Shown piece after piece: positions 1 through 64,000 of a stretch of DNA of 64,000 nucleotides (within the stretch, counting starts at the first letter, position 1; every line of letters starts with the position of its first letter). Made by a program: the position numbers and the translations under genes. Source of the DNA: Ktedonobacterales bacterium (GTDB lineage: Bacteria; Chloroflexota; Ktedonobacteria; Ktedonobacterales; DATBGS01); NCBI GenBank assembly GCA_036557285.1, contig DATBHW010000033.1, forward strand, positions 1 to 64,000, given 5' to 3'. The notes beneath the pieces were generated by a model. That model saw only the letters and a list, made by a program, of their open reading frames with translations. It was not told the DNA's origin and did no database searches.

Positions 1-429
1 GGTGGTGTCATTGCTTCCCCTTGCTTTTGGTCATTGCTGGTGATAGACTGCTTTCCGGGCGTGGTGGGGTTCCCCTCCAAAATCGCCGAGGGGGTAAAAC
101 GAGCGCGTCCTCTGCCGCCGATTCGGCAAGCGTCTGGCAACAGATAAGCACACAGCCAAAGGGCGAGAGGAAAGGCAAGCATTCTCCGACTCCTCTGCGT
201 GAGCAGAAGCAGGAGATAGAGGCCGTGAGCAGTTCGGCCAGTACGGGTAACGTGTGTTTGGTTGATTCAGCCTGGGGCGCTGATGACCACTGCATTCGTA
301 CCAACAAGGCAATGGTTATCCATTGTTGAGAAACTGTATACTCTTGATTCTGGAGGGATCAACGGCTGTACATGTGGCTTCCGTCCCCCAGTTTATTCAT
401 CCAAATACAAATAGTATAAAGGCAAATCA
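1..429. other. No supported gene at the left edge
   Basis: Several short overlapping open frames exist on both strands, but none has a convincing ribosome binding site, start or recognisable protein composition. It may be the tail of an intergenic region whose left side is outside the window. The only signal is an AT-rich patch at 390-420 that can serve as a promoter for the next gene. Confidence 0.5.
415..420 (+). promoter_or_regulatory. Putative -10 box TATAAA before the propeller-like gene
   Basis: TATAAA lies 10 bases before the GTG start at 430, so a transcript from it would have almost no leader. The -35 match is poor (TTTATT at 392-397). This may be a nearly leaderless message or a chance AT patch. 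Confidence 0.3.
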
Positions 430-1848
430 GTGCATGTCATCATACAACGACCCCGGCGTTTCCGGCGCAGAGGGTGGATCGTCATCGCCATACTTTTGTT
501 GGCGGTGATCCTGATTGGGGCAGCAGGAGCGGTCAGCGCCAGCCTCCAGGCTCAGGGGCAGCCACACTACCAATCAGCAGTGGGAACACCGATCTTCTTA
601 CCTTCCCCAACACACAGCGCCAACGGCGCACACACAGGCTCAGGCGCCAATCTGTCCCTGCCTTCTCCCATCATTGGCCCGGCAAGCAATGGCCTGCCGC
701 CAAGCCTGCCAACCAGAAGCGGGATGATCTATGCCAATAGAAATGGGGTCTACCTGCTGAGAGCCAACGTTGCTCTCCCCGAAAAACTCAACACACCTGG
801 CTATTCGGCGCTTGTCCCGCCGCTCCTGACCAGCAAGGGCCAGCTACTCTATGCGGGAAACGGCCTTTATCTCCTCGATCTCTTCAGGTTCTTCGAAGGA
901 GAAACGACGACACCGCTTCAGATTGCCAACATTGATACGCAGAAACAGGTCATCGCTTCGATGGCGATGAGCGCCGATGGGCAGGAGATATTCTGGAGTG
1001 TCGAGCCACATAATGGCAGCGGCGCTATCTCGCTTTATGAGGCTGCGCTGACAGCAGCGGGCAGCGTGTCGCCCACCTTGCTCTATGAGCAGCCTGCGAA
1101 TACCTGCCCCTGCTATATGATCTTTGGACTCTCAAGAGCCGACATACATGGAGCAGCTTCCTTGCTCTTAACGGATAATCTAGGGACACCCGCTGACCAG
1201 GGAACGGGGCTGTGGGCCTTTAATCAGGACCAGCAGCAGGTAGGCCAGGAGATGCTGGCCGAAGACCAGGGCCAGGCGCCTCTGGCGCTTTCTCCAGATC
1301 ACACGCTTCTGGCCTTCGCTCCGACCACCGGCGTCGTTCCAGAACCAACCGATAACAGCGTACCAGCCCAGATTGGAAGTCAACCCTATGGAAACAGTCT
1401 ATCAGTGGTGGGCTGGAATGGAAGCGGGACCGGCAATCCAGTGATGATTGTTCCACCTCAAACCAACGTCCACAGCTTCTCAGCGTATCATTGGATTACG
1501 ACGCCGATCATTTCATCTGATAACAAATCGCTTGCGTATATCCAGTTCTCCTCAGACGATACCGGCCCCTATGACCGGCATAGCGCGCTCTATGTTGCTG
1601 ACACGAAGGGGAATAGCCCGCCAACGGTGGTGGCGAACTTCAGCGCGCGCCTGGTGGAACTGGGAGGCTGGCTCGATAATCATACCCTCCTGCTGTACGC
1701 CGACAACGGCATCTATGCTATGGATACCCAGACAGCCGCCATTTCATTACTGGCAGTGGTCAATGGATACAGTAATATCATCGGGCTTGTTCACATACCG
1801 GCTACTCCACCGGGCGGCTCCCATTGCGCCCTCCAATGTACCCCATAG
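430..1848 (+). CDS. Membrane-anchored or secreted propeller-like protein
   Basis: The 472-residue product begins at a GTG preceded by AAAGG. The first 12 residues are basic, residues about 15-37 are a single hydrophobic segment (IVIAILLLAVILIGAAG), and a Ser/Pro/Gly-rich linker follows. The rest alternates short hydrophobic strands with polar turns, including repeated units such as GNGLYLLDL and DNGIYAMD, which resembles a TolB/WD40-type beta-propeller. This fold is an inference from composition. No catalytic motif is visible. The protein is probably anchored in the membrane with the propeller outside. It stands alone, convergent with tlyA, and shares a hairpin terminator with it. I do not recognise a named family. 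Confidence 0.7.
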   Translation: MHVIIQRPRRFRRRGWIVIAILLLAVILIGAAGAVSASLQAQGQPHYQSAVGTPIFLPSPTHSANGAHTGSGANLSLPSPIIGPASNGLPPSLPTRSGMIYANRNGVYLLRANVALPEKLNTPGYSALVPPLLTSKGQLLYAGNGLYLLDLFRFFEGETTTPLQIANIDTQKQVIASMAMSADGQEIFWSVEPHNGSGAISLYEAALTAAGSVSPTLLYEQPANTCPCYMIFGLSRADIHGAASLLLTDNLGTPADQGTGLWAFNQDQQQVGQEMLAEDQGQAPLALSPDHTLLAFAPTTGVVPEPTDNSVPAQIGSQPYGNSLSVVGWNGSGTGNPVMIVPPQTNVHSFSAYHWITTPIISSDNKSLAYIQFSSDDTGPYDRHSALYVADTKGNSPPTVVANFSARLVELGGWLDNHTLLLYADNGIYAMDTQTAAISLLAVVNGYSNIIGLVHIPATPPGGSHCALQCTP

Positions 1849-1872
1849 CGCCTTCTTCACCATAAGGAGCGC

Positions 1873-1909
1873 AGACGAGCGGCGCGCCCATCCGCTGCGC
1901 CGCTCGTCT
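1873..1909. terminator. Bidirectional hairpin between convergent genes
   Basis: A perfect 13-bp stem (AGACGAGCGGCGC at 1873-1885 with its complement at 1897-1909) has an 11-base loop and lies between the stops of the propeller-like gene and tlyA. There is no strong T-run, so its role as a terminator is inferred from position. Confidence 0.6.
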
Positions 1910-2730
1910 CAAGAACGCTGCGCCTCTCGCCTGATAACTTGCTCGATTCCCGCTGCGTCAACTCCTGGCCCAAAGCCCGGCTGTTTTTCTAACCAGAGCA
2001 AGTACTCTCGATTGCCATCCCGGCCAGCGATAGGTGAAGTGGTCAGCCCGCTCGGAAAGAGCGGTGGGGTCTGCGCTGGCGCCCAGTCGCACAGCGTCAG
2101 CAGCACACGGCGGCGTACCTGTGGGTCGCTGATGACGCCTGCCCCCCGATCAGCCTCGGCCTTGCCAGCCTCAAACTGCGGTTTCACCAAGGCCACCATC
2201 CAGGCTGCCGGAGTCGTCAGCGCGGCTACACGCGGCAGCACAAGCCGCAGCGAAATAAATGAGACATCAATAACGGCGCACTGGACAGGTGCGGGCAGAT
2301 GCTCCAGATAGCGAATATTCGTGCGCTCCATTACCACCACGCGCGGATCGTTGCGCAGTTCCCAGGCAAGCTGCCCCTGGCCGACATCCACCGCGTACAC
2401 CAGGCGCGCCCCTCGCTGAAGCAGCACATCCGTAAAGCCGCCGGTGGAAGCGCCAACATCCAGGCAGGTCAACCCCGCCGGACTGAGGCCAAACGCATCG
2501 AGCGCGCGTTCCAGCTTCAGGCCGCCCCGGCTGGCGTAGCGTAATTCGCCCCGGCTATCGCGCACCTCGCAGAGCGTATCTACGGACACCAGTGTACCCG
2601 CCTTATCAATCACCCGCCCGCCAACCGTCACGAGGCCCGCCATAATCAGTGCTCTGGCTCGTTCGCGGCTGGGCGCCAGCCCGCGCTGGACCAACAACTG
2701 GTCCACCCGTTCTTTTCTGCTTGCAGCCAT
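1909..2730 (-). CDS. tlyA: TlyA-family rRNA (cytidine-2'-O)-methyltransferase
   Basis: The 273-residue protein has the two-part TlyA layout. An S4 RNA-binding domain lies at about 6-66 (RVDQLLVQRGLAPSRERA). It is followed by the TlyA signature YASRGGLKLERAL and a FtsJ-like Rossmann methyltransferase with the SAM motif LDVGASTGGFT at about 90-100. Family members 2'-O-methylate cytidines in 16S and/or 23S rRNA, and in some species the protein is also called a hemolysin. Length and domain order are normal. The gene is divergent from the aromatic CoA operon. Loss of TlyA confers capreomycin resistance in mycobacteria; here only the methyltransferase role can be inferred. Confidence 0.93.
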   Translation of the reverse strand: MAASRKERVDQLLVQRGLAPSRERARALIMAGLVTVGGRVIDKAGTLVSVDTLCEVRDSRGELRYASRGGLKLERALDAFGLSPAGLTCLDVGASTGGFTDVLLQRGARLVYAVDVGQGQLAWELRNDPRVVVMERTNIRYLEHLPAPVQCAVIDVSFISLRLVLPRVAALTTPAAWMVALVKPQFEAGKAEADRGAGVISDPQVRRRVLLTLCDWAPAQTPPLFPSGLTTSPIAGRDGNREYLLWLEKQPGFGPGVDAAGIEQVIRREAQRS

Positions 2731-2822
2731 CGCGTCCTCCTCCCTGTTCAGAGTAGCATATGATTCATCTCGGATGCTGGCGCTTCCAAATTATAAACAG
2801 ACCAGCGCGACCGGCATTCCTC

Positions 2823-2851
2823 TTGACCCACGCTGTCTGACTGACTATACT
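2823..2851 (+). promoter_or_regulatory. Sigma-70-type promoter of the aromatic CoA operon
   Basis: TTGACC at 2823-2828 and TATACT at 2846-2851 are separated by exactly 17 bases. Transcription would start near 2858, downstream of an in-frame upstream start at 2774. This supports the ATG at 2906 as the true start of the ligase. Confidence 0.75.
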
Positions 2852-2905
2852 CTTAGGTGTTCCTCCGCGTATATCGTTCGCCGTCGAATTCAGGAGGTCG
2901 TCCCC

Positions 2906-4498
2906 ATGACTGTTTCCATCAACATCCCTCAGATCGTTCTCCCCGACACCTACAACGCAGCCTCCACGTTCCTGGATCGCAATGTAGAAGAGGGGCGTGG
3001 CGAGCGTATCGCCGTCTACTACGAAGACCAGGGCTGGACCTATCGCCAGTTGCAGGCGCTGGCAAATCGCATCGGCAATAGCCTGGACAATCTCGGCATG
3101 GAGAGGGAACAGCGCGTGGCCCTGCTGCTGCTGGATTCTCCCCAGCTTGCTGCGGCGTTTTTGGGGGCCATCAAGCTTGGCGCGGTTCCCATCCCCATGA
3201 ACACATCGCTGCGCCCGGCTGATTATGTCTATATCCTCAATGACAGCCGGGCAAAGGCGCTGCTAGTAGACGCGGCCCTCTGGCCGCAGATAGCGGGCGT
3301 TCGCAGCCAGCTCCAACACCTGCGCCATATCGTCGTCATTGGGCGCAGCAAGCTGGATGCAGGCGAAGAACAGGTCGGCTTGCTCGACTTCGACGAGTGG
3401 GTTGCGGGCGCTTCCGATGCGCTGGCTGCGGCCCCCACCAGCAAAGATGACACCGCTTTCTGGTTGTACAGTTCCGGCAGCACCGGCTTCCCCAAAGGCT
3501 GTGTTCATCTCCAGCACGATATGATCCTCTGCACCGAACTGTATGCACGCCCTTTCCTGAATATCACCAAAGATGACATCACCTTTTCAGGGGCCAAACT
3601 CTACTTTGCCTATGGGCTGGGCAACAACCTGTATTTCCCTTTCGCCGAAGGCGCTGCCGCCGTCTATTATGCGGGCCGACCAATCGGCGAAGACCTCCTC
3701 AAAGTCATTGATCGCTATCACCCAACCATCTTCTATGCCGTGCCCACTCAGTACGCCTCGATGCTGGCAATCCCCGACGCCGGAAAGCGCTTTGATTGCT
3801 CGTCGCTGCGGGTCTGTGTCTCCGCCGGAGAGCCGCTGCCAGCCGATTTCTACCGGCGCTGGAAAGAGCGCTTTGGCGTTGAGATTCTCGACGGCATTGG
3901 CAGCACCGAAATCTGCCACATCTTTATCTCCAACCGCCAGGGCGAGGTGCGGCCAGGCAGTTCGGGTAAACTTGTACCCGGCTACGAGGCGAAGATCGTT
4001 GATGAGCAGGGCCAGCCAGTCCCGCAAGGAGACATCGGCAACCTCTTGATTAAAGGTGACAGCACCTGCGCCTACTACTGGAACAAGCACGAAAAGACGA
4101 AGCAGACCATCCAGGGCGAATGGATTCAGACCGGCGATAAATACTACCAGGATGAAGACGGCTTTTTTTGGTATTGTGGCCGGTCAGATGATATGCTAAA
4201 AGTGGGTGGGCAGTGGGTCTCGCCAGTGGAGGTCGAGTCGGCCCTGGTGATGCACCCGGCAGTACTGGAGGCAGCCGTCGTGGGCCATGCCGATGCCGAC
4301 GGACTCATCAAACCGAAAGCCTACGTCGTCCTTCAGCAAGGGCAGACGGCAAGCGATGCGCTGATTGACGAATTGAAAGCGTTTGTGAAAGATCGGCTGG
4401 CAGCCTTCAAGTATCCACGCTGGATCGAATGCGTGGCAGAACTGCCCAAGACCGCTACTGGCAAGATTCAGCGTTATAAGTTGCGCGAGCAGGCATAG
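2906..4498 (+). CDS. Benzoate-CoA ligase-like acyl-CoA synthetase
   Basis: A 530-residue AMP-binding enzyme of the benzoate-CoA ligase type, which makes an aryl-CoA thioester from the acid, ATP and CoA. The P-loop-like A3 motif YSSGSTGFPKGC is near residue 190. The core GSTE motif (GIGSTEICHIF) and the hinge/adenylate motif near GDKYYQDEDGFFWYCGR are present, and the C-terminal lysine motif PKTATGKIQRYKLR is near the end. Length matches the family. The frame is open further upstream, but the ATG at 2906 has AGGAGG at 2892-2897 and lies just after the promoter. Substrate specificity (benzoate, a substituted benzoate or another aryl acid) cannot be read from sequence alone. It is first in a five-gene co-directional set. 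Confidence 0.88.
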   Translation: MTVSINIPQIVLPDTYNAASTFLDRNVEEGRGERIAVYYEDQGWTYRQLQALANRIGNSLDNLGMEREQRVALLLLDSPQLAAAFLGAIKLGAVPIPMNTSLRPADYVYILNDSRAKALLVDAALWPQIAGVRSQLQHLRHIVVIGRSKLDAGEEQVGLLDFDEWVAGASDALAAAPTSKDDTAFWLYSSGSTGFPKGCVHLQHDMILCTELYARPFLNITKDDITFSGAKLYFAYGLGNNLYFPFAEGAAAVYYAGRPIGEDLLKVIDRYHPTIFYAVPTQYASMLAIPDAGKRFDCSSLRVCVSAGEPLPADFYRRWKERFGVEILDGIGSTEICHIFISNRQGEVRPGSSGKLVPGYEAKIVDEQGQPVPQGDIGNLLIKGDSTCAYYWNKHEKTKQTIQGEWIQTGDKYYQDEDGFFWYCGRSDDMLKVGGQWVSPVEVESALVMHPAVLEAAVVGHADADGLIKPKAYVVLQQGQTASDALIDELKAFVKDRLAAFKYPRWIECVAELPKTATGKIQRYKLREQA

Positions 4499-4521
4499 GA
4501 GCGAAAGCATCCACGCGCCTT

Positions 4522-5409
4522 GTGAAGAGATCGCGTTCTGGCGGTTGTCTCCACAAGGCGCGTGACATCACGCACATGGGCAAAGAGGTATTGGATCAGG
4601 CGCGCGCGCTTGATGCTGTCGAAGCCAATTGGTGCGCCGCCTGGATGACCCTTGGCACAATTGAAGAACCCCCGCGCTCGCTGGTGGAAGACACCAGCGA
4701 GTGGGTGCGCATCATCACCCCTGAAGGGCCAGAGCTGCTGTTGAATAATATCTTGCGCTTTCACCCTGCTGGCCCGGTCACTGCCCAGGCTGTGGAGCGA
4801 GCGATTGCGCCCTATCGCAGATACCATCTGCCGTTTCAGTGGTGGCTCACGCCGAATGGCAATCCCCCCGGGCTGGCAGGCGAGTTACGGAGGCTGGGCA
4901 TGTATCCCTGGGGCACCGCCAAGGCGATGGCGTTACCGCTGCAAGGCTGGGAGCCTTCGGCAAACGTTTGCCTGCACCGCCAGGTGACGGTGCGGCGCGT
5001 GCCTCTGGATGACGAGGAGGGCCGCTGGCGCGCCCTGCATGTGATCTGCACTGTGTTTGGCGTTCCTCATGGGCCGATGGGGCGCTGGTGCAGCGTCAAT
5101 CCTCGCTTCCATATCTATCTGGCGGAATTGGACGGCCAGCCAGCCGCCGCGATGGCTCTTTTGCTCGCAGGTGAGGTAGCGGGCTTATATCATGTCGCCA
5201 CGCTCAGCGCCTATCGCCGACAGGGCATTGCAGCGCGCATGATCGTTCAGGGACTACAAGAAGCGCGAGAACAGGGCGCGCGGCTGGCCGTACTGACCGC
5301 CACGCCAGAGGGAGAGCATCTTTATAAGTCGCTCGGCTACGAACCCTGTGGAGTAATTGAACAATGGACGCCTGGCGGCTCCCTGCTCTCCAAGCTTTAC
5401 TACGGCTAA
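4522..5409 (+). CDS. GNAT-family acetyltransferase
   Basis: The C-terminal part carries a GNAT acetyl-CoA binding core: strand 4 (AGLYHVATLSAYRRQGIAARMI, with the Q-x-x-G-x-A-type loop RRQGIAA) and an end strand near YKSLGYEPCG. The N-terminal half is less conserved and may be a second, degenerate GNAT fold. The frame opens with GTG at 4522, while an ATG at 4576 would give 277 residues; neither has a strong ribosome binding site. It sits 23 bases after the ligase stop and 46 bases before the crotonase. It could acetylate, and so switch off, the neighbouring acyl-CoA synthetase, as known for protein acetyltransferases acting on such enzymes; this is inference. The substrate is unknown. Confidence 0.75.
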   Translation: MKRSRSGGCLHKARDITHMGKEVLDQARALDAVEANWCAAWMTLGTIEEPPRSLVEDTSEWVRIITPEGPELLLNNILRFHPAGPVTAQAVERAIAPYRRYHLPFQWWLTPNGNPPGLAGELRRLGMYPWGTAKAMALPLQGWEPSANVCLHRQVTVRRVPLDDEEGRWRALHVICTVFGVPHGPMGRWCSVNPRFHIYLAELDGQPAAAMALLLAGEVAGLYHVATLSAYRRQGIAARMIVQGLQEAREQGARLAVLTATPEGEHLYKSLGYEPCGVIEQWTPGGSLLSKLYYG

Positions 5410-5455
5410 TCTACGCTGAATACTTAAGGACGGCGCTGCAAACGCCGTAAAGGCT

Positions 5456-6286
5456 ATGAATACACCATTCGATCCGAACACACCTGCTCCCGGCACACCG
5501 CCAACACCAGCAGCGCCTTCGTTCACAACGCACCGGGTAGACATCCAGGAAACAGCCTATACGGCCCGGATCAGCATCAATCCGCCGCTGGATGTTTCCG
5601 CTCTGGCTGAACTGGCCCACCTGCTCGATACCTGGAACGCGCCACCCGGCCTCAAATCGCTGGCGCTGGACCTCACGCCCTGCGGAAGCGGCGCCAACGC
5701 CGCAAACATTGAGGGCGTGGGCAGCAAAGGGTTGCTCGAAGGGCGGCAGGGACGTGTGCGCGAGCGCGCCCTCACGGTGGCACAAGAACGGGCGCTGGCC
5801 GCTTTGCAGCGCATCCGCGCGCCCATTTTGGGAATTGCGGCTGGGACAATCGCGCCCCTGGGCTGCATCTTGCTTTCGGCTTGTGATCTGCTGTTGGCGG
5901 CTGAAGATACCTGCTTTGTACGCGAGGGCGGCGCTGGTCTCGCCTATCATGCCGCCCCAGCCCGCTCAGGCACAATCGGCGCAGTATCGGAGCGCATCAG
6001 CGCCCATCAAGCCTATCGTCAGGGCATAGTGAGCTGGCTGGTTCCAACCGGCCAACTGCGCGCGGAAACAGACCGCATTCTGGCGCTGCTGCTCGATAAG
6101 AGCGCCGCAGCCCTTGCGCTGGCAAAGCGCGCCTTTCTCCTGGGGGTAGCCCAACCAACAGAACCAGAGCAGGCGCTGGAAAAGATCGGCGAACTTTATC
6201 TGCGTGAACTGATGGCGACAGCCGACGCACTGGAAGGACTCAACGCCTTTCTGGAGAAACGGCCTCCCATCTGGCAAGAGAAATGA
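5456..6286 (+). CDS. Crotonase-family protein, dienoyl-CoA hydratase-like
   Basis: A 276-residue crotonase-superfamily protein. The overall pattern and the tail (YLRELMATADALEGLNAFLEKRPPIW) resemble cyclohexa-1,5-diene-carboxyl-CoA hydratases of benzoyl-CoA degradation. That tail is typical of this branch; the assignment is by recognition, not alignment. It has a Pro-rich start (residues 1-22). The usual second oxyanion-hole segment (GxAxGGG) is altered to GIAAGTIAPLG, so the chemistry may differ; crotonases can also act as hydrolases or isomerases. It is followed with only 11 bases of space by the CoA-transferase pair. The start ATG has AAAGG just upstream. Confidence 0.72.
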   Translation: MNTPFDPNTPAPGTPPTPAAPSFTTHRVDIQETAYTARISINPPLDVSALAELAHLLDTWNAPPGLKSLALDLTPCGSGANAANIEGVGSKGLLEGRQGRVRERALTVAQERALAALQRIRAPILGIAAGTIAPLGCILLSACDLLLAAEDTCFVREGGAGLAYHAAPARSGTIGAVSERISAHQAYRQGIVSWLVPTGQLRAETDRILALLLDKSAAALALAKRAFLLGVAQPTEPEQALEKIGELYLRELMATADALEGLNAFLEKRPPIWQEK

Positions 6287-6297
6287 CAGGAGGGAAC

Positions 6298-7218
6298 ATG
6301 CCTGGCAACAAACTGATGTCTCTGCGCGAAGCGGTTGAGCGCTTCGTGCCAGATGGCGCGTCGGTAGCGTTAGGGCTGGCGCTGGAGGCGCTGATCCCCT
6401 TTGCCGCCGGACACGAGATTATTCGCCAGCGGCGGTGTGATCTGACTCTGATCGGCCCCATCTCTGATATGCTCTTTGACCAGATGATCGGCGCGGGCTG
6501 CGTGCGCAAAGTTCAGGCCGCCTGGGTCGGCAACGTCAGCGAAGGGCTGGCGCATAACTACCGGCGCGCCGCCGAGCAGAGCATTCCCCACCCGCTCATC
6601 ATTGAAGAACACAGCAATTTCAGCATCGCGCTAAGTCTGCTGGCGGCTGGCCTGGGCGCGCCATACCTTCCCACCAGAACATTGCTGGGCAGCGATATAC
6701 CGCGTCAGAATCCCACCTTCCGACAGGGAACCGACCCCTGGACCAATGAGCCGCTGCTGCTGGTTCCGGCTATCCGGCCAGACATTGCTATTCTCCAGGT
6801 CCAGCGCGCCGATAGCGAAGGGAACGCCCACGTCTGGGGCTGCCTGGGCATCTGCGAGGAAGCAGCGATGGCCGCCCAGGGTATTATTCTGGTCGCCGAG
6901 GAGATTGTTTCGCCTGAAACAATCTTCAGCGATCCGAATCGTGTCCTGACGCCTGCGGTGAAGGCGCTGGCAGTGGTCCATGAGCCTGGCGGCGCGCACC
7001 CCGCGCCTGTGCAGGGCTATTATAACCGCGATCACGGCGCCTTCCGCGAATACCACACCAGGACGCGCAGCCTGGAAGGCTTTGAGCAGTGGCTCGCTGA
7101 ATGGGTAACTGGCATCGCCAACCGCCAGGAGTATCTGGCGCATCTCGGCGCAGAGCGATGGCAAAGCCTGGCCGTCAAAGAGCATCGCTATGCCGCGCCG
7201 ACGGATTACGGATACTGA
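6298..7218 (+). CDS. CoA-transferase family, subunit A (GctA/IpdA-like)
   Basis: The 306-residue protein is a family I CoA-transferase alpha-type subunit. Recognisable parts are the N-terminal segment (LREAVERFVPDGASVALG), the central RADSEGNAHVWG stretch, and a C-terminal VHEPGGAHPAPVQGYY region. The last resembles both glutaconate CoA-transferase A and IpdA, a ring-opening acyl-CoA hydrolase of steroid degradation. An ATG at 6283 overlaps the previous stop, but the ATG at 6298 has AGGAGGG at the right distance. It should pair with the next gene. Whether the pair moves CoA or hydrolyses a C-C bond cannot be decided from sequence. Confidence 0.82.
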   Translation: MPGNKLMSLREAVERFVPDGASVALGLALEALIPFAAGHEIIRQRRCDLTLIGPISDMLFDQMIGAGCVRKVQAAWVGNVSEGLAHNYRRAAEQSIPHPLIIEEHSNFSIALSLLAAGLGAPYLPTRTLLGSDIPRQNPTFRQGTDPWTNEPLLLVPAIRPDIAILQVQRADSEGNAHVWGCLGICEEAAMAAQGIILVAEEIVSPETIFSDPNRVLTPAVKALAVVHEPGGAHPAPVQGYYNRDHGAFREYHTRTRSLEGFEQWLAEWVTGIANRQEYLAHLGAERWQSLAVKEHRYAAPTDYGY

Positions 7219-7241
7219 GCAACGAACAGAGGAGCCGCTGC

Positions 7242-8003
7242 ATGCCTGAGTATACCCCCCAGGAATTGATGGTCGTCTGCGCCGCGCGCGAGATTCACGA
7301 TGGCGAAGTCGTGTTTGTGGGGATGCGCCTGCCCTTGCTGGCGTTCGCATTGGCGAAGCGAACTCACGCACCTGGCGCCATTGGACTCTTTGAAAACGGG
7401 TTGATGCGCGACAGCCCTTCCGCTGAACTGCTCTATACGATGGGTGACGCGCCCAACATCCTGGGCGCGCAATGGGCCACGCGCATGCTCAACATCATGG
7501 GATTGCTGGCGCAGGGCCGGGCAGATTTGGGATTCATTGGAGGCGCGGAAATAGATCGCTTTGGCAACCTCAACACCTCGCGCATTGGCGATTGGCAGCG
7601 CCCGTCAGTCAAGCTGCCCGGCAGCGGCGGCGGCGCCGACATCGCTTCGCTGGCGGGGAGGCTGGCCGTCATCCTGGCGCACGATAAGCGCCGTTTCCGC
7701 GAGCGTGTGGATTTTATTACCAGTTCCGGCTATGGCGAGGGCGAAAACTGGCGGCAGCGTGTCGGCTTGCCGCGCGGCGGACCCAGCGCCGTCATCACCA
7801 CGCTGGGTGTGCTGGGCTTTGATGCTGAAACCGGGGAAGCCTTTTTGCGATCCTATCATCCCTTCACCAGCGCCGACGAAGTACAGGCGAATACTGGCTG
7901 GGCGCTGCGCTGCTCGCCTGAACTTGCGCCAACGCCCGCGCCTACCGCTGATGAACTCAGGATTATCCGCGAATGCGACCCACAGGGCTTCTGGACCCGT
8001 TAG
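7242..8003 (+). CDS. CoA-transferase family, subunit B (GctB/IpdB-like)
   Basis: The 253-residue partner of the preceding subunit. The start ATG has AGAGGAG at 7228-7234. It contains GLFENGLM, where the glutamate lies in the region of the CoA-transferase catalytic residue. The segments GGAEIDRFGNLNTSRIGDW and PGSGGGADIASLAG are typical of the GctB/IpdB branch, where they shape the CoA site and subunit contact. The glutamate fits a true CoA-transferase, but IpdB-type hydrolases share much of this pattern. A strong hairpin follows the stop, so this is the last gene of the operon. Confidence 0.82.
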   Translation: MPEYTPQELMVVCAAREIHDGEVVFVGMRLPLLAFALAKRTHAPGAIGLFENGLMRDSPSAELLYTMGDAPNILGAQWATRMLNIMGLLAQGRADLGFIGGAEIDRFGNLNTSRIGDWQRPSVKLPGSGGGADIASLAGRLAVILAHDKRRFRERVDFITSSGYGEGENWRQRVGLPRGGPSAVITTLGVLGFDAETGEAFLRSYHPFTSADEVQANTGWALRCSPELAPTPAPTADELRIIRECDPQGFWTR

Positions 8004-8024
8004 AAACAAGCGAAGCAACACCCC

Positions 8025-8064
8025 AGGAGAAGGGGCGTGTGTTTCTTTGCACGCCTCTTCTCCT
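8025..8064. terminator. Hairpin terminator after the CoA operon
   Basis: A 16-bp stem (8025-8040 with 8049-8064, including two G-U pairs) and an 8-base loop sit between the end of the CoA-transferase gene and the convergent surface-protein gene. It can act on both strands. Confidence 0.65.
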
Positions 8065-8077
8065 GCTTAGCCGATGC

Positions 8078-8587
8078 TCAGCGGCCACGCGCGCGACGAA
8101 CGCGCAGGGCAGCAGTGACGCCGCCAGCGATGAAGACTAGCGAGAGCAAAGCAACCAGCAGAAACGCCGACGTGCCGCCACTTTCCACATCGCTCTGTGG
8201 GCCACTCCCTGGGCCACCGCCAGTATTCGGCCCTTTGCATGGAACACTGCCAGTTGGCGTCCCATTGCAGGGAGGCAGCGTAGGTGTTACATCGTTAGAG
8301 GGGGGGGTGGGTGAAGGAGTCACAGACGGCGTGGTGGGCGTAGGTGTCGGCGTCACAACAGCCGTCGTCGGTGTCGGGGTGGGCGTACTTATCTGACCCT
8401 GGGGACCACCACCTGGGGTCGCAGTTGCCTCGGCAATTGTGCCAGGCGTACCATTAGCCACAGCCACCAGAACGAAACAGCACGAGAGCAGCAAACCGGC
8501 AACAATAATAAAGATAACCGTAAGGTTGCGTACTCCGCCATGACCGCCGAAAACTCGCGCGATCCGCCTACAAAACTGCCTTATCAT
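8078..8587 (-). CDS. Thr/Pro-rich surface protein with two membrane segments
   Basis: A 169-residue protein. A short basic N-terminus is followed by a hydrophobic segment at about 20-45 (LTVIFIIVAGLLLSCCFVLVAVA), a long Thr/Pro repeat region with units such as PTPTPTT, then a Gly-rich part with two cysteines, a second hydrophobic segment near the end (AFLLVALLSLVFIAGGVTAAL) and a basic RRARGR tail. This is the shape of a wall-spanning or surface-anchored stalk protein; it ends like a sortase substrate but has no clear LPxTG motif. The start at 8587 is chosen because GGAGG lies 5 bases upstream. The function is unknown. Confidence 0.72.
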   Translation of the reverse strand: MIRQFCRRIARVFGGHGGVRNLTVIFIIVAGLLLSCCFVLVAVANGTPGTIAEATATPGGGPQGQISTPTPTPTTAVVTPTPTPTTPSVTPSPTPPSNDVTPTLPPCNGTPTGSVPCKGPNTGGGPGSGPQSDVESGGTSAFLLVALLSLVFIAGGVTAALRVRRARGR

Positions 8588-8996
8588 GACGACCTCCAAT
8601 AAATCCTCTTATCAGGCAAAGCCAATAGCATCAGCCCTATACCATACGACCTGTAAGTATAAAAGTGGCTCCTCCTCTGATGATCCCCAAGCCCGCTTAG
8701 TATAACGCAGCCTTTTAGAAAAAGCTAGCCCCTCTGGCGTCTTTTTCTGTGCTGGCCGATCCTATCGTCTCATCAGCGGGGCCGCCTGTCGCCTCTTGTG
8801 TGCTATAATGACAGAGAATTGATGGGGAACTGGCTGCGACAACCGCCTCTTCCCATTCGTTGATAGAGCGTGAGCAAGGGTAAAGGTTCTCACGCTGCGG
8901 GCCTGCTCAAAATAATACTGCTTCTCTATAATCAAACAACGAGCGAAACGCCAAATCGTCGCGCTGCTGCACGAAATAAAGGGGTGATTGGCGCCA
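8588..8996. other. Intergenic region between surface protein and secA
   Basis: The region separates divergent genes. It contains an extended -10 element for secA (8801-8809) and a weaker TATACT-like element for the reverse strand at 8699-8704. I see no gene in it. Confidence 0.55.
8801..8809 (+). promoter_or_regulatory. Extended -10 promoter of secA
   Basis: TGCTATAAT, an extended -10 sequence (TG-N-TATAAT), lies 187 bases before the secA start. No good -35 box is visible, as is common for extended -10 promoters. The leader would be about 180 bases long. Confidence 0.55.
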
Positions 8997-11900
8997 ATGA
9001 GCATTATCACAAAGATTATGGGTGATCCGAACGAGCGCGAGCTGAAGAAAATCCGACCCATCGTTGTCCGCATCAACGACCTGGAGCCGGAGATAGAGAA
9101 GCTGAGCGACGAGGATTTGCGTGCCAAAACCGCTGAGTTCCGTCAATTGATTGACGCTGCTGTTGAAGATGCCGAGGATGATGAGGAGCGCGAAAAGCAG
9201 CGCGATGAGATCCTCGAAGAATTACTCCCGGAGGCGTTTGCTGTCGTGCGTGAAGCGAGCAGGCGCACCATCGGCCTGCGCCATTACGATGTGCAGATGA
9301 TTGGCGGCTTCGTTCTCCACCAGGGCAAGATCGCCGAAATGCGCACTGGCGAAGGCAAAACGCTGGTCGCCACGCTGCCATCCTATCTGAACGCCCTGCC
9401 GGGCCTGGGCGTGCATGTGGTCACGGTCAACGACTACCTCGCCAAACGCGACCGCGAATGGATGGGGCGCATCCACGAGTTTCTAGGGCTAAAGGTTGGC
9501 GTCATTCTGACCACGCAGAACCCCCAGGGGCCAGAACGCCGCGAAGCCTATCAGGCCGATATTTCTTACGGTACCAACAACGAGTTTGGCTTCGATTATC
9601 TGCGCGACAATATGTCGCCCGATCTGGTCTACTGCGCCCAGCGCCCGCTCAATTACGCTATTGTAGACGAGGTAGACAACATCCTGATTGACGAGGCGCG
9701 CACCCCGCTGATCATCTCAGGGCAGGCCGAAGAATCTGCCGAGATGTACGCCAGATTCGCCAGGCTGGTTCCGCGCCTGAAAGAAGAGGACGATTATCTC
9801 GTTGATGCCAAGTCACATACGGTTGCCATCCTCGACGCTGGTATTGAAAAGATGGAGCGCGTGCTGGGCGTCAAAAATATTTATGCCGATATGCACCTGA
9901 CGCGCTATCTGGACAACGCCCTCAAAGCCCACGCGCTCTTCAAGCGCGATAAGGACTATATCGTCAGAGATGGCGAAGTGATTATCGTTGATGAGTTTAC
10001 AGGTCGCCTGATGATTGGCCGACGCTACAACGAAGGGCTGCACCAGGCTATCGAAGCCAAAGAAAACGTCAAGGTCCAGAACGAGAATCGCACGATTGCC
10101 ACCGTCACCTTCCAGAACTATTTCCGCCTCTATAAGAAACTGGCAGGCATGACCGGCACAGCACTCACAGAGGCCGAAGAGTTCAACAAAATCTACAAAC
10201 TGGATGTGATGGTCATTCCCACACACAAGCCAATGATCCGCGATGACATGGCCGACCTGATCTATAAGACGGAAGAGGGCAAGTTTGACTCCGTGGTCGA
10301 AGAGATCAAAGAGCGCCACGAAGCCGGGCAGCCGGTGCTGGTGGGTACAACCTCCGTCGAACTCTCGGAATACCTCGCGCAAAAGCTGAACCGCCAAGGC
10401 ATCGAGCATAACATTCTGAACGCGAAGTTCCATGAAAAAGAGGCGCACATCATCGCCAATGCCGGGCGCAGCGGCGCTGTGACCATTGCCACTAACATGG
10501 CCGGTCGCGGCACCGACATCCTGCTGGGCGGCAATCCCGCCGAATTTGTCGAGAGCATCCTGCATGAGTGGGACATTGATCTGGAGATGGCAACCGAAGA
10601 TGACCGCGCAGACGCGCTCGCAGAGGCCCAAAAACGCTGCGAAGAGGACCGCAAGCGCGTGCTGCGTGTCGAGCAGCTTCGCGCCTGCCAGACCGTCGAG
10701 CAGCATCTCAAAGACATCCTGGCCGAACGCAAGATCGGCCCGGACGAAACCACCAGCGAGCAGCGCCAGAAAGCCGAGGCCGACGCCCGCAAACGCTACG
10801 TCCGCTTTATGCGCGCGTGGGAAGACGATGTGCTGCGCGAAAAAGAGATTGACCCGGCGGAGGCCACCCCGGAACAGCGCAAGTCAGTCGCCAAAGAAGC
10901 CGACCGCCGCCGGGCCGAGCAGTACGAGCGCGAACTTACTATGTGCGGCCTACACATTATTGGCACAGAGCGCCACGAGGCGCGGCGCATTGACAATCAG
11001 TTGCGGGGCCGCTCTGGCCGCCAGGGCGACCCTGGCTCTTCGCGCTTCTATCTCTCTCTCCAAGATGAACTGATGCGCCGCTTTGGCACTGATCGCGTCT
11101 CTCGCCTGATGGATATTGTGGGCATGGATGACAGCATACCTATCGAAAGCCCACTGGCGAGCAAGTTCATCGAACAGGCGCAGACCAAAGTCGAAGGCTT
11201 CAACTTCGATATTCGCAAAAACGTGGTTGATTATGACGATGTGATCGCCAAGCAGCGCGAGGTCATCTACGCTGACCGGCGCGAGATTCTGGAACACGCC
11301 AACCTGCACCCCAAGATTCTGCAAATGATCGAAGCAGAGATCGAGCGCCTGGTGGGCATCCATACCCAGGCCAACGCCCCGGAAAACTGGGGGCTGGATG
11401 AATTGATTCAGGCGCTCAAGCCCTGGTTCGAGGTACCTGATGAGATATTCCCCGACAACCTCAACACCCTCAAGCGTCAAGACCTCACCGACAGTCTGAT
11501 CGAACTGGCGCATCAGGCATATGAAGCCAAAGAGGAGAAGGTTCGCCAGGAATTCGCTGACGAAGGGGAAAACAAAGGCGACGAGATCATGCGCTCCGTT
11601 GAGCGGCAGTTCATGCTGCAAGTGGTAGACCGGCTCTGGATGGACCATATTGATGCGATTGACATCCTGCGCGCCGGCATTGGCCTGCGTGGGGTAGGGC
11701 AGCGCGATCCCAAAGTCGAGTTCCAGCGCGAAGCGTTCAAGATGTTTGATGATCTCAAGCTCGCCATCCAGCACGACATCGGCGATCAGATGATGCGCGT
11801 TCAGATTACGCGGAAAATTGAGGAGCAGCCCAGGCCCAGAGCTTTGCCACGCAATATGCGCACGAATCTGGAGCAGATCGCCGCCGCCAGCGGCCAGGCA

Positions 11901-12239
11901 AAATCAGACAGCGTGAGCGGCGTCCGCGCGCCGAAAATGCTCCCCCCGCCCTCTGGCAACGGGCATGGCAAAGTGAACGGGAACACGAAAGCAGGCCAGG
12001 CCACCAACGGCCACAAGGGCCAGGCTCCAGCCGCCGCAGCCCGCGCACAGGGGCCGCAGCCCAGGCCGAAGCAGCAGCCAACTTTTGCCGGAGCGCGCGG
12101 CCCACATCCCGCGCAAAAAGCCGGGGCCAGGCCAGCGGGCAAAGCTAACACGCCTCCCGTAGACCCGCGTCGCATTGGCCGCAACGATCCCTGCTATTGT
12201 GGCAGCGGCAAAAAATACAAGCTCTGTCATGGCAAGTGA
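8997..12239 (+). CDS. secA: Preprotein translocase ATPase SecA
   Basis: A 1080-residue SecA, the motor that drives unfolded proteins through SecYEG. It has Walker A ([14 protein letters not shown]), the DEAD-like box [16 protein letters not shown], the preprotein cross-linking region, motif [22 protein letters not shown], and [28 protein letters not shown] Pro/Ala-rich linker ends in a zinc-binding SEC-C motif ([15 protein letters not shown]). It is longer than the usual 800-950 residues, mainly through a charged, helical insertion between GGNPAEF and the [11 protein letters not shown] motif. The ATG at 8997 is preferred to a TTG at 8988 because AAAGGGG is 10 bases upstream. It is a single gene with its own promoter. 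Confidence 0.97.
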
Positions 12240-12275
12240 TTCATCGGGCAAACAATGAGCGCATTGCGCGTAGCG

Positions 12276-12298
12276 CCGCTGTCCCAGACGGACAGCGG
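12276..12298. terminator. Hairpin between secA and the hydroxyacyl-CoA dehydrogenase gene
   Basis: A 9-bp stem (CCGCTGTCC and GGACAGCGG) with a 5-base loop lies between convergent stops at 12239 and 12308. Confidence 0.5.
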
Positions 12299-12307
12299 GC
12301 GGCTCGG

Positions 12308-13171
12308 TTAAAGCTCACTCATGTTGTAAAAGCCCTTGCCGTTCTTCTTGCCATAGCGCCCGGCCAGCACCATCCGCTTGAGCAGCGGCGGTGGCGCGTA
12401 GATCGCGTCCTTGAACTCATCGTAGATGGCCTGGGCCGCGTAGAGCGTGGTATCCAGCCCCACGTAATCGAGCAGCTCAAACGGCCCCATTGGATAGCCG
12501 CAGCCCAGCTTCATACTGGTATCAATGTCCTCCATCGTCGCAAAGCCCTGCTCATACATGCGCACCGCCGCCAGCATGTAAGGAATCAGCAGAAAGTTGA
12601 CGATGAAACCCGCGCGATCTTTGGCAACCACAGGCGTCTTGCCCAGCGAGCGAGCAAAGCCTTTCAGCATCTCAACCGTCTCTTCGCTGGTGGCAATCGT
12701 GCGCACCACTTCTACCAGCTTCATCACCGGCGCGGGATTAAAGAAGTGCAGGCCCGCAATCTTATCCTGGCGATTGGTCACAGCCGCCATCTCCGTGATC
12801 GTCAGTGAAGAGGTATTCGTAGCAATGATGGCTTCGGGCCGCAAGAGGCGATCAAGCTGGGGGAAGAGCTTGCGCTTCTCATCCATATTCTCGATAATCG
12901 CCTCGATCACCAGATCACAGTCGCGGAAATCTTCCAAGCTCAGCGTTCCGCGCAGGCGATCCCGCGCCTCCTGCGCCTGTCCCTCGCTCAACTTCTGCTT
13001 ATCCACCAGCATACTCCATGCGCCATGAATGCGCGCCAGCCCTTTATCGAGCAGTTGCTGATTTACCTCATGCACCAGCGTCATGTAGCCCGACTGGGCA
13101 CAGGTCTGGGCAATGCCGCTGCCCATCAAACCGCATCCCACGACCCCGACACGTTTAATCTCTATCGCCAT
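12308..13171 (-). CDS. hbd: 3-hydroxybutyryl-CoA dehydrogenase-type enzyme
   Basis: A 287-residue NAD(P)-dependent 3-hydroxyacyl-CoA dehydrogenase. The N-terminal Rossmann fold begins VGVVGCGLMGSGIAQ. The catalytic region reads AGLHFFNPAPVMKLVEVV, with the family histidine, and the C-terminal dimerisation domain contains LGCGYPMGPFELLDYVGLDT. Length matches bacterial Hbd/PaaH-type enzymes. The start at 13171 has AAGGAG 9 bases upstream; a start at 13180 would sit directly on that site. It overlaps the end of the HIT gene by 17 bases and is probably translated from the same message. It would oxidise 3-hydroxyacyl-CoA in fatty-acid or aromatic-acid catabolism, or work in reverse for polymer synthesis. 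Confidence 0.9.
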   Translation of the reverse strand: MAIEIKRVGVVGCGLMGSGIAQTCAQSGYMTLVHEVNQQLLDKGLARIHGAWSMLVDKQKLSEGQAQEARDRLRGTLSLEDFRDCDLVIEAIIENMDEKRKLFPQLDRLLRPEAIIATNTSSLTITEMAAVTNRQDKIAGLHFFNPAPVMKLVEVVRTIATSEETVEMLKGFARSLGKTPVVAKDRAGFIVNFLLIPYMLAAVRMYEQGFATMEDIDTSMKLGCGYPMGPFELLDYVGLDTTLYAAQAIYDEFKDAIYAPPPLLKRMVLAGRYGKKNGKGFYNMSEL

Positions 13172-13859
13172 CGTCGCCATCTCCTTCGTGCTGCGCCCTT
13201 GCCGTTTGGCCGGGTCGGCTTTCATCAGTATTGTATTCCTGGGCAAACTCCCGCCACTTCTGAAGCAGCGACTCAATCTTGGGCCGCCCATTGACCCGCC
13301 GTTCATCAGACGGACGCCAGGCGTCCTGTGTCGCTGTTGCCTCTTTGCGCAGCGCCCCCAGGAACGAGAAATAGCGTACCTCTTCGGGTAGAAAAAGCTG
13401 ACCTTCTCCCACTCGTTGCTCAAAATAGAAATACTGGCCCTGCTGCGCGTGCCACTCGCGTAGATCCTCCTGGTTGGGAGCAGGATGGGGATGATATGCA
13501 GAGAGATCAAGTTGAATTGGCCCAAAGGGAAAACAATGCAGGTGCGCGTGATAAACCGTCTGACGAAAGATGCCATGCTCAAAAAAAACTGGCGGGCGAT
13601 ACGTCTGGCTCAAAAACTCGGCAACCCTGGCCTTCATCCACAAAAACTCCTCCTCCAGTTCCGGGATCAACGCGCCATAACAGCTATAATGCTCCTTCGG
13701 GACCAGCAGGATATGTCCCTCGATCAAGGGCGCGTGATCGGCAAGCAGAAAGAACGATTGGCTCTCAGTCAGGATATTATGGAGGTCTTGACGGACACAA
13801 AACGCACAATCTTCGCGGGGACGCGGTGCATCAAGCGCGGGTTGTTGCTCCAAACCCAT
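13155..13859 (-). CDS. HIT-family hydrolase-like protein
   Basis: A 234-residue protein with a histidine-triad domain. It starts with a CxxC-like metal site (DCAFCVRQD), continues through ADHAPLIEGHILLVPKEH, and has the histidine triad YHAHLHCF at about residue 100. The C-terminal 100 residues are extra compared with simple HIT proteins of about 110-140 residues, and the last part is hydrophilic. HIT proteins hydrolyse or transfer nucleotidyl groups; the substrate is unknown. The gene overlaps and precedes the dehydrogenase gene. Confidence 0.82.
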   Translation of the reverse strand: MGLEQQPALDAPRPREDCAFCVRQDLHNILTESQSFFLLADHAPLIEGHILLVPKEHYSCYGALIPELEEEFLWMKARVAEFLSQTYRPPVFFEHGIFRQTVYHAHLHCFPFGPIQLDLSAYHPHPAPNQEDLREWHAQQGQYFYFEQRVGEGQLFLPEEVRYFSFLGALRKEATATQDAWRPSDERRVNGRPKIESLLQKWREFAQEYNTDESRPGQTARAQHEGDGDDGDRD

Positions 13860-14032
13860 GAATTGGTTCCTCGAAACGTGGCCTCTGCCCGCGCCTACCT
13901 GGATACATGGTTGCGCGGAACGCAGGGAGATTTCCGCTATCTCTTGTTAGTATACAAGGGGAAGCCGCATCAGTGCAACCGCCAGCGGAGTTGCACTGAA
14001 GCTGCCGGTGAAACAGCAAGGCAGGCGGCATC

Positions 14033-14061
14033 TTGACACCCATATCACAATAGCGTATTAT
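14033..14061 (+). promoter_or_regulatory. Strong promoter of the tRNA-Gln/glmU unit
   Basis: TTGACA at 14033-14038 and TATTAT at 14056-14061 are spaced by 17 bases. The start would be near 14068, 29 bases before the tRNA. A 9-bp inverted repeat (CAGTGCAAC at 13971-13979 and its complement at 13990-13998) lies just upstream and could be an operator or a terminator. Confidence 0.8.
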
Positions 14062-14096
14062 ACATGAGAGCCAGCCACCGTGACTCATCAACCTAT

Positions 14097-14167
14097 TGGG
14101 GCGTGGCCAAGCGGTAAGGCAGCGGACTTTGGATCCGCGATCCCAGGTTCGAATCCTGGCGCCCCAG
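14097..14167 (+). tRNA. tRNA-Gln (anticodon UUG)
   Basis: A full cloverleaf of 71 bases. The acceptor stem is TGGGGCG with CGCCCCA, followed by discriminator G. The anticodon stem is GCGGA/TCCGC with loop CTTTGGA, giving anticodon TTG. The T-arm is CCAGG-TTCGAAT-CCTGG. CCA is not encoded. There is no terminator before glmU, so tRNA and mRNA are probably made as one transcript. Confidence 0.95.
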
Positions 14168-14216
14168 CCCCTACAGATTTTTCCTGGGCTATTTCCTGAG
14201 AGGCGCAACTGCGATC

Positions 14217-15686
14217 ATGAGAGGATTTGCTGCACTGGTGCTGGCAGCCGGGAAAGGGACGCGAATGCGATCCCGGTTGCCCAAAGTGCTTCACCCCCTG
14301 GCCGGTCGCCCGCTTCTGGAGCATACGCTGACCGCTATAGAGGGATTGGCGACCAATTCTGAAACCTCTGCGCCCGGCGAAGCGTCAGATGACCCTCCGC
14401 CAATAGTAGTGGTTGTCAGTCAGGATGCTGACTCCATTCGCAGCGCCTTTGCTGGCCGCTGCCTCTTTGCCACCCAGAGCGCCCAACTTGGCACCGCCGA
14501 CGCCGTACTGGCCGCACAACCAACGCTCTCCTCGCTCTCGCCATCGCCTGCGTATACGCTGATTCTGCCAGGCGACGCGCCGCTGCTGACCACAAAAATG
14601 CTGCGGTCATTGCTCGAAGCTTTTCGCCAGAGCGACAGCCCGCTCGCCCTTGTCAGCGCCCAGGCTCCAGACCCAACCGGCTACGGGCGCGTGGTCCGCG
14701 ATGAGCGCGGGCGTATCTGTGCGGTTGTTGAGGAGAAGGACACCAGCGATTGGCAGCGCGCGATTACGGAAGTGAATACCTCGCACTATTGCATCAGGAC
14801 CGACTGGCTCTGGGAACATCTGCCGCACGTCCAGCGTAACGCCATCAGCGGCGAGTACTATCTCGTCGATCTGGTCGAGATGGCAGCGAAGCAAGGCTAT
14901 ACCATCCCCACCGTCAGCGCGCCGCTGGATGAGGTGATGGGCGTCAATGATCGGGTACAGCTTGCCCAGGCAGAAAGCTTGGTGCGCCGCCGCATCCTGG
15001 AGCGGCTGATGCTGAGCGGTGTCACCATTATCGATCCCGCCAGCACGTTTATTGCCGCCAGTGTCAAGATCGGCCAGGATACTGTCATCCACCCCTTCAC
15101 GACGATCAGCGGCAGCGCCACCATTGGCAGCGAGTGCGTCATTGGCCCGCACAGCGTCATCAGAGACAGCCAGATTGGTAATCAGTGTGAGATCGTTGGT
15201 TCCTGGCTGGAAGAGGCAACTCTGGAAGCAAACGTCCATGTTGGGCCGATGAGTCACCTCCGGCCAGGGGCGCATCTCGCCACCAATGTACATCTGGGGA
15301 ATTACGCCGAGGTCAAAAAGTCTTTTATCGGCGCGGGTACGCAGATGCACCATTTCAGCTATATGGGCGATGCGACCGTTGGGGAAAACGTCAACATCGG
15401 CGCAGGGGCGATCACTTGCAATTATGACGGCACGCCGATTAAGAAGAAAACCTTGATTGAAGATGGCGCCTCCGTCGGCAGCGATACCTTGTTTATCGCT
15501 CCCGTCACTATGGGACAAGGCGCCACAACGGGCGCGGGCGCTGTCGTCAACCATGATGTCGCGCCAGGCACGCTCGTGGTTGGCATGCCTGCCCGCCCGA
15601 TTCGTCGTGTACACACGAAGCAGGAAGGAGAATCAACGCCGCCGACTCCGCCCGACGCGCCAGCGCGTGGAGAGGGAGAGGAGTAA
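14217..15686 (+). CDS. glmU: Bifunctional GlmU, UDP-GlcNAc synthesis
   Basis: A 489-residue enzyme that acetylates glucosamine-1-phosphate and then couples it to UTP, making UDP-GlcNAc for peptidoglycan. The uridyltransferase half starts with LVLAAGKGTRMRSRLPKVLHPL, and LGTADAV is near residue 95. The C-terminal half is a left-handed beta-helix of hexapeptide repeats (IGSECVIGPHSVI). The acetyltransferase site is HFSYMGDATVGENVNIGAG, followed by the CNYDG loop. The last 30 residues are a hydrophilic tail. The start ATG is 50 bases after the tRNA. Ten bases separate its stop from the CNNM/CorC gene. Confidence 0.95.
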   Translation: MRGFAALVLAAGKGTRMRSRLPKVLHPLAGRPLLEHTLTAIEGLATNSETSAPGEASDDPPPIVVVVSQDADSIRSAFAGRCLFATQSAQLGTADAVLAAQPTLSSLSPSPAYTLILPGDAPLLTTKMLRSLLEAFRQSDSPLALVSAQAPDPTGYGRVVRDERGRICAVVEEKDTSDWQRAITEVNTSHYCIRTDWLWEHLPHVQRNAISGEYYLVDLVEMAAKQGYTIPTVSAPLDEVMGVNDRVQLAQAESLVRRRILERLMLSGVTIIDPASTFIAASVKIGQDTVIHPFTTISGSATIGSECVIGPHSVIRDSQIGNQCEIVGSWLEEATLEANVHVGPMSHLRPGAHLATNVHLGNYAEVKKSFIGAGTQMHHFSYMGDATVGENVNIGAGAITCNYDGTPIKKKTLIEDGASVGSDTLFIAPVTMGQGATTGAGAVVNHDVAPGTLVVGMPARPIRRVHTKQEGESTPPTPPDAPARGEGEE

Positions 15687-15695
15687 GCGATCTCT

Positions 15696-17207
15696 ATGGA
15701 TAGTAGTGGTTCATCTAGTCCGTTAGCACTTCTTTTTACTGTCTACAGCGCCCTGAGCGCCCATCACAGTCTGGCGCCCCTTGCGTCATTGGCCGCTTCC
15801 TCCCAGGATACCAGCGCAGCCATTTCCGGGTTTACTGCCGCCGAATGGTTCCAGCTTTTGGGGATCATCATCGCGCTGATCCTATCGGCCTGTTCATCAG
15901 CCGCCGAAACGGCGCTTACCTCGGTCAGCCGCATCAAAATCAAAAATATGGTGGCAGAGGGAGATATGACGGCCCAGAGGATTGAGCGGCTGCTGGCCGA
16001 ACCCAACAAGTTCCTCACCACCATTCTGGTAGTAAACAACGTGGCGGTAATCGTGGCCGCGACGCTGGCAACGCTCCTGGCCCTCAGACTCTCCGCAAGC
16101 TGGGGGGAACTGCTCTCCACCCTCCTGATCGCGCTAATAGTGCTGATCTTCTGCGAGATTGCCCCCAAGACAGCCGCCATCCAGAACCCGGAGCGCTGGG
16201 CGCGGGTTCTGGTGAATCCTGTGCGCGGCGCGGCCTGGTTTCTATCTCCGGTCATCAGGTTTCTTGGCGCAATCACCTCGTCTCTGGTGCGCCTCTTTGG
16301 TGGGCGCGTCCGCCGACGTGGCCCCTTCGTCACCGAAGAAGAATTGCGCATGCTGGTGGCGGTGGGTGAAGAGGAAGGGGTTATCGAAGAAGAAGAGCGG
16401 GAGATGATTCACAGTATCTTCGAGTTAGGTGATCGCCCGGTGCGGGAAATCATGATACCGCGCATTGATATGGTCACGCTGGAGAGCGAAGACACGCTGG
16501 ATGAGGCCGCCACACTTATCATGCAGGGTGGGCAATCGCGCATTCCGGTCTATGAAGATACCATTGATAATCTTATCGGTGTCCTCTACGCCAAAGACCT
16601 CCTACGCCACTTGCGTCAGGGCAACACCCAGGCAAAGGTACGCGATTTTGTGCGTCCGGCCTACTTTGTCCCTGAATCCAAGAAACTGGATGATCTGCTG
16701 CACGAGCTTCAGCATCAGCGCGTCCATATGGCGATTGTCGTTGATGAATATGGGTCCGTCGCCGGCCTTGTGACCATTGAAGACCTTGTAGAAGAGATTA
16801 TTGGCGACATTCAGGACGAGTACGATAAAGAAGAGATTCTCTACGAGAGAATTGGTGATAACGAATATATCATTGATGCTAAGATCAGCATTGATGATTT
16901 CAATGAGGTTCTCGATACAAGGCTCACGGATGAAGATTACGATACACTGGGCGGCTTTGTCTATGCTCAACTGGATAAAGTACCCAGCGTAGGCGATGAG
17001 GTCTCATACCGAAACCTCGCCATGACGGTCCTTTCAACCAGGGGAAGACGTATCACCAAAGTGAAAGTCATCCGCCACGTAGAGGACCATCATCAGGCAG
17101 GCGAGGATGAGGCCGCAGCGCCGCCGCAGCACACAAACAACGGCACACCTCCCAACAACCGCAGTCACGCCGAGCGCGCCAGCACAGGCCACCAGCTAAG
17201 CGAATGA
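15696..17207 (+). CDS. CNNM/CorC-type transporter-like membrane protein
   Basis: A 503-residue protein of the hemolysin C / CNNM family. An N-terminal leader with hydrophobic residues is followed by a DUF21 membrane domain at about 45-195 with three or four helices (FQLLGIIIALILSACSSAAETALTS). A CBS-domain pair lies at about 230-350 (VREIMIPRIDMVTLE and AIVVDEYGSVAGLVTIEDLVEEIIG), and a CorC_HlyC domain at about 370-455. The final 50 residues are disordered. The family is linked to magnesium/cobalt export or regulation, and the CBS pair probably binds adenine nucleotide. GAGGAG lies upstream of the start. It follows glmU in the same unit. Confidence 0.9.
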   Translation: MDSSGSSSPLALLFTVYSALSAHHSLAPLASLAASSQDTSAAISGFTAAEWFQLLGIIIALILSACSSAAETALTSVSRIKIKNMVAEGDMTAQRIERLLAEPNKFLTTILVVNNVAVIVAATLATLLALRLSASWGELLSTLLIALIVLIFCEIAPKTAAIQNPERWARVLVNPVRGAAWFLSPVIRFLGAITSSLVRLFGGRVRRRGPFVTEEELRMLVAVGEEEGVIEEEEREMIHSIFELGDRPVREIMIPRIDMVTLESEDTLDEAATLIMQGGQSRIPVYEDTIDNLIGVLYAKDLLRHLRQGNTQAKVRDFVRPAYFVPESKKLDDLLHELQHQRVHMAIVVDEYGSVAGLVTIEDLVEEIIGDIQDEYDKEEILYERIGDNEYIIDAKISIDDFNEVLDTRLTDEDYDTLGGFVYAQLDKVPSVGDEVSYRNLAMTVLSTRGRRITKVKVIRHVEDHHQAGEDEAAAPPQHTNNGTPPNNRSHAERASTGHQLSE

Positions 17208-17233
17208 GCGCCCACATCTGCCTGGACAGGCTA

Positions 17234-17242
17234 TGCTACAAT
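17234..17242 (+). promoter_or_regulatory. Extended -10 promoter of the 45-aa ORF/GT4 unit
   Basis: TGCTACAAT is an extended -10 sequence, 41 bases before the GTG start at 17283. No clear -35 box is seen. Confidence 0.5.
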
Positions 17243-17282
17243 ACTACACAGAATGAAGCGTACTTTTAAGGAAGGACGAACA

Positions 17283-17420
17283 GTGATTACACTCTGCGAT
17301 GCCAATGGCGGGCTGAGCCAGACTCAGCGCGCTCTGGCAGAAAGCGAGGGACGTTGGCCGCGCATCTGCGCCCTAGCCCGTGAAACCGAGCGGCAAAGCG
17401 AGGTGGGCCATGTGCTTTAG
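17283..17420 (+). CDS. Small 45-aa ORF overlapping the GT4 gene
   Basis: A GTG start with an excellent AAGGAAGG site (17268-17275) 7 bases upstream opens a 45-residue frame (MITLCDANGGLSQTQ at the start, ending EVGHVL). Its TAG at 17418-17420 overlaps the ATG of the glycosyltransferase at 17410 by 11 bases, as expected for translational coupling. The peptide is mixed-charge, contains two cysteines and one tryptophan, and has no membrane segment. I do not recognise it. It may be a real small protein or an uORF that tunes expression of the downstream enzyme. Translation is inferred from the ribosome binding site and overlap only. Confidence 0.55.
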   Translation: MITLCDANGGLSQTQRALAESEGRWPRICALARETERQSEVGHVL

Positions 17421-18642
17421 AGTTGCCATGCTCAGCCTGCATACCTCGCCGCTGGCGCCGCTTGGCAAGAGCGTAGAAGCCGGAGGCATGAACGTCTACG
17501 TTCGAGAATTGGCCCGCGAACTGGGCAAACGTGGTCTCATGGTTGATATTTTTACCCGCTGGACTGACCCGACTACTCCTCGCATCCTCCCCCTCAACGA
17601 ACACGTTCGCGTGATACACATCAAGGCTGGCCCCATCGCCAGGCTCCCTAAAAACGACCTCTTCCAGCATATCCCAGAATTTGTGCGCCGGGTACAGCAG
17701 TTCGCCGAATGCGAGCGGCACGCCTATGACGTGATCCACAGCCATTATTGGCTTTCCGGCGTGGCCGGGATGCAGCTTGCCAAAACCTGGGACATTCCGC
17801 ATATGACCATGTTCCACACCCTGGCGCGCTTGAAACAGCAGGCGCGCCCGGACGAACGGGAAACGCCCCTGCGCCTTGAATATGAAGGACGCATCATCGC
17901 CAGCGCAGACCGGATCGCCGTCGCCACGCCACACGAGCGCGATCAGATTGCGCGTATCTATGGTATCTGCCCGCAGCGGATGACCATCGTTCCCTGTGGG
18001 GTGGACCTGCGCCACTTCCAACCCCAGGACCGCCAGCAGGCCAGAGCCTCCCTGGGACTCAATGGTCAGCCAACGCTTTTATTTGTTGGGCGACCCGATC
18101 CGCTGAAGGGCGGCGAGATGCTCATTCAAGCAGCAGGGCTGCTGCAACAACCGGCAACAGTGGTCCTGGTTGGCGGCAACCTGGAGGACGACCCTGAATT
18201 AGACCGGCTGCGCGTGGTTGCCCGCGCGCAAGGCGTGGAAGCAGAGGTTCGCTTTCAAGGCGCTATCCCCCAGGAAGAACTGCCGCGCTTTTATAGCGCC
18301 GCCGATCTGCTGATTGTGCCATCCTATTATGAAAGTTTCGGCCTGGTTGCCGTAGAGAGCCTGGCCTGTGGAACCCCTGTCATCGCTACTAAAGTTGGGG
18401 GATTGCCTTATATCGTGCGCGATGGTGAGAACGGCTTCCTCATCCCCTGGCGCTGCGCTGGCCTCCTGGCCGAAAAGATCGACGCAGTGCTCAGCGATAC
18501 CGACCTGCTCGAAGAACTGCGCGCCAGGGCGCGCTCATCAGTAATACGCTATAGCTGGCGCACTGTAGCCGCGCAGATTCGCCAGGTCTATGACCATCTG
18601 ACTGTCGAGCGCCGTTCTGTCGGAGCCTGCTCATGCTTTTAG
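17410..18642 (+). CDS. GT4-family glycosyltransferase
   Basis: A 410-residue retaining glycosyltransferase with the GT-B fold. The N-terminal loop PLAPLGKSVEAGGMNVYVRE resembles sucrose-phosphate synthase and MshA-type enzymes, and HSHYWLSG sits in the acceptor domain. The donor domain has TIVPCGVDLRHF, LLFVGRPDPLKGGEML and the E-x7-E motif in YESFGLVAVESLACGTPVIA. The donor is a nucleotide sugar; the acceptor cannot be called. The ATG at 17410 has GAGG about 6 bases upstream; a GTG at 17380 is an alternative. The small ORF before it probably controls or accompanies it. A hairpin terminator follows. Confidence 0.88.
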   Translation: MCFRVAMLSLHTSPLAPLGKSVEAGGMNVYVRELARELGKRGLMVDIFTRWTDPTTPRILPLNEHVRVIHIKAGPIARLPKNDLFQHIPEFVRRVQQFAECERHAYDVIHSHYWLSGVAGMQLAKTWDIPHMTMFHTLARLKQQARPDERETPLRLEYEGRIIASADRIAVATPHERDQIARIYGICPQRMTIVPCGVDLRHFQPQDRQQARASLGLNGQPTLLFVGRPDPLKGGEMLIQAAGLLQQPATVVLVGGNLEDDPELDRLRVVARAQGVEAEVRFQGAIPQEELPRFYSAADLLIVPSYYESFGLVAVESLACGTPVIATKVGGLPYIVRDGENGFLIPWRCAGLLAEKIDAVLSDTDLLEELRARARSSVIRYSWRTVAAQIRQVYDHLTVERRSVGACSCF

Positions 18643-18660
18643 GAGACAGATAGTCGAGAT

Positions 18661-18707
18661 GGGGAGCGTGGCAGGCTGATTTGTAAGTTTGGCCTACCAC
18701 GCTCCCC
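18661..18707. terminator. Hairpin between GT4 and S53 protease genes
   Basis: GGGGAGCGTGG at 18661-18671 pairs perfectly with CCACGCTCCCC at 18697-18707, and CTT follows. It lies between convergent stops at 18642 and 18721. Confidence 0.7.
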
Positions 18708-18720
18708 CTTGATGCTGCCC

Positions 18721-20481
18721 TTAAGCGGCTCCAAGCAAGCTGGCAATGTCAAGGAAGTTGGCAGATCCCAGGCCAGTCGTGTAATCCCATCCCGATCCAG
18801 CTTTATAAAACAGGTTATCACCCTGCGTAATATCGTGGAATGGATGGTACTTACCGGGATGGTTTGCAATTTGATAGAAGGTAGGCACACCACCCAGGAA
18901 CCCTTTCCCTTGCTTTTGGAGCGCCTGGTTCACCAACGCAGCCCCGGCTGCCCACATGGGCGCTGATGCGCTGGTCCCGCCAACTGGTTGCCAGAAACTC
19001 TGATAATAGATAGAAATATTGTCGGCAACCGCAGCCACATCGGGTACCTGGCGATTCTTGTTCGAGAATTGATTTTGTACCCCAGGGCCAGTTTGCCAGA
19101 TCGGGCGGGCGAACTCCTTATTCTTGCTCAGGCCGCCGCCTGTACCCCAGGTATTCTGGCAGCGCTTTTTGTCGGGGTTGGATTGCGACCAGGCGATCTC
19201 GCTATTCCCCAGAAAGCTTGTGCCACCAACGCCAATGGCCCAAGGGGCGCTCGCCGGAAAGCTCACCGCAAGCTGTCCAAACACGCCATCGGTAAAAGCA
19301 GCGCAGTCGCCGCTGGCGATAAACACGCTGATGCCCTCAACTGCCAGCAATTCAAGCGTATCGTTGAATTGCGACATATACGCCGCATCGAACTGGTCCT
19401 CTCCCGCGCCATAGCTCACGCTGACCACCTGCACCTGATCGTCGGCGGCTATTTTATTGAGGACTTCAATAAAGCCCACGTTATCAGACAGCGGAGACTG
19501 ATAATCCAGAATCTCCGCTTCGGGGGCCAGCCCGGCAATTATTTCCAGGTCCAGCGTTGCCTCGCCTGCGCCAGAGCCAGGAGGCAATGGGCTACCAACC
19601 TGAATATTGCGCAGGTGGAGCTGCGCGCCATTACACGCCGCATAATTAGCGACATCGTTGCGACTATACGGGTCGTCAAGTTCCACCACGCCAATCTTCA
19701 TTCCCTGGCCCTGGAAGCCCTGTTTATACAACTGATCGAGCGCGTAGGCGCGCGCAATCCGGTCGCGCGTCACTCCGCCCAGGACGCCATAGAGCGTGCA
19801 ATCGCCAGCAGCGGGCTGCTGATCGGCCCTGGGGATAATTCTGCCCGGAGTGTTCATCAGTTGAAGGGGGGTGCGCGTGATTTGCGTAAAATTACTCAAG
19901 CCAGTAATCGAGGTAATCAGCGGCGCAATAGCCGAAGGCAGCGTTGGGGCGCCGCCTGGCCCAAAGAAGGTGCGGCCATCGAGTGAGCGCACCTGAAGGA
20001 GAATCTGGAACGCTTTCGTAATCTGCGAGACATTTGCCTGAACGACCAGACTGGTATGCAGGGGACTCGTATCAACTACCTGAAAGCCCTGGCTGGTGAG
20101 CCAGCCGCTGACTTTCTGGATGGTTTCATCCGAAGCGCCGAACTGCCTGGCAATTTGCGCTGGCGTGAGGTAATGGCCGTAGTTGGGCGAGGAGGGATCA
20201 TAGACCTCTTGAACAACCTGGTCGAGCTTCTGGTGGTCAATGGGCAAACCAATGTTGAGGGTCAGCGTTGCATCAGGCGAGAGCATCCCGGCCAGCTTGC
20301 CTTGCAGCGCAGCCAGCGGCAAGCCAGAAAGCGCGGGAATCGCCCGAACGGCCCTCCCTGGCTTTGTTGGAGAAGACATATCCCCACCAGCGTTCAACAC
20401 AAGCAAGGCCGCCAGTAGAGGCGCCATCCAATTCATGCTCCTGGCCCCCTTTAGAAATCCAGAGATCTTTGGCATATTCAT
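18721..20481 (-). CDS. Secreted S53 (sedolisin/kumamolisin) peptidase
   Basis: A 586-residue acid serine-carboxyl peptidase. Residues about 16-34 form an export signal (MNWMAPLLAALLVLNAGG). A Pro-kumamolisin activation domain spans about 50-190 (YDPSSPNYGHYLTPAQIARQFG). The catalytic domain carries the Glu/Asp pair in GEATLDLEIIAG, the oxyanion Asp in FIASGDCAAF and the nucleophile in GGTSASAPMWAA. The calcium site near the C-terminus is DITQGDN and AGSGWDYTTGLGS. All active-site residues are present. The product is likely secreted and self-activated at low pH, feeding on external protein. It is a single gene, divergent from the PRC-barrel gene. Confidence 0.94.
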   Translation of the reverse strand: MNMPKISGFLKGARSMNWMAPLLAALLVLNAGGDMSSPTKPGRAVRAIPALSGLPLAALQGKLAGMLSPDATLTLNIGLPIDHQKLDQVVQEVYDPSSPNYGHYLTPAQIARQFGASDETIQKVSGWLTSQGFQVVDTSPLHTSLVVQANVSQITKAFQILLQVRSLDGRTFFGPGGAPTLPSAIAPLITSITGLSNFTQITRTPLQLMNTPGRIIPRADQQPAAGDCTLYGVLGGVTRDRIARAYALDQLYKQGFQGQGMKIGVVELDDPYSRNDVANYAACNGAQLHLRNIQVGSPLPPGSGAGEATLDLEIIAGLAPEAEILDYQSPLSDNVGFIEVLNKIAADDQVQVVSVSYGAGEDQFDAAYMSQFNDTLELLAVEGISVFIASGDCAAFTDGVFGQLAVSFPASAPWAIGVGGTSFLGNSEIAWSQSNPDKKRCQNTWGTGGGLSKNKEFARPIWQTGPGVQNQFSNKNRQVPDVAAVADNISIYYQSFWQPVGGTSASAPMWAAGAALVNQALQKQGKGFLGGVPTFYQIANHPGKYHPFHDITQGDNLFYKAGSGWDYTTGLGSANFLDIASLLGAA

Positions 20482-20861
20482 AGCGGCTCACGGCGGCTCA
20501 CGTTCTCGCGCGCCCGCTTCCTCCTCTCGTATAGAAGCTGGCGGGCGAAGCCTCTTGTTCAAGGCAGCAAACACTAGCGCCCGGGCATAGCAAGAGAAAC
20601 AAACAGATCATTTCCACCTTTCTAGCCATGAGTACCCTCGTACTCAATGTAGTATAGCAAATTACGGCTCAACCAGGCTATCTGATTCCCCTCCGCTGCT
20701 CCTGCCAGCAAGCGTATGAAACAGCTTCGCTGCGCAGCGCGGCGGTATACATCTTGCAGCGCAGAGTTAGGAGAAGAGATCCGACAGCCAATTGGTCCTA
20801 TTCAGCTTTTCGTTTGCTCATATTCGTTTGTTCACAGTGTATTCACAAAGGAGTTACAGCA
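20482..20861. other. Intergenic region between S53 protease and PRC-barrel genes
   Basis: About 380 bases between divergent starts. An AT-rich patch near 20645-20665 could hold a promoter, but I cannot assign a clear -35/-10 pair. No gene is supported. Confidence 0.4.
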
Positions 20862-21608
20862 ATGCAGCAGCCACCTCCACTCCAACCACCTTTCGGTAAC
20901 GCATTTGGCGAGCCAACCCAACCGCCTGGTCAGCCACCACCGCCACCCTTACCACCCCTACCCGACACGCCCCCTGTCCAACCTGCGCCTCAAGCCCCTG
21001 AGAGCGCATACAGGCAGCCAATTCAAGGCCAGGAGCCGTCTGCGCCTCAAGCGCCAGGCGCTCCGTCTGCGCAACCGCCTCAAGCGCCTGCGCCAAGTGT
21101 ACCACCTGGATACGCCCAGTGGGTCACGTTTTCCAAGCTGCGCGGCCACCCGCTCATAGACATTACGGCGGGCAAAAATATTGGTACGGTACACGACCTG
21201 ATCTTTGATCAACAACGGCAAGCAATTCAGGCTTTTTCCACCAAAGGGAGTCTCCTGCACAAGCCAACGCTGGTTCCCGCAGCGAGCGCCGCTATAGGGG
21301 CAGACGCCGTGACCTTTCCGCCGGGAACGCTCGCGGGGCAGGATGTCTCCTGGTTATATAACCTCCCCAAAGCATCGGACCTCATGGGGAGGCAAGTACA
21401 CAGCAACAGGGGTCAACTGCTGGGAACTGTTGAGGAGTTGCGCATCGACCCGGCAAGCCGAACGCTGATGGCGTTGGAGCTTACGGCTGAAAAAACCGGC
21501 ATTCCGCATCGTCTCGGCAGCCCCCGACGCCTTGTATCGGCCAAAAGCATCATCAGTTACGGGCCTGACACCATCGTTGCTCTGGAAGAGGGTATCTCGG
21601 AACTCTAG
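20862..21608 (+). CDS. Pro-rich protein with two PRC-barrel domains
   Basis: A 248-residue protein. The first 80 residues are rich in Pro and Gln (QPPGQPPPPPLPPLP) and look disordered. Two PRC-barrel-like repeats follow at about 83-155 (FSKLRGHPLIDITAGKNIGTVHDLIFD) and 165-245 (SDLMGRQVHSNRGQLLGTVEELRIDP). PRC-barrels are small all-beta modules found in photosynthetic reaction centre H subunits, RimM and many stress or sporulation proteins. There is no photosynthesis context here. The start is set by AAAGGAG at 20847-20853. The frame continues upstream to 20754 without a ribosome binding site. Confidence 0.82.
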   Translation: MQQPPPLQPPFGNAFGEPTQPPGQPPPPPLPPLPDTPPVQPAPQAPESAYRQPIQGQEPSAPQAPGAPSAQPPQAPAPSVPPGYAQWVTFSKLRGHPLIDITAGKNIGTVHDLIFDQQRQAIQAFSTKGSLLHKPTLVPAASAAIGADAVTFPPGTLAGQDVSWLYNLPKASDLMGRQVHSNRGQLLGTVEELRIDPASRTLMALELTAEKTGIPHRLGSPRRLVSAKSIISYGPDTIVALEEGISEL

Positions 21609-21644
21609 CAGCAGGTAAAAAAAGCTGGTTACGGTTGCGATTGC

Positions 21645-21673
21645 TGGACTTTCGCCACAGTTGATGTTATAAT
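21645..21673 (+). promoter_or_regulatory. Promoter ahead of the small-ORF/RNA region
   Basis: TATAAT at 21668-21673 is a perfect -10, with a weak TGGACT at 21645-21650 spaced 17 bases. Transcription would begin near 21680, inside a stretch with no long ORF. Confidence 0.5.
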
Positions 21674-21737
21674 TAGCTCACTCACGTAATGGACGGCTCT
21701 TCACCGGAGTACTATTGACTCCAGGGGTGTTAAGAGA

Positions 21738-21824
21738 ATGCCAAGACTGCTGACAACACGCGCCCTTCCTGTTGCGCGCCAGAAGGCGCACCAGGGAAAC
21801 GCAAAACAGAGCAAAAAGCGCTAG
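21738..21824 (+). CDS. Possible 28-aa basic peptide ORF
   Basis: ATG at 21738 opens a 28-codon frame rich in Arg, Lys and His (MPRLLTTRALPVARQ at the start, ending SKKR). The ribosome binding site is weak (AAGAGA). The stop lies inside the 5' arm of a T-tailed hairpin, so promoter, ORF and terminator form one compact unit. It may be a leader peptide, a small basic protein or a chance frame inside a small RNA. I do not recognise it. Confidence 0.35.
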   Translation: MPRLLTTRALPVARQKAHQGNAKQSKKR

Positions 21825-21850
21825 GGGAATCCTGTCCTGGTGCTTTTTTT
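21818..21850 (+). terminator. Intrinsic terminator with T7 tail
   Basis: GCGCTAGG at 21818-21825 pairs with CCTGGTGC at 21836-21843 (8 bp including two G-U pairs), with a 10-base loop, then seven T at 21844-21850. An alternative upstream arm, GCACCAGG at 21788-21795, pairs perfectly with the same 3' arm. Confidence 0.7.
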
Positions 21851-21970
21851 GTGTGGTTCGCAGTCTTCTATCGCACCGATCAGGTGTAGTCACTCGCGGG
21901 CAGTGTAGCCCTCTCTTGTTGAGGCCCCCAACCAGGGGTCTGCGCGGCGCCGGATAGAAGCCGTGTTGAA

Positions 21971-22105
21971 AAAGGAGGTGAGGCCACTTCTGACAGCGCG
22001 TAAAGATACCATATGAGCAGCATAACCACGAACACCATCTCTGATGTCACAGGACATCCAAAGATGTCATCCTTTAGAGTCCTACCGTCTACCAGGAAGC
22101 GTTAG
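21971..22105 (+). other. Perfect Shine-Dalgarno with two tiny coupled ORFs and switching hairpins
   Basis: AAAGGAGGTGA at 21971-21981 is a full match to the 16S rRNA tail, yet no standard ATG lies at normal distance. It sits inside a 16-codon TTG frame (21966-22016) whose TGA overlaps the ATG of a 30-codon frame (22013-22105) in an ATGA. Inside the second frame, GATGTC at 22043-22048, GACATC at 22053-22058 and GATGTC at 22063-22068 allow two mutually exclusive 6-bp hairpins with 4-base loops. This looks like a leader/attenuator layout but may be chance. Confidence 0.3.
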
Positions 22106-22201
22106 ATAGCTTGTAGTGGGGTGATCGTGCTGAGGTCTATCAGCCAGGCAAGTATAGCAATCAAACGCGTGTGAACACGTTTTGAAAGGCAGGTACCCGC
22201 C

Positions 22202-22483
22202 GTGCATTCGAGCATGATCGGCAAAATTGCGAAGGCGAAGCGTTATTCGGAAGAGCCAGATCGCATCCAATTCAACCATTTTGAAGCATCTTTTCGCGGT
22301 GAAAATGATTCCTATACCACAACTTTCCATGAGGGGAACTGGAGCTGCACCTGCCGCTTCTTCTCTGATTGGGGAACGTGTTGCCATACAATGGCTATAG
22401 AGCGTGTCCTGGGCGTAACGATCCCTGCTTCCCATCGCCAGGGTGAGCCGATCACGAGCGGCTATCTCCAAAGACGCTACTAA
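22202..22483 (+). CDS. Small SWIM zinc-finger protein
   Basis: A protein of up to 93 residues. The SWIM motif C-x-C-x(n)-C-x-H is seen as CTCRFFSDWGTCCH near residues 50-63. It is preceded by a short N-terminal segment (MIGKIAKAKRYSEEPDRIQF) that I recognise from small SWIM proteins common in Chloroflexota. SWIM domains bind zinc and usually mediate DNA or protein contacts. The frame can start at GTG 22202 or ATG 22214; family resemblance favours 22214, while spacing to AGG favours 22202. It ends just before a strong terminator. The role is unknown. Confidence 0.75.
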   Translation: MHSSMIGKIAKAKRYSEEPDRIQFNHFEASFRGENDSYTTTFHEGNWSCTCRFFSDWGTCCHTMAIERVLGVTIPASHRQGEPITSGYLQRRY

Positions 22484-22501
22484 AAGCGCCTGAAGAGCGC
22501 G

Positions 22502-22545
22502 GCGCCAGACTCACGAACGTTCGTGAGTCTGGCGCTTTTTGCGTG
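22502..22545. terminator. Perfect 17-bp palindrome terminator
   Basis: GCGCCAGACTCACGAAC at 22502-22518 is followed directly by its complement at 22519-22535 and then TTTTT. It ends the SWIM unit and may also act on the convergent gene at 22600. Confidence 0.85.
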
Positions 22546-22599
22546 GTGAGATTGCCAGTCAGTCCTCGCTCAACCGGACTGGCGTGTCCAGCGGTTCGC

Positions 22600-23070
22600 T
22601 TAATATGTCAGCACATGGGGCAAGATAAAAGTCAACGCGATAATAATCGAGAACATCACCGCCGCAAGAATACCGATCAGCCGCAAATCTTTCAACACAT
22701 AGCGATAATGTTCGGCGCTGACCAGATTCGCCTGGCGGCCAACCACGAGGCGCTGGCCGGGCCGCGCTGCGTTACGCTGCCCAGGACGACCAGCGCGCTG
22801 CGAGCCAGGCAGCACTCGTGTAGGCTGAGCGCCGGATTTCGTGGTGGTCCCTGGGCGCTTGATGACGGTTGCTGTAGAACGCTCTGCTGCTTTCGGCGCG
22901 GCGCTGGCGGGCTTCGTTTTAGTCGCCCCTGGCTTGCTCTTCGCTGTCGCTTCTTCTTCAGCAGCCTCCGCTACTGAGGTAGTGGAGGAAGAGCGAACCA
23001 GCAGCACATCTTTTCTCTTTGGCTGTGGACGATGCTGGGCAGATGAGTGACGCGGTGGCTTCTTGGGCAT
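22600..23070 (-). CDS. Basic Ala/Lys/Pro-rich protein with C-terminal membrane helix
   Basis: A 156-residue protein. Residues 1-105 are low-complexity, rich in Ala, Lys, Pro, Thr and Arg, and probably disordered. A segment (AEHYRYVLKDLRLIG) leads to one helix at about 130-153 (IGILAAVMFSIIIALTFILP) and a short tail. The topology suggests a tail-anchored protein with its basic part in the cytoplasm, able to touch nucleic acid or ribosomes. CAGGAG lies 12 bases before the ATG. I recognise no family. Confidence 0.65.
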   Translation of the reverse strand: MPKKPPRHSSAQHRPQPKRKDVLLVRSSSTTSVAEAAEEEATAKSKPGATKTKPASAAPKAAERSTATVIKRPGTTTKSGAQPTRVLPGSQRAGRPGQRNAARPGQRLVVGRQANLVSAEHYRYVLKDLRLIGILAAVMFSIIIALTFILPHVLTY

Positions 23071-23284
23071 AATGCTGATTAACTCCTGAGTAATATGTAG
23101 TCAATAAGTCCAGGCTTCAGTATAGACGAAATCACGCCCCTTCGCAAGCAACGACGAACCACCAGGGAGAAATGTCGCACAGAAGAAGACAGGAGATGTC
23201 AGGAATAGCCAATATAGTTTCTGTAAGACCCCTGTCTATCTCTCAAGCGGCTTTCAGGCAAGCGGCTTTCAGAAAGGAGCGATC

Positions 23285-23653
23285 ATGCTCCGAAAGATTG
23301 ATTGCGTGATGATTCGAGTCGAAGACGTATCAGCAGCTATTGCCTATTATACTGAAGTCTTTGGGCTTCAGCCCGTCTGGTGGGATGAGCAATCGGCTGG
23401 TCTGGCTTTCCCTGAAACGGATGCCGAGATCGTCTTGCATTGCAAGCCTGATATTCCCTCCTCCGTTGAAGTGCATTATCTGGTTGATGATGTGATGATT
23501 GCTATGGGCATCCTGGCAACGAAGGGGTGTCGCATCCTGGCTGCACCCTTTGATATTGCTATAGGAAAATGCGCGGTCATTGCCGATCCCTTCGGCGTCC
23601 GGCTGTGTATTCTCGATATGACAAAGGGGCCACTAAAGCCTGGCCCCCAATAA
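23285..23653 (+). CDS. VOC/glyoxalase-fold protein
   Basis: A 122-residue protein of the vicinal-oxygen-chelate superfamily. Two beta-alpha-beta-beta-beta modules are visible (MIRVEDVSAAIAYYTEVFGL and YLVDDVMIAMGILATKGC), ending in the typical DPFGVRLCIL strand. Members include glyoxalase I, extradiol dioxygenases and antibiotic-binding proteins. The metal ligands are not complete enough to assign a reaction. AAAGGAG precedes the ATG. It stands alone and is convergent with the Nuo-like set. Confidence 0.8.
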   Translation: MLRKIDCVMIRVEDVSAAIAYYTEVFGLQPVWWDEQSAGLAFPETDAEIVLHCKPDIPSSVEVHYLVDDVMIAMGILATKGCRILAAPFDIAIGKCAVIADPFGVRLCILDMTKGPLKPGPQ

Positions 23654-23676
23654 GAAGACAGCCCTTTGTTGTTTCA

Positions 23677-23734
23677 GCACAGAGGGCAGGCTGGAAGAAC
23701 CGTCAGTGCGTTTCTTCCAGCCTGCCCTCTGTGC
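23677..23734. terminator. 23-bp perfect inverted repeat between convergent genes
   Basis: Arms 23677-23699 and 23712-23734 are exact complements of 23 bases with a 12-base loop. The hairpin lies between the stops at 23653 and 23742. There is no T-run, so it may act as a bidirectional terminator or protect mRNA ends. Confidence 0.65.
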
Positions 23735-23741
23735 CGCCAGT

Positions 23742-26144
23742 TTATTCGCGGATGCGTCGCGCAGGCAGCGGACGCACCAGTGGCTCTGGCCCCAGTGGCC
23801 CATCCTCCGGCTTGCGTGGCACACGCTCGCGCACCAGATAGTTGGGCGCATTTGCCAGATCATCCATATGCAGGTTGACGCCTGGCCCAAAGCGGTTGTA
23901 GAAGGACAACTCGAAGTTCGGCGTCTCGCCCAGCGCGCCGTGTGGGCAGACCTCCACGCAGTCGCCACAGAAGATACAGCGGTCCAGCGCGAAATCGTAC
24001 TTCACCAGCTCGCGCTCTGCCATCATCAGCGATCCAGTGGGACAGACCTGCACACACGCGCCGCAGGAGACGCAATCGGTATCGTGCAGCGAGACATTGA
24101 ACGGCGTCGAAACAATCGTATCGAAGCCCTTGCCGAACATGCCATAGCAGTTGGGGCCAATCACATCATGACAGACGCGCACACATTGCGTGCAGTTGAT
24201 GCACTTGTTGGGATCGCGCAAGATGAAGCTGTGCGAGACATCCACTTCATAGTCATGATAATCATTCGCTTCGCCATCATGGAAGCGGTTATCTGTCAGG
24301 CCATATTCGATGCTGAACTTTTGCAGATCGCACTGCCCAGCGGCAGGGCAGGCGCATTGCAAGCAGCGCGCTGATTCGCGCTGCGCCTGCTCTTGAAGAT
24401 AGCCCGACTCGATTAGTCGGAAGTTGCGCTTGCGCTCCTCATAAGGCAGCATCGGCATTTTGACCTGGGGTTCAACCGGCTTGTAAGGCACAATATCGAA
24501 CAGATCAGGGGCGCGCTCTTCCGTCTCGATGCGCCGTGAAACCTCGGCCATATCCTCGCCGCGCAAATAGGCGTCCATAGAACGCGCCGCCAGCTTCCCT
24601 TGCGCCACACACTCGATTACGGTTGAAGCGCCGATCACCGCATCGCCGCCCGCAAAAACGCCTTTACGCCCCGTCATGAAGTGATAAGGATCGGTTTCAA
24701 TCGTCCGACGCCTGGTGATGGCAATGCCCGGCTCATGCTCCAGCACCTCCGTTTCCAGCGCCTGGCCGATGGCCGGAATGATCGTATCGCACTCGATAAT
24801 AAACTCCGAGCCAGGAATCGGTATCGGGCGTTGGCGGCCTTTCTCATCAGGCTCACCCATCTTATTGCGCACAAACTCGATGCCTGCCACCCGGCCATCT
24901 TTCTCGATGATGCGCTTCTGGCTCCCCATGAAGATCATATCGGTGCCTTCGTTCTCGCCATCCTCGCGCTCTTCCGGGGTTGCGCCAATCTCTTTGATAG
25001 AGCGGCGATAGACGGTATGCACCTTTGCGCCCAGGCGCAGCGATGTACGCGTGCAGTCGAAGGCGGTAAAGCCGCCGCCAATCACCACTACTTCTTTTGT
25101 CTCATCCACCGGCACCGGCAGACCCAGCGTCTTCTCGCGCAGATAGGTGATGGCGTTCACAAAGCCCGGCAGATCCTCGCCCTCCAGGCCAAGCTCGTTA
25201 CTCGTCCAGACGCCAATACCTAGATAGACCGCTTCATAGCCCTGAGCAAACAGATCATCAACGGTGAAGTCTTCGCCCAGCTTCACATTCCCCTGGAACT
25301 CGACACCCAGCCGCCAGACGCTCTCCAGTTCTTTATCCATCATATTCTTTTCGAGCCGGTACTCCGGGATGCCATATCGCAGCATGCCGCCCGGCTGAGG
25401 CATCATATCGAAGACCTTGACCGAATGGCCCTTGAGCGCCAGATAGTACGCGCAGGTCAGACCTGCCGGGCCAGCGCCTACCACCGCGATACGCCTGCCG
25501 GTGGGGGCTTCCGTCGGCCAGGGGGTGGGCGGGTCTTCGATCACTTCCTCCGCCGCAAAGCCGTGCATGCGGCAGATGGCGATCTCTTCTTCTACCAGGC
25601 CACGCCGACAGACATCCTGGCAGGGATGCGGGCAGACCAGGCCCAGGATATAGGGGAAGGGCAGCACCTCTGTCACCAGACGAGCCGCCTCGCGGTTTTC
25701 GCCTCTGGCAATCAATTCGAGATAGCCAGGGATGTCAATATGTGTTGGGCAGCCAATCTGGCACGGCGGCTGGCAGTAGGCGTTGTGATCGGAGAGCATC
25801 ATCTCCAGATTGGTGCGCCGGATATGTACCAGCTTATCTGAGCGTGTCCTGACGACCATGCCAGGAGCCGCCGGGGTATTACACGAAGGCAGCGGGCGCT
25901 CGGCATCATCAATTTCGACGAGGCACATGCGGCACGCCGAAGTTGGCTCCAGCTTCTCATCATCACAGAGCGTCGGAATATCGAGAATGCCATTTTCAAC
26001 GGCCACGCTCAGGATCGTTTGCCCTTCATAGGCGCGCACGTTTTTGCCGTCGATGGTGAGCGTAAACGTCGGCTGGCCCACTTCGTTGCGCTCGAAGGGC
26101 TGCGCCTGAGCAGAAGAGTTATTATTGCGAATCTGAATAGCCAT
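23742..26144 (-). CDS. NuoG/GltD-like multi-cluster flavoprotein
   Basis: An 800-residue electron-transfer protein. Residues about 25-100 form a plant-type [2Fe-2S] domain with Cys60, 71, 74 and 88. A GltD-type N-terminal Fe-S helix domain follows (YCQPPCQIGCPTHIDIPGYL). Two Rossmann parts then bind FAD (IAVVGAGPAGLTCAYYLALKG) and NAD(P) (VVVIGGGFTAFDCTRTSLRLG). A ferredoxin-like tail carries several Cys motifs (CINCTQCVRVC, CVSCGACVQVCP, CIFCGDCVEVCP). This is not true NuoG: the molybdopterin-like domain is replaced by a glutamate-synthase-small-subunit-like flavoprotein. It is last in the set and likely shuttles electrons between NAD(P)H, ferredoxin and the NuoF-like partner. Confidence 0.87.
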   Translation of the reverse strand: MAIQIRNNNSSAQAQPFERNEVGQPTFTLTIDGKNVRAYEGQTILSVAVENGILDIPTLCDDEKLEPTSACRMCLVEIDDAERPLPSCNTPAAPGMVVRTRSDKLVHIRRTNLEMMLSDHNAYCQPPCQIGCPTHIDIPGYLELIARGENREAARLVTEVLPFPYILGLVCPHPCQDVCRRGLVEEEIAICRMHGFAAEEVIEDPPTPWPTEAPTGRRIAVVGAGPAGLTCAYYLALKGHSVKVFDMMPQPGGMLRYGIPEYRLEKNMMDKELESVWRLGVEFQGNVKLGEDFTVDDLFAQGYEAVYLGIGVWTSNELGLEGEDLPGFVNAITYLREKTLGLPVPVDETKEVVVIGGGFTAFDCTRTSLRLGAKVHTVYRRSIKEIGATPEEREDGENEGTDMIFMGSQKRIIEKDGRVAGIEFVRNKMGEPDEKGRQRPIPIPGSEFIIECDTIIPAIGQALETEVLEHEPGIAITRRRTIETDPYHFMTGRKGVFAGGDAVIGASTVIECVAQGKLAARSMDAYLRGEDMAEVSRRIETEERAPDLFDIVPYKPVEPQVKMPMLPYEERKRNFRLIESGYLQEQAQRESARCLQCACPAAGQCDLQKFSIEYGLTDNRFHDGEANDYHDYEVDVSHSFILRDPNKCINCTQCVRVCHDVIGPNCYGMFGKGFDTIVSTPFNVSLHDTDCVSCGACVQVCPTGSLMMAERELVKYDFALDRCIFCGDCVEVCPHGALGETPNFELSFYNRFGPGVNLHMDDLANAPNYLVRERVPRKPEDGPLGPEPLVRPLPARRIRE

Positions 26145-26196
26145 CTGTTCCTCCAGAGGGCCGTGAGTACGTACTCACACCTCATAGAACATGTTT

Positions 26197-27519
26197 TTAT
26201 AGGACATGCTTTTTGACAAACCGATGGATGCGCAGCGGCGTACAGACGCCGGTCGGGCAGCGATGCTCCTCGATATGCGCCCGGAAATCATCGCCAAAAT
26301 AGCGCATCGCCGTCACCACGGCATTGGGCGCGTGAACGCCAAAGCCGCAGAGTGAGCCATCGGGTACATAGCGCGCAAACTCTTCCAGCAGCGCCAGGTC
26401 ATCTGTCGTCCCAAGGTCACTGATGACCCCTTCCAGCGTGCCGGTAATGCGCTTCATGCCCAGTCGGCAGGGGACGCATTTCCCACACGATTCACCAGCC
26501 AGATATTTGCTGCGCTCTCGCGCCCAGGCAACCATACAGGTATTCACTGACAAGAGTTCGAGAGTCCCCGAACCAATAATGGCGCCTACCTGCTCCACGT
26601 CCTCAAAATCGAGCGGCGTATCGAAAAGGCTCGCTGACAAGACGCCTCCTTCGGGGCCACCCACCGCCACGCCGCGCGCCACGCGCTCATTCAGGGCAAT
26701 GCCCACATGACGCAGCGCCTGGCGCACCGTCGTACCCAGCGGCATCTCAATCAAACGCCCCTCTGTGTCTGGCTCTGGCCCATACACCGTGAAGAGCTTC
26801 GTGCCTGGACTTTGCCGTGTCCCCAGGCGACGATATTCATCCGCGCCGCGCTGAAGAATCAGCGGCACATTGATCAGCGTCTCCAGATTATTGATAACCG
26901 TTGGCTTATCCCAAAGGCCAAAGACAGCGGGATACGGCGGGCGCTGCTGCGGCATCGCGCGCTTGCCCTTGATGATTTCCATCAGAGTCGTTTCTTCGCC
27001 GCCCATAAAGCCAACATCAACCGCCACGAGCGTGATCGAGCAGGTAAAGTCGCTGCCCAGGATGTCGCGGCCAAGCGTGCGCCCCTCCAGGGCTTCGCGT
27101 AACGCTTCCTGCACCGCAGCAATCCCCTGGGTGTAGCCGCTGCGCGTGAAGAGGTATGCTTCCTGAGCGCCCACTGCGTAGGCGGCCAGCGCGATACCCT
27201 CAATCACCTGATGCGGATTTTGTTCAAGCAGCGTGCGGCTGATGCGTGAAGAAGGATCAGCGTCGTAGGCATTACAAATGACGTATTTCGGCTCCTCGAC
27301 CTCGTCATGAGCGATGAGCCATTTGTCAGCCACCGGCACGCCCGCGCCGCCGCGCCCGCGCAGCCCACTTGCCCTGATCTGCTCAATGACCTGATCGGGA
27401 GATAACTGCTGAAGAGCGCGCTCCAGCGCCTGATACCCTCCAGCGCGGCGATATTCTTCGAGCGTGCGCACAGCAGGCGGGCCTGGTTGGCGCAGCAGGT
27501 GATACTCTAGCTCAGGCAC
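26197..27519 (-). CDS. NuoF-like NADH-binding flavoprotein
   Basis: A 440-residue homolog of NuoF, the NADH/FMN subunit of complex I and of bifurcating hydrogenases and formate dehydrogenases. It has the FMN/NADH glycine loop SGLRGRGGAGVPVADKW, the segment NAYDADPSSRISRTLLEQNP, and the N3 [4Fe-4S] site ESCGKCVPCRLG with a later Cys in SLCGFGVH. The start is GTG at 27519, with AGGAGG 7 bases upstream, overlapping the previous gene by 8 bases. Length equals that of ordinary NuoF. NuoE normally delivers electrons beside it; here only a partial NuoE is found. Confidence 0.88.
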   Translation of the reverse strand: MPELEYHLLRQPGPPAVRTLEEYRRAGGYQALERALQQLSPDQVIEQIRASGLRGRGGAGVPVADKWLIAHDEVEEPKYVICNAYDADPSSRISRTLLEQNPHQVIEGIALAAYAVGAQEAYLFTRSGYTQGIAAVQEALREALEGRTLGRDILGSDFTCSITLVAVDVGFMGGEETTLMEIIKGKRAMPQQRPPYPAVFGLWDKPTVINNLETLINVPLILQRGADEYRRLGTRQSPGTKLFTVYGPEPDTEGRLIEMPLGTTVRQALRHVGIALNERVARGVAVGGPEGGVLSASLFDTPLDFEDVEQVGAIIGSGTLELLSVNTCMVAWARERSKYLAGESCGKCVPCRLGMKRITGTLEGVISDLGTTDDLALLEEFARYVPDGSLCGFGVHAPNAVVTAMRYFGDDFRAHIEEHRCPTGVCTPLRIHRFVKKHVL

Positions 27520-28195
27520 TTGGTCCCCTCCTATGGTTAATCTCCGCGTATTTCCCGCGAGTTGCCGCCGAGGGGCCATATTCCATCTGGTCATTGCGGC
27601 GAACACCCTTCGCCAGAGGAGCTGGCTTGAACTTTGGACTCATTGTCGCAATGCCAAAAATATCGCTCAAATCCACGCCGCGCACCTGAACAATGCGCTG
27701 GGCCGCCGCCAGCGGCAGGTAGCCATACGCATCGATCACCAGATCAATGATGCCGCCAAGATCGTAAGCTTCCAAAGAAGATTGGTCGAGAATCTTATCC
27801 ACTTTTGCAAGATCGGTCTCTGGCTCTAATTCTGGTTTGGTTGGCATTGCCACCACCGGCGGCACCGGCTTGTGCGGATAATCAACGGCATATTCGGAGA
27901 TACGCGGCGTATAGTAGCCAGCAATAGATGTTGGCGAGAAGTAAGGCCGATGGCGAAAACGATGGGTTGGCCGATATTCAATGGTAATGGCGCGTGGCGG
28001 GCAGGCTTTCTCGCAGAGCAGGCACGCTTCGCATCTCAGGTTATAAGGCGTATCCTGGCCCGCTTCTTGAATCAGTTCGATCAGCCCTCGGCTCCGCTCA
28101 GGCAGCTTCCGCTTCTCATAAGGGTAGAGCCGCGTCACTTTTGGCCGGAATAAATGGCTGAGCGTCAAGCCCAGCCCGGTAAAGACTCCGCGCAT
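27512..28195 (-). CDS. NuoI-like ferredoxin fused to a partial NuoE domain
   Basis: A 227-residue protein. The N-terminal part begins like NuoI (HLFRPKVTRLYPYEKRKLPERSRG) but has only one [4Fe-4S] motif, with Cys55, 58, 61 and 65 (CEACLLCEKAC), where NuoI has two. After a linker, residues about 130-190 match the helical N-terminal part of NuoE (IIDLVIDAYGYLPLAAAQRIVQV). The following thioredoxin-like [2Fe-2S] domain is absent; the tail is short and basic. This looks like a purposeful fusion because the frame is intact and overlaps nuoF. It might carry electrons between the NuoB-like and NuoF-like subunits. Confidence 0.78.
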   Translation of the reverse strand: MRGVFTGLGLTLSHLFRPKVTRLYPYEKRKLPERSRGLIELIQEAGQDTPYNLRCEACLLCEKACPPRAITIEYRPTHRFRHRPYFSPTSIAGYYTPRISEYAVDYPHKPVPPVVAMPTKPELEPETDLAKVDKILDQSSLEAYDLGGIIDLVIDAYGYLPLAAAQRIVQVRGVDLSDIFGIATMSPKFKPAPLAKGVRRNDQMEYGPSAATRGKYAEINHRRGPSA

Positions 28196-28207
28196 AAGAG
28201 ATGCTCC

Positions 28208-28774
28208 CTATTCTTCACCCTTGAGTTTGAGTCCCTGTTTTTCGATCTTCTCGCGCAGTTTCAGGATGCCCTCGACCAGCGCTTCTGGCCGGGGTGGACA
28301 GCCAGGAACATAGATGTCAACCGGCACAATGGTATCCACACCCTGAACGGTATAGTAGGAGTCATAAAACTCGCCGCCAGAGTTGGCGCACTGGCCCATG
28401 CTGAGTACCCACTTGGGATCAGGCATCTGCTCCCACAGGCGTTTAAGGCGCGGCCCCATTTTGTTCGAGACAGTACCCGCCACGATCATCAGATCGGCCT
28501 GACGCGGGCTGGAGCGAAAGACCTCTGAGCCGAAACGCGACAGATCATAATGCGCCTGGGCTGCCGCCATCATCTCGATAGCGCAGCAGGCCAGGCCATA
28601 GCCCAGCGGCCAGATCGAGCGCGAACGCGCCCAGTTCTGCGCCCACGTAATCATTTCGCGCAGGCTGGTAATGGCTACTGGCAATTCCTGATCGCCAGGG
28701 ACATATTCAGCCGGTCCCCTGGCTTGCATGATAGGCAGTGGTTGCCCCTTACGGGATTTGATGTCAGTGCTCAT
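28208..28774 (-). CDS. NuoB-like [4Fe-4S] subunit
   Basis: A 188-residue NuoB homolog. It has the four ligands of cluster N2: Cys63 and Cys64 ([11 protein letters not shown]), Cys129 ([10 protein letters not shown]) and Cys159 ([15 protein letters not shown]). In complex I this subunit passes electrons to quinone together with NuoD, but no NuoC or NuoD gene is in this set. The ATG at 28774 has GAGGAGG 12 bases upstream; an ATG at 28798 exists but would overlap that site. It is the first gene after the promoter at 28852-28860. Related NuoB-like subunits also occur in hydrogenase and formate-hydrogenlyase-type complexes. Confidence 0.88.
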
Positions 28775-28851
28775 AGGAATGAGAAACCTCCTCATCAAGG
28801 TAGAGCAGCACCTTGCTCGGCAGGGTTAGATAGCTGCGATTCCCTGCCTGT

Positions 28852-28860
28852 ATTATACCA
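28852..28860 (-). promoter_or_regulatory. Extended -10 promoter of the Nuo-like operon
   Basis: On the reverse strand TGGTATAAT, an extended -10 element, lies about 80 bases before the NuoB-like start. No good -35 box is seen. Confidence 0.55.
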
Positions 28861-28921
28861 TCTCCCACCTGCTCGTGCCACGCGCAACACGGCTATAGAG
28901 GCGCTCGTAGAGCAGCCAATC

Positions 28922-28951
28922 TTGACATACTCTCCCTTATTGGACCATTAT
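28922..28951 (+). promoter_or_regulatory. Promoter upstream of the pca cluster
   Basis: TTGACA at 28922-28927 and CATTAT at 28946-28951 are spaced 18 bases. The leader to pcaC would be about 140 bases. The 11 bases TGACATACTCT at the -35 recur at the flavin reductase promoter (33047-33057). Confidence 0.55.
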
Positions 28952-29099
28952 TAGTAAAATAGACCGGAAGGGCAGGATACCCGCCGGGGTCTCCATCCCC
29001 GCCCTTGTCCGAGCATCGAAATCAGGTTCCGCACATTCCGGGCCTTTACCAGCCAGGTATGAGAGACATTGAGTTGCTGAGTCAGGAAGGGATGCTGCT

Positions 29100-29519
29100 A
29101 TGACGGAATCACGCTTCGATATTGGCATGCAGACGCGCAAGGAGGTACTTGGAAGCGAGTACGTCGAGCGAGCGCAGGCGCGCATGACCGAGTTTGACGC
29201 CGACTTTCAGCGTTTCATCACGGAGTCGGCCTGGGGGTCTGTCTGGGCGCGCCCGGACCTGGACCGAAGGACAAGAAGCCTGGTCACGATTGCGATTCTG
29301 GCGGCGCTGGGTCGTGACGAACTGGTAGTCCATCTGCGCGGCAGCCAGAATATCGGGGTTGATCCGCGCGAAATCGCGGAGGTACTCCTCCATGTAGCCG
29401 TCTACGCTGGGGTACCAGCGGCCAACGCCGCGTTCTCGCTGGCGAAGAAAGAATTAGACCAGCGCGCCCGCGCCGCAGAAGAGGAAGATGCGCCGCAAGC
29501 ACGTCAGGAGGATGTATGA
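29100..29519 (+). CDS. pcaC: 4-carboxymuconolactone decarboxylase
   Basis: A 139-residue CMD-family protein that decarboxylates gamma-carboxymuconolactone to beta-ketoadipate enol-lactone. Typical parts are the start (RFDIGMQTRKEVLGSEYVER), WARPDLDRRTRSLVTIAIL and the HLRGSQNIGVDPREIAEVLLH helix with its conserved glutamate and histidine. The C-terminal tail is rich in Glu, Gln and Ala. GGAAGGG precedes the ATG. It is first in a pcaC-H-G-B-D set and overlaps pcaH by 4 bases. The protein is normally free-standing in proteobacteria and fused to PcaD as PcaL in many actinobacteria. Confidence 0.93.
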   Translation: MTESRFDIGMQTRKEVLGSEYVERAQARMTEFDADFQRFITESAWGSVWARPDLDRRTRSLVTIAILAALGRDELVVHLRGSQNIGVDPREIAEVLLHVAVYAGVPAANAAFSLAKKELDQRARAAEEEDAPQARQEDV

Positions 29520-30256
29520 ACCAGATCACGATTGGCGACATCGTTCGGGGAGATCAGGAGATTTTCCCGCCCTACCTGTATGAAGCCTATCAGTCCACGC
29601 GGCGTCGGGCGCCGATGCTTGCGCTCATAGATGTGCCTCTGACGCTTTCGGAGTTGACTGGCCCTGGACCCACCATCAGCGTCGTGACAGCGGAAGATGC
29701 CGACCTCACGAGGAACGCCGGAACTGGCGGCGAGGCTATAGGGCAGCGCATCATTATGACCGGGCGCGTCCTTGACCATCATGGGAATCCCGTACCGAAC
29801 ACGCTTCTGGAGATCTGGCAGGCCAATGCTGCTGGCCGTTACCTTCACAAACGCGATCAATGGCCGGGGCCGCTCGATCCAAACTTCCTGGGCATGGGGC
29901 GCTGTTTGACCAATGACGCGGGCGTCTATCGGTTCCTGACGATCCGCCCAGGCGCGTACCCCTGGAAGAACCACCCCAACGCCTGGCGTCCTGCCCACAT
30001 TCATTTCTCGCTGTTCGGCCCATCCATCCTGTCGCGCCTGGTGACGCAGATGTACTTCCCCGACGATCCGCTTCACGCCCTCGATCCCATCCTGAACGCT
30101 GTACCAACGGAAGCCGCGCGCCAACGCCTGATCGCTGCTTACGACCATACCGTCACCGAGCCAGAATGGGCGCTTGGGTATCGCTGGGATATTGTCCTGC
30201 GCGGGCCAGACGCCACCCCATTCGAGTCTTCGCCATCAGGAGAGACAAGACGATGA
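29516..30256 (+). CDS. pcaH: Protocatechuate 3,4-dioxygenase beta subunit
   Basis: A 246-residue intradiol dioxygenase subunit that holds the catalytic Fe(III) and opens protocatechuate to 3-carboxy-cis,cis-muconate. It has the RPPMLAL-like entry (RRAPMLALIDVP), the family core GNPVPNTLLEIWQANAAGRY, and the iron ligand region with Tyr in YPWKN and His-x-His in RPAHIHF. Length is normal. It overlaps pcaC at its start and pcaG at its end (ATGA), which suggests coupled translation to keep the subunits equal. Confidence 0.95.
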   Translation: MNQITIGDIVRGDQEIFPPYLYEAYQSTRRRAPMLALIDVPLTLSELTGPGPTISVVTAEDADLTRNAGTGGEAIGQRIIMTGRVLDHHGNPVPNTLLEIWQANAAGRYLHKRDQWPGPLDPNFLGMGRCLTNDAGVYRFLTIRPGAYPWKNHPNAWRPAHIHFSLFGPSILSRLVTQMYFPDDPLHALDPILNAVPTEAARQRLIAAYDHTVTEPEWALGYRWDIVLRGPDATPFESSPSGETRR

Positions 30257-30831
30257 GTACTATCCCCTTGACCACCTCGCAGACGGTGGGTCCATTCTTC
30301 TCACCTGCGCTCTTACGCGAAGACGCCCGACGCCACGTTCTGACCCGGCCTGAAACAGTTGGCGAGCGCATTCGTATCGAGGGGCATGTCCTTGACGGCG
30401 ACGGAGCGCCCGTACCCGACGCGCTGGTCGAAATCTGGCAAGCGAATGCCTATGGTCGCTATCACCATGCGGCAGACGTAGGGCCAGCGAAGCTCGATCC
30501 GTCCTTTCAGGGGTTTGGCCGCTCCGGCACAGACGAAGACGGCAGCTATTGGTTCGAGACTGTCAAGCCAGGGCCGGTCCTCTTCAATGGACATCAGCAG
30601 GCTCCGCACATCTGCGTCACCCTCTTTGCTCGTGGCCTGCTCAACCACCTGATGACCCGCCTGTACTTTGAGGATGAACCAGCGAATGTAGGCGACCCGG
30701 TATTGCTTTGCGTCCCCGAAGAGCGTCGGGCGACGCTGCTGGCACGTCGCGAGCAGAATGGCGCAGCGACCATCTACCATTTTGACATTATCATGCAAGG
30801 CACGAACGAAACTGCATTTTTCAATCTCTGA
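30253..30831 (+). CDS. pcaG: Protocatechuate 3,4-dioxygenase alpha subunit
   Basis: A 192-residue partner of PcaH. It begins LTTSQTVGPFF, carries DGAPVPDALVEIWQANAYGRY, and has APHICVTLFARGLL where the second iron histidine of the beta subunit is replaced, as expected for the non-metal alpha subunit. The ATG overlaps the pcaH stop, and AGGAGA lies upstream. Together they form the (alpha-beta-Fe)n enzyme. Confidence 0.95.
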   Translation: MSTIPLTTSQTVGPFFSPALLREDARRHVLTRPETVGERIRIEGHVLDGDGAPVPDALVEIWQANAYGRYHHAADVGPAKLDPSFQGFGRSGTDEDGSYWFETVKPGPVLFNGHQQAPHICVTLFARGLLNHLMTRLYFEDEPANVGDPVLLCVPEERRATLLARREQNGAATIYHFDIIMQGTNETAFFNL

Positions 30832-30885
30832 TGCGCACCCTTCACACCAGGATGGAGCAGGCTCACCTTCGAAAGGCAATGCCCC

Positions 30886-32244
30886 ATGTCCGAGCCAATA
30901 GACCTGTTATTGTTTAGCACACCGGCCATGTCTGCCGCCTTCTCTTCTGCGGCGCACCTGCGGGGAATGCTCGCATTTGAGGCTGCGCTCGCTCGCGCGG
31001 AGGCTCGCGCGGGCGTCATTCCCCAGGAGGCGGCAATAGTCATCGCGGCCACCTGCAAAGAGGATCGGTTCGATGTCGGGGCGCTGTATCGCGAGGCAGC
31101 GCGGGCTGGCACACCAGCCATTCCCCTGGTACGCATGCTCACAGCCTGTATCGAAGGCGCCGCGCAGAAGTTCGTCCATTGGGGCGCAACGAGCCAGGAC
31201 GTGATTGACACCGCGCTCATGCTTCAGATGCGAGACGGGCTTGATCTGCTCGTGGAAGGGCTGCTCGGCGTATGCTCAGCCTGCGCCACGCTCGCCGAGC
31301 AGCGCCGCCACACGCTGATGGCCGGGCGAACGCTGCTCCAGCAAGCAATACCCATCACCTTTGGCCTCAAGGCGGCGCGATGGCTGGCCCTGGCAGCGCG
31401 CCAGGTACAGGCGCTGCGTGAGCATCGGCGCTCTACACTGGCCGTACAGCTAGGGGGGGCCGCAGGGACACTTGCCGCCTTGGGGAATCATGGACCCAGG
31501 GTGGTAGAACTCCTTGCCGAAGAACTGGGCCTTCCAGCCCCGGACCTCCCCTGGCATACCGAGCGTGACCGCATCGCCGCAATTGCCGCAACGCTTGGCG
31601 TGATTGCCGGGGCAATGGCGAAGATAGCTGGCGATATAACCCTTCTCGCGCAAACCGAGGTCGGCGAAGCCTCGGAGGGCGCCATCCCTGGAAAGGGCGT
31701 CTCATCCGCTATGCCGCAGAAACACAATCCGGTTGATGCGACTGGCGCGCTCGCGTCGGCGCGCCTGGCGGTGGGAGTGGTGCCGGTGATCTTGTCCGCG
31801 ATGGCCCAGGAACACGAACGCGCCGCAGGAGGATGGCAGGCGGAATGGGCTGCTATCCCTGATCTATTCCGCTTCACCGCTGGCGCAGTCGAGCGGGTTC
31901 GGGATGCGTTGAGCGGCCTCCTGATTGATGCAGAGCGTATGCAGGCGAACCTCGACCTGGCTGGGGGACTGATTATGGCCGAGCCGCTGACGATGGCGCT
32001 CGCTTCACACCTGGGCAGACCAGAGGCTCAGCGTCTTGTTAAAGAAGCCTGTGAGCAGGCTGTGAGATCAGGTGCGAGCCTGCGGCAAGCGGCTCTGGCG
32101 GAGCCACAGATTCGGGCCATCCTTCCCCCTGAAGCGATTGATCGGGCGCTCGACCCCACCATGTATCTGGGCAGCGCGGACGTATTTATCAACCGCGCCC
32201 TCGAATCCTACCGTAAGATGCTCTCTGAGCGAGGTAATATATGA
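30886..32244 (+). CDS. pcaB: 3-carboxy-cis,cis-muconate cycloisomerase
   Basis: A 452-residue fumarase/aspartase-superfamily enzyme that cyclises carboxymuconate to the gamma-lactone. The signature loop is GKGVSSAMPQKHNPVDATGA, a form of the GSSxMPxKxNP motif. The WGATSQDVIDTALMLQ segment is also typical of adenylosuccinate-lyase-like members. It lies 54 bases after pcaG and overlaps pcaD by 4 bases. Length matches bacterial PcaB. Confidence 0.94.
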   Translation: MSEPIDLLLFSTPAMSAAFSSAAHLRGMLAFEAALARAEARAGVIPQEAAIVIAATCKEDRFDVGALYREAARAGTPAIPLVRMLTACIEGAAQKFVHWGATSQDVIDTALMLQMRDGLDLLVEGLLGVCSACATLAEQRRHTLMAGRTLLQQAIPITFGLKAARWLALAARQVQALREHRRSTLAVQLGGAAGTLAALGNHGPRVVELLAEELGLPAPDLPWHTERDRIAAIAATLGVIAGAMAKIAGDITLLAQTEVGEASEGAIPGKGVSSAMPQKHNPVDATGALASARLAVGVVPVILSAMAQEHERAAGGWQAEWAAIPDLFRFTAGAVERVRDALSGLLIDAERMQANLDLAGGLIMAEPLTMALASHLGRPEAQRLVKEACEQAVRSGASLRQAALAEPQIRAILPPEAIDRALDPTMYLGSADVFINRALESYRKMLSERGNI

Positions 32245-33026
32245 ACTCCTTTGTCGCCAACGGGGTACGCCTCGCGTACCGCATTGACGGGCCAGACGAT
32301 GCCCCGGCGCTCGTGATGCTCAACTCACTTGGGACCGATCTGCGCATGTGGAACCCCCAGGCAGCGATGCTCAGCCGCAACCTGCGCATCATTCGCTACG
32401 ACTGCCGGGGTCACGGCGCTTCCGATGCGCCTGCGGGGCCATATACTATCGAGCAGTTTGGACTCGATCTCCTCACGCTTCTGGACACATTACAGATTGA
32501 GCGGGCGCATCTCTGCGGTCTTTCGCTCGGTGGTCTGATCGCCTTGTGGTTCGCGGCGCATTATCCGGGGCGAGTTGCTCGCGCGGTCTTCGCCAACACC
32601 GCCGCGCGGATCGGCACAGTGGAAGGTTGGAATACACGCATCGCTCAGGTAAGCGAGGGAGGCATGGGCGCTGTACGGGACATGGTTCTCGCGCGCTTTC
32701 TCAGTGAGCAATTCCGCCAGCAGCACCCTGAGATAGTGCAACAGTTCAGCGAGACGCTCGATGCGATAGACCCCCAGGGATACAAGGGAGCCTGCGCAGC
32801 CCTCCGCGAAGCAGACCTGCGAGAAAAGCTGGCCGCCGTCCGCGCCCCATCACTCATCATCGCTGGCGAACTAGACGAGGCCACGCCACCATCGCAAGCG
32901 CGAGAACTTCACGCGGCCATCGCGGGAAGTGAACTCTCGATTCTCCGCGAGGCCGCGCACCTGTCGAACGTGGAACAGCCCGAAGCATTCAGCAAAGCGG
33001 TCAGCGCCTTTCTTGTTCACTCTTGA
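32241..33026 (+). CDS. pcaD: 3-oxoadipate enol-lactonase
   Basis: A 261-residue alpha/beta hydrolase that opens beta-ketoadipate enol-lactone. It has the HGxG-like region (DCRGHGASDAP), the nucleophile elbow LCGLSLGGLIALW, the acid region GELDEATPPSQAREL and the final histidine in REAAHLSNVEQPEAF. The ATG overlaps the pcaB stop. It completes the path from protocatechuate to beta-ketoadipate within five genes. The following CoA transfer and thiolase steps (pcaIJ, pcaF) are not here. Confidence 0.94.
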   Translation: MNSFVANGVRLAYRIDGPDDAPALVMLNSLGTDLRMWNPQAAMLSRNLRIIRYDCRGHGASDAPAGPYTIEQFGLDLLTLLDTLQIERAHLCGLSLGGLIALWFAAHYPGRVARAVFANTAARIGTVEGWNTRIAQVSEGGMGAVRDMVLARFLSEQFRQQHPEIVQQFSETLDAIDPQGYKGACAALREADLREKLAAVRAPSLIIAGELDEATPPSQARELHAAIAGSELSILREAAHLSNVEQPEAFSKAVSAFLVHS

Positions 33027-33045
33027 GGCGGTTGGCGCCGACAAC

Positions 33046-33075
33046 CTGACATACTCTGACCTGGCATGCTATAAA
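33046..33075 (+). promoter_or_regulatory. Promoter of the flavin reductase gene
   Basis: CTGACA at 33046-33051 and TATAAA at 33070-33075 are spaced 18 bases, with TGC before the -10. Transcription would begin near 33083, so the ATG at 33163 is the real start rather than upstream frames overlapping pcaD. Confidence 0.65.
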
Positions 33076-33162
33076 GCATCGGCGAAGGAACCAATTCAGC
33101 CCGGTCTGCCGATGTGTTACAATTTTTGTGCTACTCTGGAAGTATTTCATGGAGCAGGAATA

Positions 33163-33639
33163 ATGGATGAAGCTGTCAAGAAACAGGTGCTGCGCCTGTT
33201 TACCTATGGGCTGTATGCCGTCTCTGTCGCCGATAACGGCGAGGTAAACGCCTTCACCGCCAACTGGCTTTCACAGGCATCCTTCGACCCACCTATGCTC
33301 ATGGTTTCGGTGGAGAATGATTCCAAATCGCTTGGCATGATTCAGCGTTCGCAGCATTTTGCCGTCAACATCTATGAAAGCGGGCAGCGCGATCTTGCTG
33401 GGGCGCTGGGCAAGACCGCCTTCAAAGTCCCCGATAAGCTGAAGGGACTGGCCTATGATCTGAGCGCAACCGGCTGTCCTTTGCTCCATGATGCCCTGGG
33501 CTGGGTGGAATGCCGTGTGACCGCCAGCGCGCCTGCGGGCGACTCAACCATCATTGTCGGTGAAGTCATTGATGTAGGCATGCAGCGCGAAGGCGAAGCC
33601 CTGACTATGAAAGCAGCCGGGTATCGGCACGCAGGATAG
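33163..33639 (+). CDS. Flavin reductase-like FMN-binding protein
   Basis: A 158-residue split-barrel flavin reductase. It shows the family beginning (LRLFTYGLYAVSVADNGEVNAFTANWLSQASFDPP, with the ANWLSQASFDPPM flavin loop), NDSKSLGMIQRSQHFAVNIY, and a C-terminal VGEVIDVG strand. Such proteins supply reduced FMN to monooxygenases or act directly as flavin oxidoreductases. The start has GGAGCAGGA upstream. It lies just after the pca genes but has its own promoter, so its link to aromatic breakdown is by neighbourhood only. Confidence 0.85.
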   Translation: MDEAVKKQVLRLFTYGLYAVSVADNGEVNAFTANWLSQASFDPPMLMVSVENDSKSLGMIQRSQHFAVNIYESGQRDLAGALGKTAFKVPDKLKGLAYDLSATGCPLLHDALGWVECRVTASAPAGDSTIIVGEVIDVGMQREGEALTMKAAGYRHAG

Positions 33640-33756
33640 CTGCGCGCGGCCTGCCAATCGAAACTCGCTGGCCCTTGATCCCCGAAGCTGAACCAGCAGA
33701 CCTGAGGCAACCTTCGTTGCCGGTGAATCTCCAACAGGAAGATAAAGGAGGGGAGC

Positions 33757-35325
33757 ATGATCTTCCGCAGTCCGTTCCCCGATGTCACCATCCCCGAAGT
33801 CCCCTTTGCATCCTTTGTGCTGCGCCATGCCGAGCGCCTGGCTGAGAAACCGGCTCTCATTGATGGCGTCACAGGCCAGACCTATACCTATGGGCAGATC
33901 AACGACGCTGTGAGGCATGTCGCGGCAGGGTTGGCCCAGCGGGGCTTTCGTCAGGGCGACGTGTTGGCCCTTTACAGCCCGAACCTGCTGGAATACCCTA
34001 TCGCTTTTCTGGCCGCTGCCCTGTTGGGCGGCGCAACCACCACCATTAACCCGCTCTATACCGTTGATGAACTGACTTTCCAGTTGAACGCTGCCCAGGC
34101 GAAATACCTCATCACCGTTCCCTCCTCCCTGGAGAAAGCCCTGGCGGGCCAGCAACGCTCCGGCGTGCAGGACGTGATGGTTTTTGGCGAAGCGCCCGGC
34201 GTTACCTCATTTGCGGCGCTGCTGGAGAGTCATGGCGCCGTACCGCGGGTCGAGGTGAACCTGCGCGATGATGTGGTCGCGCTGCCCTACTCCAGCGGCA
34301 CGACGGGTCTATCGAAAGGGGTCATGCTGACCCACCGTAACCTGGTGGCGAACATCTGCCAGTTCACCCCGATGGGCATGATTACCGAAGGCGATACAGC
34401 TATTGGAGTGCTGCCCTTCTACCATATCTACGGCCTCTCGGTGATTTTGAGCCTCGGCCTGGCAACCGGAGCAACCATCGTCGCCCTGCCGCGCTTCGAT
34501 TTCCCCCAGTTCTTACAGACGATGCAAGACCATCGCGTCACAGTGAGCTATATGGCCCCGCCGATTATGCTGGCGATGGCAAAGCAGCCCATCGTTGATA
34601 ACTACGACCTCTCCCATTTGCGCGTGATGGTCACTGCCGCCGCGCCGCTGGGCAAAGAAATACAAGAAACGTGCGAGCAGCGCCTGCGCTGCCTGGTCGT
34701 GCAGGCGTGGGGCTTAACCGAAACCAGCCCTGGCGCAACGCTCCACCCCCTGGACCCCTCCAACGCCAGAGTCGGGTCGGTTGGCATCTGCATGCCCAAT
34801 ACCGAGTGCAAAGTGGTGGATATTGCGACTGGCGCTGAGTTGGGGCCACGCCAGGAGGGCGAGATTTGCGCGCGCGGCCCGCAGGTAATGAAAGGCTATC
34901 TCAACAATGCTGCTGCCACTGCCAGCATGCTTGACGCGGATGGCTGGCTGCATACCGGCGATATTGGCTATGCTGACGAAGACGGCTATTTTTATATCGT
35001 TGATCGCTTGAAAGAACTGATCAAGTATAAAGGCTTTCAGGTAGCTCCGGCGGAACTGGAGGCTGTCCTGCTGACGCACTCGGCCATTGCCGACGCTGCC
35101 GTAATCCCCAGCGCGGACGAGGAAGCGGGCGAGGTTCCCAAAGCCTTTGTGGTCCTCAAGCCCGACGCAGCCCTCACCGCCGACGAGATTATGGCCTACG
35201 TGGCCGAACGGGTCGCGCCGCATAAGAAAATCCGGCGGCTCGACTTCATCGAGCAAATCCCCAAATCGCCTTCCGGCAAGATTCTGCGCCGGGTTTTGAT
35301 TGAACAGGAACGAGCCAGGCAATAG
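33757..35325 (+). CDS. 4-coumarate-CoA ligase-like acyl-CoA synthetase
   Basis: A 522-residue AMP-forming synthetase of the 4-coumarate/fatty acyl-CoA type. A3 is YSSGTTGLSKGVMLTHRN, followed by LPFYHIYGLSV, the GLTETSPGAT motif, DGWLHTGDIGYADEDGYFYIVDR, and the C-terminal KSPSGKILRR lysine. It is a different branch from the benzoate-CoA-ligase-like protein at the left end of the window. AAAGGAGGGG lies before the ATG. Substrate could be a hydroxycinnamate or another acid; the pca neighbours favour an aromatic acid, but this is inference. Confidence 0.88.
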   Translation: MIFRSPFPDVTIPEVPFASFVLRHAERLAEKPALIDGVTGQTYTYGQINDAVRHVAAGLAQRGFRQGDVLALYSPNLLEYPIAFLAAALLGGATTTINPLYTVDELTFQLNAAQAKYLITVPSSLEKALAGQQRSGVQDVMVFGEAPGVTSFAALLESHGAVPRVEVNLRDDVVALPYSSGTTGLSKGVMLTHRNLVANICQFTPMGMITEGDTAIGVLPFYHIYGLSVILSLGLATGATIVALPRFDFPQFLQTMQDHRVTVSYMAPPIMLAMAKQPIVDNYDLSHLRVMVTAAAPLGKEIQETCEQRLRCLVVQAWGLTETSPGATLHPLDPSNARVGSVGICMPNTECKVVDIATGAELGPRQEGEICARGPQVMKGYLNNAAATASMLDADGWLHTGDIGYADEDGYFYIVDRLKELIKYKGFQVAPAELEAVLLTHSAIADAAVIPSADEEAGEVPKAFVVLKPDAALTADEIMAYVAERVAPHKKIRRLDFIEQIPKSPSGKILRRVLIEQERARQ

Positions 35326-35429
35326 CCTTGCCAACAGATGCGCTGAAGACGCAAGGCAATACAATTGCCTTGCGGAACGGACATAACCTATGTAGAGCGC
35401 CGCTAAGACGGCAGAGGAGGTTCTCGAAC

Positions 35430-36521
35430 ATGACCTATCGCAGCGAAGTGGTGGGCAGCCTGCTCAGGCCCACCTATCTGGCAGAGGCGAGGAAACAGCT
35501 TGAAGCTGGGCAGCTTGAGGCCGCCGCCTTCAAGGCCATCGAAGATCGGGCAGTGAACGAAGCCATCGCCCTTCAGGAAGCGGCTGGCATTGACATCATC
35601 ACCGATGGCGAACTGCGCCGCTACGCTTTCTACGGACACCTGATTGATTCTCTTACCGGCTTCGATAAGTTTGGCGGCTGGGCCATTCCGTTCCGAGATG
35701 AGACCGGCGAAGAACTGGTTCTCAAGCGCCCGGTAGTGGCGGAACGGCTCCAATGGAAACGCAGCATGTGTTCCGAGGAGTGGGTCTACCTGCGCTCGCG
35801 TACCTCGCGCCCTGGCAAAGTGACCATGATTAGCGCCCAGCAGGCCGCCGCTTACTACGATCCTGAGAAGTCGAAATCAGCGTATCCAACCCGCGACGCC
35901 TACCTGTCCGATATTGTTGATTTCACGCGCCGGGAGGTCGAGGAACTGATTCGCCTGGGCTGCTCCTACATCCAGATCGACGCCCCCCAGTATGCCGCGC
36001 TGCTCGACTCCAAGATGCGCGACGGCTATCGCCAGCGCGGAAACGACCCCGACAAAATGATTGACGTGTGTATCGAAATGGACAACGCGATCATTGATGG
36101 GCATCCTGGCGTGACCTTCGGCATCCATATCTGTCGCGGGAACAACCAGAGCAGATTCTACGCCAGCGGAGATTACGAACCTATCTCGCGCATCTTTGCC
36201 CAGACCCATTTCCAGCGCTTCCTGCTCGAATATGACGATGACCGCTCAGGAGGGTTTGAGCCGCTGCGGCATGTGCCAGAGGATCGCCACGTGGTCCTGG
36301 GTCTGGTCACAACCAAGAAGCCACGACTGGAAACCGCCGATGAACTGCGCCGCCGCATTGAGGAAGCGGCGCACATTATCCCGCTGGAGCGGCTGGCGCT
36401 CAGCCCGCAGTGCGGCTTCGCCTCCACGATGGAAGGCAACCATATTTCACCTGATGATCAGCGCCGCAAGCTTGAAATTGTGGCAAGCGTGGCGCGCGAG
36501 GTCTGGGGCGCTTCGGCGTAA
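35430..36521 (+). CDS. MetE/epoxyalkane-CoM-transferase-like zinc methyltransferase family
   Basis: A 363-residue protein of the cobalamin-independent methionine synthase C-terminal superfamily. It has VGSLLRPTYL near the start, the QIDAPQYA core, the zinc pair His-x-Cys in GIHICRGNN and a late Cys in SPQCGFAST. Full MetE is about 750 residues, so this is a single-domain relative. Such proteins include methionine synthase core enzymes and enzymes that use other thiols and alkyl donors. The start is fixed by AGGAGG at 35415-35420. It stands near acyl-CoA genes, but I cannot assign a substrate. Confidence 0.8.
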   Translation: MTYRSEVVGSLLRPTYLAEARKQLEAGQLEAAAFKAIEDRAVNEAIALQEAAGIDIITDGELRRYAFYGHLIDSLTGFDKFGGWAIPFRDETGEELVLKRPVVAERLQWKRSMCSEEWVYLRSRTSRPGKVTMISAQQAAAYYDPEKSKSAYPTRDAYLSDIVDFTRREVEELIRLGCSYIQIDAPQYAALLDSKMRDGYRQRGNDPDKMIDVCIEMDNAIIDGHPGVTFGIHICRGNNQSRFYASGDYEPISRIFAQTHFQRFLLEYDDDRSGGFEPLRHVPEDRHVVLGLVTTKKPRLETADELRRRIEEAAHIIPLERLALSPQCGFASTMEGNHISPDDQRRKLEIVASVAREVWGASA

Positions 36522-36544
36522 GGAGTGGGTTTTCGGTTTGTTCA

Positions 36545-36577
36545 CTGGCAGCGCCGCCTGGAAGGCGGCGCTGCCAG
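36545..36577. terminator. Strong hairpin between convergent genes
   Basis: A 14-bp perfect stem (CTGGCAGCGCCGCC at 36545-36558 and complement at 36564-36577) with a 5-base loop lies between the MetE-like and DedA genes. Confidence 0.75.
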
Positions 36578-36587
36578 TAGCTTTGCG

Positions 36588-37442
36588 CTAACGGGGCCGC
36601 CTCGGTCCCTGGTTATCAGGCATCCGCTGGTGGCCTGGATACCCCTGGCCCCCGCTCATATCCTCCTGATTCCACTCTTCGCGTACCCGCCCTTGCCTAC
36701 CAACTTCCCGACGCGGCTCCCACTCTGATTGATGGGTAGACCAATTATCAGGCCGTCGCTGCGCCTGGGCCATGCGCGCTGCCTGCGCTGCCCGCGCCGC
36801 GCGCTCATGCTTGATGTGGCGATAGATGTAGAGGGCCGCCAACGCCACAATCACGATCCCAATTACAATATCGGCTCCATGAAAGATGGACCCAAGTTCC
36901 TCGAATTGGTCGCCCAGCTTATAACCGGCAAACGCCAGCACAAAGCACCAGGGGAGCGAACCCAGCACCGTGTAGATGCAGAACTTTACGAAGTTCATGC
37001 GATAGATACCAGCGGGCAACGAGATATACGTGCGCACCACCGGCAAGAGGCGTGAGAAAAACGCCACTGGTGGGCCAAAACGCCCAAACCAGCGGTCCGC
37101 GCGGTCCGAATCAGCCTGCGAGATCAAGACATAGCGCCCATACTTCAGCAGCATCGGGCGGCCACCCGCGCGGCCAATCCCATAGGCCACAATTGATCCA
37201 ATCAGGCACCCAACAGCGCCTGCCACCGCCACCCCGATCAGCGAGGGCAGAAAGGCAGACGGACCAGCGGCAGCCACAATATAGATGCCCGCGAGCGGCA
37301 TCACAATTTCGCTGGGCAGTGGAATACAACAGCTTTCAATTGCCATTGCCAGGACGATACCCAGATACCCAAAGGTGACATACCAGTTGCGAATAAGATC
37401 AATAATACTCTCAGTGATGCTTGCTACGATGAGATGTTCCAT
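36588..37442 (-). CDS. DedA-family membrane protein
   Basis: A 284-residue DedA/VTT-type protein. The N-terminal half has several helices and the family motifs EsccIPLPSEIVMPLAG and FFSRLLPVVRTYISLPAGIYRMN, the second being the conserved re-entrant segment with Arg and Gly. One helix near residue 205 (IVIGIVIVALAALYIY) precedes a long hydrophilic, Arg/Gln-rich cytoplasmic tail of about 70 residues that most DedA proteins lack. Members are linked to lipid scrambling, undecaprenyl-phosphate recycling and envelope stress tolerance. The start at 37442 has GAGGG and GAAGG upstream; upstream in-frame ATG (37490) is less likely. Confidence 0.88.
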   Translation of the reverse strand: MEHLIVASITESIIDLIRNWYVTFGYLGIVLAMAIESCCIPLPSEIVMPLAGIYIVAAAGPSAFLPSLIGVAVAGAVGCLIGSIVAYGIGRAGGRPMLLKYGRYVLISQADSDRADRWFGRFGPPVAFFSRLLPVVRTYISLPAGIYRMNFVKFCIYTVLGSLPWCFVLAFAGYKLGDQFEELGSIFHGADIVIGIVIVALAALYIYRHIKHERAARAAQAARMAQAQRRPDNWSTHQSEWEPRREVGRQGRVREEWNQEDMSGGQGYPGHQRMPDNQGPRRPR

Positions 37443-37681
37443 AACCTTCAGCCCTCGCCCTCTTCGCGGCAGAATCCAGCAAAATAGCAAAGAAGCATTG
37501 ATGGAAAATGTGCTTCATACCCTGAACGCCCTTAACGGATAGCCGTTGCATAACTGTTAATGGAACGCATAGGAACAGGGACAAGTCACACAGGGGGAAG
37601 TTTTTCCTGTCATGCCTCATGTCCCTGGAGCAATTCATCAACCTTCGCATCTTGTGCATCTTTTTTGCCGACCATCAAACA

Positions 37682-37714
37682 AGCAGGACCAGCTTTTTGC
37701 AAGCTGGTCCTGCT
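37682..37714 (-). terminator. Hairpin terminator after lexA
   Basis: AGCAGGACCAGCTT at 37682-37695 pairs with its exact complement at 37701-37714 around a 5-base loop. It is about 40 bases past the lexA stop. Confidence 0.7.
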
Positions 37715-37752
37715 CTAAAAATAGGTACTGAAACCGGGAAGGGCATTACGCG

Positions 37753-38382
37753 CTAGCGCCGAGGGCGCTCAAACAGGCGATAGACAGCGCGCACCTTCCC
37801 TTGAATCTGCCAGTCGCGCTCCCACTCCGTCGCATCCACAAAAATAGAGTTCATCTGCGAATTGGCCGGACGCAGCTCGATCCGGTTCTTCTCCTTAAAG
37901 AAGCGCTTGAGCGTGGCCGCACCGCGCTCGCTGGAATCAGCTGAATTGTTGCAGGCCACAATCACATCGCCTGGCTCAATAGCCGCCTCCTGATCGATGA
38001 GGACATAATCGCCATCATCAATGCAGTCCTCGATCATTGACTTGCCTCTGACTTCCAGCAGGTACTTCCTTCCGTTATACGCCTGCCGGGTCAGATCAAC
38101 GTGCTGGTCGGGAACATCGTAGATTTCGAGCGGCTGACCAGCAGCAATGCGCCCTTTCACCTCCAGCCCTTGCTGAGTCAGGCGAATGCCACGGCTGGTA
38201 TGGCCTTCACGCTTGATAAAGCCCTTCTTCTCCAGCACGCCTAAATGGTAATCCACATGTCCGGTGGACTCGATGCCCACCGCTCCGCCAATCTCTCGAT
38301 TGGTGGGGGGGCGCCCATGCTCCTGGATATACTCCTGAATGAAGCTATAGATCGCCCGCTGCTTCGCGCTCATGTCATCCAT
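37753..38382 (-). CDS. lexA: LexA repressor
   Basis: A 209-residue SOS repressor. The N-terminal winged helix-turn-helix (AIYSFIQEYIQEHGRPPTNREIG) is followed by the self-cleaving S24 domain. The Ala-Gly cleavage pair is in GRIAAGQPLE, the nucleophile is in GKSMIED, and the base is the Lys in ATLKRFF. All needed residues are present, so RecA-stimulated autocleavage is expected. The start has GAGGG 5 bases upstream. A GAAC-N4-GTTC box about 90 bases upstream indicates autoregulation. Length is typical (about 200). Confidence 0.94.
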   Translation of the reverse strand: MDDMSAKQRAIYSFIQEYIQEHGRPPTNREIGGAVGIESTGHVDYHLGVLEKKGFIKREGHTSRGIRLTQQGLEVKGRIAAGQPLEIYDVPDQHVDLTRQAYNGRKYLLEVRGKSMIEDCIDDGDYVLIDQEAAIEPGDVIVACNNSADSSERGAATLKRFFKEKNRIELRPANSQMNSIFVDATEWERDWQIQGKVRAVYRLFERPRR

Positions 38383-38470
38383 TGTACCCTCAAACTCTCC
38401 TCTCGCCGGGGTCCGATCCCTGATCCCTGGTCAGGTCTACACGAAGGAGGCTGCCCACGCCGTATACCGA

Positions 38471-38486
38471 TAGAACCCACGTTCTA
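38471..38486 (-). promoter_or_regulatory. lexA: LexA operator (SOS box) of lexA
   Basis: TAGAACCCACGTTCTA is a palindrome that contains GAAC-N4-GTTC, the Gram-positive-type SOS box. A TGCTACAAC extended -10 on the reverse strand (38491-38499) lies immediately upstream, so bound LexA would cover the start site near 38484. Confidence 0.8.
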
Positions 38487-38568
38487 CTAGTTGTAGCATA
38501 CCAAACCCCACGCGCGCTGTCAAGAGGTTTCTTGAACGAATTTTCCTAAGCGCCTGAGGAGACGCCAG

Positions 38569-39729
38569 TTAGCCAGCCTGCTCACCTACAAAATCGCCGA
38601 ACAGATCCATCTGCGAGATCACGCCTCCCTGGAAGCGCGCAATGGAGAGCAGCGCGCCACGCAAGCCTGCTATATCTACCGCCCAGAGGCGACCACCATC
38701 GCGCTCCAGCACGAGACAACTTCCCGCTGTTGCCAGCACCCGCCCATGAATAGGTACATCTACGGTCGGAAAGAGCCGCTCAGGCTGTGCGCGCAGGGTC
38801 TGCAAGCGAAAAAACTGGCGAAAATCCTCAACCTCTGGCGCGGGCAGCAGCAGAGAGGTTTCCTCCGTTTTGAGATGGCGAGCGACATAGTGAAAGGTTT
38901 TATCGATCTCTTCACGCGCCTCATCATCGGCCAGCAAAGGGTAGAGGCCGCGAATCTTGCTGGCTGCGCGGACCCGATCAATCAGCCCCAGATCACAGAG
39001 GGCACGTTCCATCCGTCGCGCCGCGAAGCCATCCGGGCAGCGAGCGATCACCGCGCCCAGATGCGCGCCCTGCTCCAAAAAACGCAGCCGCACGCGCCGC
39101 TCGATTGCCACACCCACTTTGACGCGCCCTGGCCCAAACGCCGCCAGATAGACCACATGTGGCTCAGAGAGGTAGGGAGCCTGCTCCAGCGCGGCAGGCG
39201 AAGGCGTCTCTAACCCAACCCAGCGAGGCATCGCTTCGTGGCGCAGCCATTCAGGCACGCCCTCCAATTCGGCACAGGCCGAACATTGAAAGACGCGGGC
39301 GTAATCCGGCCCACGCTCAACGCTCCCCAGTTCCTCGCCTTGCTGCGGGCAGGGCAGGCGCTTAAAAGTCGCGCGATCACGGTAGCCAACACAGAGGCGC
39401 AGACGTTCGTGTAGACGAAAAAGCAGGTTCAGACCCGGTTCGATGGGGAAACGACGCAAAGGCGGATCGGCCATGCCAGCAGGCAGCGGCCAGGGACGCA
39501 AGAGCAGTTCCAGGCGCGCGTTTCCCTTCGCCTGGCTCTCTGCTCCAGCAGCAGCGCCCGGCTTCGGCGCCCATTCATAAGCAATGAGATGCTGGGAAGG
39601 GCGAACAGCAGTAGGATCAAAAACATCTGAAATAGCGCCACGAGCGCCTGGCAGCCTATGCTTTTGGCCCACTTGATCCGGTTTATATGGCCCTGCGGTT
39701 CTTGCCTCCGTTGGCATGCGGCTCCTCAT
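38569..39729 (-). CDS. DUF2797-like protein
   Basis: A protein of up to 386 residues that I recognise as DUF2797-like by the segment VVYLAAFGPGRVKVGVA together with FLEQGAHLGAVI and ARRMERAL, a pattern reminiscent of GIY-YIG-like folds. The first 110 residues are hydrophilic. A Cys-rich site is in LPCPQQGEE and FQCSACAEL, which could bind a metal. The function is unknown. The start could be the ATG at 39729 or the ATG at 39717; neither has a strong ribosome binding site. The gene stands alone upstream of lexA. Confidence 0.75.
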   Translation of the reverse strand: MRSRMPTEARTAGPYKPDQVGQKHRLPGARGAISDVFDPTAVRPSQHLIAYEWAPKPGAAAGAESQAKGNARLELLLRPWPLPAGMADPPLRRFPIEPGLNLLFRLHERLRLCVGYRDRATFKRLPCPQQGEELGSVERGPDYARVFQCSACAELEGVPEWLRHEAMPRWVGLETPSPAALEQAPYLSEPHVVYLAAFGPGRVKVGVAIERRVRLRFLEQGAHLGAVIARCPDGFAARRMERALCDLGLIDRVRAASKIRGLYPLLADDEAREEIDKTFHYVARHLKTEETSLLLPAPEVEDFRQFFRLQTLRAQPERLFPTVDVPIHGRVLATAGSCLVLERDGGRLWAVDIAGLRGALLSIARFQGGVISQMDLFGDFVGEQAG

Positions 39730-40059
39730 CTTCTGTGCGTCAAACGATGCTGTACCGTTTTCTCCCCGCTAGCTCCCCCGCCCTCGTATCACCAGTCTCT
39801 CTCTGAACAAGCAGCGAACTGGCAGCACGAATCGTGCCTGAGTCTACTGCGCTCCTTCAGCCTGTCATCATCAGCGTTCTGCTGCATTCATCGCGCATTT
39901 CACGCAACCAGGCTCATCTGTATGTGCTTCTATCAGCAGTTAAAGCAACCACTGTGCTATTGCAATCATAACACAACCGCGCAAAAGAAACAAACAGAAG
40001 TTCTACTTTTCTATTTTTCCGCCCTGGCATAACCTCTGATCGCCAGCTCATGAAAATGG
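39730..40059. other. Intergenic region, nothing recognised
   Basis: About 330 bases with a local drop in GC from about 39930 to 40020. It must contain the promoter of the DUF2797 gene, which I cannot place. No gene is supported. Confidence 0.45.
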
Positions 40060-40096
40060 CCCCTGCCTGGCATCCTTTCGAGCTATCAGGCAGGGG
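40060..40096 (-). terminator. Hairpin terminator after the penicillin-binding protein gene
   Basis: CCCCTGCCTG at 40060-40069 pairs with CAGGCAGGGG at 40087-40096; on the reverse strand a short T-rich run follows (CCATTTTC). Confidence 0.65.
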
Positions 40097-40117
40097 CGTC
40101 TTATCGCTGACAAAGCC

Positions 40118-42853
40118 TCAAGACTTGCCGAGAATCACGCCACCTTTCGGCACAGTTCCCGGCAGATACCAATCGGTGCTGGTCACGCCATCAGCATAAT
40201 GGACCCTGGCGCGCACCAGCCCATGCGGCAAGACAAATTGCACGATTGGATGCCCCTGCTCGGCCAGCAGCATACTATCGTGCCAGATTGGCGCAGCGCC
40301 ATCAACGCCGGTGACATTGACCATCGGAGCGCCGTTATCGTTGCCTGCCCAGACACCAATCACATAATCGCTGGTGTAGCCCACTGTCCAGTTATCCTTA
40401 AAATCTCCCGTTGTGCCGGTCTTGGCCGCCGCCGGGCGAACGACGCCGGTATGCCCGCTCTGGCACTCCGCGCTGTAGGGCTTGCCATTGTAGAGCATCA
40501 GCGGGCTGCACACGCCAAATTCATACTGACGTTCTTTGTCGTCAGAGAGAACATTGGTAATCAGTCCCGCAACCTGCGGGCTGATAATACGTTTGCCTGC
40601 ATCAGAATGCTGATAGATGAGATTGCCCTGGCTGTCGCGGATCTCCTGGATCATGTACGGAGCCATCCGAATGCCGCCGTTTGCGAAGACGCCGTAGGCT
40701 GAAGTCTCATCGAGCAAATGCACGCTCAAGCCGCCCAGCACCATCGAGGGCGCGGGTGTCCCCAGATAACTGCCGATCCCCATAGCCTGAGCCGTTGCCA
40801 GCGATGGCTTGATCCCGGCAAACAGCTCTACCTTCACCGCTGGCACATTAAACGAGTTCTGGAGCGCGTGGCGCAGGGTCATCTCGCCGTGGAAGCGATG
40901 ATCATAATTGACCGGCGAATAGATCGGTTCACCTTCGGAGACAAAGATATGCACTGGCGTATCGCTGATCGCTGTGCCAGGCGACCAACCTTTCTTAAAT
41001 GCCGTCGCGTAGACAAACGGCTTGAAAGAAGAGCCTGGCTGGCGATACCCCTGCGAGGCCACATCAAACTGGCTGCCTTTCTCAATACTGCCCACCAGCA
41101 CCTGAATTGCTCCGGTATGGTAATCAATCATCACCACCGATGCGTCTGACATATGATGATGCTTTGCCTGCATGTCTTTAATGTGTGCCTGCGCAATCTT
41201 CAAGATTTGGTTTTGCAGGGTCATATTCAGCGTTGTCATCACCTGAAGACCCGAACGGCTCAAAATGCCAGGAGGAATCTGGCCGCTGTCCATCAGCCCC
41301 TGCAATTCACGCATCACATAGTTCGAGACGCTGGGGATAGCATTCGTGGCATGCCCTAGATGAATAAAGCCTTTCCTGGCCGCTTCTTGCTCAGCCCGCA
41401 CCGCGTCGGCTGAAGTGATATAACCTGCCACCACCATCTGCCCAAGCACCGTTTTCTGGCGTTCCAACGCCTGCTCTGTATTGACAGCCGGATCGTACTG
41501 CGAGGGCGCTCTAGGCAGCCCGGCCAACATCGCCGCCTGCGCCAGATCAAGCTTACTGGCCGCCGGGTGCTGCGGCGAATCAGGCAGATTGAAGTAGATA
41601 TGCGCGGCAGCGTCAATCCCATAGGCTTGTTCGCCGTAATAGATCGTATTCAGGTAGAAGCTGAGAATCTCCTGCTTGGAATATTCCCGCGTCGTTCCAA
41701 GCGCCAGAATCATCTCGCGCAGCTTGCGATCAAATGTCGGCGCTGGTCCCACGACTGAATTCTTAATCAACTGCTGGGTAATGGTGCTGGCGCCCGATAC
41801 GATCTCCCCGCTGCGCAGATCATCCGATGCCGCTCGCACCACTGCCAGGAAATCAACACCCTGATTCTGCCAGAAGTCTTTGTCTTCAATGGCAGTGGTC
41901 GCGTTAATCGCATTCAGCGAAACCTGGTCAAGCGATACCGTCGTCTGCAACCCCTGATCGGCCAGTTCATAGATCACATTGCCCTGCGAGTCGTAGACTT
42001 TCAAACTGTCTTTGGGAAGCTCGGAGACCAGGTTCGTCACCTGTAGCTGCGCATAGGAGTAATAGAGCAAGCCAAGTCCGGCCAACGAGGCAAGCACCAT
42101 AATCGCCAGAACCGATGGAACCAGCACACTTGCAAACAACCCCACGCCCACACGCCGCTCGTGGCGGCGATAGCGACGGGTGGACGAATGCAAACGCCCG
42201 CGTTTCCAGTGCCGACGCAGCACCTGCGCGCGGGTATAGGGCCGCCCCGGCAGCGGCGCTCCAATCGCTGGCGGCCCTGGAGGGATTACTTTCCGTACCG
42301 CACGCTCGGTTGTCTCCGGCACAATCAGCGCCCGTTCTTCCGGTATCGCATCCAGTGTTATCTCTTCAGACTCAACCACTGCTGGCAGCGAAACACGCAC
42401 CGGCAGCAACTGTACACTTAGCACTGGCCCTGTAGGTCGCAGGGGCGTCGTCGCTTTTGATGGCTTCCCCGACAGAGGCTGCTGGAGCGGCTCATCAGGC
42501 GTTGGCTCCATCTCCAGCGGCTGCGTTCTGTTTCCGGCTGGTAGCTCATGTGTACTGATCGGGCGGCGATGCCGCAAATGCTGCCAGTGCTGAAAGCGCG
42601 TTCCAACAACAGGCGCAGATGCTGCCGCTTTCTCCGCCCAGAGCGCCTCACCAACAGCCTGGCTGCGCTCCCCCCAGAGGTCGTGCAGCTGCGGGCGCAA
42701 ACTTTCCCAATGGTGAAAACGCGTGCGACCAGCAGGCGTCGAGGAGCCAGAGGAGTGGGGGCGTGGTGATGGCATTGGTGACGACAACGAAGATGACGGT
42801 GATGGCTGGTCATCGGCCCCTTCAGGGCGTTCCGTTCGAGAATCCAGAGCCAT
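40118..42853 (-). CDS. Class A penicillin-binding protein (PBP1a-type)
   Basis: A 911-residue bifunctional peptidoglycan synthase. A long cytoplasmic N-terminus (about 1-235) is followed by one membrane helix (VLVPSVLAIMVLASLAGLGLL), the GT51 glycosyltransferase domain (IEDKDFWQNQGVDFLAVVRA and GASTITQQLIKN), then the transpeptidase with SSFKPF (SxxK), NSFNVPAVK (SxN) and AAKTGTTGDFKDNW (KTG). Both activities should be intact. The N-terminus is Ser/Pro-rich and carries a repeated TRFxHWxxLR unit at about 44-53 and 85-94, not known to me from other class A proteins. A terminator follows. It is a single gene. Confidence 0.94.
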   Translation of the reverse strand: MALDSRTERPEGADDQPSPSSSLSSPMPSPRPHSSGSSTPAGRTRFHHWESLRPQLHDLWGERSQAVGEALWAEKAAASAPVVGTRFQHWQHLRHRRPISTHELPAGNRTQPLEMEPTPDEPLQQPLSGKPSKATTPLRPTGPVLSVQLLPVRVSLPAVVESEEITLDAIPEERALIVPETTERAVRKVIPPGPPAIGAPLPGRPYTRAQVLRRHWKRGRLHSSTRRYRRHERRVGVGLFASVLVPSVLAIMVLASLAGLGLLYYSYAQLQVTNLVSELPKDSLKVYDSQGNVIYELADQGLQTTVSLDQVSLNAINATTAIEDKDFWQNQGVDFLAVVRAASDDLRSGEIVSGASTITQQLIKNSVVGPAPTFDRKLREMILALGTTREYSKQEILSFYLNTIYYGEQAYGIDAAAHIYFNLPDSPQHPAASKLDLAQAAMLAGLPRAPSQYDPAVNTEQALERQKTVLGQMVVAGYITSADAVRAEQEAARKGFIHLGHATNAIPSVSNYVMRELQGLMDSGQIPPGILSRSGLQVMTTLNMTLQNQILKIAQAHIKDMQAKHHHMSDASVVMIDYHTGAIQVLVGSIEKGSQFDVASQGYRQPGSSFKPFVYATAFKKGWSPGTAISDTPVHIFVSEGEPIYSPVNYDHRFHGEMTLRHALQNSFNVPAVKVELFAGIKPSLATAQAMGIGSYLGTPAPSMVLGGLSVHLLDETSAYGVFANGGIRMAPYMIQEIRDSQGNLIYQHSDAGKRIISPQVAGLITNVLSDDKERQYEFGVCSPLMLYNGKPYSAECQSGHTGVVRPAAAKTGTTGDFKDNWTVGYTSDYVIGVWAGNDNGAPMVNVTGVDGAAPIWHDSMLLAEQGHPIVQFVLPHGLVRARVHYADGVTSTDWYLPGTVPKGGVILGKS

Positions 42854-43743
42854 AGGAGGACTACCCCTCTCGCCGCAAGGCTTCTTACCGGGCTGCGGCG
42901 TGAATTGAACGGATAGACGCTAGAAAGGAGGGCTGGCCCTTTCTGGCGCATATCCTAACGCCGGACGATGAATACGCGCTCGCCGATCTCTTACCTGAAC
43001 CGCGTTGAGAAGAGAGGAGACCGTTGGGCGAAGAGAACTGCTTGTGATACAGCGTTTCCCTATTAAAGAACCACATTCATTAGCAAGAAACGATACGGTT
43101 TATTGATGAGCTTACCGCAGAGAAAGCAGCGCCAGGGCGAGCCGTCTATGCGGATACAGGGCTACCAGGAGGCCAGGCTACCAGGACCAGATGACTATTC
43201 AACATCCATTCAAGAGACATACACCCCAACACTAGCCGTTGGTTCCTGAGCGTTTCACGCGCGACAACGATAGGAGGATCGTTAGCGGGATGACACACTC
43301 AGGGTCATAAGCCAAAGGGCTGACCCTGGTACGTGTCCTCGCGGCGCAAGAGCAGCAGGTACTTGCGATTCTTCATCCTTACATGTTCAGCAAGATGAAA
43401 CGGCTGGTTCTCCGGCAAGAGGCTGGCGCTAAAAAGAGACTCCACTCTCGCATTCGCAAAACAGGTATGTATACTCATTTGTGCAGACCTCATTGAAGAG
43501 TTAAGATAAGCGCTTGAGAGGTCGTGTATGCGTCAAGCACTATGAAGCAATCAGTGGCGCAGGCATGAATATAAGAAGGCCGGGACAGCGTGTATTGAAT
43601 GCTTCTGTAAGAAGTTGTAGCTTATTCTCATTAAAAATGCAATGCTTTGATCATGTCCATTTGTACACACTTCGACAAACGCATGAGCCTCTTTGGCATC
43701 AGCCTTTTACAAGCAGCAAAATGAGGCAGGTGAGCCGCCCTAC
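42854..43743. other. Gene-poor region between PBP and TPR genes
   Basis: About 890 bases without a convincing long gene. Visible details are a near-perfect hairpin around an AGGAGG (43267-43284, AACGAT/ATCGTT), an 11-base direct repeat GGCTACCAGGA near 43160 and 43177, and a 34-codon frame without a start codon (42904-43008) that looks like a coding remnant. A weak reverse ORF is listed separately. Confidence 0.45.
43305..43478 (-). CDS. Possible small protein, low support
   Basis: A 57-codon reverse frame beginning MSIHTCFANARVESLF. It has GAGG 9 bases before the ATG and a mixed hydrophobic/basic composition with no recognisable motif. It could be spurious. Confidence 0.28.
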   Translation of the reverse strand: MSIHTCFANARVESLFSASLLPENQPFHLAEHVRMKNRKYLLLLRREDTYQGQPFGL

Positions 43744-45936
43744 TTATCGAGGAATCGCCGCCAATCGCTGAGCTTCGGCGGCCTCAGCTTCCGAAAGGCG
43801 TCCCAGCGCACGCAGCGCCTCAACCTGGCATTCCCAGACCTCCGCAGCGCGGCGATCCAACCGCAAGGCGCGCTCACAAGCGCCGAGAGCATGGGAATAG
43901 CGCTGCAACGCCAGCAACGCGCGCGCCTGATAGAGATAGGTCTCTGGCAGATAGGGATTGAGGGCCAGCGCCCGCTCACTCGCGCTCAGCGCCTCATCTG
44001 CCTGCTCAAGAGCCAGCAGCGCCCCAGCCCTCTCGCACCAGGCCAGGCCCAGATAGGGATTAAGCGACAGCGCTTTCTCACTCACGTCGAGGGCTTCCTG
44101 GGCGCGTCCCAAACGGCGCAGCAGCGCCGCGCTGCTGCAAAATAGCACCGCATCGCTCTGACGCAGGTGAGCACTCTGCTGATAAGCCGCCAGCGCCTCT
44201 TCAACGCGCCCCAGGGCCGCCAGAGCAATCCCCGCGTTCGCCCAGAGCGCCGCTGCCAGTGATGGCGGTATGGACTGCCCCAGAGCGCCAGCCTCCTCCT
44301 GCGTCTTTCGACAAAGCTCCAACGCTTCAGCATGCCGACCAGCCTTATTCAACAGCCAGCTTCGGTTGCTGGCTGCCGCCAATGCTGGACGCTGTAGGTT
44401 TGCTGCGCGCTCGCAGACCCGCAGCGCCTCAGCATCAGCCCGCAGCGCCGCCAGCGCATAGCCTAACTGCGCCCAGAGCGCACCGCGAGAGGGGTCAGCC
44501 TGTGCCGCCTCCTGGCAGGCAGCGCGCGCCTGCTGAAAACGCCGGACCATAGCGCGTGTCCAGAAGTTGTGATGCCAGACCGGCGGAAGCGCCGGAAGCG
44601 CCAGCCCGTCGGCATCAGCCCCAATCAGGATGCCATCAGGACGGCTCAAGGCATTGAGCGACCAGACGACATTATCCAGCGCATGCGTCAGCGCAGGGTC
44701 TAACGTCAATGCCTGCTGCGCAGCAGCCAGCCCCTCGGCAAAGCGCGCCAGTTCGTTCAACGCCTGGGCTTTGTTGCTCCAGGCGCTGGCGAGTGTCGGA
44801 GTCAGGAGAATGGCTTGCTCGCAGGCGGCCAGCGCCTCCTCATAACGTTGCAGCCCATTCAACGCCCAGCCCTTATTATTCCAGGCCAGCGCCAGCGTCT
44901 CTTCAAGCGCAATCGCCCGCTCACAGGCTTCCAGGGCTTCGCCATAGCGCCAGAGGCCATTCAGCGCCCAGCCCCGATTGCTCCAGACCACCGGATGCGC
45001 TTCGTCGAGCCGCATCGCTTCATCCGATGCCTCCAGGGCTTCAGCAAAATGCCGCAGTTTATTCAGAATCCAGGCCAGGTTATTCCAGACGGCCAGATCG
45101 GTTGGATCGCTCACGCTTGCCTGGCGATAGGCGCCGAGCGCCTCCTCATAGCGCCGCAGTTTGATCAGCGCCCAGCCTCTGCAAGCCAGTGTTGGCGGGT
45201 ATCCTGGCTGGATAGCCAGCGCCCGCTCACTGGCGGCCAGCGCCTCCTCATAGCGGCGCAGTTCGTTCAGCGCCCATGCCCGATTATGCCAGGCTACCGC
45301 ATCCTTCCCGTCCAGCGCCAACGCTCGCTCGCAGCTTGCCAGCCCTTCTTCAAGCCGACCCAACTTCAAGAGCGCACAGCCTCGATTCGCCCAAAGCGAT
45401 GCCGTTGGCGGCGCTTGCGCCAGGGCTTGATCGCACAGCGCCAGCGCTTCCTCATAGCGTTTTAAGCCCAGCAGCGCGTGGCTCAGATTACTCCAGGCAT
45501 GTTTCAGGCGCGCGTCAATACTCAGGGCGCGCCTGCTGGCCTCCAGAGCTTCTTCATAGCGGCGCAGCTCATTCAACGCCCAACTCGCCAGATTCCAGCT
45601 GGCGCCATCCGCCGGTTGAAGCGCCAGCGCCTGGCGGCACGCCTCCAACCCTTCGCTTGCATGCCCACGCCTGATCTGCTCAGCGCCCAACTGCCGCCAG
45701 AGATCGATCCGGTCAGGGGCCGTGTCAACCATCTGCTGGAGCGCGGCCAGCGCCGATTCTTCCGCATCCGCTTCAGAAGAACCTCTGGCAGCGTCTCCAT
45801 CCAGGCGCGGCGGCGCGCCCTCCCCAGTTCCCACCTGGACGGCTCGATTTACCTCTACGGCCAGAGCAGGCGCCTGTTCCGGCGCGTCGGAAGACCCATC
45901 GCCAATTGTCGCTGCCGCATCCATCTCCTGACTCAT
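43744..45936 (-). CDS. Large tetratricopeptide-repeat protein
   Basis: A 730-residue protein. The first 60 or so residues are acidic and Ala-rich; the rest is an array of roughly 18 TPR units of 34 residues, e.g. AWNNKGWALNGLQRYEEALAACEQAI and similar. One stretch near residues 430-460 (SRPDGILIGADADGLALPALP) breaks the regular spacing. TPR arrays bind other proteins. No catalytic domain is visible, so it is probably a scaffold. The start at 45936 has AAAGGA about 9 bases upstream and lies after the promoter at 46052-46080, which excludes the longer frame. It is divergent from the debranching-type enzyme gene. Confidence 0.88.
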   Translation of the reverse strand: MSQEMDAAATIGDGSSDAPEQAPALAVEVNRAVQVGTGEGAPPRLDGDAARGSSEADAEESALAALQQMVDTAPDRIDLWRQLGAEQIRRGHASEGLEACRQALALQPADGASWNLASWALNELRRYEEALEASRRALSIDARLKHAWSNLSHALLGLKRYEEALALCDQALAQAPPTASLWANRGCALLKLGRLEEGLASCERALALDGKDAVAWHNRAWALNELRRYEEALAASERALAIQPGYPPTLACRGWALIKLRRYEEALGAYRQASVSDPTDLAVWNNLAWILNKLRHFAEALEASDEAMRLDEAHPVVWSNRGWALNGLWRYGEALEACERAIALEETLALAWNNKGWALNGLQRYEEALAACEQAILLTPTLASAWSNKAQALNELARFAEGLAAAQQALTLDPALTHALDNVVWSLNALSRPDGILIGADADGLALPALPPVWHHNFWTRAMVRRFQQARAACQEAAQADPSRGALWAQLGYALAALRADAEALRVCERAANLQRPALAAASNRSWLLNKAGRHAEALELCRKTQEEAGALGQSIPPSLAAALWANAGIALAALGRVEEALAAYQQSAHLRQSDAVLFCSSAALLRRLGRAQEALDVSEKALSLNPYLGLAWCERAGALLALEQADEALSASERALALNPYLPETYLYQARALLALQRYSHALGACERALRLDRRAAEVWECQVEALRALGRLSEAEAAEAQRLAAIPR

Positions 45937-46051
45937 CAGCGTCGATCCTTTCTCTATAGCTGCGTTATAACCGCGTTGCCGCGCCGCTTGCCGCATTTGC
46001 TTGCCGCATTTCAGGTACGGGAGTGAGACCTGCCGCATCCTCCCCTTGTTG

Positions 46052-46080
46052 AGCATAGAGAAAATGTTCGAGACTGTCAA
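46052..46080 (-). promoter_or_regulatory. Promoter of the TPR gene
   Basis: On the reverse strand TTGACA (46080-46075) and TATGCT (46057-46052) are spaced 17 bases. The start would be near 46045, leaving a leader of about 110 bases. Confidence 0.75.
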
Positions 46081-46186
46081 GCAAATCCAAAGATCGAGGA
46101 TCGCTGGCCCCGCTCATAGAGTAGTCCAGGGTGGGCGTTCATCCCACGAAATTGATGCGTTCTTCGTTCGTTTGCTACGGCACCAT

Positions 46187-46215
46187 TTGACAGACATCCT
46201 GACGAAATCTATAAT
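46187..46215 (+). promoter_or_regulatory. Consensus sigma-70 promoter of the debranching-type gene
   Basis: TTGACA at 46187-46192 and TATAAT at 46210-46215, with 17 bases between, match the consensus exactly. The start would be near 46222, 48 bases before the ATG. Confidence 0.85.
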
Positions 46216-46269
46216 TGGGCAATTGGGCGCGGCCAGGCTTTGCCGGATCGGACAGGAAGGGGGAAGTCA

Positions 46270-48552
46270 ATGCTCACATTAGATCGGGAGATTTGCCGGA
46301 ATCTGGATGCTGTTCTTCAGCGCGAATGGCTTGTCACCAATGGGCTGGGCAGCTACGCCTCCGGTACAGTAGCAGGGGCGAACACCCGTCGCTATCATGG
46401 TCTCCTCGTCGCTGCGCTGCGGCCCCCCGTTGCCCGCACAGTGCTGGTAGCAAAAGTTGATGAAGAGGTAGAATACGACCAGCGTACCTTCTACCTGGGC
46501 GCGAACGAATACCAGGATGGCACCATCCACCCTGGCGGCTTCGTCCATCTGGAGAGCTTCGCGCTTGAGGACGGCTTGCCTGTTTTTACCTATCGCATTG
46601 GCGGCCACGCCGAATTGATGCTGGAAAAGCGTATCTGGATGGAGCGCGGCCAGCAGACCACGTATGTACGCTATCGTCTCTTTCGCCAGCCTTCCCAGGA
46701 GCAGAACGAGCCTGCTGCCGCTCAGGCAAATGGCGCGCGAGCCACCACTCAGGCAAATGGCGCGCGAGCAGAAGCAGCGCCAGGCATCACCCTCACCCTC
46801 CTGCCCTTTGTCGCCTATCGAGATTATCACGCAGAGCAATATGGCAGCGAAGAGCGCCACTTTACCATCGCAGCCTTGCATGCCAATCAGAACGGCCAGC
46901 CAGGCGAAGAACCTGGCATCGCTGGCTGCACGATCACGGCTTTTGAGGGCGCTCAGCCCTATCATCTGATCGCCGTAGGCAGCCAGGCAGATGACCCTGA
47001 CTTCACGACGATGGGTGTCTGGTACTGGCGCTTTCTGCATCGCAAGGAGCGTGAGCGCGGCCTGCCCGATACCGAAGATTATTATTTGCCTGGCACGTTC
47101 CAGGCGCGCCTGACATTAGCGAACAAAGGCGCACACGCTCAGGATACCCTGACCTTGATTCTGACCGCAGAACCTCGCTGGCACAACTATACGCGCCCTG
47201 GCGCTCCGGCAAAATCCTTGCAGCGCACCCTCGCCCGTCAGCACGAGATCGCTGGCAATGATCTCCAGCATCTAGGTGAACGGGATCGAAGCTTCCTGCA
47301 ACAGCTTCGCCTGGCGGCTGATCAGTTTCTGGTCGCTCGCCTGTCCAACGGCAGCAAGCTTACTGGCTCCAACGCCCATACCACCCTCATTGCTGGCTAC
47401 CACTGGTTCACCGATTGGAGCCGCGATACCATGATTAGCCTGCCAGGGCTTACACTGGCAACCGGGCGATTTGAGGAAGCGCGGAGCCTGCTTCAGCATT
47501 TCGCGCGCTATCTTGACCGGGGTATGCTGCCGAACCGCTTCCCTGACAGCGGCGAGAACCTGACCGACGCCGACTATAACACCGCAGACGCTACCCTGTG
47601 GTATTTTCACGCCCTGGATCAATACCTGCGCCTCAGCGGCGACACTTCTCTGCTCGGCAGTCTTTTCCCGGCGCTGGAGGAGGTTATTACCTGGCATCAG
47701 CGCGGCACACGCTTTGGTATTCATGCCGATGAGCACGATGGATTGCTGGCGGCAGGAGAGGCTGGAGTGCAACTGACCTGGATGGACGCCAAGGCCGATG
47801 ACTGGGTTGTTACGCCACGCAGCGGCAAACCCGTTGAGATCAACGCCCTCTGGTATAACGCCCTGCGGCTGATGGAGGAATGGGCCACAGGGCAAGGCAA
47901 AGACCCCCTGCCCTATGGGGCCGCTGCTGCGCGCTGCCGCGAAAGTTTCAATCAACGCTTCTGGTATGAATCCGGCGCATACCTCGCTGATGTCGTTGAT
48001 GGCCCCGATGGCGACGATACCAGTCTGCGGCCCAATCAAGTCCTCGCTATCTCCCTGCCGCATCCTGTTCTGGAGACGGCTCGCTGGCAGTCAGTGCTGG
48101 ATGCCCTGACACGGCATCTGCTCACCTCAGTAGGATTGCGCACTCTGAACCAGGCGCATCCAGCCTATCGGGGCCATTATACAGGCGACCGCTATATGCG
48201 AGACGGCGCTTATCACCAGGGGGCTGTCTGGGTCTGGCTGATTGGCCCCTATCTCGACGCCCGTTTGCGCGTCTGGGGGTCCGAAGACGCGGGCGCGCGC
48301 TCCCACGAAGAGGAACGCTGCCGAGGCATACTGGAAGCCTTCCTCGACCATCTTGGGCAGGCTGGCATGGGCAGTATCAGCGAAATATTCGACGGCGAAG
48401 CCCCCCACACTCCGCGCGGCTGTATCGCCCAGGCATGGAGTGTCGCCGAAGTCCTGCGACTCTTGTCGCGCTGCCACCATATCGCGCCAAAGCCTGATTC
48501 GCCAGCGTCGCTCACCAGCAAAGCGCGCGGACGCCGAACACGCTCCACCTGA
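46270..48552 (+). CDS. Amylo-alpha-1,6-glucosidase / glycogen debranching-type enzyme
   Basis: A 760-residue protein with an N-terminal GDE domain (about 10-220: EWLVTNGLGSYASGTVAGANTRRYHGLL) and a C-terminal GH133-type (alpha/alpha)6 barrel (about 330-720). The latter has YHWFTDWSRDTMISLPGLTL and NTADATLWYFHALDQYL; acidic residues in WSRDTM and near DAKADDW fit the catalytic region. It would remove alpha-1,6 branch glucose from glycogen or related glucans. An in-frame 27-base tandem duplication (QANGARA twice near residues 150-170) sits in a linker. The ATG at 46270 follows AGGAAGGGGG. It has its own perfect promoter. Confidence 0.88.
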   Translation: MLTLDREICRNLDAVLQREWLVTNGLGSYASGTVAGANTRRYHGLLVAALRPPVARTVLVAKVDEEVEYDQRTFYLGANEYQDGTIHPGGFVHLESFALEDGLPVFTYRIGGHAELMLEKRIWMERGQQTTYVRYRLFRQPSQEQNEPAAAQANGARATTQANGARAEAAPGITLTLLPFVAYRDYHAEQYGSEERHFTIAALHANQNGQPGEEPGIAGCTITAFEGAQPYHLIAVGSQADDPDFTTMGVWYWRFLHRKERERGLPDTEDYYLPGTFQARLTLANKGAHAQDTLTLILTAEPRWHNYTRPGAPAKSLQRTLARQHEIAGNDLQHLGERDRSFLQQLRLAADQFLVARLSNGSKLTGSNAHTTLIAGYHWFTDWSRDTMISLPGLTLATGRFEEARSLLQHFARYLDRGMLPNRFPDSGENLTDADYNTADATLWYFHALDQYLRLSGDTSLLGSLFPALEEVITWHQRGTRFGIHADEHDGLLAAGEAGVQLTWMDAKADDWVVTPRSGKPVEINALWYNALRLMEEWATGQGKDPLPYGAAAARCRESFNQRFWYESGAYLADVVDGPDGDDTSLRPNQVLAISLPHPVLETARWQSVLDALTRHLLTSVGLRTLNQAHPAYRGHYTGDRYMRDGAYHQGAVWVWLIGPYLDARLRVWGSEDAGARSHEEERCRGILEAFLDHLGQAGMGSISEIFDGEAPHTPRGCIAQAWSVAEVLRLLSRCHHIAPKPDSPASLTSKARGRRTRST

Positions 48553-48638
48553 ATGCGCCCAGGGAGAAGCGCCCCCAACCACGCCGCTGCTCCAACTGGA
48601 GCTATGGAAGGGATGGGAAAAGAAATGCTATCAGGAAA

Positions 48639-48647
48639 TGCTATACT
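48639..48647 (+). promoter_or_regulatory. Extended -10 promoter of folP
   Basis: TGCTATACT lies so that transcription starts near 48654. This leaves almost no room for a GTG start at 48657 and supports the ATG at 48690. Confidence 0.5.
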
Positions 48648-48689
48648 TTCAGTATCGTGAGTGCTGCTGCATTGGATAGGACTTCGCTA

Positions 48690-49571
48690 ATGGCTGACTT
48701 GCCAGCCCCCACCTCCTGGGGACAGCATCGCCTTATATGGGGCGTCCAGACCTACATCATGGGCATCTTGAACATTACCCCGGACTCGTTTTCTGGCGAT
48801 GGGCTTATCGTAGCAGGCGCGCCGCGCCCAGAAGTGATCGAGCGCGCCATCACTCAAGCTCAGCACATGGTAGCAGATGGCGCCGAACTCATTGATGTTG
48901 GCGGCGAATCCACTCGTCCCAGCACAGAACTTGCCCCGCCGATTTCGGCAGAGCTTGAGCGCCAGCGCGTCATTCCGGTCATCGAGCAACTCGCAGCCGT
49001 TTTGCCAGCCTCTATCATCATCTCTGCTGACACGTACAAAGCGCCCGTAGCGGAGGCGGCTCTTGATGCAGGCGCTGCACTGGTCAATGACATTTCGGGC
49101 TTGCAGGGCGATCCCCAGATGGCCTCACTGGTAGCCGCGCGGCAGGTTCCGGTTGTGCTGATGAGCAATCTGCGAGGCCAGACGCGGCGCGATCCGGTCG
49201 GAGATGTCACACGCCAGCTAGCTCGCAGCGTTCAACTCGCCCTGGATGCGGGGATTGCCTGGGATCATCTTATTCTTGATCCTGGCTTTGGGTTCGGGCT
49301 TGCCGGAGCAGAAAATCTGCGCGTCCTGGCGCGTCTTGGGGAACTGCGCGCGCTGGGGCGCCCCTTGCTGGTAGGCACGTCGCGCAAATCTCACATCGGC
49401 CTGGTGCTGGGGACGCCCGCCGATGATCGCCTTGAAGGCACAGCCGCAACGGTAGCACTCAGCATTGCCTATGGCGCTGACATGGTGCGCGTTCACGATG
49501 TCCGCCAGATGGCGCGGGTTGTGCGCATGACGGACGCGGTGGTGCGCGGCTGGCCGAAGGAAGAAGTCTGA
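48690..49571 (+). CDS. folP: Dihydropteroate synthase
   Basis: A 293-residue TIM-barrel enzyme that joins p-aminobenzoate to 6-hydroxymethyl-dihydropterin pyrophosphate in folate synthesis. It has the pterin motif MGILNITPDSFSGDG, GAELIDVGGESTRP, the segment ILDPGFGFG, and the late SRKS (GTSRKSHIG) with phosphate-binding Lys and Arg. The ATG at 48690 has AGG 9 bases upstream; a GTG at 48657 is possible. Its stop overlaps the ATG of folC (TGATG). Sulfonamide targets lie here. Confidence 0.95.
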   Translation: MADLPAPTSWGQHRLIWGVQTYIMGILNITPDSFSGDGLIVAGAPRPEVIERAITQAQHMVADGAELIDVGGESTRPSTELAPPISAELERQRVIPVIEQLAAVLPASIIISADTYKAPVAEAALDAGAALVNDISGLQGDPQMASLVAARQVPVVLMSNLRGQTRRDPVGDVTRQLARSVQLALDAGIAWDHLILDPGFGFGLAGAENLRVLARLGELRALGRPLLVGTSRKSHIGLVLGTPADDRLEGTAATVALSIAYGADMVRVHDVRQMARVVRMTDAVVRGWPKEEV

Positions 49572-50929
49572 TGCGCTCGGATACGCTTGAGACCGTCAGG
49601 TGGCTTTCTTCGTTCCATGACACCGAGCGGAGCGGCCAGTTTGTCTCCGATGGCGAGGGAAGCCTGAACCGCGAGCGCGCCCTCCTTGCCCTGCTGGACA
49701 ACCCGCAGCGAGCTTATAAAATTACCCACGTAGCAGGGACCAAGGGCAAAGGTTCAGTGAGCGCGATGCTCGCCGCTATCCTGCGCGCGGCAGGTGTGCA
49801 GGTTGGGTTGTACACCCAGCCCGACCTGCACACCTGGCATGAGCGGATACGCATCAACCAGCAAATCATCACGGAGAACGAGGCGCTTCAGGCGCTCCCA
49901 CGCCTGAAAGACGCCCTGGCGCGGATAGACCTTGCCCCGGGCGATTATCTCACCTACGAAGTCGTGACCGCCCTGGCTTTTCTCGCTTTCCGCGAGGCTC
50001 ACGTCGAGCATGCTGTGATCGAAGTCGGCCTCGGCGGGCGGCTGGATGCAACCAACGTCGTCGAGCCGGCGGTGACGGTCATCACCTCCATCAGCTACGA
50101 CCACATGGCGGTCCTCGGCGCGACGCTCTCAGAAATCGCGCGCGAGAAAGGCGGCATTATCAAACCGGGCGTTCCGCTCGTCTGCTCCGCACAGGCTTCC
50201 GAAGCGGTTGGCGTCATCACCCGCATCTGCGCCGAGCGCGGAGCGCCGCTGCTGCGCGTGGGGCCAGTTGGAACGGCTGGCTGCTCTTATTGGTATCAGC
50301 CGCGCGCCGTTGAAAGTGAGCGGCAGTGGGGCGATGTGCAGACGCCTTTGCGAACGTATCAAAACCTGGAATTGCGTTTGCTTGGAACCCATCAACTGGA
50401 GAATGCCACAGCCGCCATTGCTGCCGCCGAGCAACTTGGCAGCGCCGGAGCGGCTCTTGATGAAGCGGCCATCCGCCGGGGATTGCAGGAGGTCTCCTGG
50501 CCTGGACGCCTGCAAGTGGTGAGACGCCAGCCCTGGATTGTCATTGATGGCGCACACAACGCCGATTCATTCGCCAGACTCTTTGCTGCGCTGCGTCGGC
50601 ACTTCGCGTTCGAGCGACTGATCCTGGTGCTAGGGGTGATGGCCGATAAAGACCTGCCAGGGATTATGAGAGAGATCGAGCGGGCAGGTGTCACTCAGGC
50701 ATTCGTGACGGCGATGGCCCATCCGCGCGCAGCCGCTCCCGATAAGCTGGCCCACCTTCTGAGCGTGCGAGCGCCGCAGATAGCCATCCACACACACGCA
50801 GAAAGCGCGGCGGCGCTGTCTGACGCCCTCTCCGCAGCCGGGCCACACGATTTGCTTTGTGTGGCTGGATCATTGGCGCTGGCGGGGGAGGCGCTGCGGT
50901 GGTTCAACGGACAATCAGGCAACCACTAA
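49571..50929 (+). CDS. folC: Folylpolyglutamate synthase / dihydrofolate synthase
   Basis: A 452-residue Mur-ligase-type enzyme that adds glutamate to folates. It has the ATP loop THVAGTKGKGSVSAML, the folate region TQPDLHTWHERIRIN, the glycine-rich HVEHAVIEVGLGGRLDATN, and the C-terminal domain start IDGAHNADSF. It overlaps folP by one base, so both are coupled in one message for folate synthesis. Length is normal. Confidence 0.95.
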   Translation: MRSDTLETVRWLSSFHDTERSGQFVSDGEGSLNRERALLALLDNPQRAYKITHVAGTKGKGSVSAMLAAILRAAGVQVGLYTQPDLHTWHERIRINQQIITENEALQALPRLKDALARIDLAPGDYLTYEVVTALAFLAFREAHVEHAVIEVGLGGRLDATNVVEPAVTVITSISYDHMAVLGATLSEIAREKGGIIKPGVPLVCSAQASEAVGVITRICAERGAPLLRVGPVGTAGCSYWYQPRAVESERQWGDVQTPLRTYQNLELRLLGTHQLENATAAIAAAEQLGSAGAALDEAAIRRGLQEVSWPGRLQVVRRQPWIVIDGAHNADSFARLFAALRRHFAFERLILVLGVMADKDLPGIMREIERAGVTQAFVTAMAHPRAAAPDKLAHLLSVRAPQIAIHTHAESAAALSDALSAAGPHDLLCVAGSLALAGEALRWFNGQSGNH

Positions 50930-51198
50930 GATTCCGCGCGTGCGCCGATCTCTCCATTCTCCCACGCTGGCCTTCGGCTCAAAAGCCTTGCAGCGCTTCC
51001 CCAGGGCTGCTAAAATAACCTTCAGTTGCGTCAGCGATACCCGGCGGAGCAATCCCTATGATGGTCTCTCTGCGATGCGTAATCAGGCTGCCCGGCCTCT
51101 GGCTGGGGGCCAGGATACACAATTGGCATTTTCGCCGGACCTTGCGCAGCGCGCTGGCAGGCAAACAATCTTTGCGCCCTTCCCAGAAAGAAAGCCGA

Positions 51199-51966
51199 AT
51201 GAAGCGAAAAATATTACTCATTCGTCATGGTCAGGCGACCTTTAACGTTGAACATCGTTTACCAGGGCAGTTGCCTGGCATTGCGCTCACCGAAGAGGGA
51301 AAACGCCAGGCGCAGCAGACCGGCGAAGCGCTGGCCGGGCTGCCCATCAGCGCCATTATCAGCAGCCCTCTGGAGCGCGCCCGCGACACTGCCGCGCTCG
51401 TTGCCAGGCCGCGCGACATCCCCATTCAGCTTGACGCTGATCTGGCAGATACCAACGTGGGGAAGTGGGCAGGCATGAATTATAATGAGCTTTCCAAGAG
51501 CGACGACGCCGAGTGGAAGTTGTATGCCAGGACCATGAGCGCCGCGCCGCCGGGGGTCGAGAGCGGCCTGGATGTCCAGGCGCGCGCTGTACGAGCCGCC
51601 GAGCGCGCCCGCCGCGCGCCCGATCTCGGCGAATATGTCGCCCTGGTGGCTCACGCCGATGTCATCAAGCTCATCGTCGCGTATTATACCGGGATGCCCC
51701 ACCAGTGTATTCACTCGCTCAGCATAGACAACGCCTCTGTGACCATGCTGGCCTTTGGCGAACATGAACATCCCCCAGCGGTACTCGCGCTCAACTGGAC
51801 ACCATCGCCTGGCTGGCTGACCTATACACCAGAACCACCTGCCGAAACGCAGGTACAGGCTGATGGGCAGGTCACAGCGGCGCAAGCGACGACCAATGAG
51901 GGGAGCCAGGACACAGCAACTCAGAACGAAACGACGCCTGCTGCCACAGCAGCGCCGCAAGATTGA
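51199..51966 (+). CDS. Histidine phosphatase (phosphoglycerate mutase-like)
   Basis: A 255-residue member of the histidine phosphatase superfamily. The active-site RHG is at ILLIRHGQATFN, Arg in SPLERARDTA, and the second His in LVAHADVIKLI. The C-terminal 55 residues are Gln/Thr/Ala-rich and probably disordered. Members include phosphoglycerate mutase, alpha-ribazole phosphatase and broad phosphatases; I cannot choose. The ATG at 51199 is set by family alignment of the RHG motif; its ribosome binding site is weak. Confidence 0.85.
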   Translation: MKRKILLIRHGQATFNVEHRLPGQLPGIALTEEGKRQAQQTGEALAGLPISAIISSPLERARDTAALVARPRDIPIQLDADLADTNVGKWAGMNYNELSKSDDAEWKLYARTMSAAPPGVESGLDVQARAVRAAERARRAPDLGEYVALVAHADVIKLIVAYYTGMPHQCIHSLSIDNASVTMLAFGEHEHPPAVLALNWTPSPGWLTYTPEPPAETQVQADGQVTAAQATTNEGSQDTATQNETTPAATAAPQD

Positions 51967-52030
51967 CAGTAATACAAGCAATTCCTCAATCGCCAGCAGT
52001 GCGCGTATCAGCAAAAGAAGGAGCCAGACT

Positions 52031-52963
52031 GTGTTCGACGCCCGCAACCTGTACGAGCGGCATATGTGGCATTATGAATCCGACAGGCCGCTTACTGTAG
52101 CCCAACTTATCGCCCTGGGCAGCCTGGATGTTCACACCGCCGCGTTGCTCTGGCTGCTGATAGAGCGCCACATCTCCTACATCATCTCCGGGCCAACCAG
52201 CCCCACGCCAGGTGTCGGCAAGACCACAACACTCAACGCCATGCTTGATTTTCTGCCCGACGGAACCTCCCTGGTCTATACCTCTGGCATGTTCGAGCGA
52301 TTTGACTTCCGCGAGGTAACGGAGCCAGAGACAACCTGTATCCTTTGCAACGAGGTCAGCGATCACCTGCGCATTTATATGTGGGGGCGTGTGGCCCGGC
52401 GCTTCCTCGACCTCCCCGCAGAGGGCTATGCCATCGCTACCAGCATGCACGCTGATACGCTGGATGATGTGCTGAGCGCGCTCATGGGCGATCTGCATCT
52501 TTCAGCAGAGCAAATGGCCCACCTGGGAGTCATTGTCAACATCGGCATTGTTGGGCGGGTCTGGCCGCCGCGCCGCCGCTTCCTGACCGTCAATCTGCTG
52601 CATCCAAAAGCTCCCGAGGCTCTTGCTGCCCCCGGTGCGCAGCAAGATGAAAAAGCATCCGCAGGCATCTTGCTCGGCCCGGCAAGTGAACACCTCGCCA
52701 TTCTTCCCCTTTCGCAGTGGGAAGCCAAAGGCGATTGTTTTACTCACCCGGATGCCGATACACTCGCTCAAGTTGCGGCCTTCCTCAAGATGGCCCCCCC
52801 TGCTTTCAACGCGGCCCTGCAACGCCGCGTCGGTTGCCTGCAAGAACTGGCGGAAGGCAACGGCGCTGGGCAGCGCCCGTTGCGTCGGGCCATCGCCAGG
52901 CTGCGTGAGGAAGAGGAGCGCGAGCAGAAGACGGATGCCCATCACGACGACGCGCAAGCCTGA
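52031..52963 (+). CDS. Compact CpaF/VirB11-like secretion ATPase
   Basis: A 310-residue P-loop ATPase. It has the Walker A motif TPGVGKTTTLNAML and, further on, a His-box-like segment ATSMHADTLDDVLSAL, as in type II/IV secretion ATPases (CpaF, VirB11), where this segment is ATIHAxSx. It is shorter than CpaF (about 450) and lacks the long N-terminal domain; the C-terminus is different. The start is GTG at 52031 with GAAGGAG 8 bases upstream, although an upstream frame overlaps the phosphatase gene. No pilin or other secretion gene is visible near it, so its partner is unknown. It may drive a pilus elsewhere in the genome or have a different role. Confidence 0.75.
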   Translation: MFDARNLYERHMWHYESDRPLTVAQLIALGSLDVHTAALLWLLIERHISYIISGPTSPTPGVGKTTTLNAMLDFLPDGTSLVYTSGMFERFDFREVTEPETTCILCNEVSDHLRIYMWGRVARRFLDLPAEGYAIATSMHADTLDDVLSALMGDLHLSAEQMAHLGVIVNIGIVGRVWPPRRRFLTVNLLHPKAPEALAAPGAQQDEKASAGILLGPASEHLAILPLSQWEAKGDCFTHPDADTLAQVAAFLKMAPPAFNAALQRRVGCLQELAEGNGAGQRPLRRAIARLREEEEREQKTDAHHDDAQA

Positions 52964-53127
52964 GCGCAGTTTTTCAGAACTCACCTCATCCTCCCCCGGA
53001 ATTGGCACAAAACTTGCCTGAAAGCGTGCTAGAGGGACTTCAACCACCGCAGCGATCCGGTAAAAAAATGCTGCCAGGTTCACGCTCTTGTTTGGCAGGT
53101 CTACAATTGTAGGAGGAGGACTATCTT

Positions 53128-53325
53128 ATGATGCAGAAAAAGCTGCAACAGCAAACGCTTACCGTTGGCGAGTTGTGCGCGGCCATTTCAGAAGGCCGCC
53201 TGCCCGCTACGTTGCACGATAATGAGTGGTATCAGGTCAATGGACGAGAGCTGCGTCGCTTTGTCACTGGGCAGCCGCGCACAGCCACCTCTGCCGAGCA
53301 CATCCCGCGCACAATAAAGGGCTAG
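53128..53325 (+). CDS. Small 65-aa hypothetical protein
   Basis: A 65-residue product with an excellent AGGAGGAGG site before the ATG. The text LTVGELCAAISEGRLPATLHDNEWYQVNGRELRRFV looks like a small winged or excisionase-like helix-turn-helix unit: a helix, then GRLPAT and a YQVNGRELRRF strand/helix. That suggests DNA binding by resemblance to MerR/Xis-type proteins, not proof. A terminator follows. I recognise no named family. Confidence 0.72.
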   Translation: MMQKKLQQQTLTVGELCAAISEGRLPATLHDNEWYQVNGRELRRFVTGQPRTATSAEHIPRTIKG

Positions 53326-53337
53326 ATAAAACTCTAC

Positions 53338-53375
53338 AGAAGAGCGTCCGGTTATGGTGCGCCGGATGCTCTTCT
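53338..53375. terminator. Hairpin between the 65-aa gene and the HMG-CoA lyase gene
   Basis: AGAAGAGCGTCCGG at 53338-53351 pairs with CCGGATGCTCTTCT at 53362-53375 (one G-U), loop of 10 bases. Confidence 0.75.
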
Positions 53376-53408
53376 TTGAGAAACATTCGTTCTCTGGAAA
53401 GAAGCGAA

Positions 53409-54323
53409 TTAGCAATTGGCTGTTGCCGCCTGCCAGTATTTACTGGTCGGGGCATGACCCAGGAATGCAGTGATAAAGCTGGTCGCTTCGACCACTTTCT
53501 CCAGATCGACCCTAGTTTCAATCCCCAGGCCATGCAGCATATACAATAAGTCTTCGGTTGCCAGGTTGCCAGCCGCGCCCGGCGCATAGGGGCAGCCGCC
53601 CAATCCACCAGCCGAAGAGTCAAACGTCGTCACCCCCAACTGCAAGCCGGTCAGCACGTTTGCCAGTGCCGTACCGCGCGTATCGTGAAAGTGCAGGCCC
53701 AACTTCTCCAGCGGTACCCGCCTGATCAGCAGCGAGACGACTTCCACTACCTGATCTGGCGTAGCGACGCCAATCGTATCCCCCAGCGACAGTTCATCCA
53801 CCCCCAGGTCTAGCAGGCGCGCGGCCACCTCCAGCGTCTTCTCAGGCGATACAGCGCCTTCATACGGGCAGCCAAACACCGTTGAGATATAGCCGCGTAC
53901 CGGCACGCTCTCGCGGCGCGCCAGTTCTATTACCGGACGGAAGTTTTCCAGGCTCTCGGCAATCGTGGCATGAATATTATGTTGGGCGAACGTCTCCGAA
54001 GCAGCGGTAAAAACCGCCACTGAGCGCGCGCCAGCCGCCAGGGCGCGCTCCATCCCCTTCTGGTTGGGGACCAATACCGGATAATTGACGCCCGCGCGCC
54101 GCGTAATTCCGGCCATCACTTCGCTGGCATCCGCCAATTGTGGAATCGCTTTTGGGCTAACAAACGATGTTGCCTCCACTGCGCCAAAGCCAGCCGCCGA
54201 AAGCAGATCAATAAACTTGATCTTTTCGGCGGTAGGTATCTGCGCTTTCTCGTTCTGCAAGCCATCCCTTGGCCCCACCTCGACGATTCGCACTTGCTTT
54301 GGCAAGCTCTCAAAAAGCGCCAT
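53409..54323 (-). CDS. Hydroxymethylglutaryl-CoA lyase
   Basis: A 304-residue TIM-barrel lyase of the HMGL type that splits HMG-CoA into acetyl-CoA and acetoacetate, the last step of leucine breakdown. It has VGPRDGLQNEK near the start, the active-site GCPYAPGAAGN with the conserved Cys, and HFHDTRGTALANV. Length is normal. It is the third gene of a reverse-strand leucine set, after an enoyl-CoA hydratase and a biotin-carboxylase subunit. Confidence 0.92.
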   Translation of the reverse strand: MALFESLPKQVRIVEVGPRDGLQNEKAQIPTAEKIKFIDLLSAAGFGAVEATSFVSPKAIPQLADASEVMAGITRRAGVNYPVLVPNQKGMERALAAGARSVAVFTAASETFAQHNIHATIAESLENFRPVIELARRESVPVRGYISTVFGCPYEGAVSPEKTLEVAARLLDLGVDELSLGDTIGVATPDQVVEVVSLLIRRVPLEKLGLHFHDTRGTALANVLTGLQLGVTTFDSSAGGLGGCPYAPGAAGNLATEDLLYMLHGLGIETRVDLEKVVEATSFITAFLGHAPTSKYWQAATANC

Positions 54324-54365
54324 TGCTTTCGCTCGCTCCTTCCAGAACTGGCTGATCCGATGGCC

Positions 54366-56474
54366 CTATTTTGCGCCAGACTCCTCAATATCAGGCTCGC
54401 TCGCAGCCGCCCCCTCCTCGCCAAGCTCCACCAGCGTTGCACCACCAGGAACCGCCTCGCCCTCGGCAAAGGGCAGGCGGCGCACAACCGCCGCGCGAGG
54501 CGCAGTAATCACATGCTCCATTTTCATCGCGCTCAGCACCAGCAAGGGCTGTCGCGCCTGCACATGTTCGCCCTCGCGCACATGCGCCTTCACAATCGTC
54601 CCTGGCATGGGCGCAACCAGCTTCTGCTGTGCCGCCCCACCCAACGCGCCAGCCGCCGCGACATCAACATCCAGCGGGCGCGGCCTCTCCAGCCGATAGC
54701 TTACACCCCTCCAGAACACTACTGTCTCATAGCCCTGCCGCGTCACATACGCCAGGCTCATCTGAGCGCCAATCTCCATCATAATCGCACCCTTTGAGAG
54801 CAGATTCAGCGTCACCCCCAGCCGTCGCATACTCCGTTCGGGCGGCTCGCCCGCGCCTTTAACGACTATACGAACACCCCACCTGGAAGCGCCAGGCTCC
54901 GGCGCTAATGTGAGCTGATATTCCTTCCCACGATAGCTATAAACACCTGTTTGCTCGCCCCCCCGCCGTAACGCGCCGCCCTGCGTCCAGGGGTTAAACC
55001 GGCGATGACCCGCAGCGAATCGCCCGCTCCCACGATTGGCCCTGGCGCGATCAGACCCATCAAGCACTTCTACGCCCGCCGCCGCCAGCAGCGGCTCAGC
55101 CGGTAACTCCGGGTGCTCAAGCTCGGCGCTCAGGTCGTGCTTCACCAGAAAATCGGTAAACGTCCGGCCAGCCGCAAAATCGGGGTGAGCAGCAATCGCC
55201 CGCAGCAGCGGCAGATTCGTCTCCACGCCCAGCACAACCCAGTGTTCCAAGGCCCAGCGCAGCCGCTCTAATGCCGATTGCCGATCTTCGCCATAGACAA
55301 TCAGCTTTGCCAGCATCGGGTCATAATACACCGTTACCTCGCTGCCTCCGGCAACGCCGCTGTCCACACGCACCCCAGGAGCGCGCGGCGGCTCAAAGAC
55401 CTCTATCCTCCCAGTTGACGGCAGAAAATCTTGAGCCGGGTCTTCGGCATAGAGCCGCATCTCAATCGCGTGGCCGCGCGGCGCAATCTCTTCCTGGCTC
55501 AGACCCAGCGGCTCCCCGGCAGCAATCATGATCTGATGCTTTACCAGATCAGCGCCTGTCACCCACTCAGTCACAGGATGCTCCACCTGGAGGCGCGTAT
55601 TCATCTCCAGAAAGTAATAGCGCCCATCCGTATCCAGCAGGAACTCGACGGTGCCAGCGTTCACATACCCAGCCGCCTGCGCCACGCGCACTGCCGCCGC
55701 GCCCATCTCGGCGCGCAGTTCCGGCGTCAGCGCCACTGACGGGCTTTCCTCGACAATCTTCTGATGCCGCCGCTGGATAGAGCATTCGCGCTCGCCCAGG
55801 TGAACCGCCTGGCCGCGCAGATCGGCCAGAATCTGAAACTCCACATGACGCGGCTCGACAAGCAGCTTCTCCAGAAACATCTGCTCGCTGCCGAACGCGC
55901 CCAGCGCCTCGCGTTTTGCTCCCGCCAGCGCCTCGGCAAAGCCCTCCTCGCCAAAGAGCGCGCGCATTCCTTTGCCCCCACCGCCATCGGTGGGCTTGAG
56001 CATCACCGGAAAGCCGATGCGCCGCGCCTCAGCCAAAAAGCGTGCGGCGCTCTGATCCTCACCAGCATAGCCGGGGACCGTCGGAACACCGACCCGTTGG
56101 GCGATCTCTTTTGCCGCCGTCTTTGACCCCAGCAAGCGAATCGCTTCAGGCGTTGGGCCGATAAAGACAATGCCCGCCGTGTCGCATGCTTCGGCAAACG
56201 CAGCATTCTCCGAAAGAAAGCCATAGCCTGGATGAATCGCCTGCGCGCCACAGCGCCGCGCCACCTCGATAATCGCCGGAATATGCAGATAGCTTTGCGC
56301 GGCGGACGCTGGCCCGATGCTGTACGCCTCGTCAGCCATCTGCACATGCAGCGCCGCGCGATCAGCCTCCGAATAGACGGCCACCGCTGTAATCCCCAAC
56401 GCCTGGCAGGCAGCCATCACACGAACCGCGATCTCCCCCCGATTTGCTACAAGGATTTTTGTAAACATCGCCAT
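54366..56474 (-). CDS. Methylcrotonyl-CoA carboxylase alpha-type subunit (biotin carboxylase/BCCP)
   Basis: A 702-residue protein with the full biotin carboxylase domain (LVANRGEIAVRVM, YGFLSENAAFAEAC, KPTDGGGGKGMR, EMNTRLQVEHPVTEWVTG) and a C-terminal biotinyl domain with the AMKMEH lysine site at about residue 660. This is the layout of methylcrotonyl-, propionyl- and geranyl-CoA carboxylase alpha subunits. The neighbours (methylglutaconyl-CoA hydratase-like, HMG-CoA lyase) favour methylcrotonyl-CoA. The beta carboxyltransferase subunit is not in the window. The start may be 56474 or the ATG at 56468. Confidence 0.88.
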   Translation of the reverse strand: MAMFTKILVANRGEIAVRVMAACQALGITAVAVYSEADRAALHVQMADEAYSIGPASAAQSYLHIPAIIEVARRCGAQAIHPGYGFLSENAAFAEACDTAGIVFIGPTPEAIRLLGSKTAAKEIAQRVGVPTVPGYAGEDQSAARFLAEARRIGFPVMLKPTDGGGGKGMRALFGEEGFAEALAGAKREALGAFGSEQMFLEKLLVEPRHVEFQILADLRGQAVHLGERECSIQRRHQKIVEESPSVALTPELRAEMGAAAVRVAQAAGYVNAGTVEFLLDTDGRYYFLEMNTRLQVEHPVTEWVTGADLVKHQIMIAAGEPLGLSQEEIAPRGHAIEMRLYAEDPAQDFLPSTGRIEVFEPPRAPGVRVDSGVAGGSEVTVYYDPMLAKLIVYGEDRQSALERLRWALEHWVVLGVETNLPLLRAIAAHPDFAAGRTFTDFLVKHDLSAELEHPELPAEPLLAAAGVEVLDGSDRARANRGSGRFAAGHRRFNPWTQGGALRRGGEQTGVYSYRGKEYQLTLAPEPGASRWGVRIVVKGAGEPPERSMRRLGVTLNLLSKGAIMMEIGAQMSLAYVTRQGYETVVFWRGVSYRLERPRPLDVDVAAAGALGGAAQQKLVAPMPGTIVKAHVREGEHVQARQPLLVLSAMKMEHVITAPRAAVVRRLPFAEGEAVPGGATLVELGEEGAAASEPDIEESGAK

Positions 56475-56476
56475 CT

Positions 56477-57343
56477 CTATTCAGCCCAGCTTGCGCTCCG
56501 CTTCTCCAGAAAGGCCCGGATGCCTTCCTGTCCCTCCTGGCTGGTGCGCAGTGCTGCAATCGTCTCAGCAGTCAGTTGTCGCGCCGCCTCGTACCCCAGC
56601 CCAGGTACAGCGTGGAAGAGCGTTTTCGTTGCCTTGATGCCCATCGGCCCGCTGCTCAGCAGGTTCTTCAGCGTCTCCTCGACGGCAGCGTCCAGTTGCT
56701 CCATCGGAACGACACGATGAGCCAGCCCAATCTCACGGGCGCGCGTCGCATCAAATTGTTCGCCCGTCAGCCCCAGCGCCCGCGCGTAGCCAGCGCCGAT
56801 GCGCCGCAGCACAAAGGGCGAGATCACCGCCGGACCGATGCCCAGCCGCACCTCAGTCAGCCCAAAGCGCGTCCCCTCGGCGGCAATAACGACATCGCAG
56901 ACACACGCCAGGCCCACGCCGCCGCCAAGCGCAGCGCCATGAATACGGCCAACCACTGGCTTGGGGCAGGTATCAATCGCCGTAAACATATCCGACATGC
57001 GCAGCGCATCGGCAATATTTTCTTCGCGTGTATAGTCCAGGCTGGCGCGCATCCAGTTCAGATCGGCTCCCGCAGAAAAGAGCGGCCCCGCGCCCGCAAG
57101 CACAATGGCCCGCACCCGCTCATCTGCACCCAGCGTGGCAAAGCACCGCTGTAAATCAGCGATGAGTTCCGCGTTAAAGGCGTTGCGCACCTCTGGCCGG
57201 TTCAACGTCACCTGGACCACCGCGCCTTCGGCGGCGGGTGCTTGGCCTCGCCGGGCTCGGCCAGTCTCGCTTCCGTTGGTCGCTCGCGCGACCGCGCCGC
57301 GCCGCTCAACCAGCAGGTGACGATAGGTTCCCTCATCGGACAT
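56477..57343 (-). CDS. Enoyl-CoA hydratase, methylglutaconyl-CoA hydratase-like
   Basis: A 288-residue crotonase. The N-terminal insert of about 25 residues is basic and low-complexity. The oxyanion loops are GAGPLFSAGADLNWM and GRIHGAALGGGVGLACVCD. The catalytic acidic region is in LTEVRLGIGPAVI. The gene order with a biotin carboxylase and HMG-CoA lyase suggests methylglutaconyl-CoA hydratase of leucine degradation (LiuC/AUH-like); other enoyl-CoA hydratases look alike. The start at 57343 has AGGAGG at 4 bases. An extended -10 (TGCTATGCT, reverse, 57404-57412) lies upstream. Confidence 0.85.
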   Translation of the reverse strand: MSDEGTYRHLLVERRGAVARATNGSETGRARRGQAPAAEGAVVQVTLNRPEVRNAFNAELIADLQRCFATLGADERVRAIVLAGAGPLFSAGADLNWMRASLDYTREENIADALRMSDMFTAIDTCPKPVVGRIHGAALGGGVGLACVCDVVIAAEGTRFGLTEVRLGIGPAVISPFVLRRIGAGYARALGLTGEQFDATRAREIGLAHRVVPMEQLDAAVEETLKNLLSSGPMGIKATKTLFHAVPGLGYEAARQLTAETIAALRTSQEGQEGIRAFLEKRSASWAE

Positions 57344-57403
57344 GGCTCCTCCTCGTGCCATTCATAGTACTTTCAGGAGCAGAACGCCCTGCTTCTTCAT
57401 CTG

Positions 57404-57412
57404 AGCATAGCA
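57404..57412 (-). promoter_or_regulatory. Extended -10 promoter of the leucine set
   Basis: On the reverse strand TGCTATGCT lies about 60 bases before the hydratase start. No -35 box is clear. Confidence 0.4.
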
Positions 57413-57505
57413 TCTGGCCGATGCGCCCGCAAGCCCTGCGATACCATTTCCGGTTTCAATCCGCCTGCTCAGAATCTTTCTATAGTCCCGCTTGCCATGG
57501 TCCGC

Positions 57506-57511
57506 TATAAT
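57506..57511 (+). promoter_or_regulatory. -10 box of the MoxR operon
   Basis: TATAAT at 57506-57511, 78 bases before the start of the MoxR gene. The -35 region has no good match. Confidence 0.4.
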
Positions 57512-57588
57512 ACAAGAAGTTTGCCGGTCTGCCTGCTCGCTTACATGCTTGCACGTCAATTGCATTTGTTCGTAGGAGGATTTTACTC

Positions 57589-59988
57589 GTGGCAGAAAAC
57601 ACCGTTATCCGGCTCCCCGCTGAGGAACGTCACCAGCTTGAACTCGATACCCTGCGTCTGGCCGACACCTATCCGAAACTGGAAGGGTGGGCGCTCTCCC
57701 CTAAGATGGTTGCGACTTTCATCATGGGTACTATGGGCAAGCGCGCCTCCAGCAACGGCGGGACTCCCACTACCTTTAAGGCTGCCGATGGGCGCGACAT
57801 TCAGATCACTCCCAAATACATCGGCGACCGCGCCCTCATCGAAGTAGCAATTGCCACCCTCGCCTCAGACCGCGCCCTGCTCCTGGTCGGCGAGCCGGGA
57901 ACGGCAAAATGCGTCAAGCACGATACGTTGATACTCGATACCAGAACTGGTCAGCGCATAACTATTGCTGAAGCCTGCCGGCGCCGCGACCTCGAACTTG
58001 CCTCCCTGCAAGCAGACTATCATTTGAGGCCGCAAGCGCCGACAGACTTCATAAACAACGGCATTCGCCCTTGTTTTCGCGTTACCACCCATCTTGGTCG
58101 TGAGATCGAAGTAACCAGCAATCACCCTTTCCTTACCATAGACGGTTGGCGGCCTTTAGACAGTCTCCAATCAGGTGAGCGCATCGCAGTTCCAAGAGTG
58201 CTGCCCTTTTTTGGCGCCGCCGAACTGAGCGACGCCCATGTCAAAATCCTCGCTCATCTCATCGCCGAAGGCTGCCTCACCCAAAACATTCCATACCACT
58301 CCAATGCCCATCCTGAGATGCAGCGCGATTTTAGCCAGGCGGTTCAAGAGGCATTTCCTGAACTGGAAGCATATTGGTATCCAGATGGGAGATGGTGTAG
58401 TGTTTCAGGAGGAAAGCACGGACCCCAAAACCGTAATCGCTGCACGCAATGGTTACGTGATCTTGGCCTGATGGGTACCAATTCTGGGAATAAGTTTGTC
58501 CCTGAGATCGTGTTTTCTTTACCCAAACGCCAAATAGCCCTTTTCCTGAATCGGCTGTTTAGCGGAGATGGCTTTCTTGACATTCGCCCGACAACTCAAC
58601 AGATTACCCTTGACTATGCGAGCAAATCGAAGCAACTTACCAGAGATGTCCAACATCTTCTGCTGCGATTCGGCATCAACGCGAAGATACGGACTCTAAA
58701 GACCGGACACTACCGACTGGTCATTTACGGTCCAGATGCTTGTCGAACATTTTTGCAAGAAATCGGACTTATTGGCCGGAAAAACGTGGAGGAGGCGCTC
58801 ACTCTTCTTAGTGATCGCGCGAGACCTACAAACCCGAATCTTGACACCATTCCTTTTCGGGTATGGGAACACCTCGAACAAGCAAACATTAGTGCTGGGG
58901 TAGGAAATGCAGTTGCCCTGATGAAAGTTGATCGAACAGGCGCGGCTTACAAACTTTCCCGCTCTACCATTCTTCGTGGTCAGAGCCTATCCCGATCACG
59001 CTTGTTGAGGCTTGCAACACTCGTTGCCGATAAGGATTTACAACAGCTTGCTCAGAGTGACATTTATTGGGATACTATCAAGTCTATTGAGCCAATTGGC
59101 AACCATGAAGTGTACGATCTGAGCATGGCCGAAACCCACAATTTTGTGGCAAACGATTTTATCGTCCACAATAGCTGGCTCTCCGAACACCTGACCGCCG
59201 CCATCTCCGGCACGAGCCGCTACGTCATCCAGGGAACGGCTGGCACCACCGAAGACCAGATCAAATATTCATGGAACTACGCGCTGCTGCTGGCCGAAGG
59301 CCCCAGCCTGGGCGCGCTGGTTCCCAGCCCGATGTATCGCGCTATGGAAGAAGGCAAGGTCGTTCGTTTCGAGGAACTGACGCGCTGCTCCTCGGAAGTG
59401 CAGGATGGCATGCTCTCGATCCTCTCGGAGAAAGAGATTGCCGTTCCCGAACTGCGCATGACCATCCCAGCGCGGCGCGGCTTCAGTGTCATCGCCACCG
59501 CCAACACCCGTGATCGGGGCGTTAACGACATGAGCAGCGCGCTCAAGCGCCGCTTTAACTTCGTCGAACTGCCAGTCCCTGAAGACCTCTCCTCTGAAAC
59601 AGCCATTGTGGAGAAGCGCACCCACGACCTGATGGCCGATTATAAGCTGGAGTCGCAACTGCCCGCCGATCTGGTCAAGATGCTGGTAACGATCTTCCAG
59701 GAACTGCGACGCGGGCGCACCATTGATGGCAAGGTCAAGGTCAAGACTCCTGGCGCTGTCCTCAGCACCGCTGAGGCGATCTCAGTACTCTTTAACAGCA
59801 CGATCCTCGCCGCGCACTTTGGCAGCGGCCAGGTCAGCGCTTCAGAGGTTGGCCGCAGCCTGGTTGGCGCGGTAGCAAAAGAAGATTCACGCGATGTCGA
59901 AACCCTGCGCGAATACCTCGAAACGGTAGTAAAGGGCCGCTCTGGCAAGGAGTGGGAGCAGTTGTACGAGGCGCGTCGTTATGTCTAA
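57589..59988 (+). CDS. MoxR-family AAA+ ATPase interrupted by an intein
   Basis: A 799-residue precursor. Residues 1-107 and 529-799 together form a 378-residue MoxR AAA+ ATPase; residues 108-528 are an intein. The N-terminal part ends at Walker A (LLVGEPGTAK) and the C-terminal part resumes at SWLSEHL, so the P-loop serine is the first residue after the intein. The C-extein contains sensor-like SVIATANTRDRG, the SALKRRFNF arginine-finger region, and LSILSEKEIAVPELR. Splicing is needed to restore ATP binding. It is first in an operon with DUF5682-like, HEAT-like and VWA-type genes, as in MoxR-VWA chaperone pairs. A frame overlap of 8 bases links it to the next gene. Confidence 0.92.
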   Translation: MAENTVIRLPAEERHQLELDTLRLADTYPKLEGWALSPKMVATFIMGTMGKRASSNGGTPTTFKAADGRDIQITPKYIGDRALIEVAIATLASDRALLLVGEPGTAKCVKHDTLILDTRTGQRITIAEACRRRDLELASLQADYHLRPQAPTDFINNGIRPCFRVTTHLGREIEVTSNHPFLTIDGWRPLDSLQSGERIAVPRVLPFFGAAELSDAHVKILAHLIAEGCLTQNIPYHSNAHPEMQRDFSQAVQEAFPELEAYWYPDGRWCSVSGGKHGPQNRNRCTQWLRDLGLMGTNSGNKFVPEIVFSLPKRQIALFLNRLFSGDGFLDIRPTTQQITLDYASKSKQLTRDVQHLLLRFGINAKIRTLKTGHYRLVIYGPDACRTFLQEIGLIGRKNVEEALTLLSDRARPTNPNLDTIPFRVWEHLEQANISAGVGNAVALMKVDRTGAAYKLSRSTILRGQSLSRSRLLRLATLVADKDLQQLAQSDIYWDTIKSIEPIGNHEVYDLSMAETHNFVANDFIVHNSWLSEHLTAAISGTSRYVIQGTAGTTEDQIKYSWNYALLLAEGPSLGALVPSPMYRAMEEGKVVRFEELTRCSSEVQDGMLSILSEKEIAVPELRMTIPARRGFSVIATANTRDRGVNDMSSALKRRFNFVELPVPEDLSSETAIVEKRTHDLMADYKLESQLPADLVKMLVTIFQELRRGRTIDGKVKVKTPGAVLSTAEAISVLFNSTILAAHFGSGQVSASEVGRSLVGAVAKEDSRDVETLREYLETVVKGRSGKEWEQLYEARRYV
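57910..59172 (+). mobile_element. Intein with LAGLIDADG-like endonuclease in the MoxR P-loop
   Basis: A 421-residue in-frame insert (precursor residues 108-528). It begins with Cys (CVKHDTLILD, block A) and has a block B TxxH (TSNHPFLTIDGWRPL). Two LAGLIDADG-like helices are seen (ILAHLIAEGCL and FLNRLFSGDGF). It ends with block F/G (YDLSMAETHNFVANDFIVHN) and the following +1 residue is Ser. All splicing residues (Cys1, block B His, penultimate His, final Asn, +1 Ser) are present. The central half looks less GC-rich than the flanks, as for a transferred element. It may home into intein-free moxR alleles. Confidence 0.95.
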
Positions 59989-62542
59989 CGCTGTCGAAAC
60001 GAGTCAGGCCGTCACCATCTTTCCGGTGCGCCATCACTCGCCAGCAGCCTCGCTGCATGTGCAGACGTTGATTGCCAAACGGAAACCTAAGATCATTTTG
60101 ATCGAAGGCCCCAGCGACGCCACCGACCTGATGCCGCTGCTGCTGGCTCAGGGGACTGAGCCGCCGGTAGCCGTTCTCTGCTACTTCCAGGCGAGCGGCG
60201 ACGCCAACCAGGAGACCGAGGAGCGCAGCGGGCCATCCTCGCTGGTCTCGCCCTTCTGCGCCTATTCGCCAGAATACGTCGCCATGCGCGCCGGGCAGAA
60301 AATTGGCAGTGTGCTGCGCTTCTGCGATATTCCCGCCGGAGCGATGCTCGAATGGCGAGCGCAGGATGCCACTCCAGGAACGCCCGCCGATCAACCAGCG
60401 CCAGCAAGCGAAGAGTCGGCCAGCGACGATGCCTCAAGCCATGAACACACCACGTCAACGCTGGAAACCCAGCTTGCCGCGCTCGCAGAACATTTTGACC
60501 GGCGCGATTCCAACGAGTTCTGGGATACCTACTTTGAGATGAGCGCGCGCGCCCTGAACGACGCCGCCGGATTCACCCGGCAGATGCACGCCTATGGCGA
60601 TCTGGTGCGCGACTGGTACGAGCCGGATGAACCGCCAATGGTCGCCAGCGCGGCGGCAGCGCCCAAAGAGCCAGAGCCACAGACTCCAGAGGCACAGGCC
60701 CAGCCCAATCCATCTGAACGACCCGGCCTGAGCGGGCGGCAGATCGATTTTGATCGCTTCCGCGAGGCATTCATGCGCGACGAGATTCGCCGCGCCCTGG
60801 CGGAAGGCTACAAGCCAGAAGAGATTCTCGTCGTCTGCGGCGCGGCTCACGCCAGCGCCCTGAGCCTGGAGGGCAGCGATCTTAGCTGGGATGCCGGGCG
60901 TGTCAGCGAAGCCAAAAACGCGAAAGCCGCCACGCTGACGCTCATCCCCTACAGCTATGCCCGTTTGTCCGAGCAATCTGGCTATGGCGCGGGGAATCGC
61001 GCACCCGCGTACTATCAGCAGGTTTGGGAGAGCAAAGGCGATTTTGCTGCCGCCACGCGCCGCTTCCTGCTGCTGACGATGAACACCATGCACGCCAAAG
61101 GCCACGCGATCAGCCTGGCCGACGCCATCGAGGCGGAGCGTCTGGCCTGGACGCTGGCGGCGGTGCGCGATAAGCCCGCTCCAGGGCTGGAGGAATTGGA
61201 GGACGCCGCCCGCGCCTGCTATGGCCGGGGCGCGCTCGACACCCACAGTTTTCTGCGTCCCCTGCTTATCGGTGACGCACTGGGCAAGCTTTCTTCCAAA
61301 GTCGAGCGTACACCCCTTCAACAAGATTTCTACACTTCGACCAGCCGCCTGCGTCTTCCACTGGCGGACTCGCCTAAAAAGCTAGACGCGCTGCGCCTGA
61401 CTGAGCCGCGCGATCTGCAACGCTCGGTCTTTATGCACCGCTTGCAGGTGGCAGGTGTTACGTTTGCCACGCTCAGCCGCAGCGGGCGCGCCGAGTTTCA
61501 GCAATCAACGAGCAGACACCAGCAGGGGGTCAGCGCCGATAATCTGAACTTCGATCACCTGCGCAACATGATGGAAATCTGGGAGGTGCAGTGGACGCCC
61601 CACACCGACATCCGCCTGATCGAGCTTTCTATCGAAGGCGACCGGCTGCGCGATGTCTGCACGCGCCTTCTACGCCGCGAACTGAGCGCCGCCCAGGATA
61701 TTAGCGCGATCACCAGGATTCTCCTACGCGCTGTCCTGGCGAATATTCCCGAACTCTACAACCGTATTCTGCGCCGCTGCGATGAGGCGGTCGCTGAGGG
61801 CAGCGATCTGCTGGTATTGGCGCAGGCAGGCAATCACCTGCATCAGCTTGCCCAGTATGGTTCGACGCGCAAGCTCGACGCCGCACTGTTCACCAGCCTG
61901 CTCACGCGCGTCTATACCCGCGCGGCGCTGCTGCTGCCTGCTGGCGCTATCGTGGGTGACGATGAAGCCGCCAAAGTGGTCAGCGCGCTCAAGCTGCTGC
62001 ATGAACTCAGCAGCCGCCGCAGTGATCTCGATGCCGCCCTGCTCAACGAGCGACTGGCGCTGGTCGCCGATGTGGAGGGGCGCAGCGAGAGCAAAGCAGA
62101 AAGTACGGTTCATCCCATCATCGCCGGACTATCCGCCACGCTCCTGCTGGTGCGTGGGGCCATCAGCCAGGATGACCTGGCGACATTGATGGGGCGTCGC
62201 CTCTCCGGCGCAGAAGAACCACAGCGCGGCGCGCAATTCCTGGAAGGCTTGCTGGCGCTGAATCGCGCCACGCTGCTGCGCAACCGCGACATTGTGGGCT
62301 GGCTGAACTTCTATCTGCGATCCCTGAGTTCAGAGGCGTTCTTACATACCTTACCGGTACTGCGCCGCGCCATGTCTGAACTCTCCAAATCTGAGATTGG
62401 CGTCTTGATGACCACTTTGGCCCCGCTGCTGGGCATCAAAGAGCGGCTGCAAGAAACGGCGCTGCTGGAGCCAAAGCATCTGGCCGAACTGCGCGCCATT
62501 GACGCCGAACTCAGCGCGCTGCTGCTGGGGGAGGAAGCGTAG
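59981..62542 (+). CDS. DUF5682-like protein
   Basis: An 853-residue protein. It starts with the signature VTIFPVRHHSPAASLHVQTL followed by KIILIEGPSDATDLMPLL, which I recognise as DUF5682. The HHSP and EGP elements recall the EreA/ChaN-like (TIKI) fold, and VCGAAHASAL fits the same fold. Residues about 125-260 contain an acidic, Pro-rich linker; the C-terminal half is helical. The ATG overlaps the moxR stop by 8 bases. A link to MoxR-VWA operons is known to me from gene neighbourhoods, where such proteins are suspected conflict or quality-control effectors; activity is unproven. Confidence 0.82.
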   Translation: MSNAVETSQAVTIFPVRHHSPAASLHVQTLIAKRKPKIILIEGPSDATDLMPLLLAQGTEPPVAVLCYFQASGDANQETEERSGPSSLVSPFCAYSPEYVAMRAGQKIGSVLRFCDIPAGAMLEWRAQDATPGTPADQPAPASEESASDDASSHEHTTSTLETQLAALAEHFDRRDSNEFWDTYFEMSARALNDAAGFTRQMHAYGDLVRDWYEPDEPPMVASAAAAPKEPEPQTPEAQAQPNPSERPGLSGRQIDFDRFREAFMRDEIRRALAEGYKPEEILVVCGAAHASALSLEGSDLSWDAGRVSEAKNAKAATLTLIPYSYARLSEQSGYGAGNRAPAYYQQVWESKGDFAAATRRFLLLTMNTMHAKGHAISLADAIEAERLAWTLAAVRDKPAPGLEELEDAARACYGRGALDTHSFLRPLLIGDALGKLSSKVERTPLQQDFYTSTSRLRLPLADSPKKLDALRLTEPRDLQRSVFMHRLQVAGVTFATLSRSGRAEFQQSTSRHQQGVSADNLNFDHLRNMMEIWEVQWTPHTDIRLIELSIEGDRLRDVCTRLLRRELSAAQDISAITRILLRAVLANIPELYNRILRRCDEAVAEGSDLLVLAQAGNHLHQLAQYGSTRKLDAALFTSLLTRVYTRAALLLPAGAIVGDDEAAKVVSALKLLHELSSRRSDLDAALLNERLALVADVEGRSESKAESTVHPIIAGLSATLLLVRGAISQDDLATLMGRRLSGAEEPQRGAQFLEGLLALNRATLLRNRDIVGWLNFYLRSLSSEAFLHTLPVLRRAMSELSKSEIGVLMTTLAPLLGIKERLQETALLEPKHLAELRAIDAELSALLLGEEA

Positions 62543-63783
62543 TGGACACAATCACTATACACCCGGTCATGCCCCTGCTGCGCCAGGCCGAGCGCAGCCT
62601 GGCAAACACCATCGCCGGAGGACTGGATCAACTGACCTCCGGCAGCGAAGAAGTGAGCGATCTGATTCTTCGGCTGCAAGAAGCCGGATTAGAGCAGATT
62701 GCCGCCGCCTTGCAACGCGCCCTGGCCGCCGAAGATCGGGCGCAGCGGGCGGGAAATCTGCTGCGCGCTTTCACAGCGTTGGGCATCGTGCGCAGCCGCC
62801 TGGCCGATGGCGTCAGTGCCGATCTGGCAAATGCCCCGCTGCTGAGCGAGCAGAGCCGACTCTATATCCCGCCGCTGCCCGCCAACACCAACCCGGAGAC
62901 GCTTCCGGGCGCGCTGGCGCTCTTGAAAGGGGAGGACTCGCTGCACCGCATCTACGCCGCCGAACGCATCACGCGCCTGGGTGAAGCGGCTGTGCCAGGT
63001 CTGCTGGCGCTGGCCCAGGATAAAAAACTCGATACCGCCATTCGGCGCACCGCCGCGCGCTGTATCGCCCAGATCGCCGCGCCTGCCGCGCAGGATGCGC
63101 TGGTCAAACTCTCAGGTATCCTTGATCTCTGGCGAGAGGTCAGCGCGGGACTGATTCAGCGCGGGCGAGCCGTCGTCCCGGCGCTGGAAAGCGAACTGGG
63201 CAATCCAGGCGCTGACGGCGCCTGGCTGATGGCGAAAGTTCTCTGGCGCGCCGGAGCTTATGAAGCGTTGCAACATGCTTATACCATCGCTACTACCCCT
63301 AAGGCAGCGAAAGAAGAGCCGAAAGAAGAAAAGGGTGGCAAAGGCAAGGAAGCAAAGGGGAAAAACAAGAAAAAGGCTGCTCCCAAAGCGCCCGAAGTGA
63401 GCGGCGCGTTTGCAGCCTACTATCAGGCGATAAGCCTCACCCAGAAGCAGGTCGCCGAGGCCATCGAGCCGAAAAGAGGCTATTACCTTGCGCCCACAAA
63501 CCGCATCATTCTTGTGCTGGCCGGGCTTGAGCGCGGCTGGGCGAGCGAAGATGATCTGATTACATTGCTTGATGGGCAGCAGCGCAACGAGATACGCATC
63601 AGCCTGCGCCACGTCTATGGTACGCCCGCCCATGCCGCTGTGCTGGTCTACTATACCCGCATGCGGGCTTCTGCCAGCAAATATGCCGATAGAGATCGCG
63701 CACGTATCGGCATCAGCGCCCTGGACGACGCTAACCTGAATCTTCAGGATGAAGAGTCAGAGGACGAGGACGAGGAGGAATAA
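62542..63783 (+). CDS. HEAT/ARM-like repeat protein of the MoxR operon
   Basis: A 413-residue protein that begins at a GTG overlapping the previous stop (TAGTG), with GGGGGAGGAAG upstream. The middle part has HEAT-like helical repeats (AAERITRLGEAAVPGLLALAQ and RRTAARCIAQIAAPAAQDAL). A highly basic Lys/Glu/Ala linker lies at about 253-285 and an acidic tail (EDEDEEE) ends it. Such repeats bind other proteins. It probably helps the MoxR/DUF5682 pair recognise a target. I recognise no named family. Confidence 0.72.
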   Translation: MDTITIHPVMPLLRQAERSLANTIAGGLDQLTSGSEEVSDLILRLQEAGLEQIAAALQRALAAEDRAQRAGNLLRAFTALGIVRSRLADGVSADLANAPLLSEQSRLYIPPLPANTNPETLPGALALLKGEDSLHRIYAAERITRLGEAAVPGLLALAQDKKLDTAIRRTAARCIAQIAAPAAQDALVKLSGILDLWREVSAGLIQRGRAVVPALESELGNPGADGAWLMAKVLWRAGAYEALQHAYTIATTPKAAKEEPKEEKGGKGKEAKGKNKKKAAPKAPEVSGAFAAYYQAISLTQKQVAEAIEPKRGYYLAPTNRIILVLAGLERGWASEDDLITLLDGQQRNEIRISLRHVYGTPAHAAVLVYYTRMRASASKYADRDRARIGISALDDANLNLQDEESEDEDEEE

Positions 63784-63784
63784 T

Positions 63785-64000
63785 ATGAGCGTTCCTACAG
63801 AAACAATGACCGAGGAGCAGCGCCACCAACTTTTGCGCTGGCGGCTGGTGCTGGGCCAACGCGCCCAGAAGTGCCAGTGCGGCGCGAAGGGCGGGCCAGA
63901 ATGTTCTTGCACTGGCTCAGCACTAGATCTGAGCGGCCTGGCAAGCTCCATGCCCGACACCGACGCCTTTGGCATGGATGGCGCTCTAGAAATGATCTAC
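63785..64000 (+). CDS. Start of a probable VWA (CoxE-like) protein, truncated by the window edge
   Basis: The first 72 residues are visible. The start ATG is one base after the previous stop, with GAGGAGGAA before it. The N-terminal pattern LLRWRLVLGQ followed later by GMDGALEMIY is what I know from VWA-domain proteins that follow DUF5682/MoxR genes. A Cys-rich stretch (KCQCGAKGGPECSC) near residues 30-42 could bind a metal. The VWA domain itself would lie beyond the window. Confidence 0.65.
   Translation, partial: MSVPTETMTEEQRHQLLRWRLVLGQRAQKCQCGAKGGPECSCTGSALDLSGLASSMPDTDAFGMDGALEMIY

Follow-up and report, generated by a model that had tools for sequence, protein, structure and literature searches.

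Genes for a second complex I with NuoI divided between two predicted subunits in Ktedonobacterales bacteria

The described systems that come closest to the genes reported here are complex I (Nuo/NDH-1, 14 subunits), StnABC (Sporomusa-type Nfn, or Nfn-Bfu; structures 8oh5 and 8oh9; PMC10482914, PMC7483475), Nuo-Bfu, which carries a Bfu-type module in place of NuoEFG on a complex I (PMC9304861), and the 11-subunit complex I without NuoEFG, which indicates that the NADH module is replaceable. In StnABC, removal of the [2Fe-2S] cluster of StnA abolishes bifurcation, and the NADPH:viologen activity of StnC remains (PMC10482914). Nuo-Bfu is a Type 3 system with an intact NADH/ferredoxin BfuBC core, reported from Deferribacteres, Proteobacteria, Planctomycetes and Nitrospirae (PMC9304861). 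Although a hybrid complex I (Nuo-Bfu) and StnABC have thus been published, a literature search with most subscription journals outside its reach returned no report of a split NuoI or of the subunit combination described below.

We analysed a window of 64,000 nucleotides (the whole stretch of DNA, from contig DATBHW010000033.1 of assembly GCA_036557285.1, a Ktedonobacterales bacterium), in which four genes on the minus strand, as are all features located below, encode NuoB, a fusion subunit, a NuoF-like subunit and a NuoG-like subunit. The fusion subunit (27512-28195, 227 aa) joins the N-terminal half of NuoI to the helical N-terminus of NuoE. Its NuoI part (aa 1-77, 27965-28195) comprises the membrane-docking N-terminus and the first four-cysteine motif; aa 7-79 match positions 1-68 of the 121 positions of the NuoI model TIGR01971 (48.9 bits, E 4e-13). 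NuoI carries two C-x2-C-x2-C-x3-C motifs on one chain, whereas the fusion has one, of NuoI type, with cysteines C55, C58, C61 and C65 invariant in 16/16 aligned sequences. The NuoE-type helical docking domain (aa 126-198, 27602-27820) aligns with residues 17-89 of StnA (8oh5_A, E 7e-5), and a profile of the 16-row fusion family matched the NuoE-like chains 9bov_C (E 1.5e-8), HydC 8a6t_C (4e-7) and StnA (7e-6). This match ends ahead of the thioredoxin-like domain, which is absent together with its four cysteines for a [2Fe-2S] cluster, and a short basic tail follows, in which G197, R200, D202, G207, R213, I219, H221 and R223 are invariant in the 16 aligned sequences. An AlphaFold model of the fusion was too poor to interpret (mean pLDDT 51), its better part, aa 129-185, being helical. 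The fusion stop codon (27512-27514) overlaps by 8 bases a NuoF gene starting with GTG at 27519, although NuoF also has possible starts further upstream. The first-pass annotation had described this architecture, namely a single NuoI-type motif, the NuoE N-terminus, the missing cluster domain, the basic tail and the overlap, and the profile matches agree with it. That the fusion has one motif instead of two holds for the fusion itself; the second motif is not lost, however, and is encoded two genes downstream.

That second half (23829-24014) forms the C-terminal end of the NuoG-like protein and contains the second four-cysteine motif followed by a NuoI-type PNFELS. When compared with TIGR01971, which is the best match of either piece, the N-half alone covers positions 1-62 (50.9 bits), the C-half alone covers positions 72-111 (41.7 bits), and the two halves joined cover positions 1-111 with 95.7 bits, as against 74.0 when the N7 motif was joined on as a control. 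PDB matches of the C-half are the second motifs of NuoI/NdhI, ranked below only a polyferredoxin that was matched via many weak repeats. Its four cysteines are present in 29/31 NuoG-like rows, and both failures are frames broken near the end. On these alignments, NuoI is divided between two predicted subunits, the fusion and the NuoG-like protein.

The NuoG-like subunit (23742-26144, 800 aa) carries an N1b-like [2Fe-2S] domain (25839-26069; Fer2_4, E 1e-20; ligands in 30/31 rows), a GltD/NfnB-type domain (24555-25781; Fer4_20 and Pyr_redox_2) with FeS sites and with FAD and NADP(H) Rossmann folds, N5-, N4- and N7-like clusters and the NuoI C-half. All eight cysteines of the double four-cysteine motif of N4/N7 type (24027-24212) are found in 30 of the 31 rows, and six cysteines and His194 of the GltD-type domain in all 31. 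Residues 28-730 align with StnC (E 5e-162), including the GltD domain, which aligns to 8oh5_C, 9bov_A and 9n5u_A. Unlike StnC, the protein stops at residue 800, right after the NuoI half, without an FdhF-like C-terminal domain, and the K170 ligand of StnC is replaced by His194 in 31/31 rows, a correspondence mapped by hand from the StnC alignment. Judging from the similarity to StnC/NfnB and from a Tyr-Arg-Arg stretch (first Arg in 26/31 rows), we predict a preference for NADP(H) over NAD(H). The AlphaFold model of this protein had a mean pLDDT of 37 and was too poor to interpret.

The fusion is widely conserved. In an order sample of 47 genomes, source genome included, it is present in 46 and full-length in one frame in 44; the exceptions are G028 (58% complete), with just a 73-residue NuoI-type match within a 300-aa frame, G005, in which it extends over two overlapping frames, and G029, in which the frame is 213 aa. 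A chance origin is excluded by this conservation across the order. The profile search was made within Chloroflexota, and other phyla were reached by a close-relative scan only. The truncated form of NuoE is common to the order genomes, and the thioredoxin-like domain is also absent from the seven fusions read in families f33, f34 and f45; in f12, f22 and f31 the fusion extends further into NuoE and this domain is present, but its second cysteine pair (C-x3-C) is gone in 12/12 fusions, one of them being cut short. The first-pass annotation had proposed a search for the same fusion in other Chloroflexota, and it occurs in other families too (19 phylum loci read); a complete NuoE gene in this place, which by that account would have marked the present copy as a deletion, was not found in close relatives.

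The NuoB, fusion, NuoF and NuoG-like genes of the window are part of a second, complete complex I. In the source genome this set consists of the window genes, A-C-D-H at a second locus (C7) and J-K-L-M-N at a third (C5), each of these two on a contig of its own, and a canonical complex I operon lies on C44. All NuoA-N types are encoded by the second set, with NuoI in two halves and NuoE reduced. NuoB (28208-28774, 188 aa; nuoB_fam, E 1e-69) has all four N2 cysteines, which are retained in 22/22 rows of the split-NuoI type, and NuoD has its His and Tyr motifs of the quinone site in 21/21 such rows; we take these residues to serve as N2 ligands and at the quinone site, as in canonical enzymes. 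Two strong NuoD and two NuoJ genes were found in all seven order genomes tested. Because the order's genes lie in several loci, their joint expression is assumed. In other Chloroflexota families this type of complex I is encoded in one operon or in two clusters, and it is often the only complex I found there. Among the 19 phylum loci, 11 have A-B-C-D-H-fusion-F-NuoG-like, two are cut by contig ends, and the other six have B-D-fusion-F, with the NuoG-like gene in five and one cut. For G191 and G114, a second cluster holds the rest of the set; NuoA was not detected in G114. Eighteen of 19 non-order genomes have a single strong complex-I-type NuoD, that of the split-NuoI cluster.

In trees of single subunits, the 21 split-type NuoD rows all fall together (SH-aLRT 84). 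The order's second NuoD, its second NuoH and the NuoB of the window type are each placed with f33 and G119 (99, 97 and 91/98, respectively), f45 being included for NuoB. The split-type rows as a whole do not form one group in the B and H trees, and the NuoL tree is at odds with those of B, D and H. The first NuoB tree was distorted by long branches and was rebuilt without rows G000C20 and G119can.

The halves, the gene sets, the ligands conserved or lost and their co-occurrence can be read from the sequences; from them we infer how the second complex I would assemble, its substrate, its direction, its pumping and the ligation of clusters between chains. The fusion is fairly probably a connecting subunit of this complex, in which NADPH would enter at the GltD/NfnB-type FAD, NuoI is split, and NuoEF would act as a scaffold with its NADH site lost or remodelled. 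The NuoI N-half would dock on the membrane arm and bring one four-cysteine motif, and the NuoE helical domain would clamp NuoF. Both NuoI halves may rebuild the two-cluster N6a/N6b relay from NuoG to NuoB across the subunit interface. NADPH would most likely deliver its electrons to the FAD in the GltD/NfnB-type domain. From there they would reach quinone through, in turn, the FeS chain of the NuoG-like subunit, both NuoI halves and the N2 cluster of NuoB, and this flow would drive the membrane arm (J-N); the enzyme could also run the other way.

Compared with canonical complex I, NuoI is split, NuoE lacks its [2Fe-2S] domain, a StnC-like FAD/NADPH protein replaces NuoG, the genes lie in three loci of the source genome, and the FMN/NADH loop of NuoF is altered. 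The NuoF-like subunit (26197-27519, 440 aa; best PDB matches 7t2r_B, 9bov_B and 8oh5_B) is nearest to the HydB/StnB/NfnB group and reads CNAYDADPSSRISR at 27235-27276, where the canonical loop has CNADE-x-EPG...KDR. In the order (34 rows, the window protein counted twice and frames <380 aa excluded), NAYDAD is found in 34/34, as are the four N3 cysteines and Asp at position 95, and Asp103 in none; the glycine loop and the GEE motif are kept. From other families, 18 split-type rows were read. All of them have D at position 97 and Y, M or F at position 94, so that both positions are changed in every row of either sample; Glu95 is kept in 5/18 and Asp103 in 7/18, and an N3 cysteine is lost in 11/18. 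Neither this altered loop nor the second complete complex I over three loci had figured in the first-pass annotation.

It is conceivable, though unlikely, that in the same split-NuoI complex NuoF is still the electron port, via a remodelled FMN site for NADH or another donor, with the GltD domain as a second port or transhydrogenase branch. The order's NuoF does look remodelled rather than dead, because N3 ligands and glycine loop are kept and NAYDAD is strictly conserved, which argues for a used site; in other families some rows still have Glu95 or Asp103, so the NADH loop is not lost everywhere to the same degree. However, the residue replaced by Asp throughout the order, E95, is reported as strictly conserved (PMC6560083), position 94 is changed in all split-type rows, and NuoE has lost its cluster domain or second cysteine pair; release of NAD+ is reported to be tuned by the N1a cluster of this subunit (PMC6560083, PMC5562879). 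NADH entry appears weakened because the NuoF loop is changed, N3 cysteines are lost outside the order and the second NuoE cysteine pair is absent from the long fusions, whereas NADPH entry appears kept because the FAD/NADP folds and the cysteines of the GltD domain are retained.

The four window genes might instead encode a Stn-like NAD(P)H oxidoreductase that is soluble, works by itself without the C7 and C5 sets and uses NuoB as its outlet. StnABC is soluble, and the solved structures nearest to these proteins are StnC-like and StnB/HydB-like chains. In the order's named loci no gene beyond these four is a frequent neighbour, the next one being found in 9/16. This is nevertheless improbable: the NuoI N-half has a canonical membrane-docking N-terminus and NuoB has canonical motifs, in other families the same genes are embedded in complete operons for complex I, the second NuoD/H and J-N set is present in all seven tested order genomes, and the ancestry of D and H matches that of the window NuoB. 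Dispersal of partners is also real, as NuoB is absent beside the fusion in two loci and located on another contig in those genomes. The domains for bifurcation are missing as well. NuoF spans residues 111-529 of the 584-residue StnB, without its N-terminal [2Fe-2S] and C-terminal 2[4Fe-4S] domains or the additional terminal FeS domains of HydB, and unlike StnABC the set lacks the StnA cluster domain and is linked to complex I subunits. A straight Stn-type bifurcating transhydrogenase was ruled out, the defining clusters of a BfuBC core being missing; Nuo-Bfu as published is likewise set apart by its description, as the core here is reduced and the BfuA has a Type 1 NADPH domain. A stripped four-gene remnant docking on canonical NuoCD was dropped, since second NuoA-C-D-H and J-N sets exist. 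Gene decay or an assembly error, which the lack of half of NuoI and of the NuoE cluster domain might suggest, is scarcely credible and is ruled out by the conservation of the fusion, by the invariant motif cysteines in the 15 other aligned sequences, which are 63-68% identical to it, and by the absent NuoI half two genes away, in keeping with the first-pass annotation, which had argued against decay.

The connecting-subunit reading could possibly, and we suggest this tentatively, extend to a class of complex I not described so far and common across Chloroflexota, which would link NADPH rather than NADH to quinone and the proton-motive force, with N6 clusters ligated across an interface. In genomes with both enzymes the split-NuoI complex may run backwards, making NADPH from quinol driven by the proton-motive force. 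If so, complex I would not always be an NADH enzyme and its NADH head would be dispensable, entire lineages would use a proton-pumping complex I to respire NADPH or to make it, the division of NuoI would demonstrate that two chains can between them restore the N6 relay, and these genes would be a natural test of the assembly of complex I from hydrogenase-like and NADPH-type modules.

The 11-subunit complex I of the same phylum differs from the present set: G053 has A-D, H-J and L-N genes with a one-piece NuoI, and no NuoE, NuoF, NuoG or StnC-like gene was seen in the stretch read. Genes annotated here as 'truncated nuoI/nuoE' or 'glutamate synthase small subunit' are probably respiratory subunits, and such annotations call for caution.

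The fusion gene (27512-28195, minus strand) encodes 227 aa, of which residues 1-77 correspond to the N-terminal half of NuoI, with a single four-Cys motif, and residues 126-198 to the helical N-terminus of NuoE; the frame closes with a short conserved basic tail, ahead of where the thioredoxin-like [2Fe-2S] domain would begin. The first-pass annotation had described a one-motif NuoI joined to a NuoE fragment without its [2Fe-2S] domain, and alignment to the NuoI and NuoE families bore this out. On the same strand, the gene is flanked by those for NuoB (28208-28774) and NuoF (26197-27519), and NuoF is followed by the gene for an 800-aa NuoG-like protein (23742-26144). In this protein, a NuoG-type [2Fe-2S] domain precedes a GltD/NfnB-type domain (FAD and NADP(H) folds) and then NuoG-like FeS motifs; the solved structures nearest to it are 9bov_A, the StnC chain of the Sporomusa transhydrogenase StnABC (8oh5_C), and the NfnA chain of an NfnABC (9n5u_A). 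An aromatic-degradation-like ORF cluster (29100-33026, plus strand), named by ORF reading alone, begins beside the complex I genes and comprises a carboxymuconolactone decarboxylase-like, two protocatechuate dioxygenase-like, and a fumarase/cycloisomerase-like protein, and a hydrolase.

Beyond its N4/N7-type double motif, the NuoG-like chain carries an extra four-Cys motif and NuoI-type sequence (CIFCGDCVEVCPHGALGETPNFELS). The best curated match of this C-terminal piece alone was NuoI TIGR01971 positions 72-111 (41.7 bits), the fusion N-half alone matched positions 1-62 (50.9 bits), and both halves joined aligned in one piece to 1-111 (95.7 bits). When, as a control, the fusion N-half was joined to the N7 motif instead, the score was 74.0 bits, so that some of the gain from joining would be obtained with any ferredoxin-like motif. 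Solved-structure matches of the C-terminal piece were second motifs of NuoI/NdhI, although the match at rank 1 was a polyferredoxin, via many weak repeats. The four C-half Cys are kept in 29 of 31 NuoG-like rows; in the two rows without them (loci L100 and L107), the frame is broken close to its end. Two-cluster ferredoxins bind each cluster by three Cys of one motif and a fourth from the other, and on this pattern N6a and N6b of the split NuoI are predicted to be rebuilt with ligands from both chains.

Within the order, the fusion was found in 46 of 47 genomes (window genome counted) and is full-length in 44, which upholds the earlier view that the gene is not decaying; Dictyobacter arantiisoli, D. 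aurantiacus, D. vulcani, and D. kobayashii are among its named carriers. Among 45 fusion loci, in which some contigs are represented twice, the fusion always adjoins NuoF, and NuoB is adjacent in 43. A NuoG-like gene is visible in 26, and in the other 19 the sequence runs out in NuoF or no more than about 230 bases from it. Both loci without adjacent NuoB (L043 and L044) come from one genus, in which two genomes carry NuoB on another contig (G027:C112, G031:C92), 81-82% identical to window NuoB. Beyond these three genes, no constant fusion neighbour was seen among 15 named loci and the window, the next commonest gene occurring in 9 of 16. Two order genomes carry the fusion gene in two copies (G008, contigs C23/C36; G024, C569/C620), and four Dictyobacter loci (L036, L037, L038, L047; about 12700-16700) have at least one additional tandem NuoG-like copy. 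The NADP(H) motif reads YYR rather than YRR in the second copies of these four loci and in the single copy of L041.

The window genome also holds a canonical complex I operon on contig C44, with A to K read directly and L, M, and N assigned there by family search. A second NuoD, with a second NuoH beside it, lies on contig C7 in a stretch read as A-C-D-H (L112), an order also read in G010 and G044 (L114, L115), and a second J-K-L-M-N set was found on contig C5 and likewise in G036 (L117, L120). Each of the seven order genomes tested yielded a pair of strong NuoD, a pair of NuoJ, and six strong genes of the L/M/N type, one of which came out in two pieces in G019. Judged by gene content, the window NuoB, fusion, NuoF, and NuoG-like genes with the C7 and C5 sets make a full second complex I. 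A third NuoH-, NuoB-, NuoL-, and NuoD-like set in this genome (L116, contig C20, 5114-10469) has a NuoD-like protein without the GPQHPSTHG motif, and a hydrogenase-type CxxC pair at its start was not seen by eye; the set may be an Ehr-type (hydrogenase-related) complex. Two order genomes have a third full-length NuoH in addition to those of the two complex I sets (G036:C1:8555944-8557005 and G044:C1:9007011-9008060).

A fusion profile (16 sequences) searched against 400 Chloroflexota genomes matched 139 at E<=1e-8, many by ordinary NuoI alone. The fusion, whose presence in other Chloroflexota had been raised as a question, was found there, and 19 loci outside the order were read. Eleven have the arrangement A-B-C-D-H-fusion-F-NuoG-like, with J and K next in most; two (L102, L103) end at contig edges; and six (families f33 and f45) read B-D-fusion-F, five of them continuing into NuoG-like and one being cut. 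The remaining genes A, C, H, and J-N form a second cluster in G191, as they do in G114 except that A was not detected. In 18 of the 19 genomes, the single strong complex-I-type NuoD is that of the split-type complex, in which NuoI is divided between the fusion and the NuoG-like chain; G119 has two strong NuoD and a canonical operon as well, and additional, weaker NuoD-like matches occur in G343, G163, and G119. The altered NuoF is the sole NuoF match in 12 of 19. Thus, for many lineages, mostly represented by draft genomes, the assembly showed no complex I besides the split-type enzyme. In G119 (L094, L122, L123, L124), much of both the canonical and split-type complexes lies on one contig.

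In the NuoD tree, split-type rows (n=21) form a single group (SH-aLRT 84). The order's second NuoD clusters with G119 and f33/f45 (support 99); for its second NuoH, the partners are G119 and f33 (97), and for window-type NuoB they are f33/f45/G119 (91/98 after removal of two long-branch rows). Split-type rows as a whole are not monophyletic in the NuoB and NuoH trees, and the NuoL tree is discordant with other subunits. In most f12, f22, and f31 loci, the fusion is about 275 aa long and its NuoE part is full-length; the NuoE C-x3-C pair is absent from all 12 fusions of these families (one cut short). The thioredoxin domain is missing across f33, f34, f45, and the order, a distribution that fits a single, ancient loss in this group.

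StnABC, a soluble, bifurcating enzyme, was reported in Firmicutes, Proteobacteria, and Synergistetes, with a similar Nso in Thermococcus (part of PMC7483475), and Nuo-Bfu, a complex I whose bifurcating BfuABC module is intact, was predicted in 2022 in Deferribacteres, Proteobacteria, Planctomycetes, and Nitrospirae (part of PMC9304861). Passages in two genome papers on Chloroflexi refer to Nuo annotation of the ordinary kind (PMC6776052, PMC3971608), and a term search of main text from a survey published in 2025 on variants of complex I returned no Chloroflex-, NADPH, or glutamate synthase words (PMC12361115). Because our literature search found no published account of a split-NuoI complex I with an NADPH-type NuoG-like subunit, we take the split-type enzyme, predicted from its genes, as an apparently new form of a known enzyme kind, related to complex I/Bfu enzymes.

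Split-type NuoF proteins group with HydB/StnB, although window NuoF lacks the additional domains that StnB has at its N-terminus ([2Fe-2S]) and C-terminus (2[4Fe-4S]). In 34 order NuoF rows (window protein included twice, frames <380 aa omitted), the canonical loop CNADE-x-EPG-x-x-KDR is replaced by CNAYDAD..., with NAYDAD in 34/34, Asp103 missing in 34/34, and V in place of the first C in L018. In other families, all 18 split-type rows carry Y, M, or F at position 94 and D at position 97, a residue that bifurcating HydB/StnB chains also have there; Glu95 is retained in five of these rows and Asp103 in seven. E95 is described as strictly conserved, and in Aquifex NuoEF it contacts NADH through water together with E97 and D103 (part of PMC6560083). 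N3 ligands are intact in 34/34 order rows and 7/18 others, the second N3 Cys being lost in 11 of these 18. The strict conservation of NAYDAD would also be compatible with a remodelled NuoF site in the order.

In the NuoG-like protein, 31/31 rows keep the six GltD-domain Cys, the NADP(H)-motif Tyr and second Arg (first Arg, 26/31), and Arg263, mapped by hand to the StnC R239 position. The NADPH:viologen activity of StnC survives deletion of the StnA cluster, whereas bifurcation does not (part of PMC10482914). The altered NuoF loop and NuoE, set against the conserved GltD domain and the StnC activity, favour NADPH as electron donor of the split-type complex and argue against bifurcation. At the other end, N2 ligands occur in 22/22 split-type NuoB rows and the quinone-site His/Tyr in 21/21 NuoD rows; given the roles of these residues, the quinone end looks functional.
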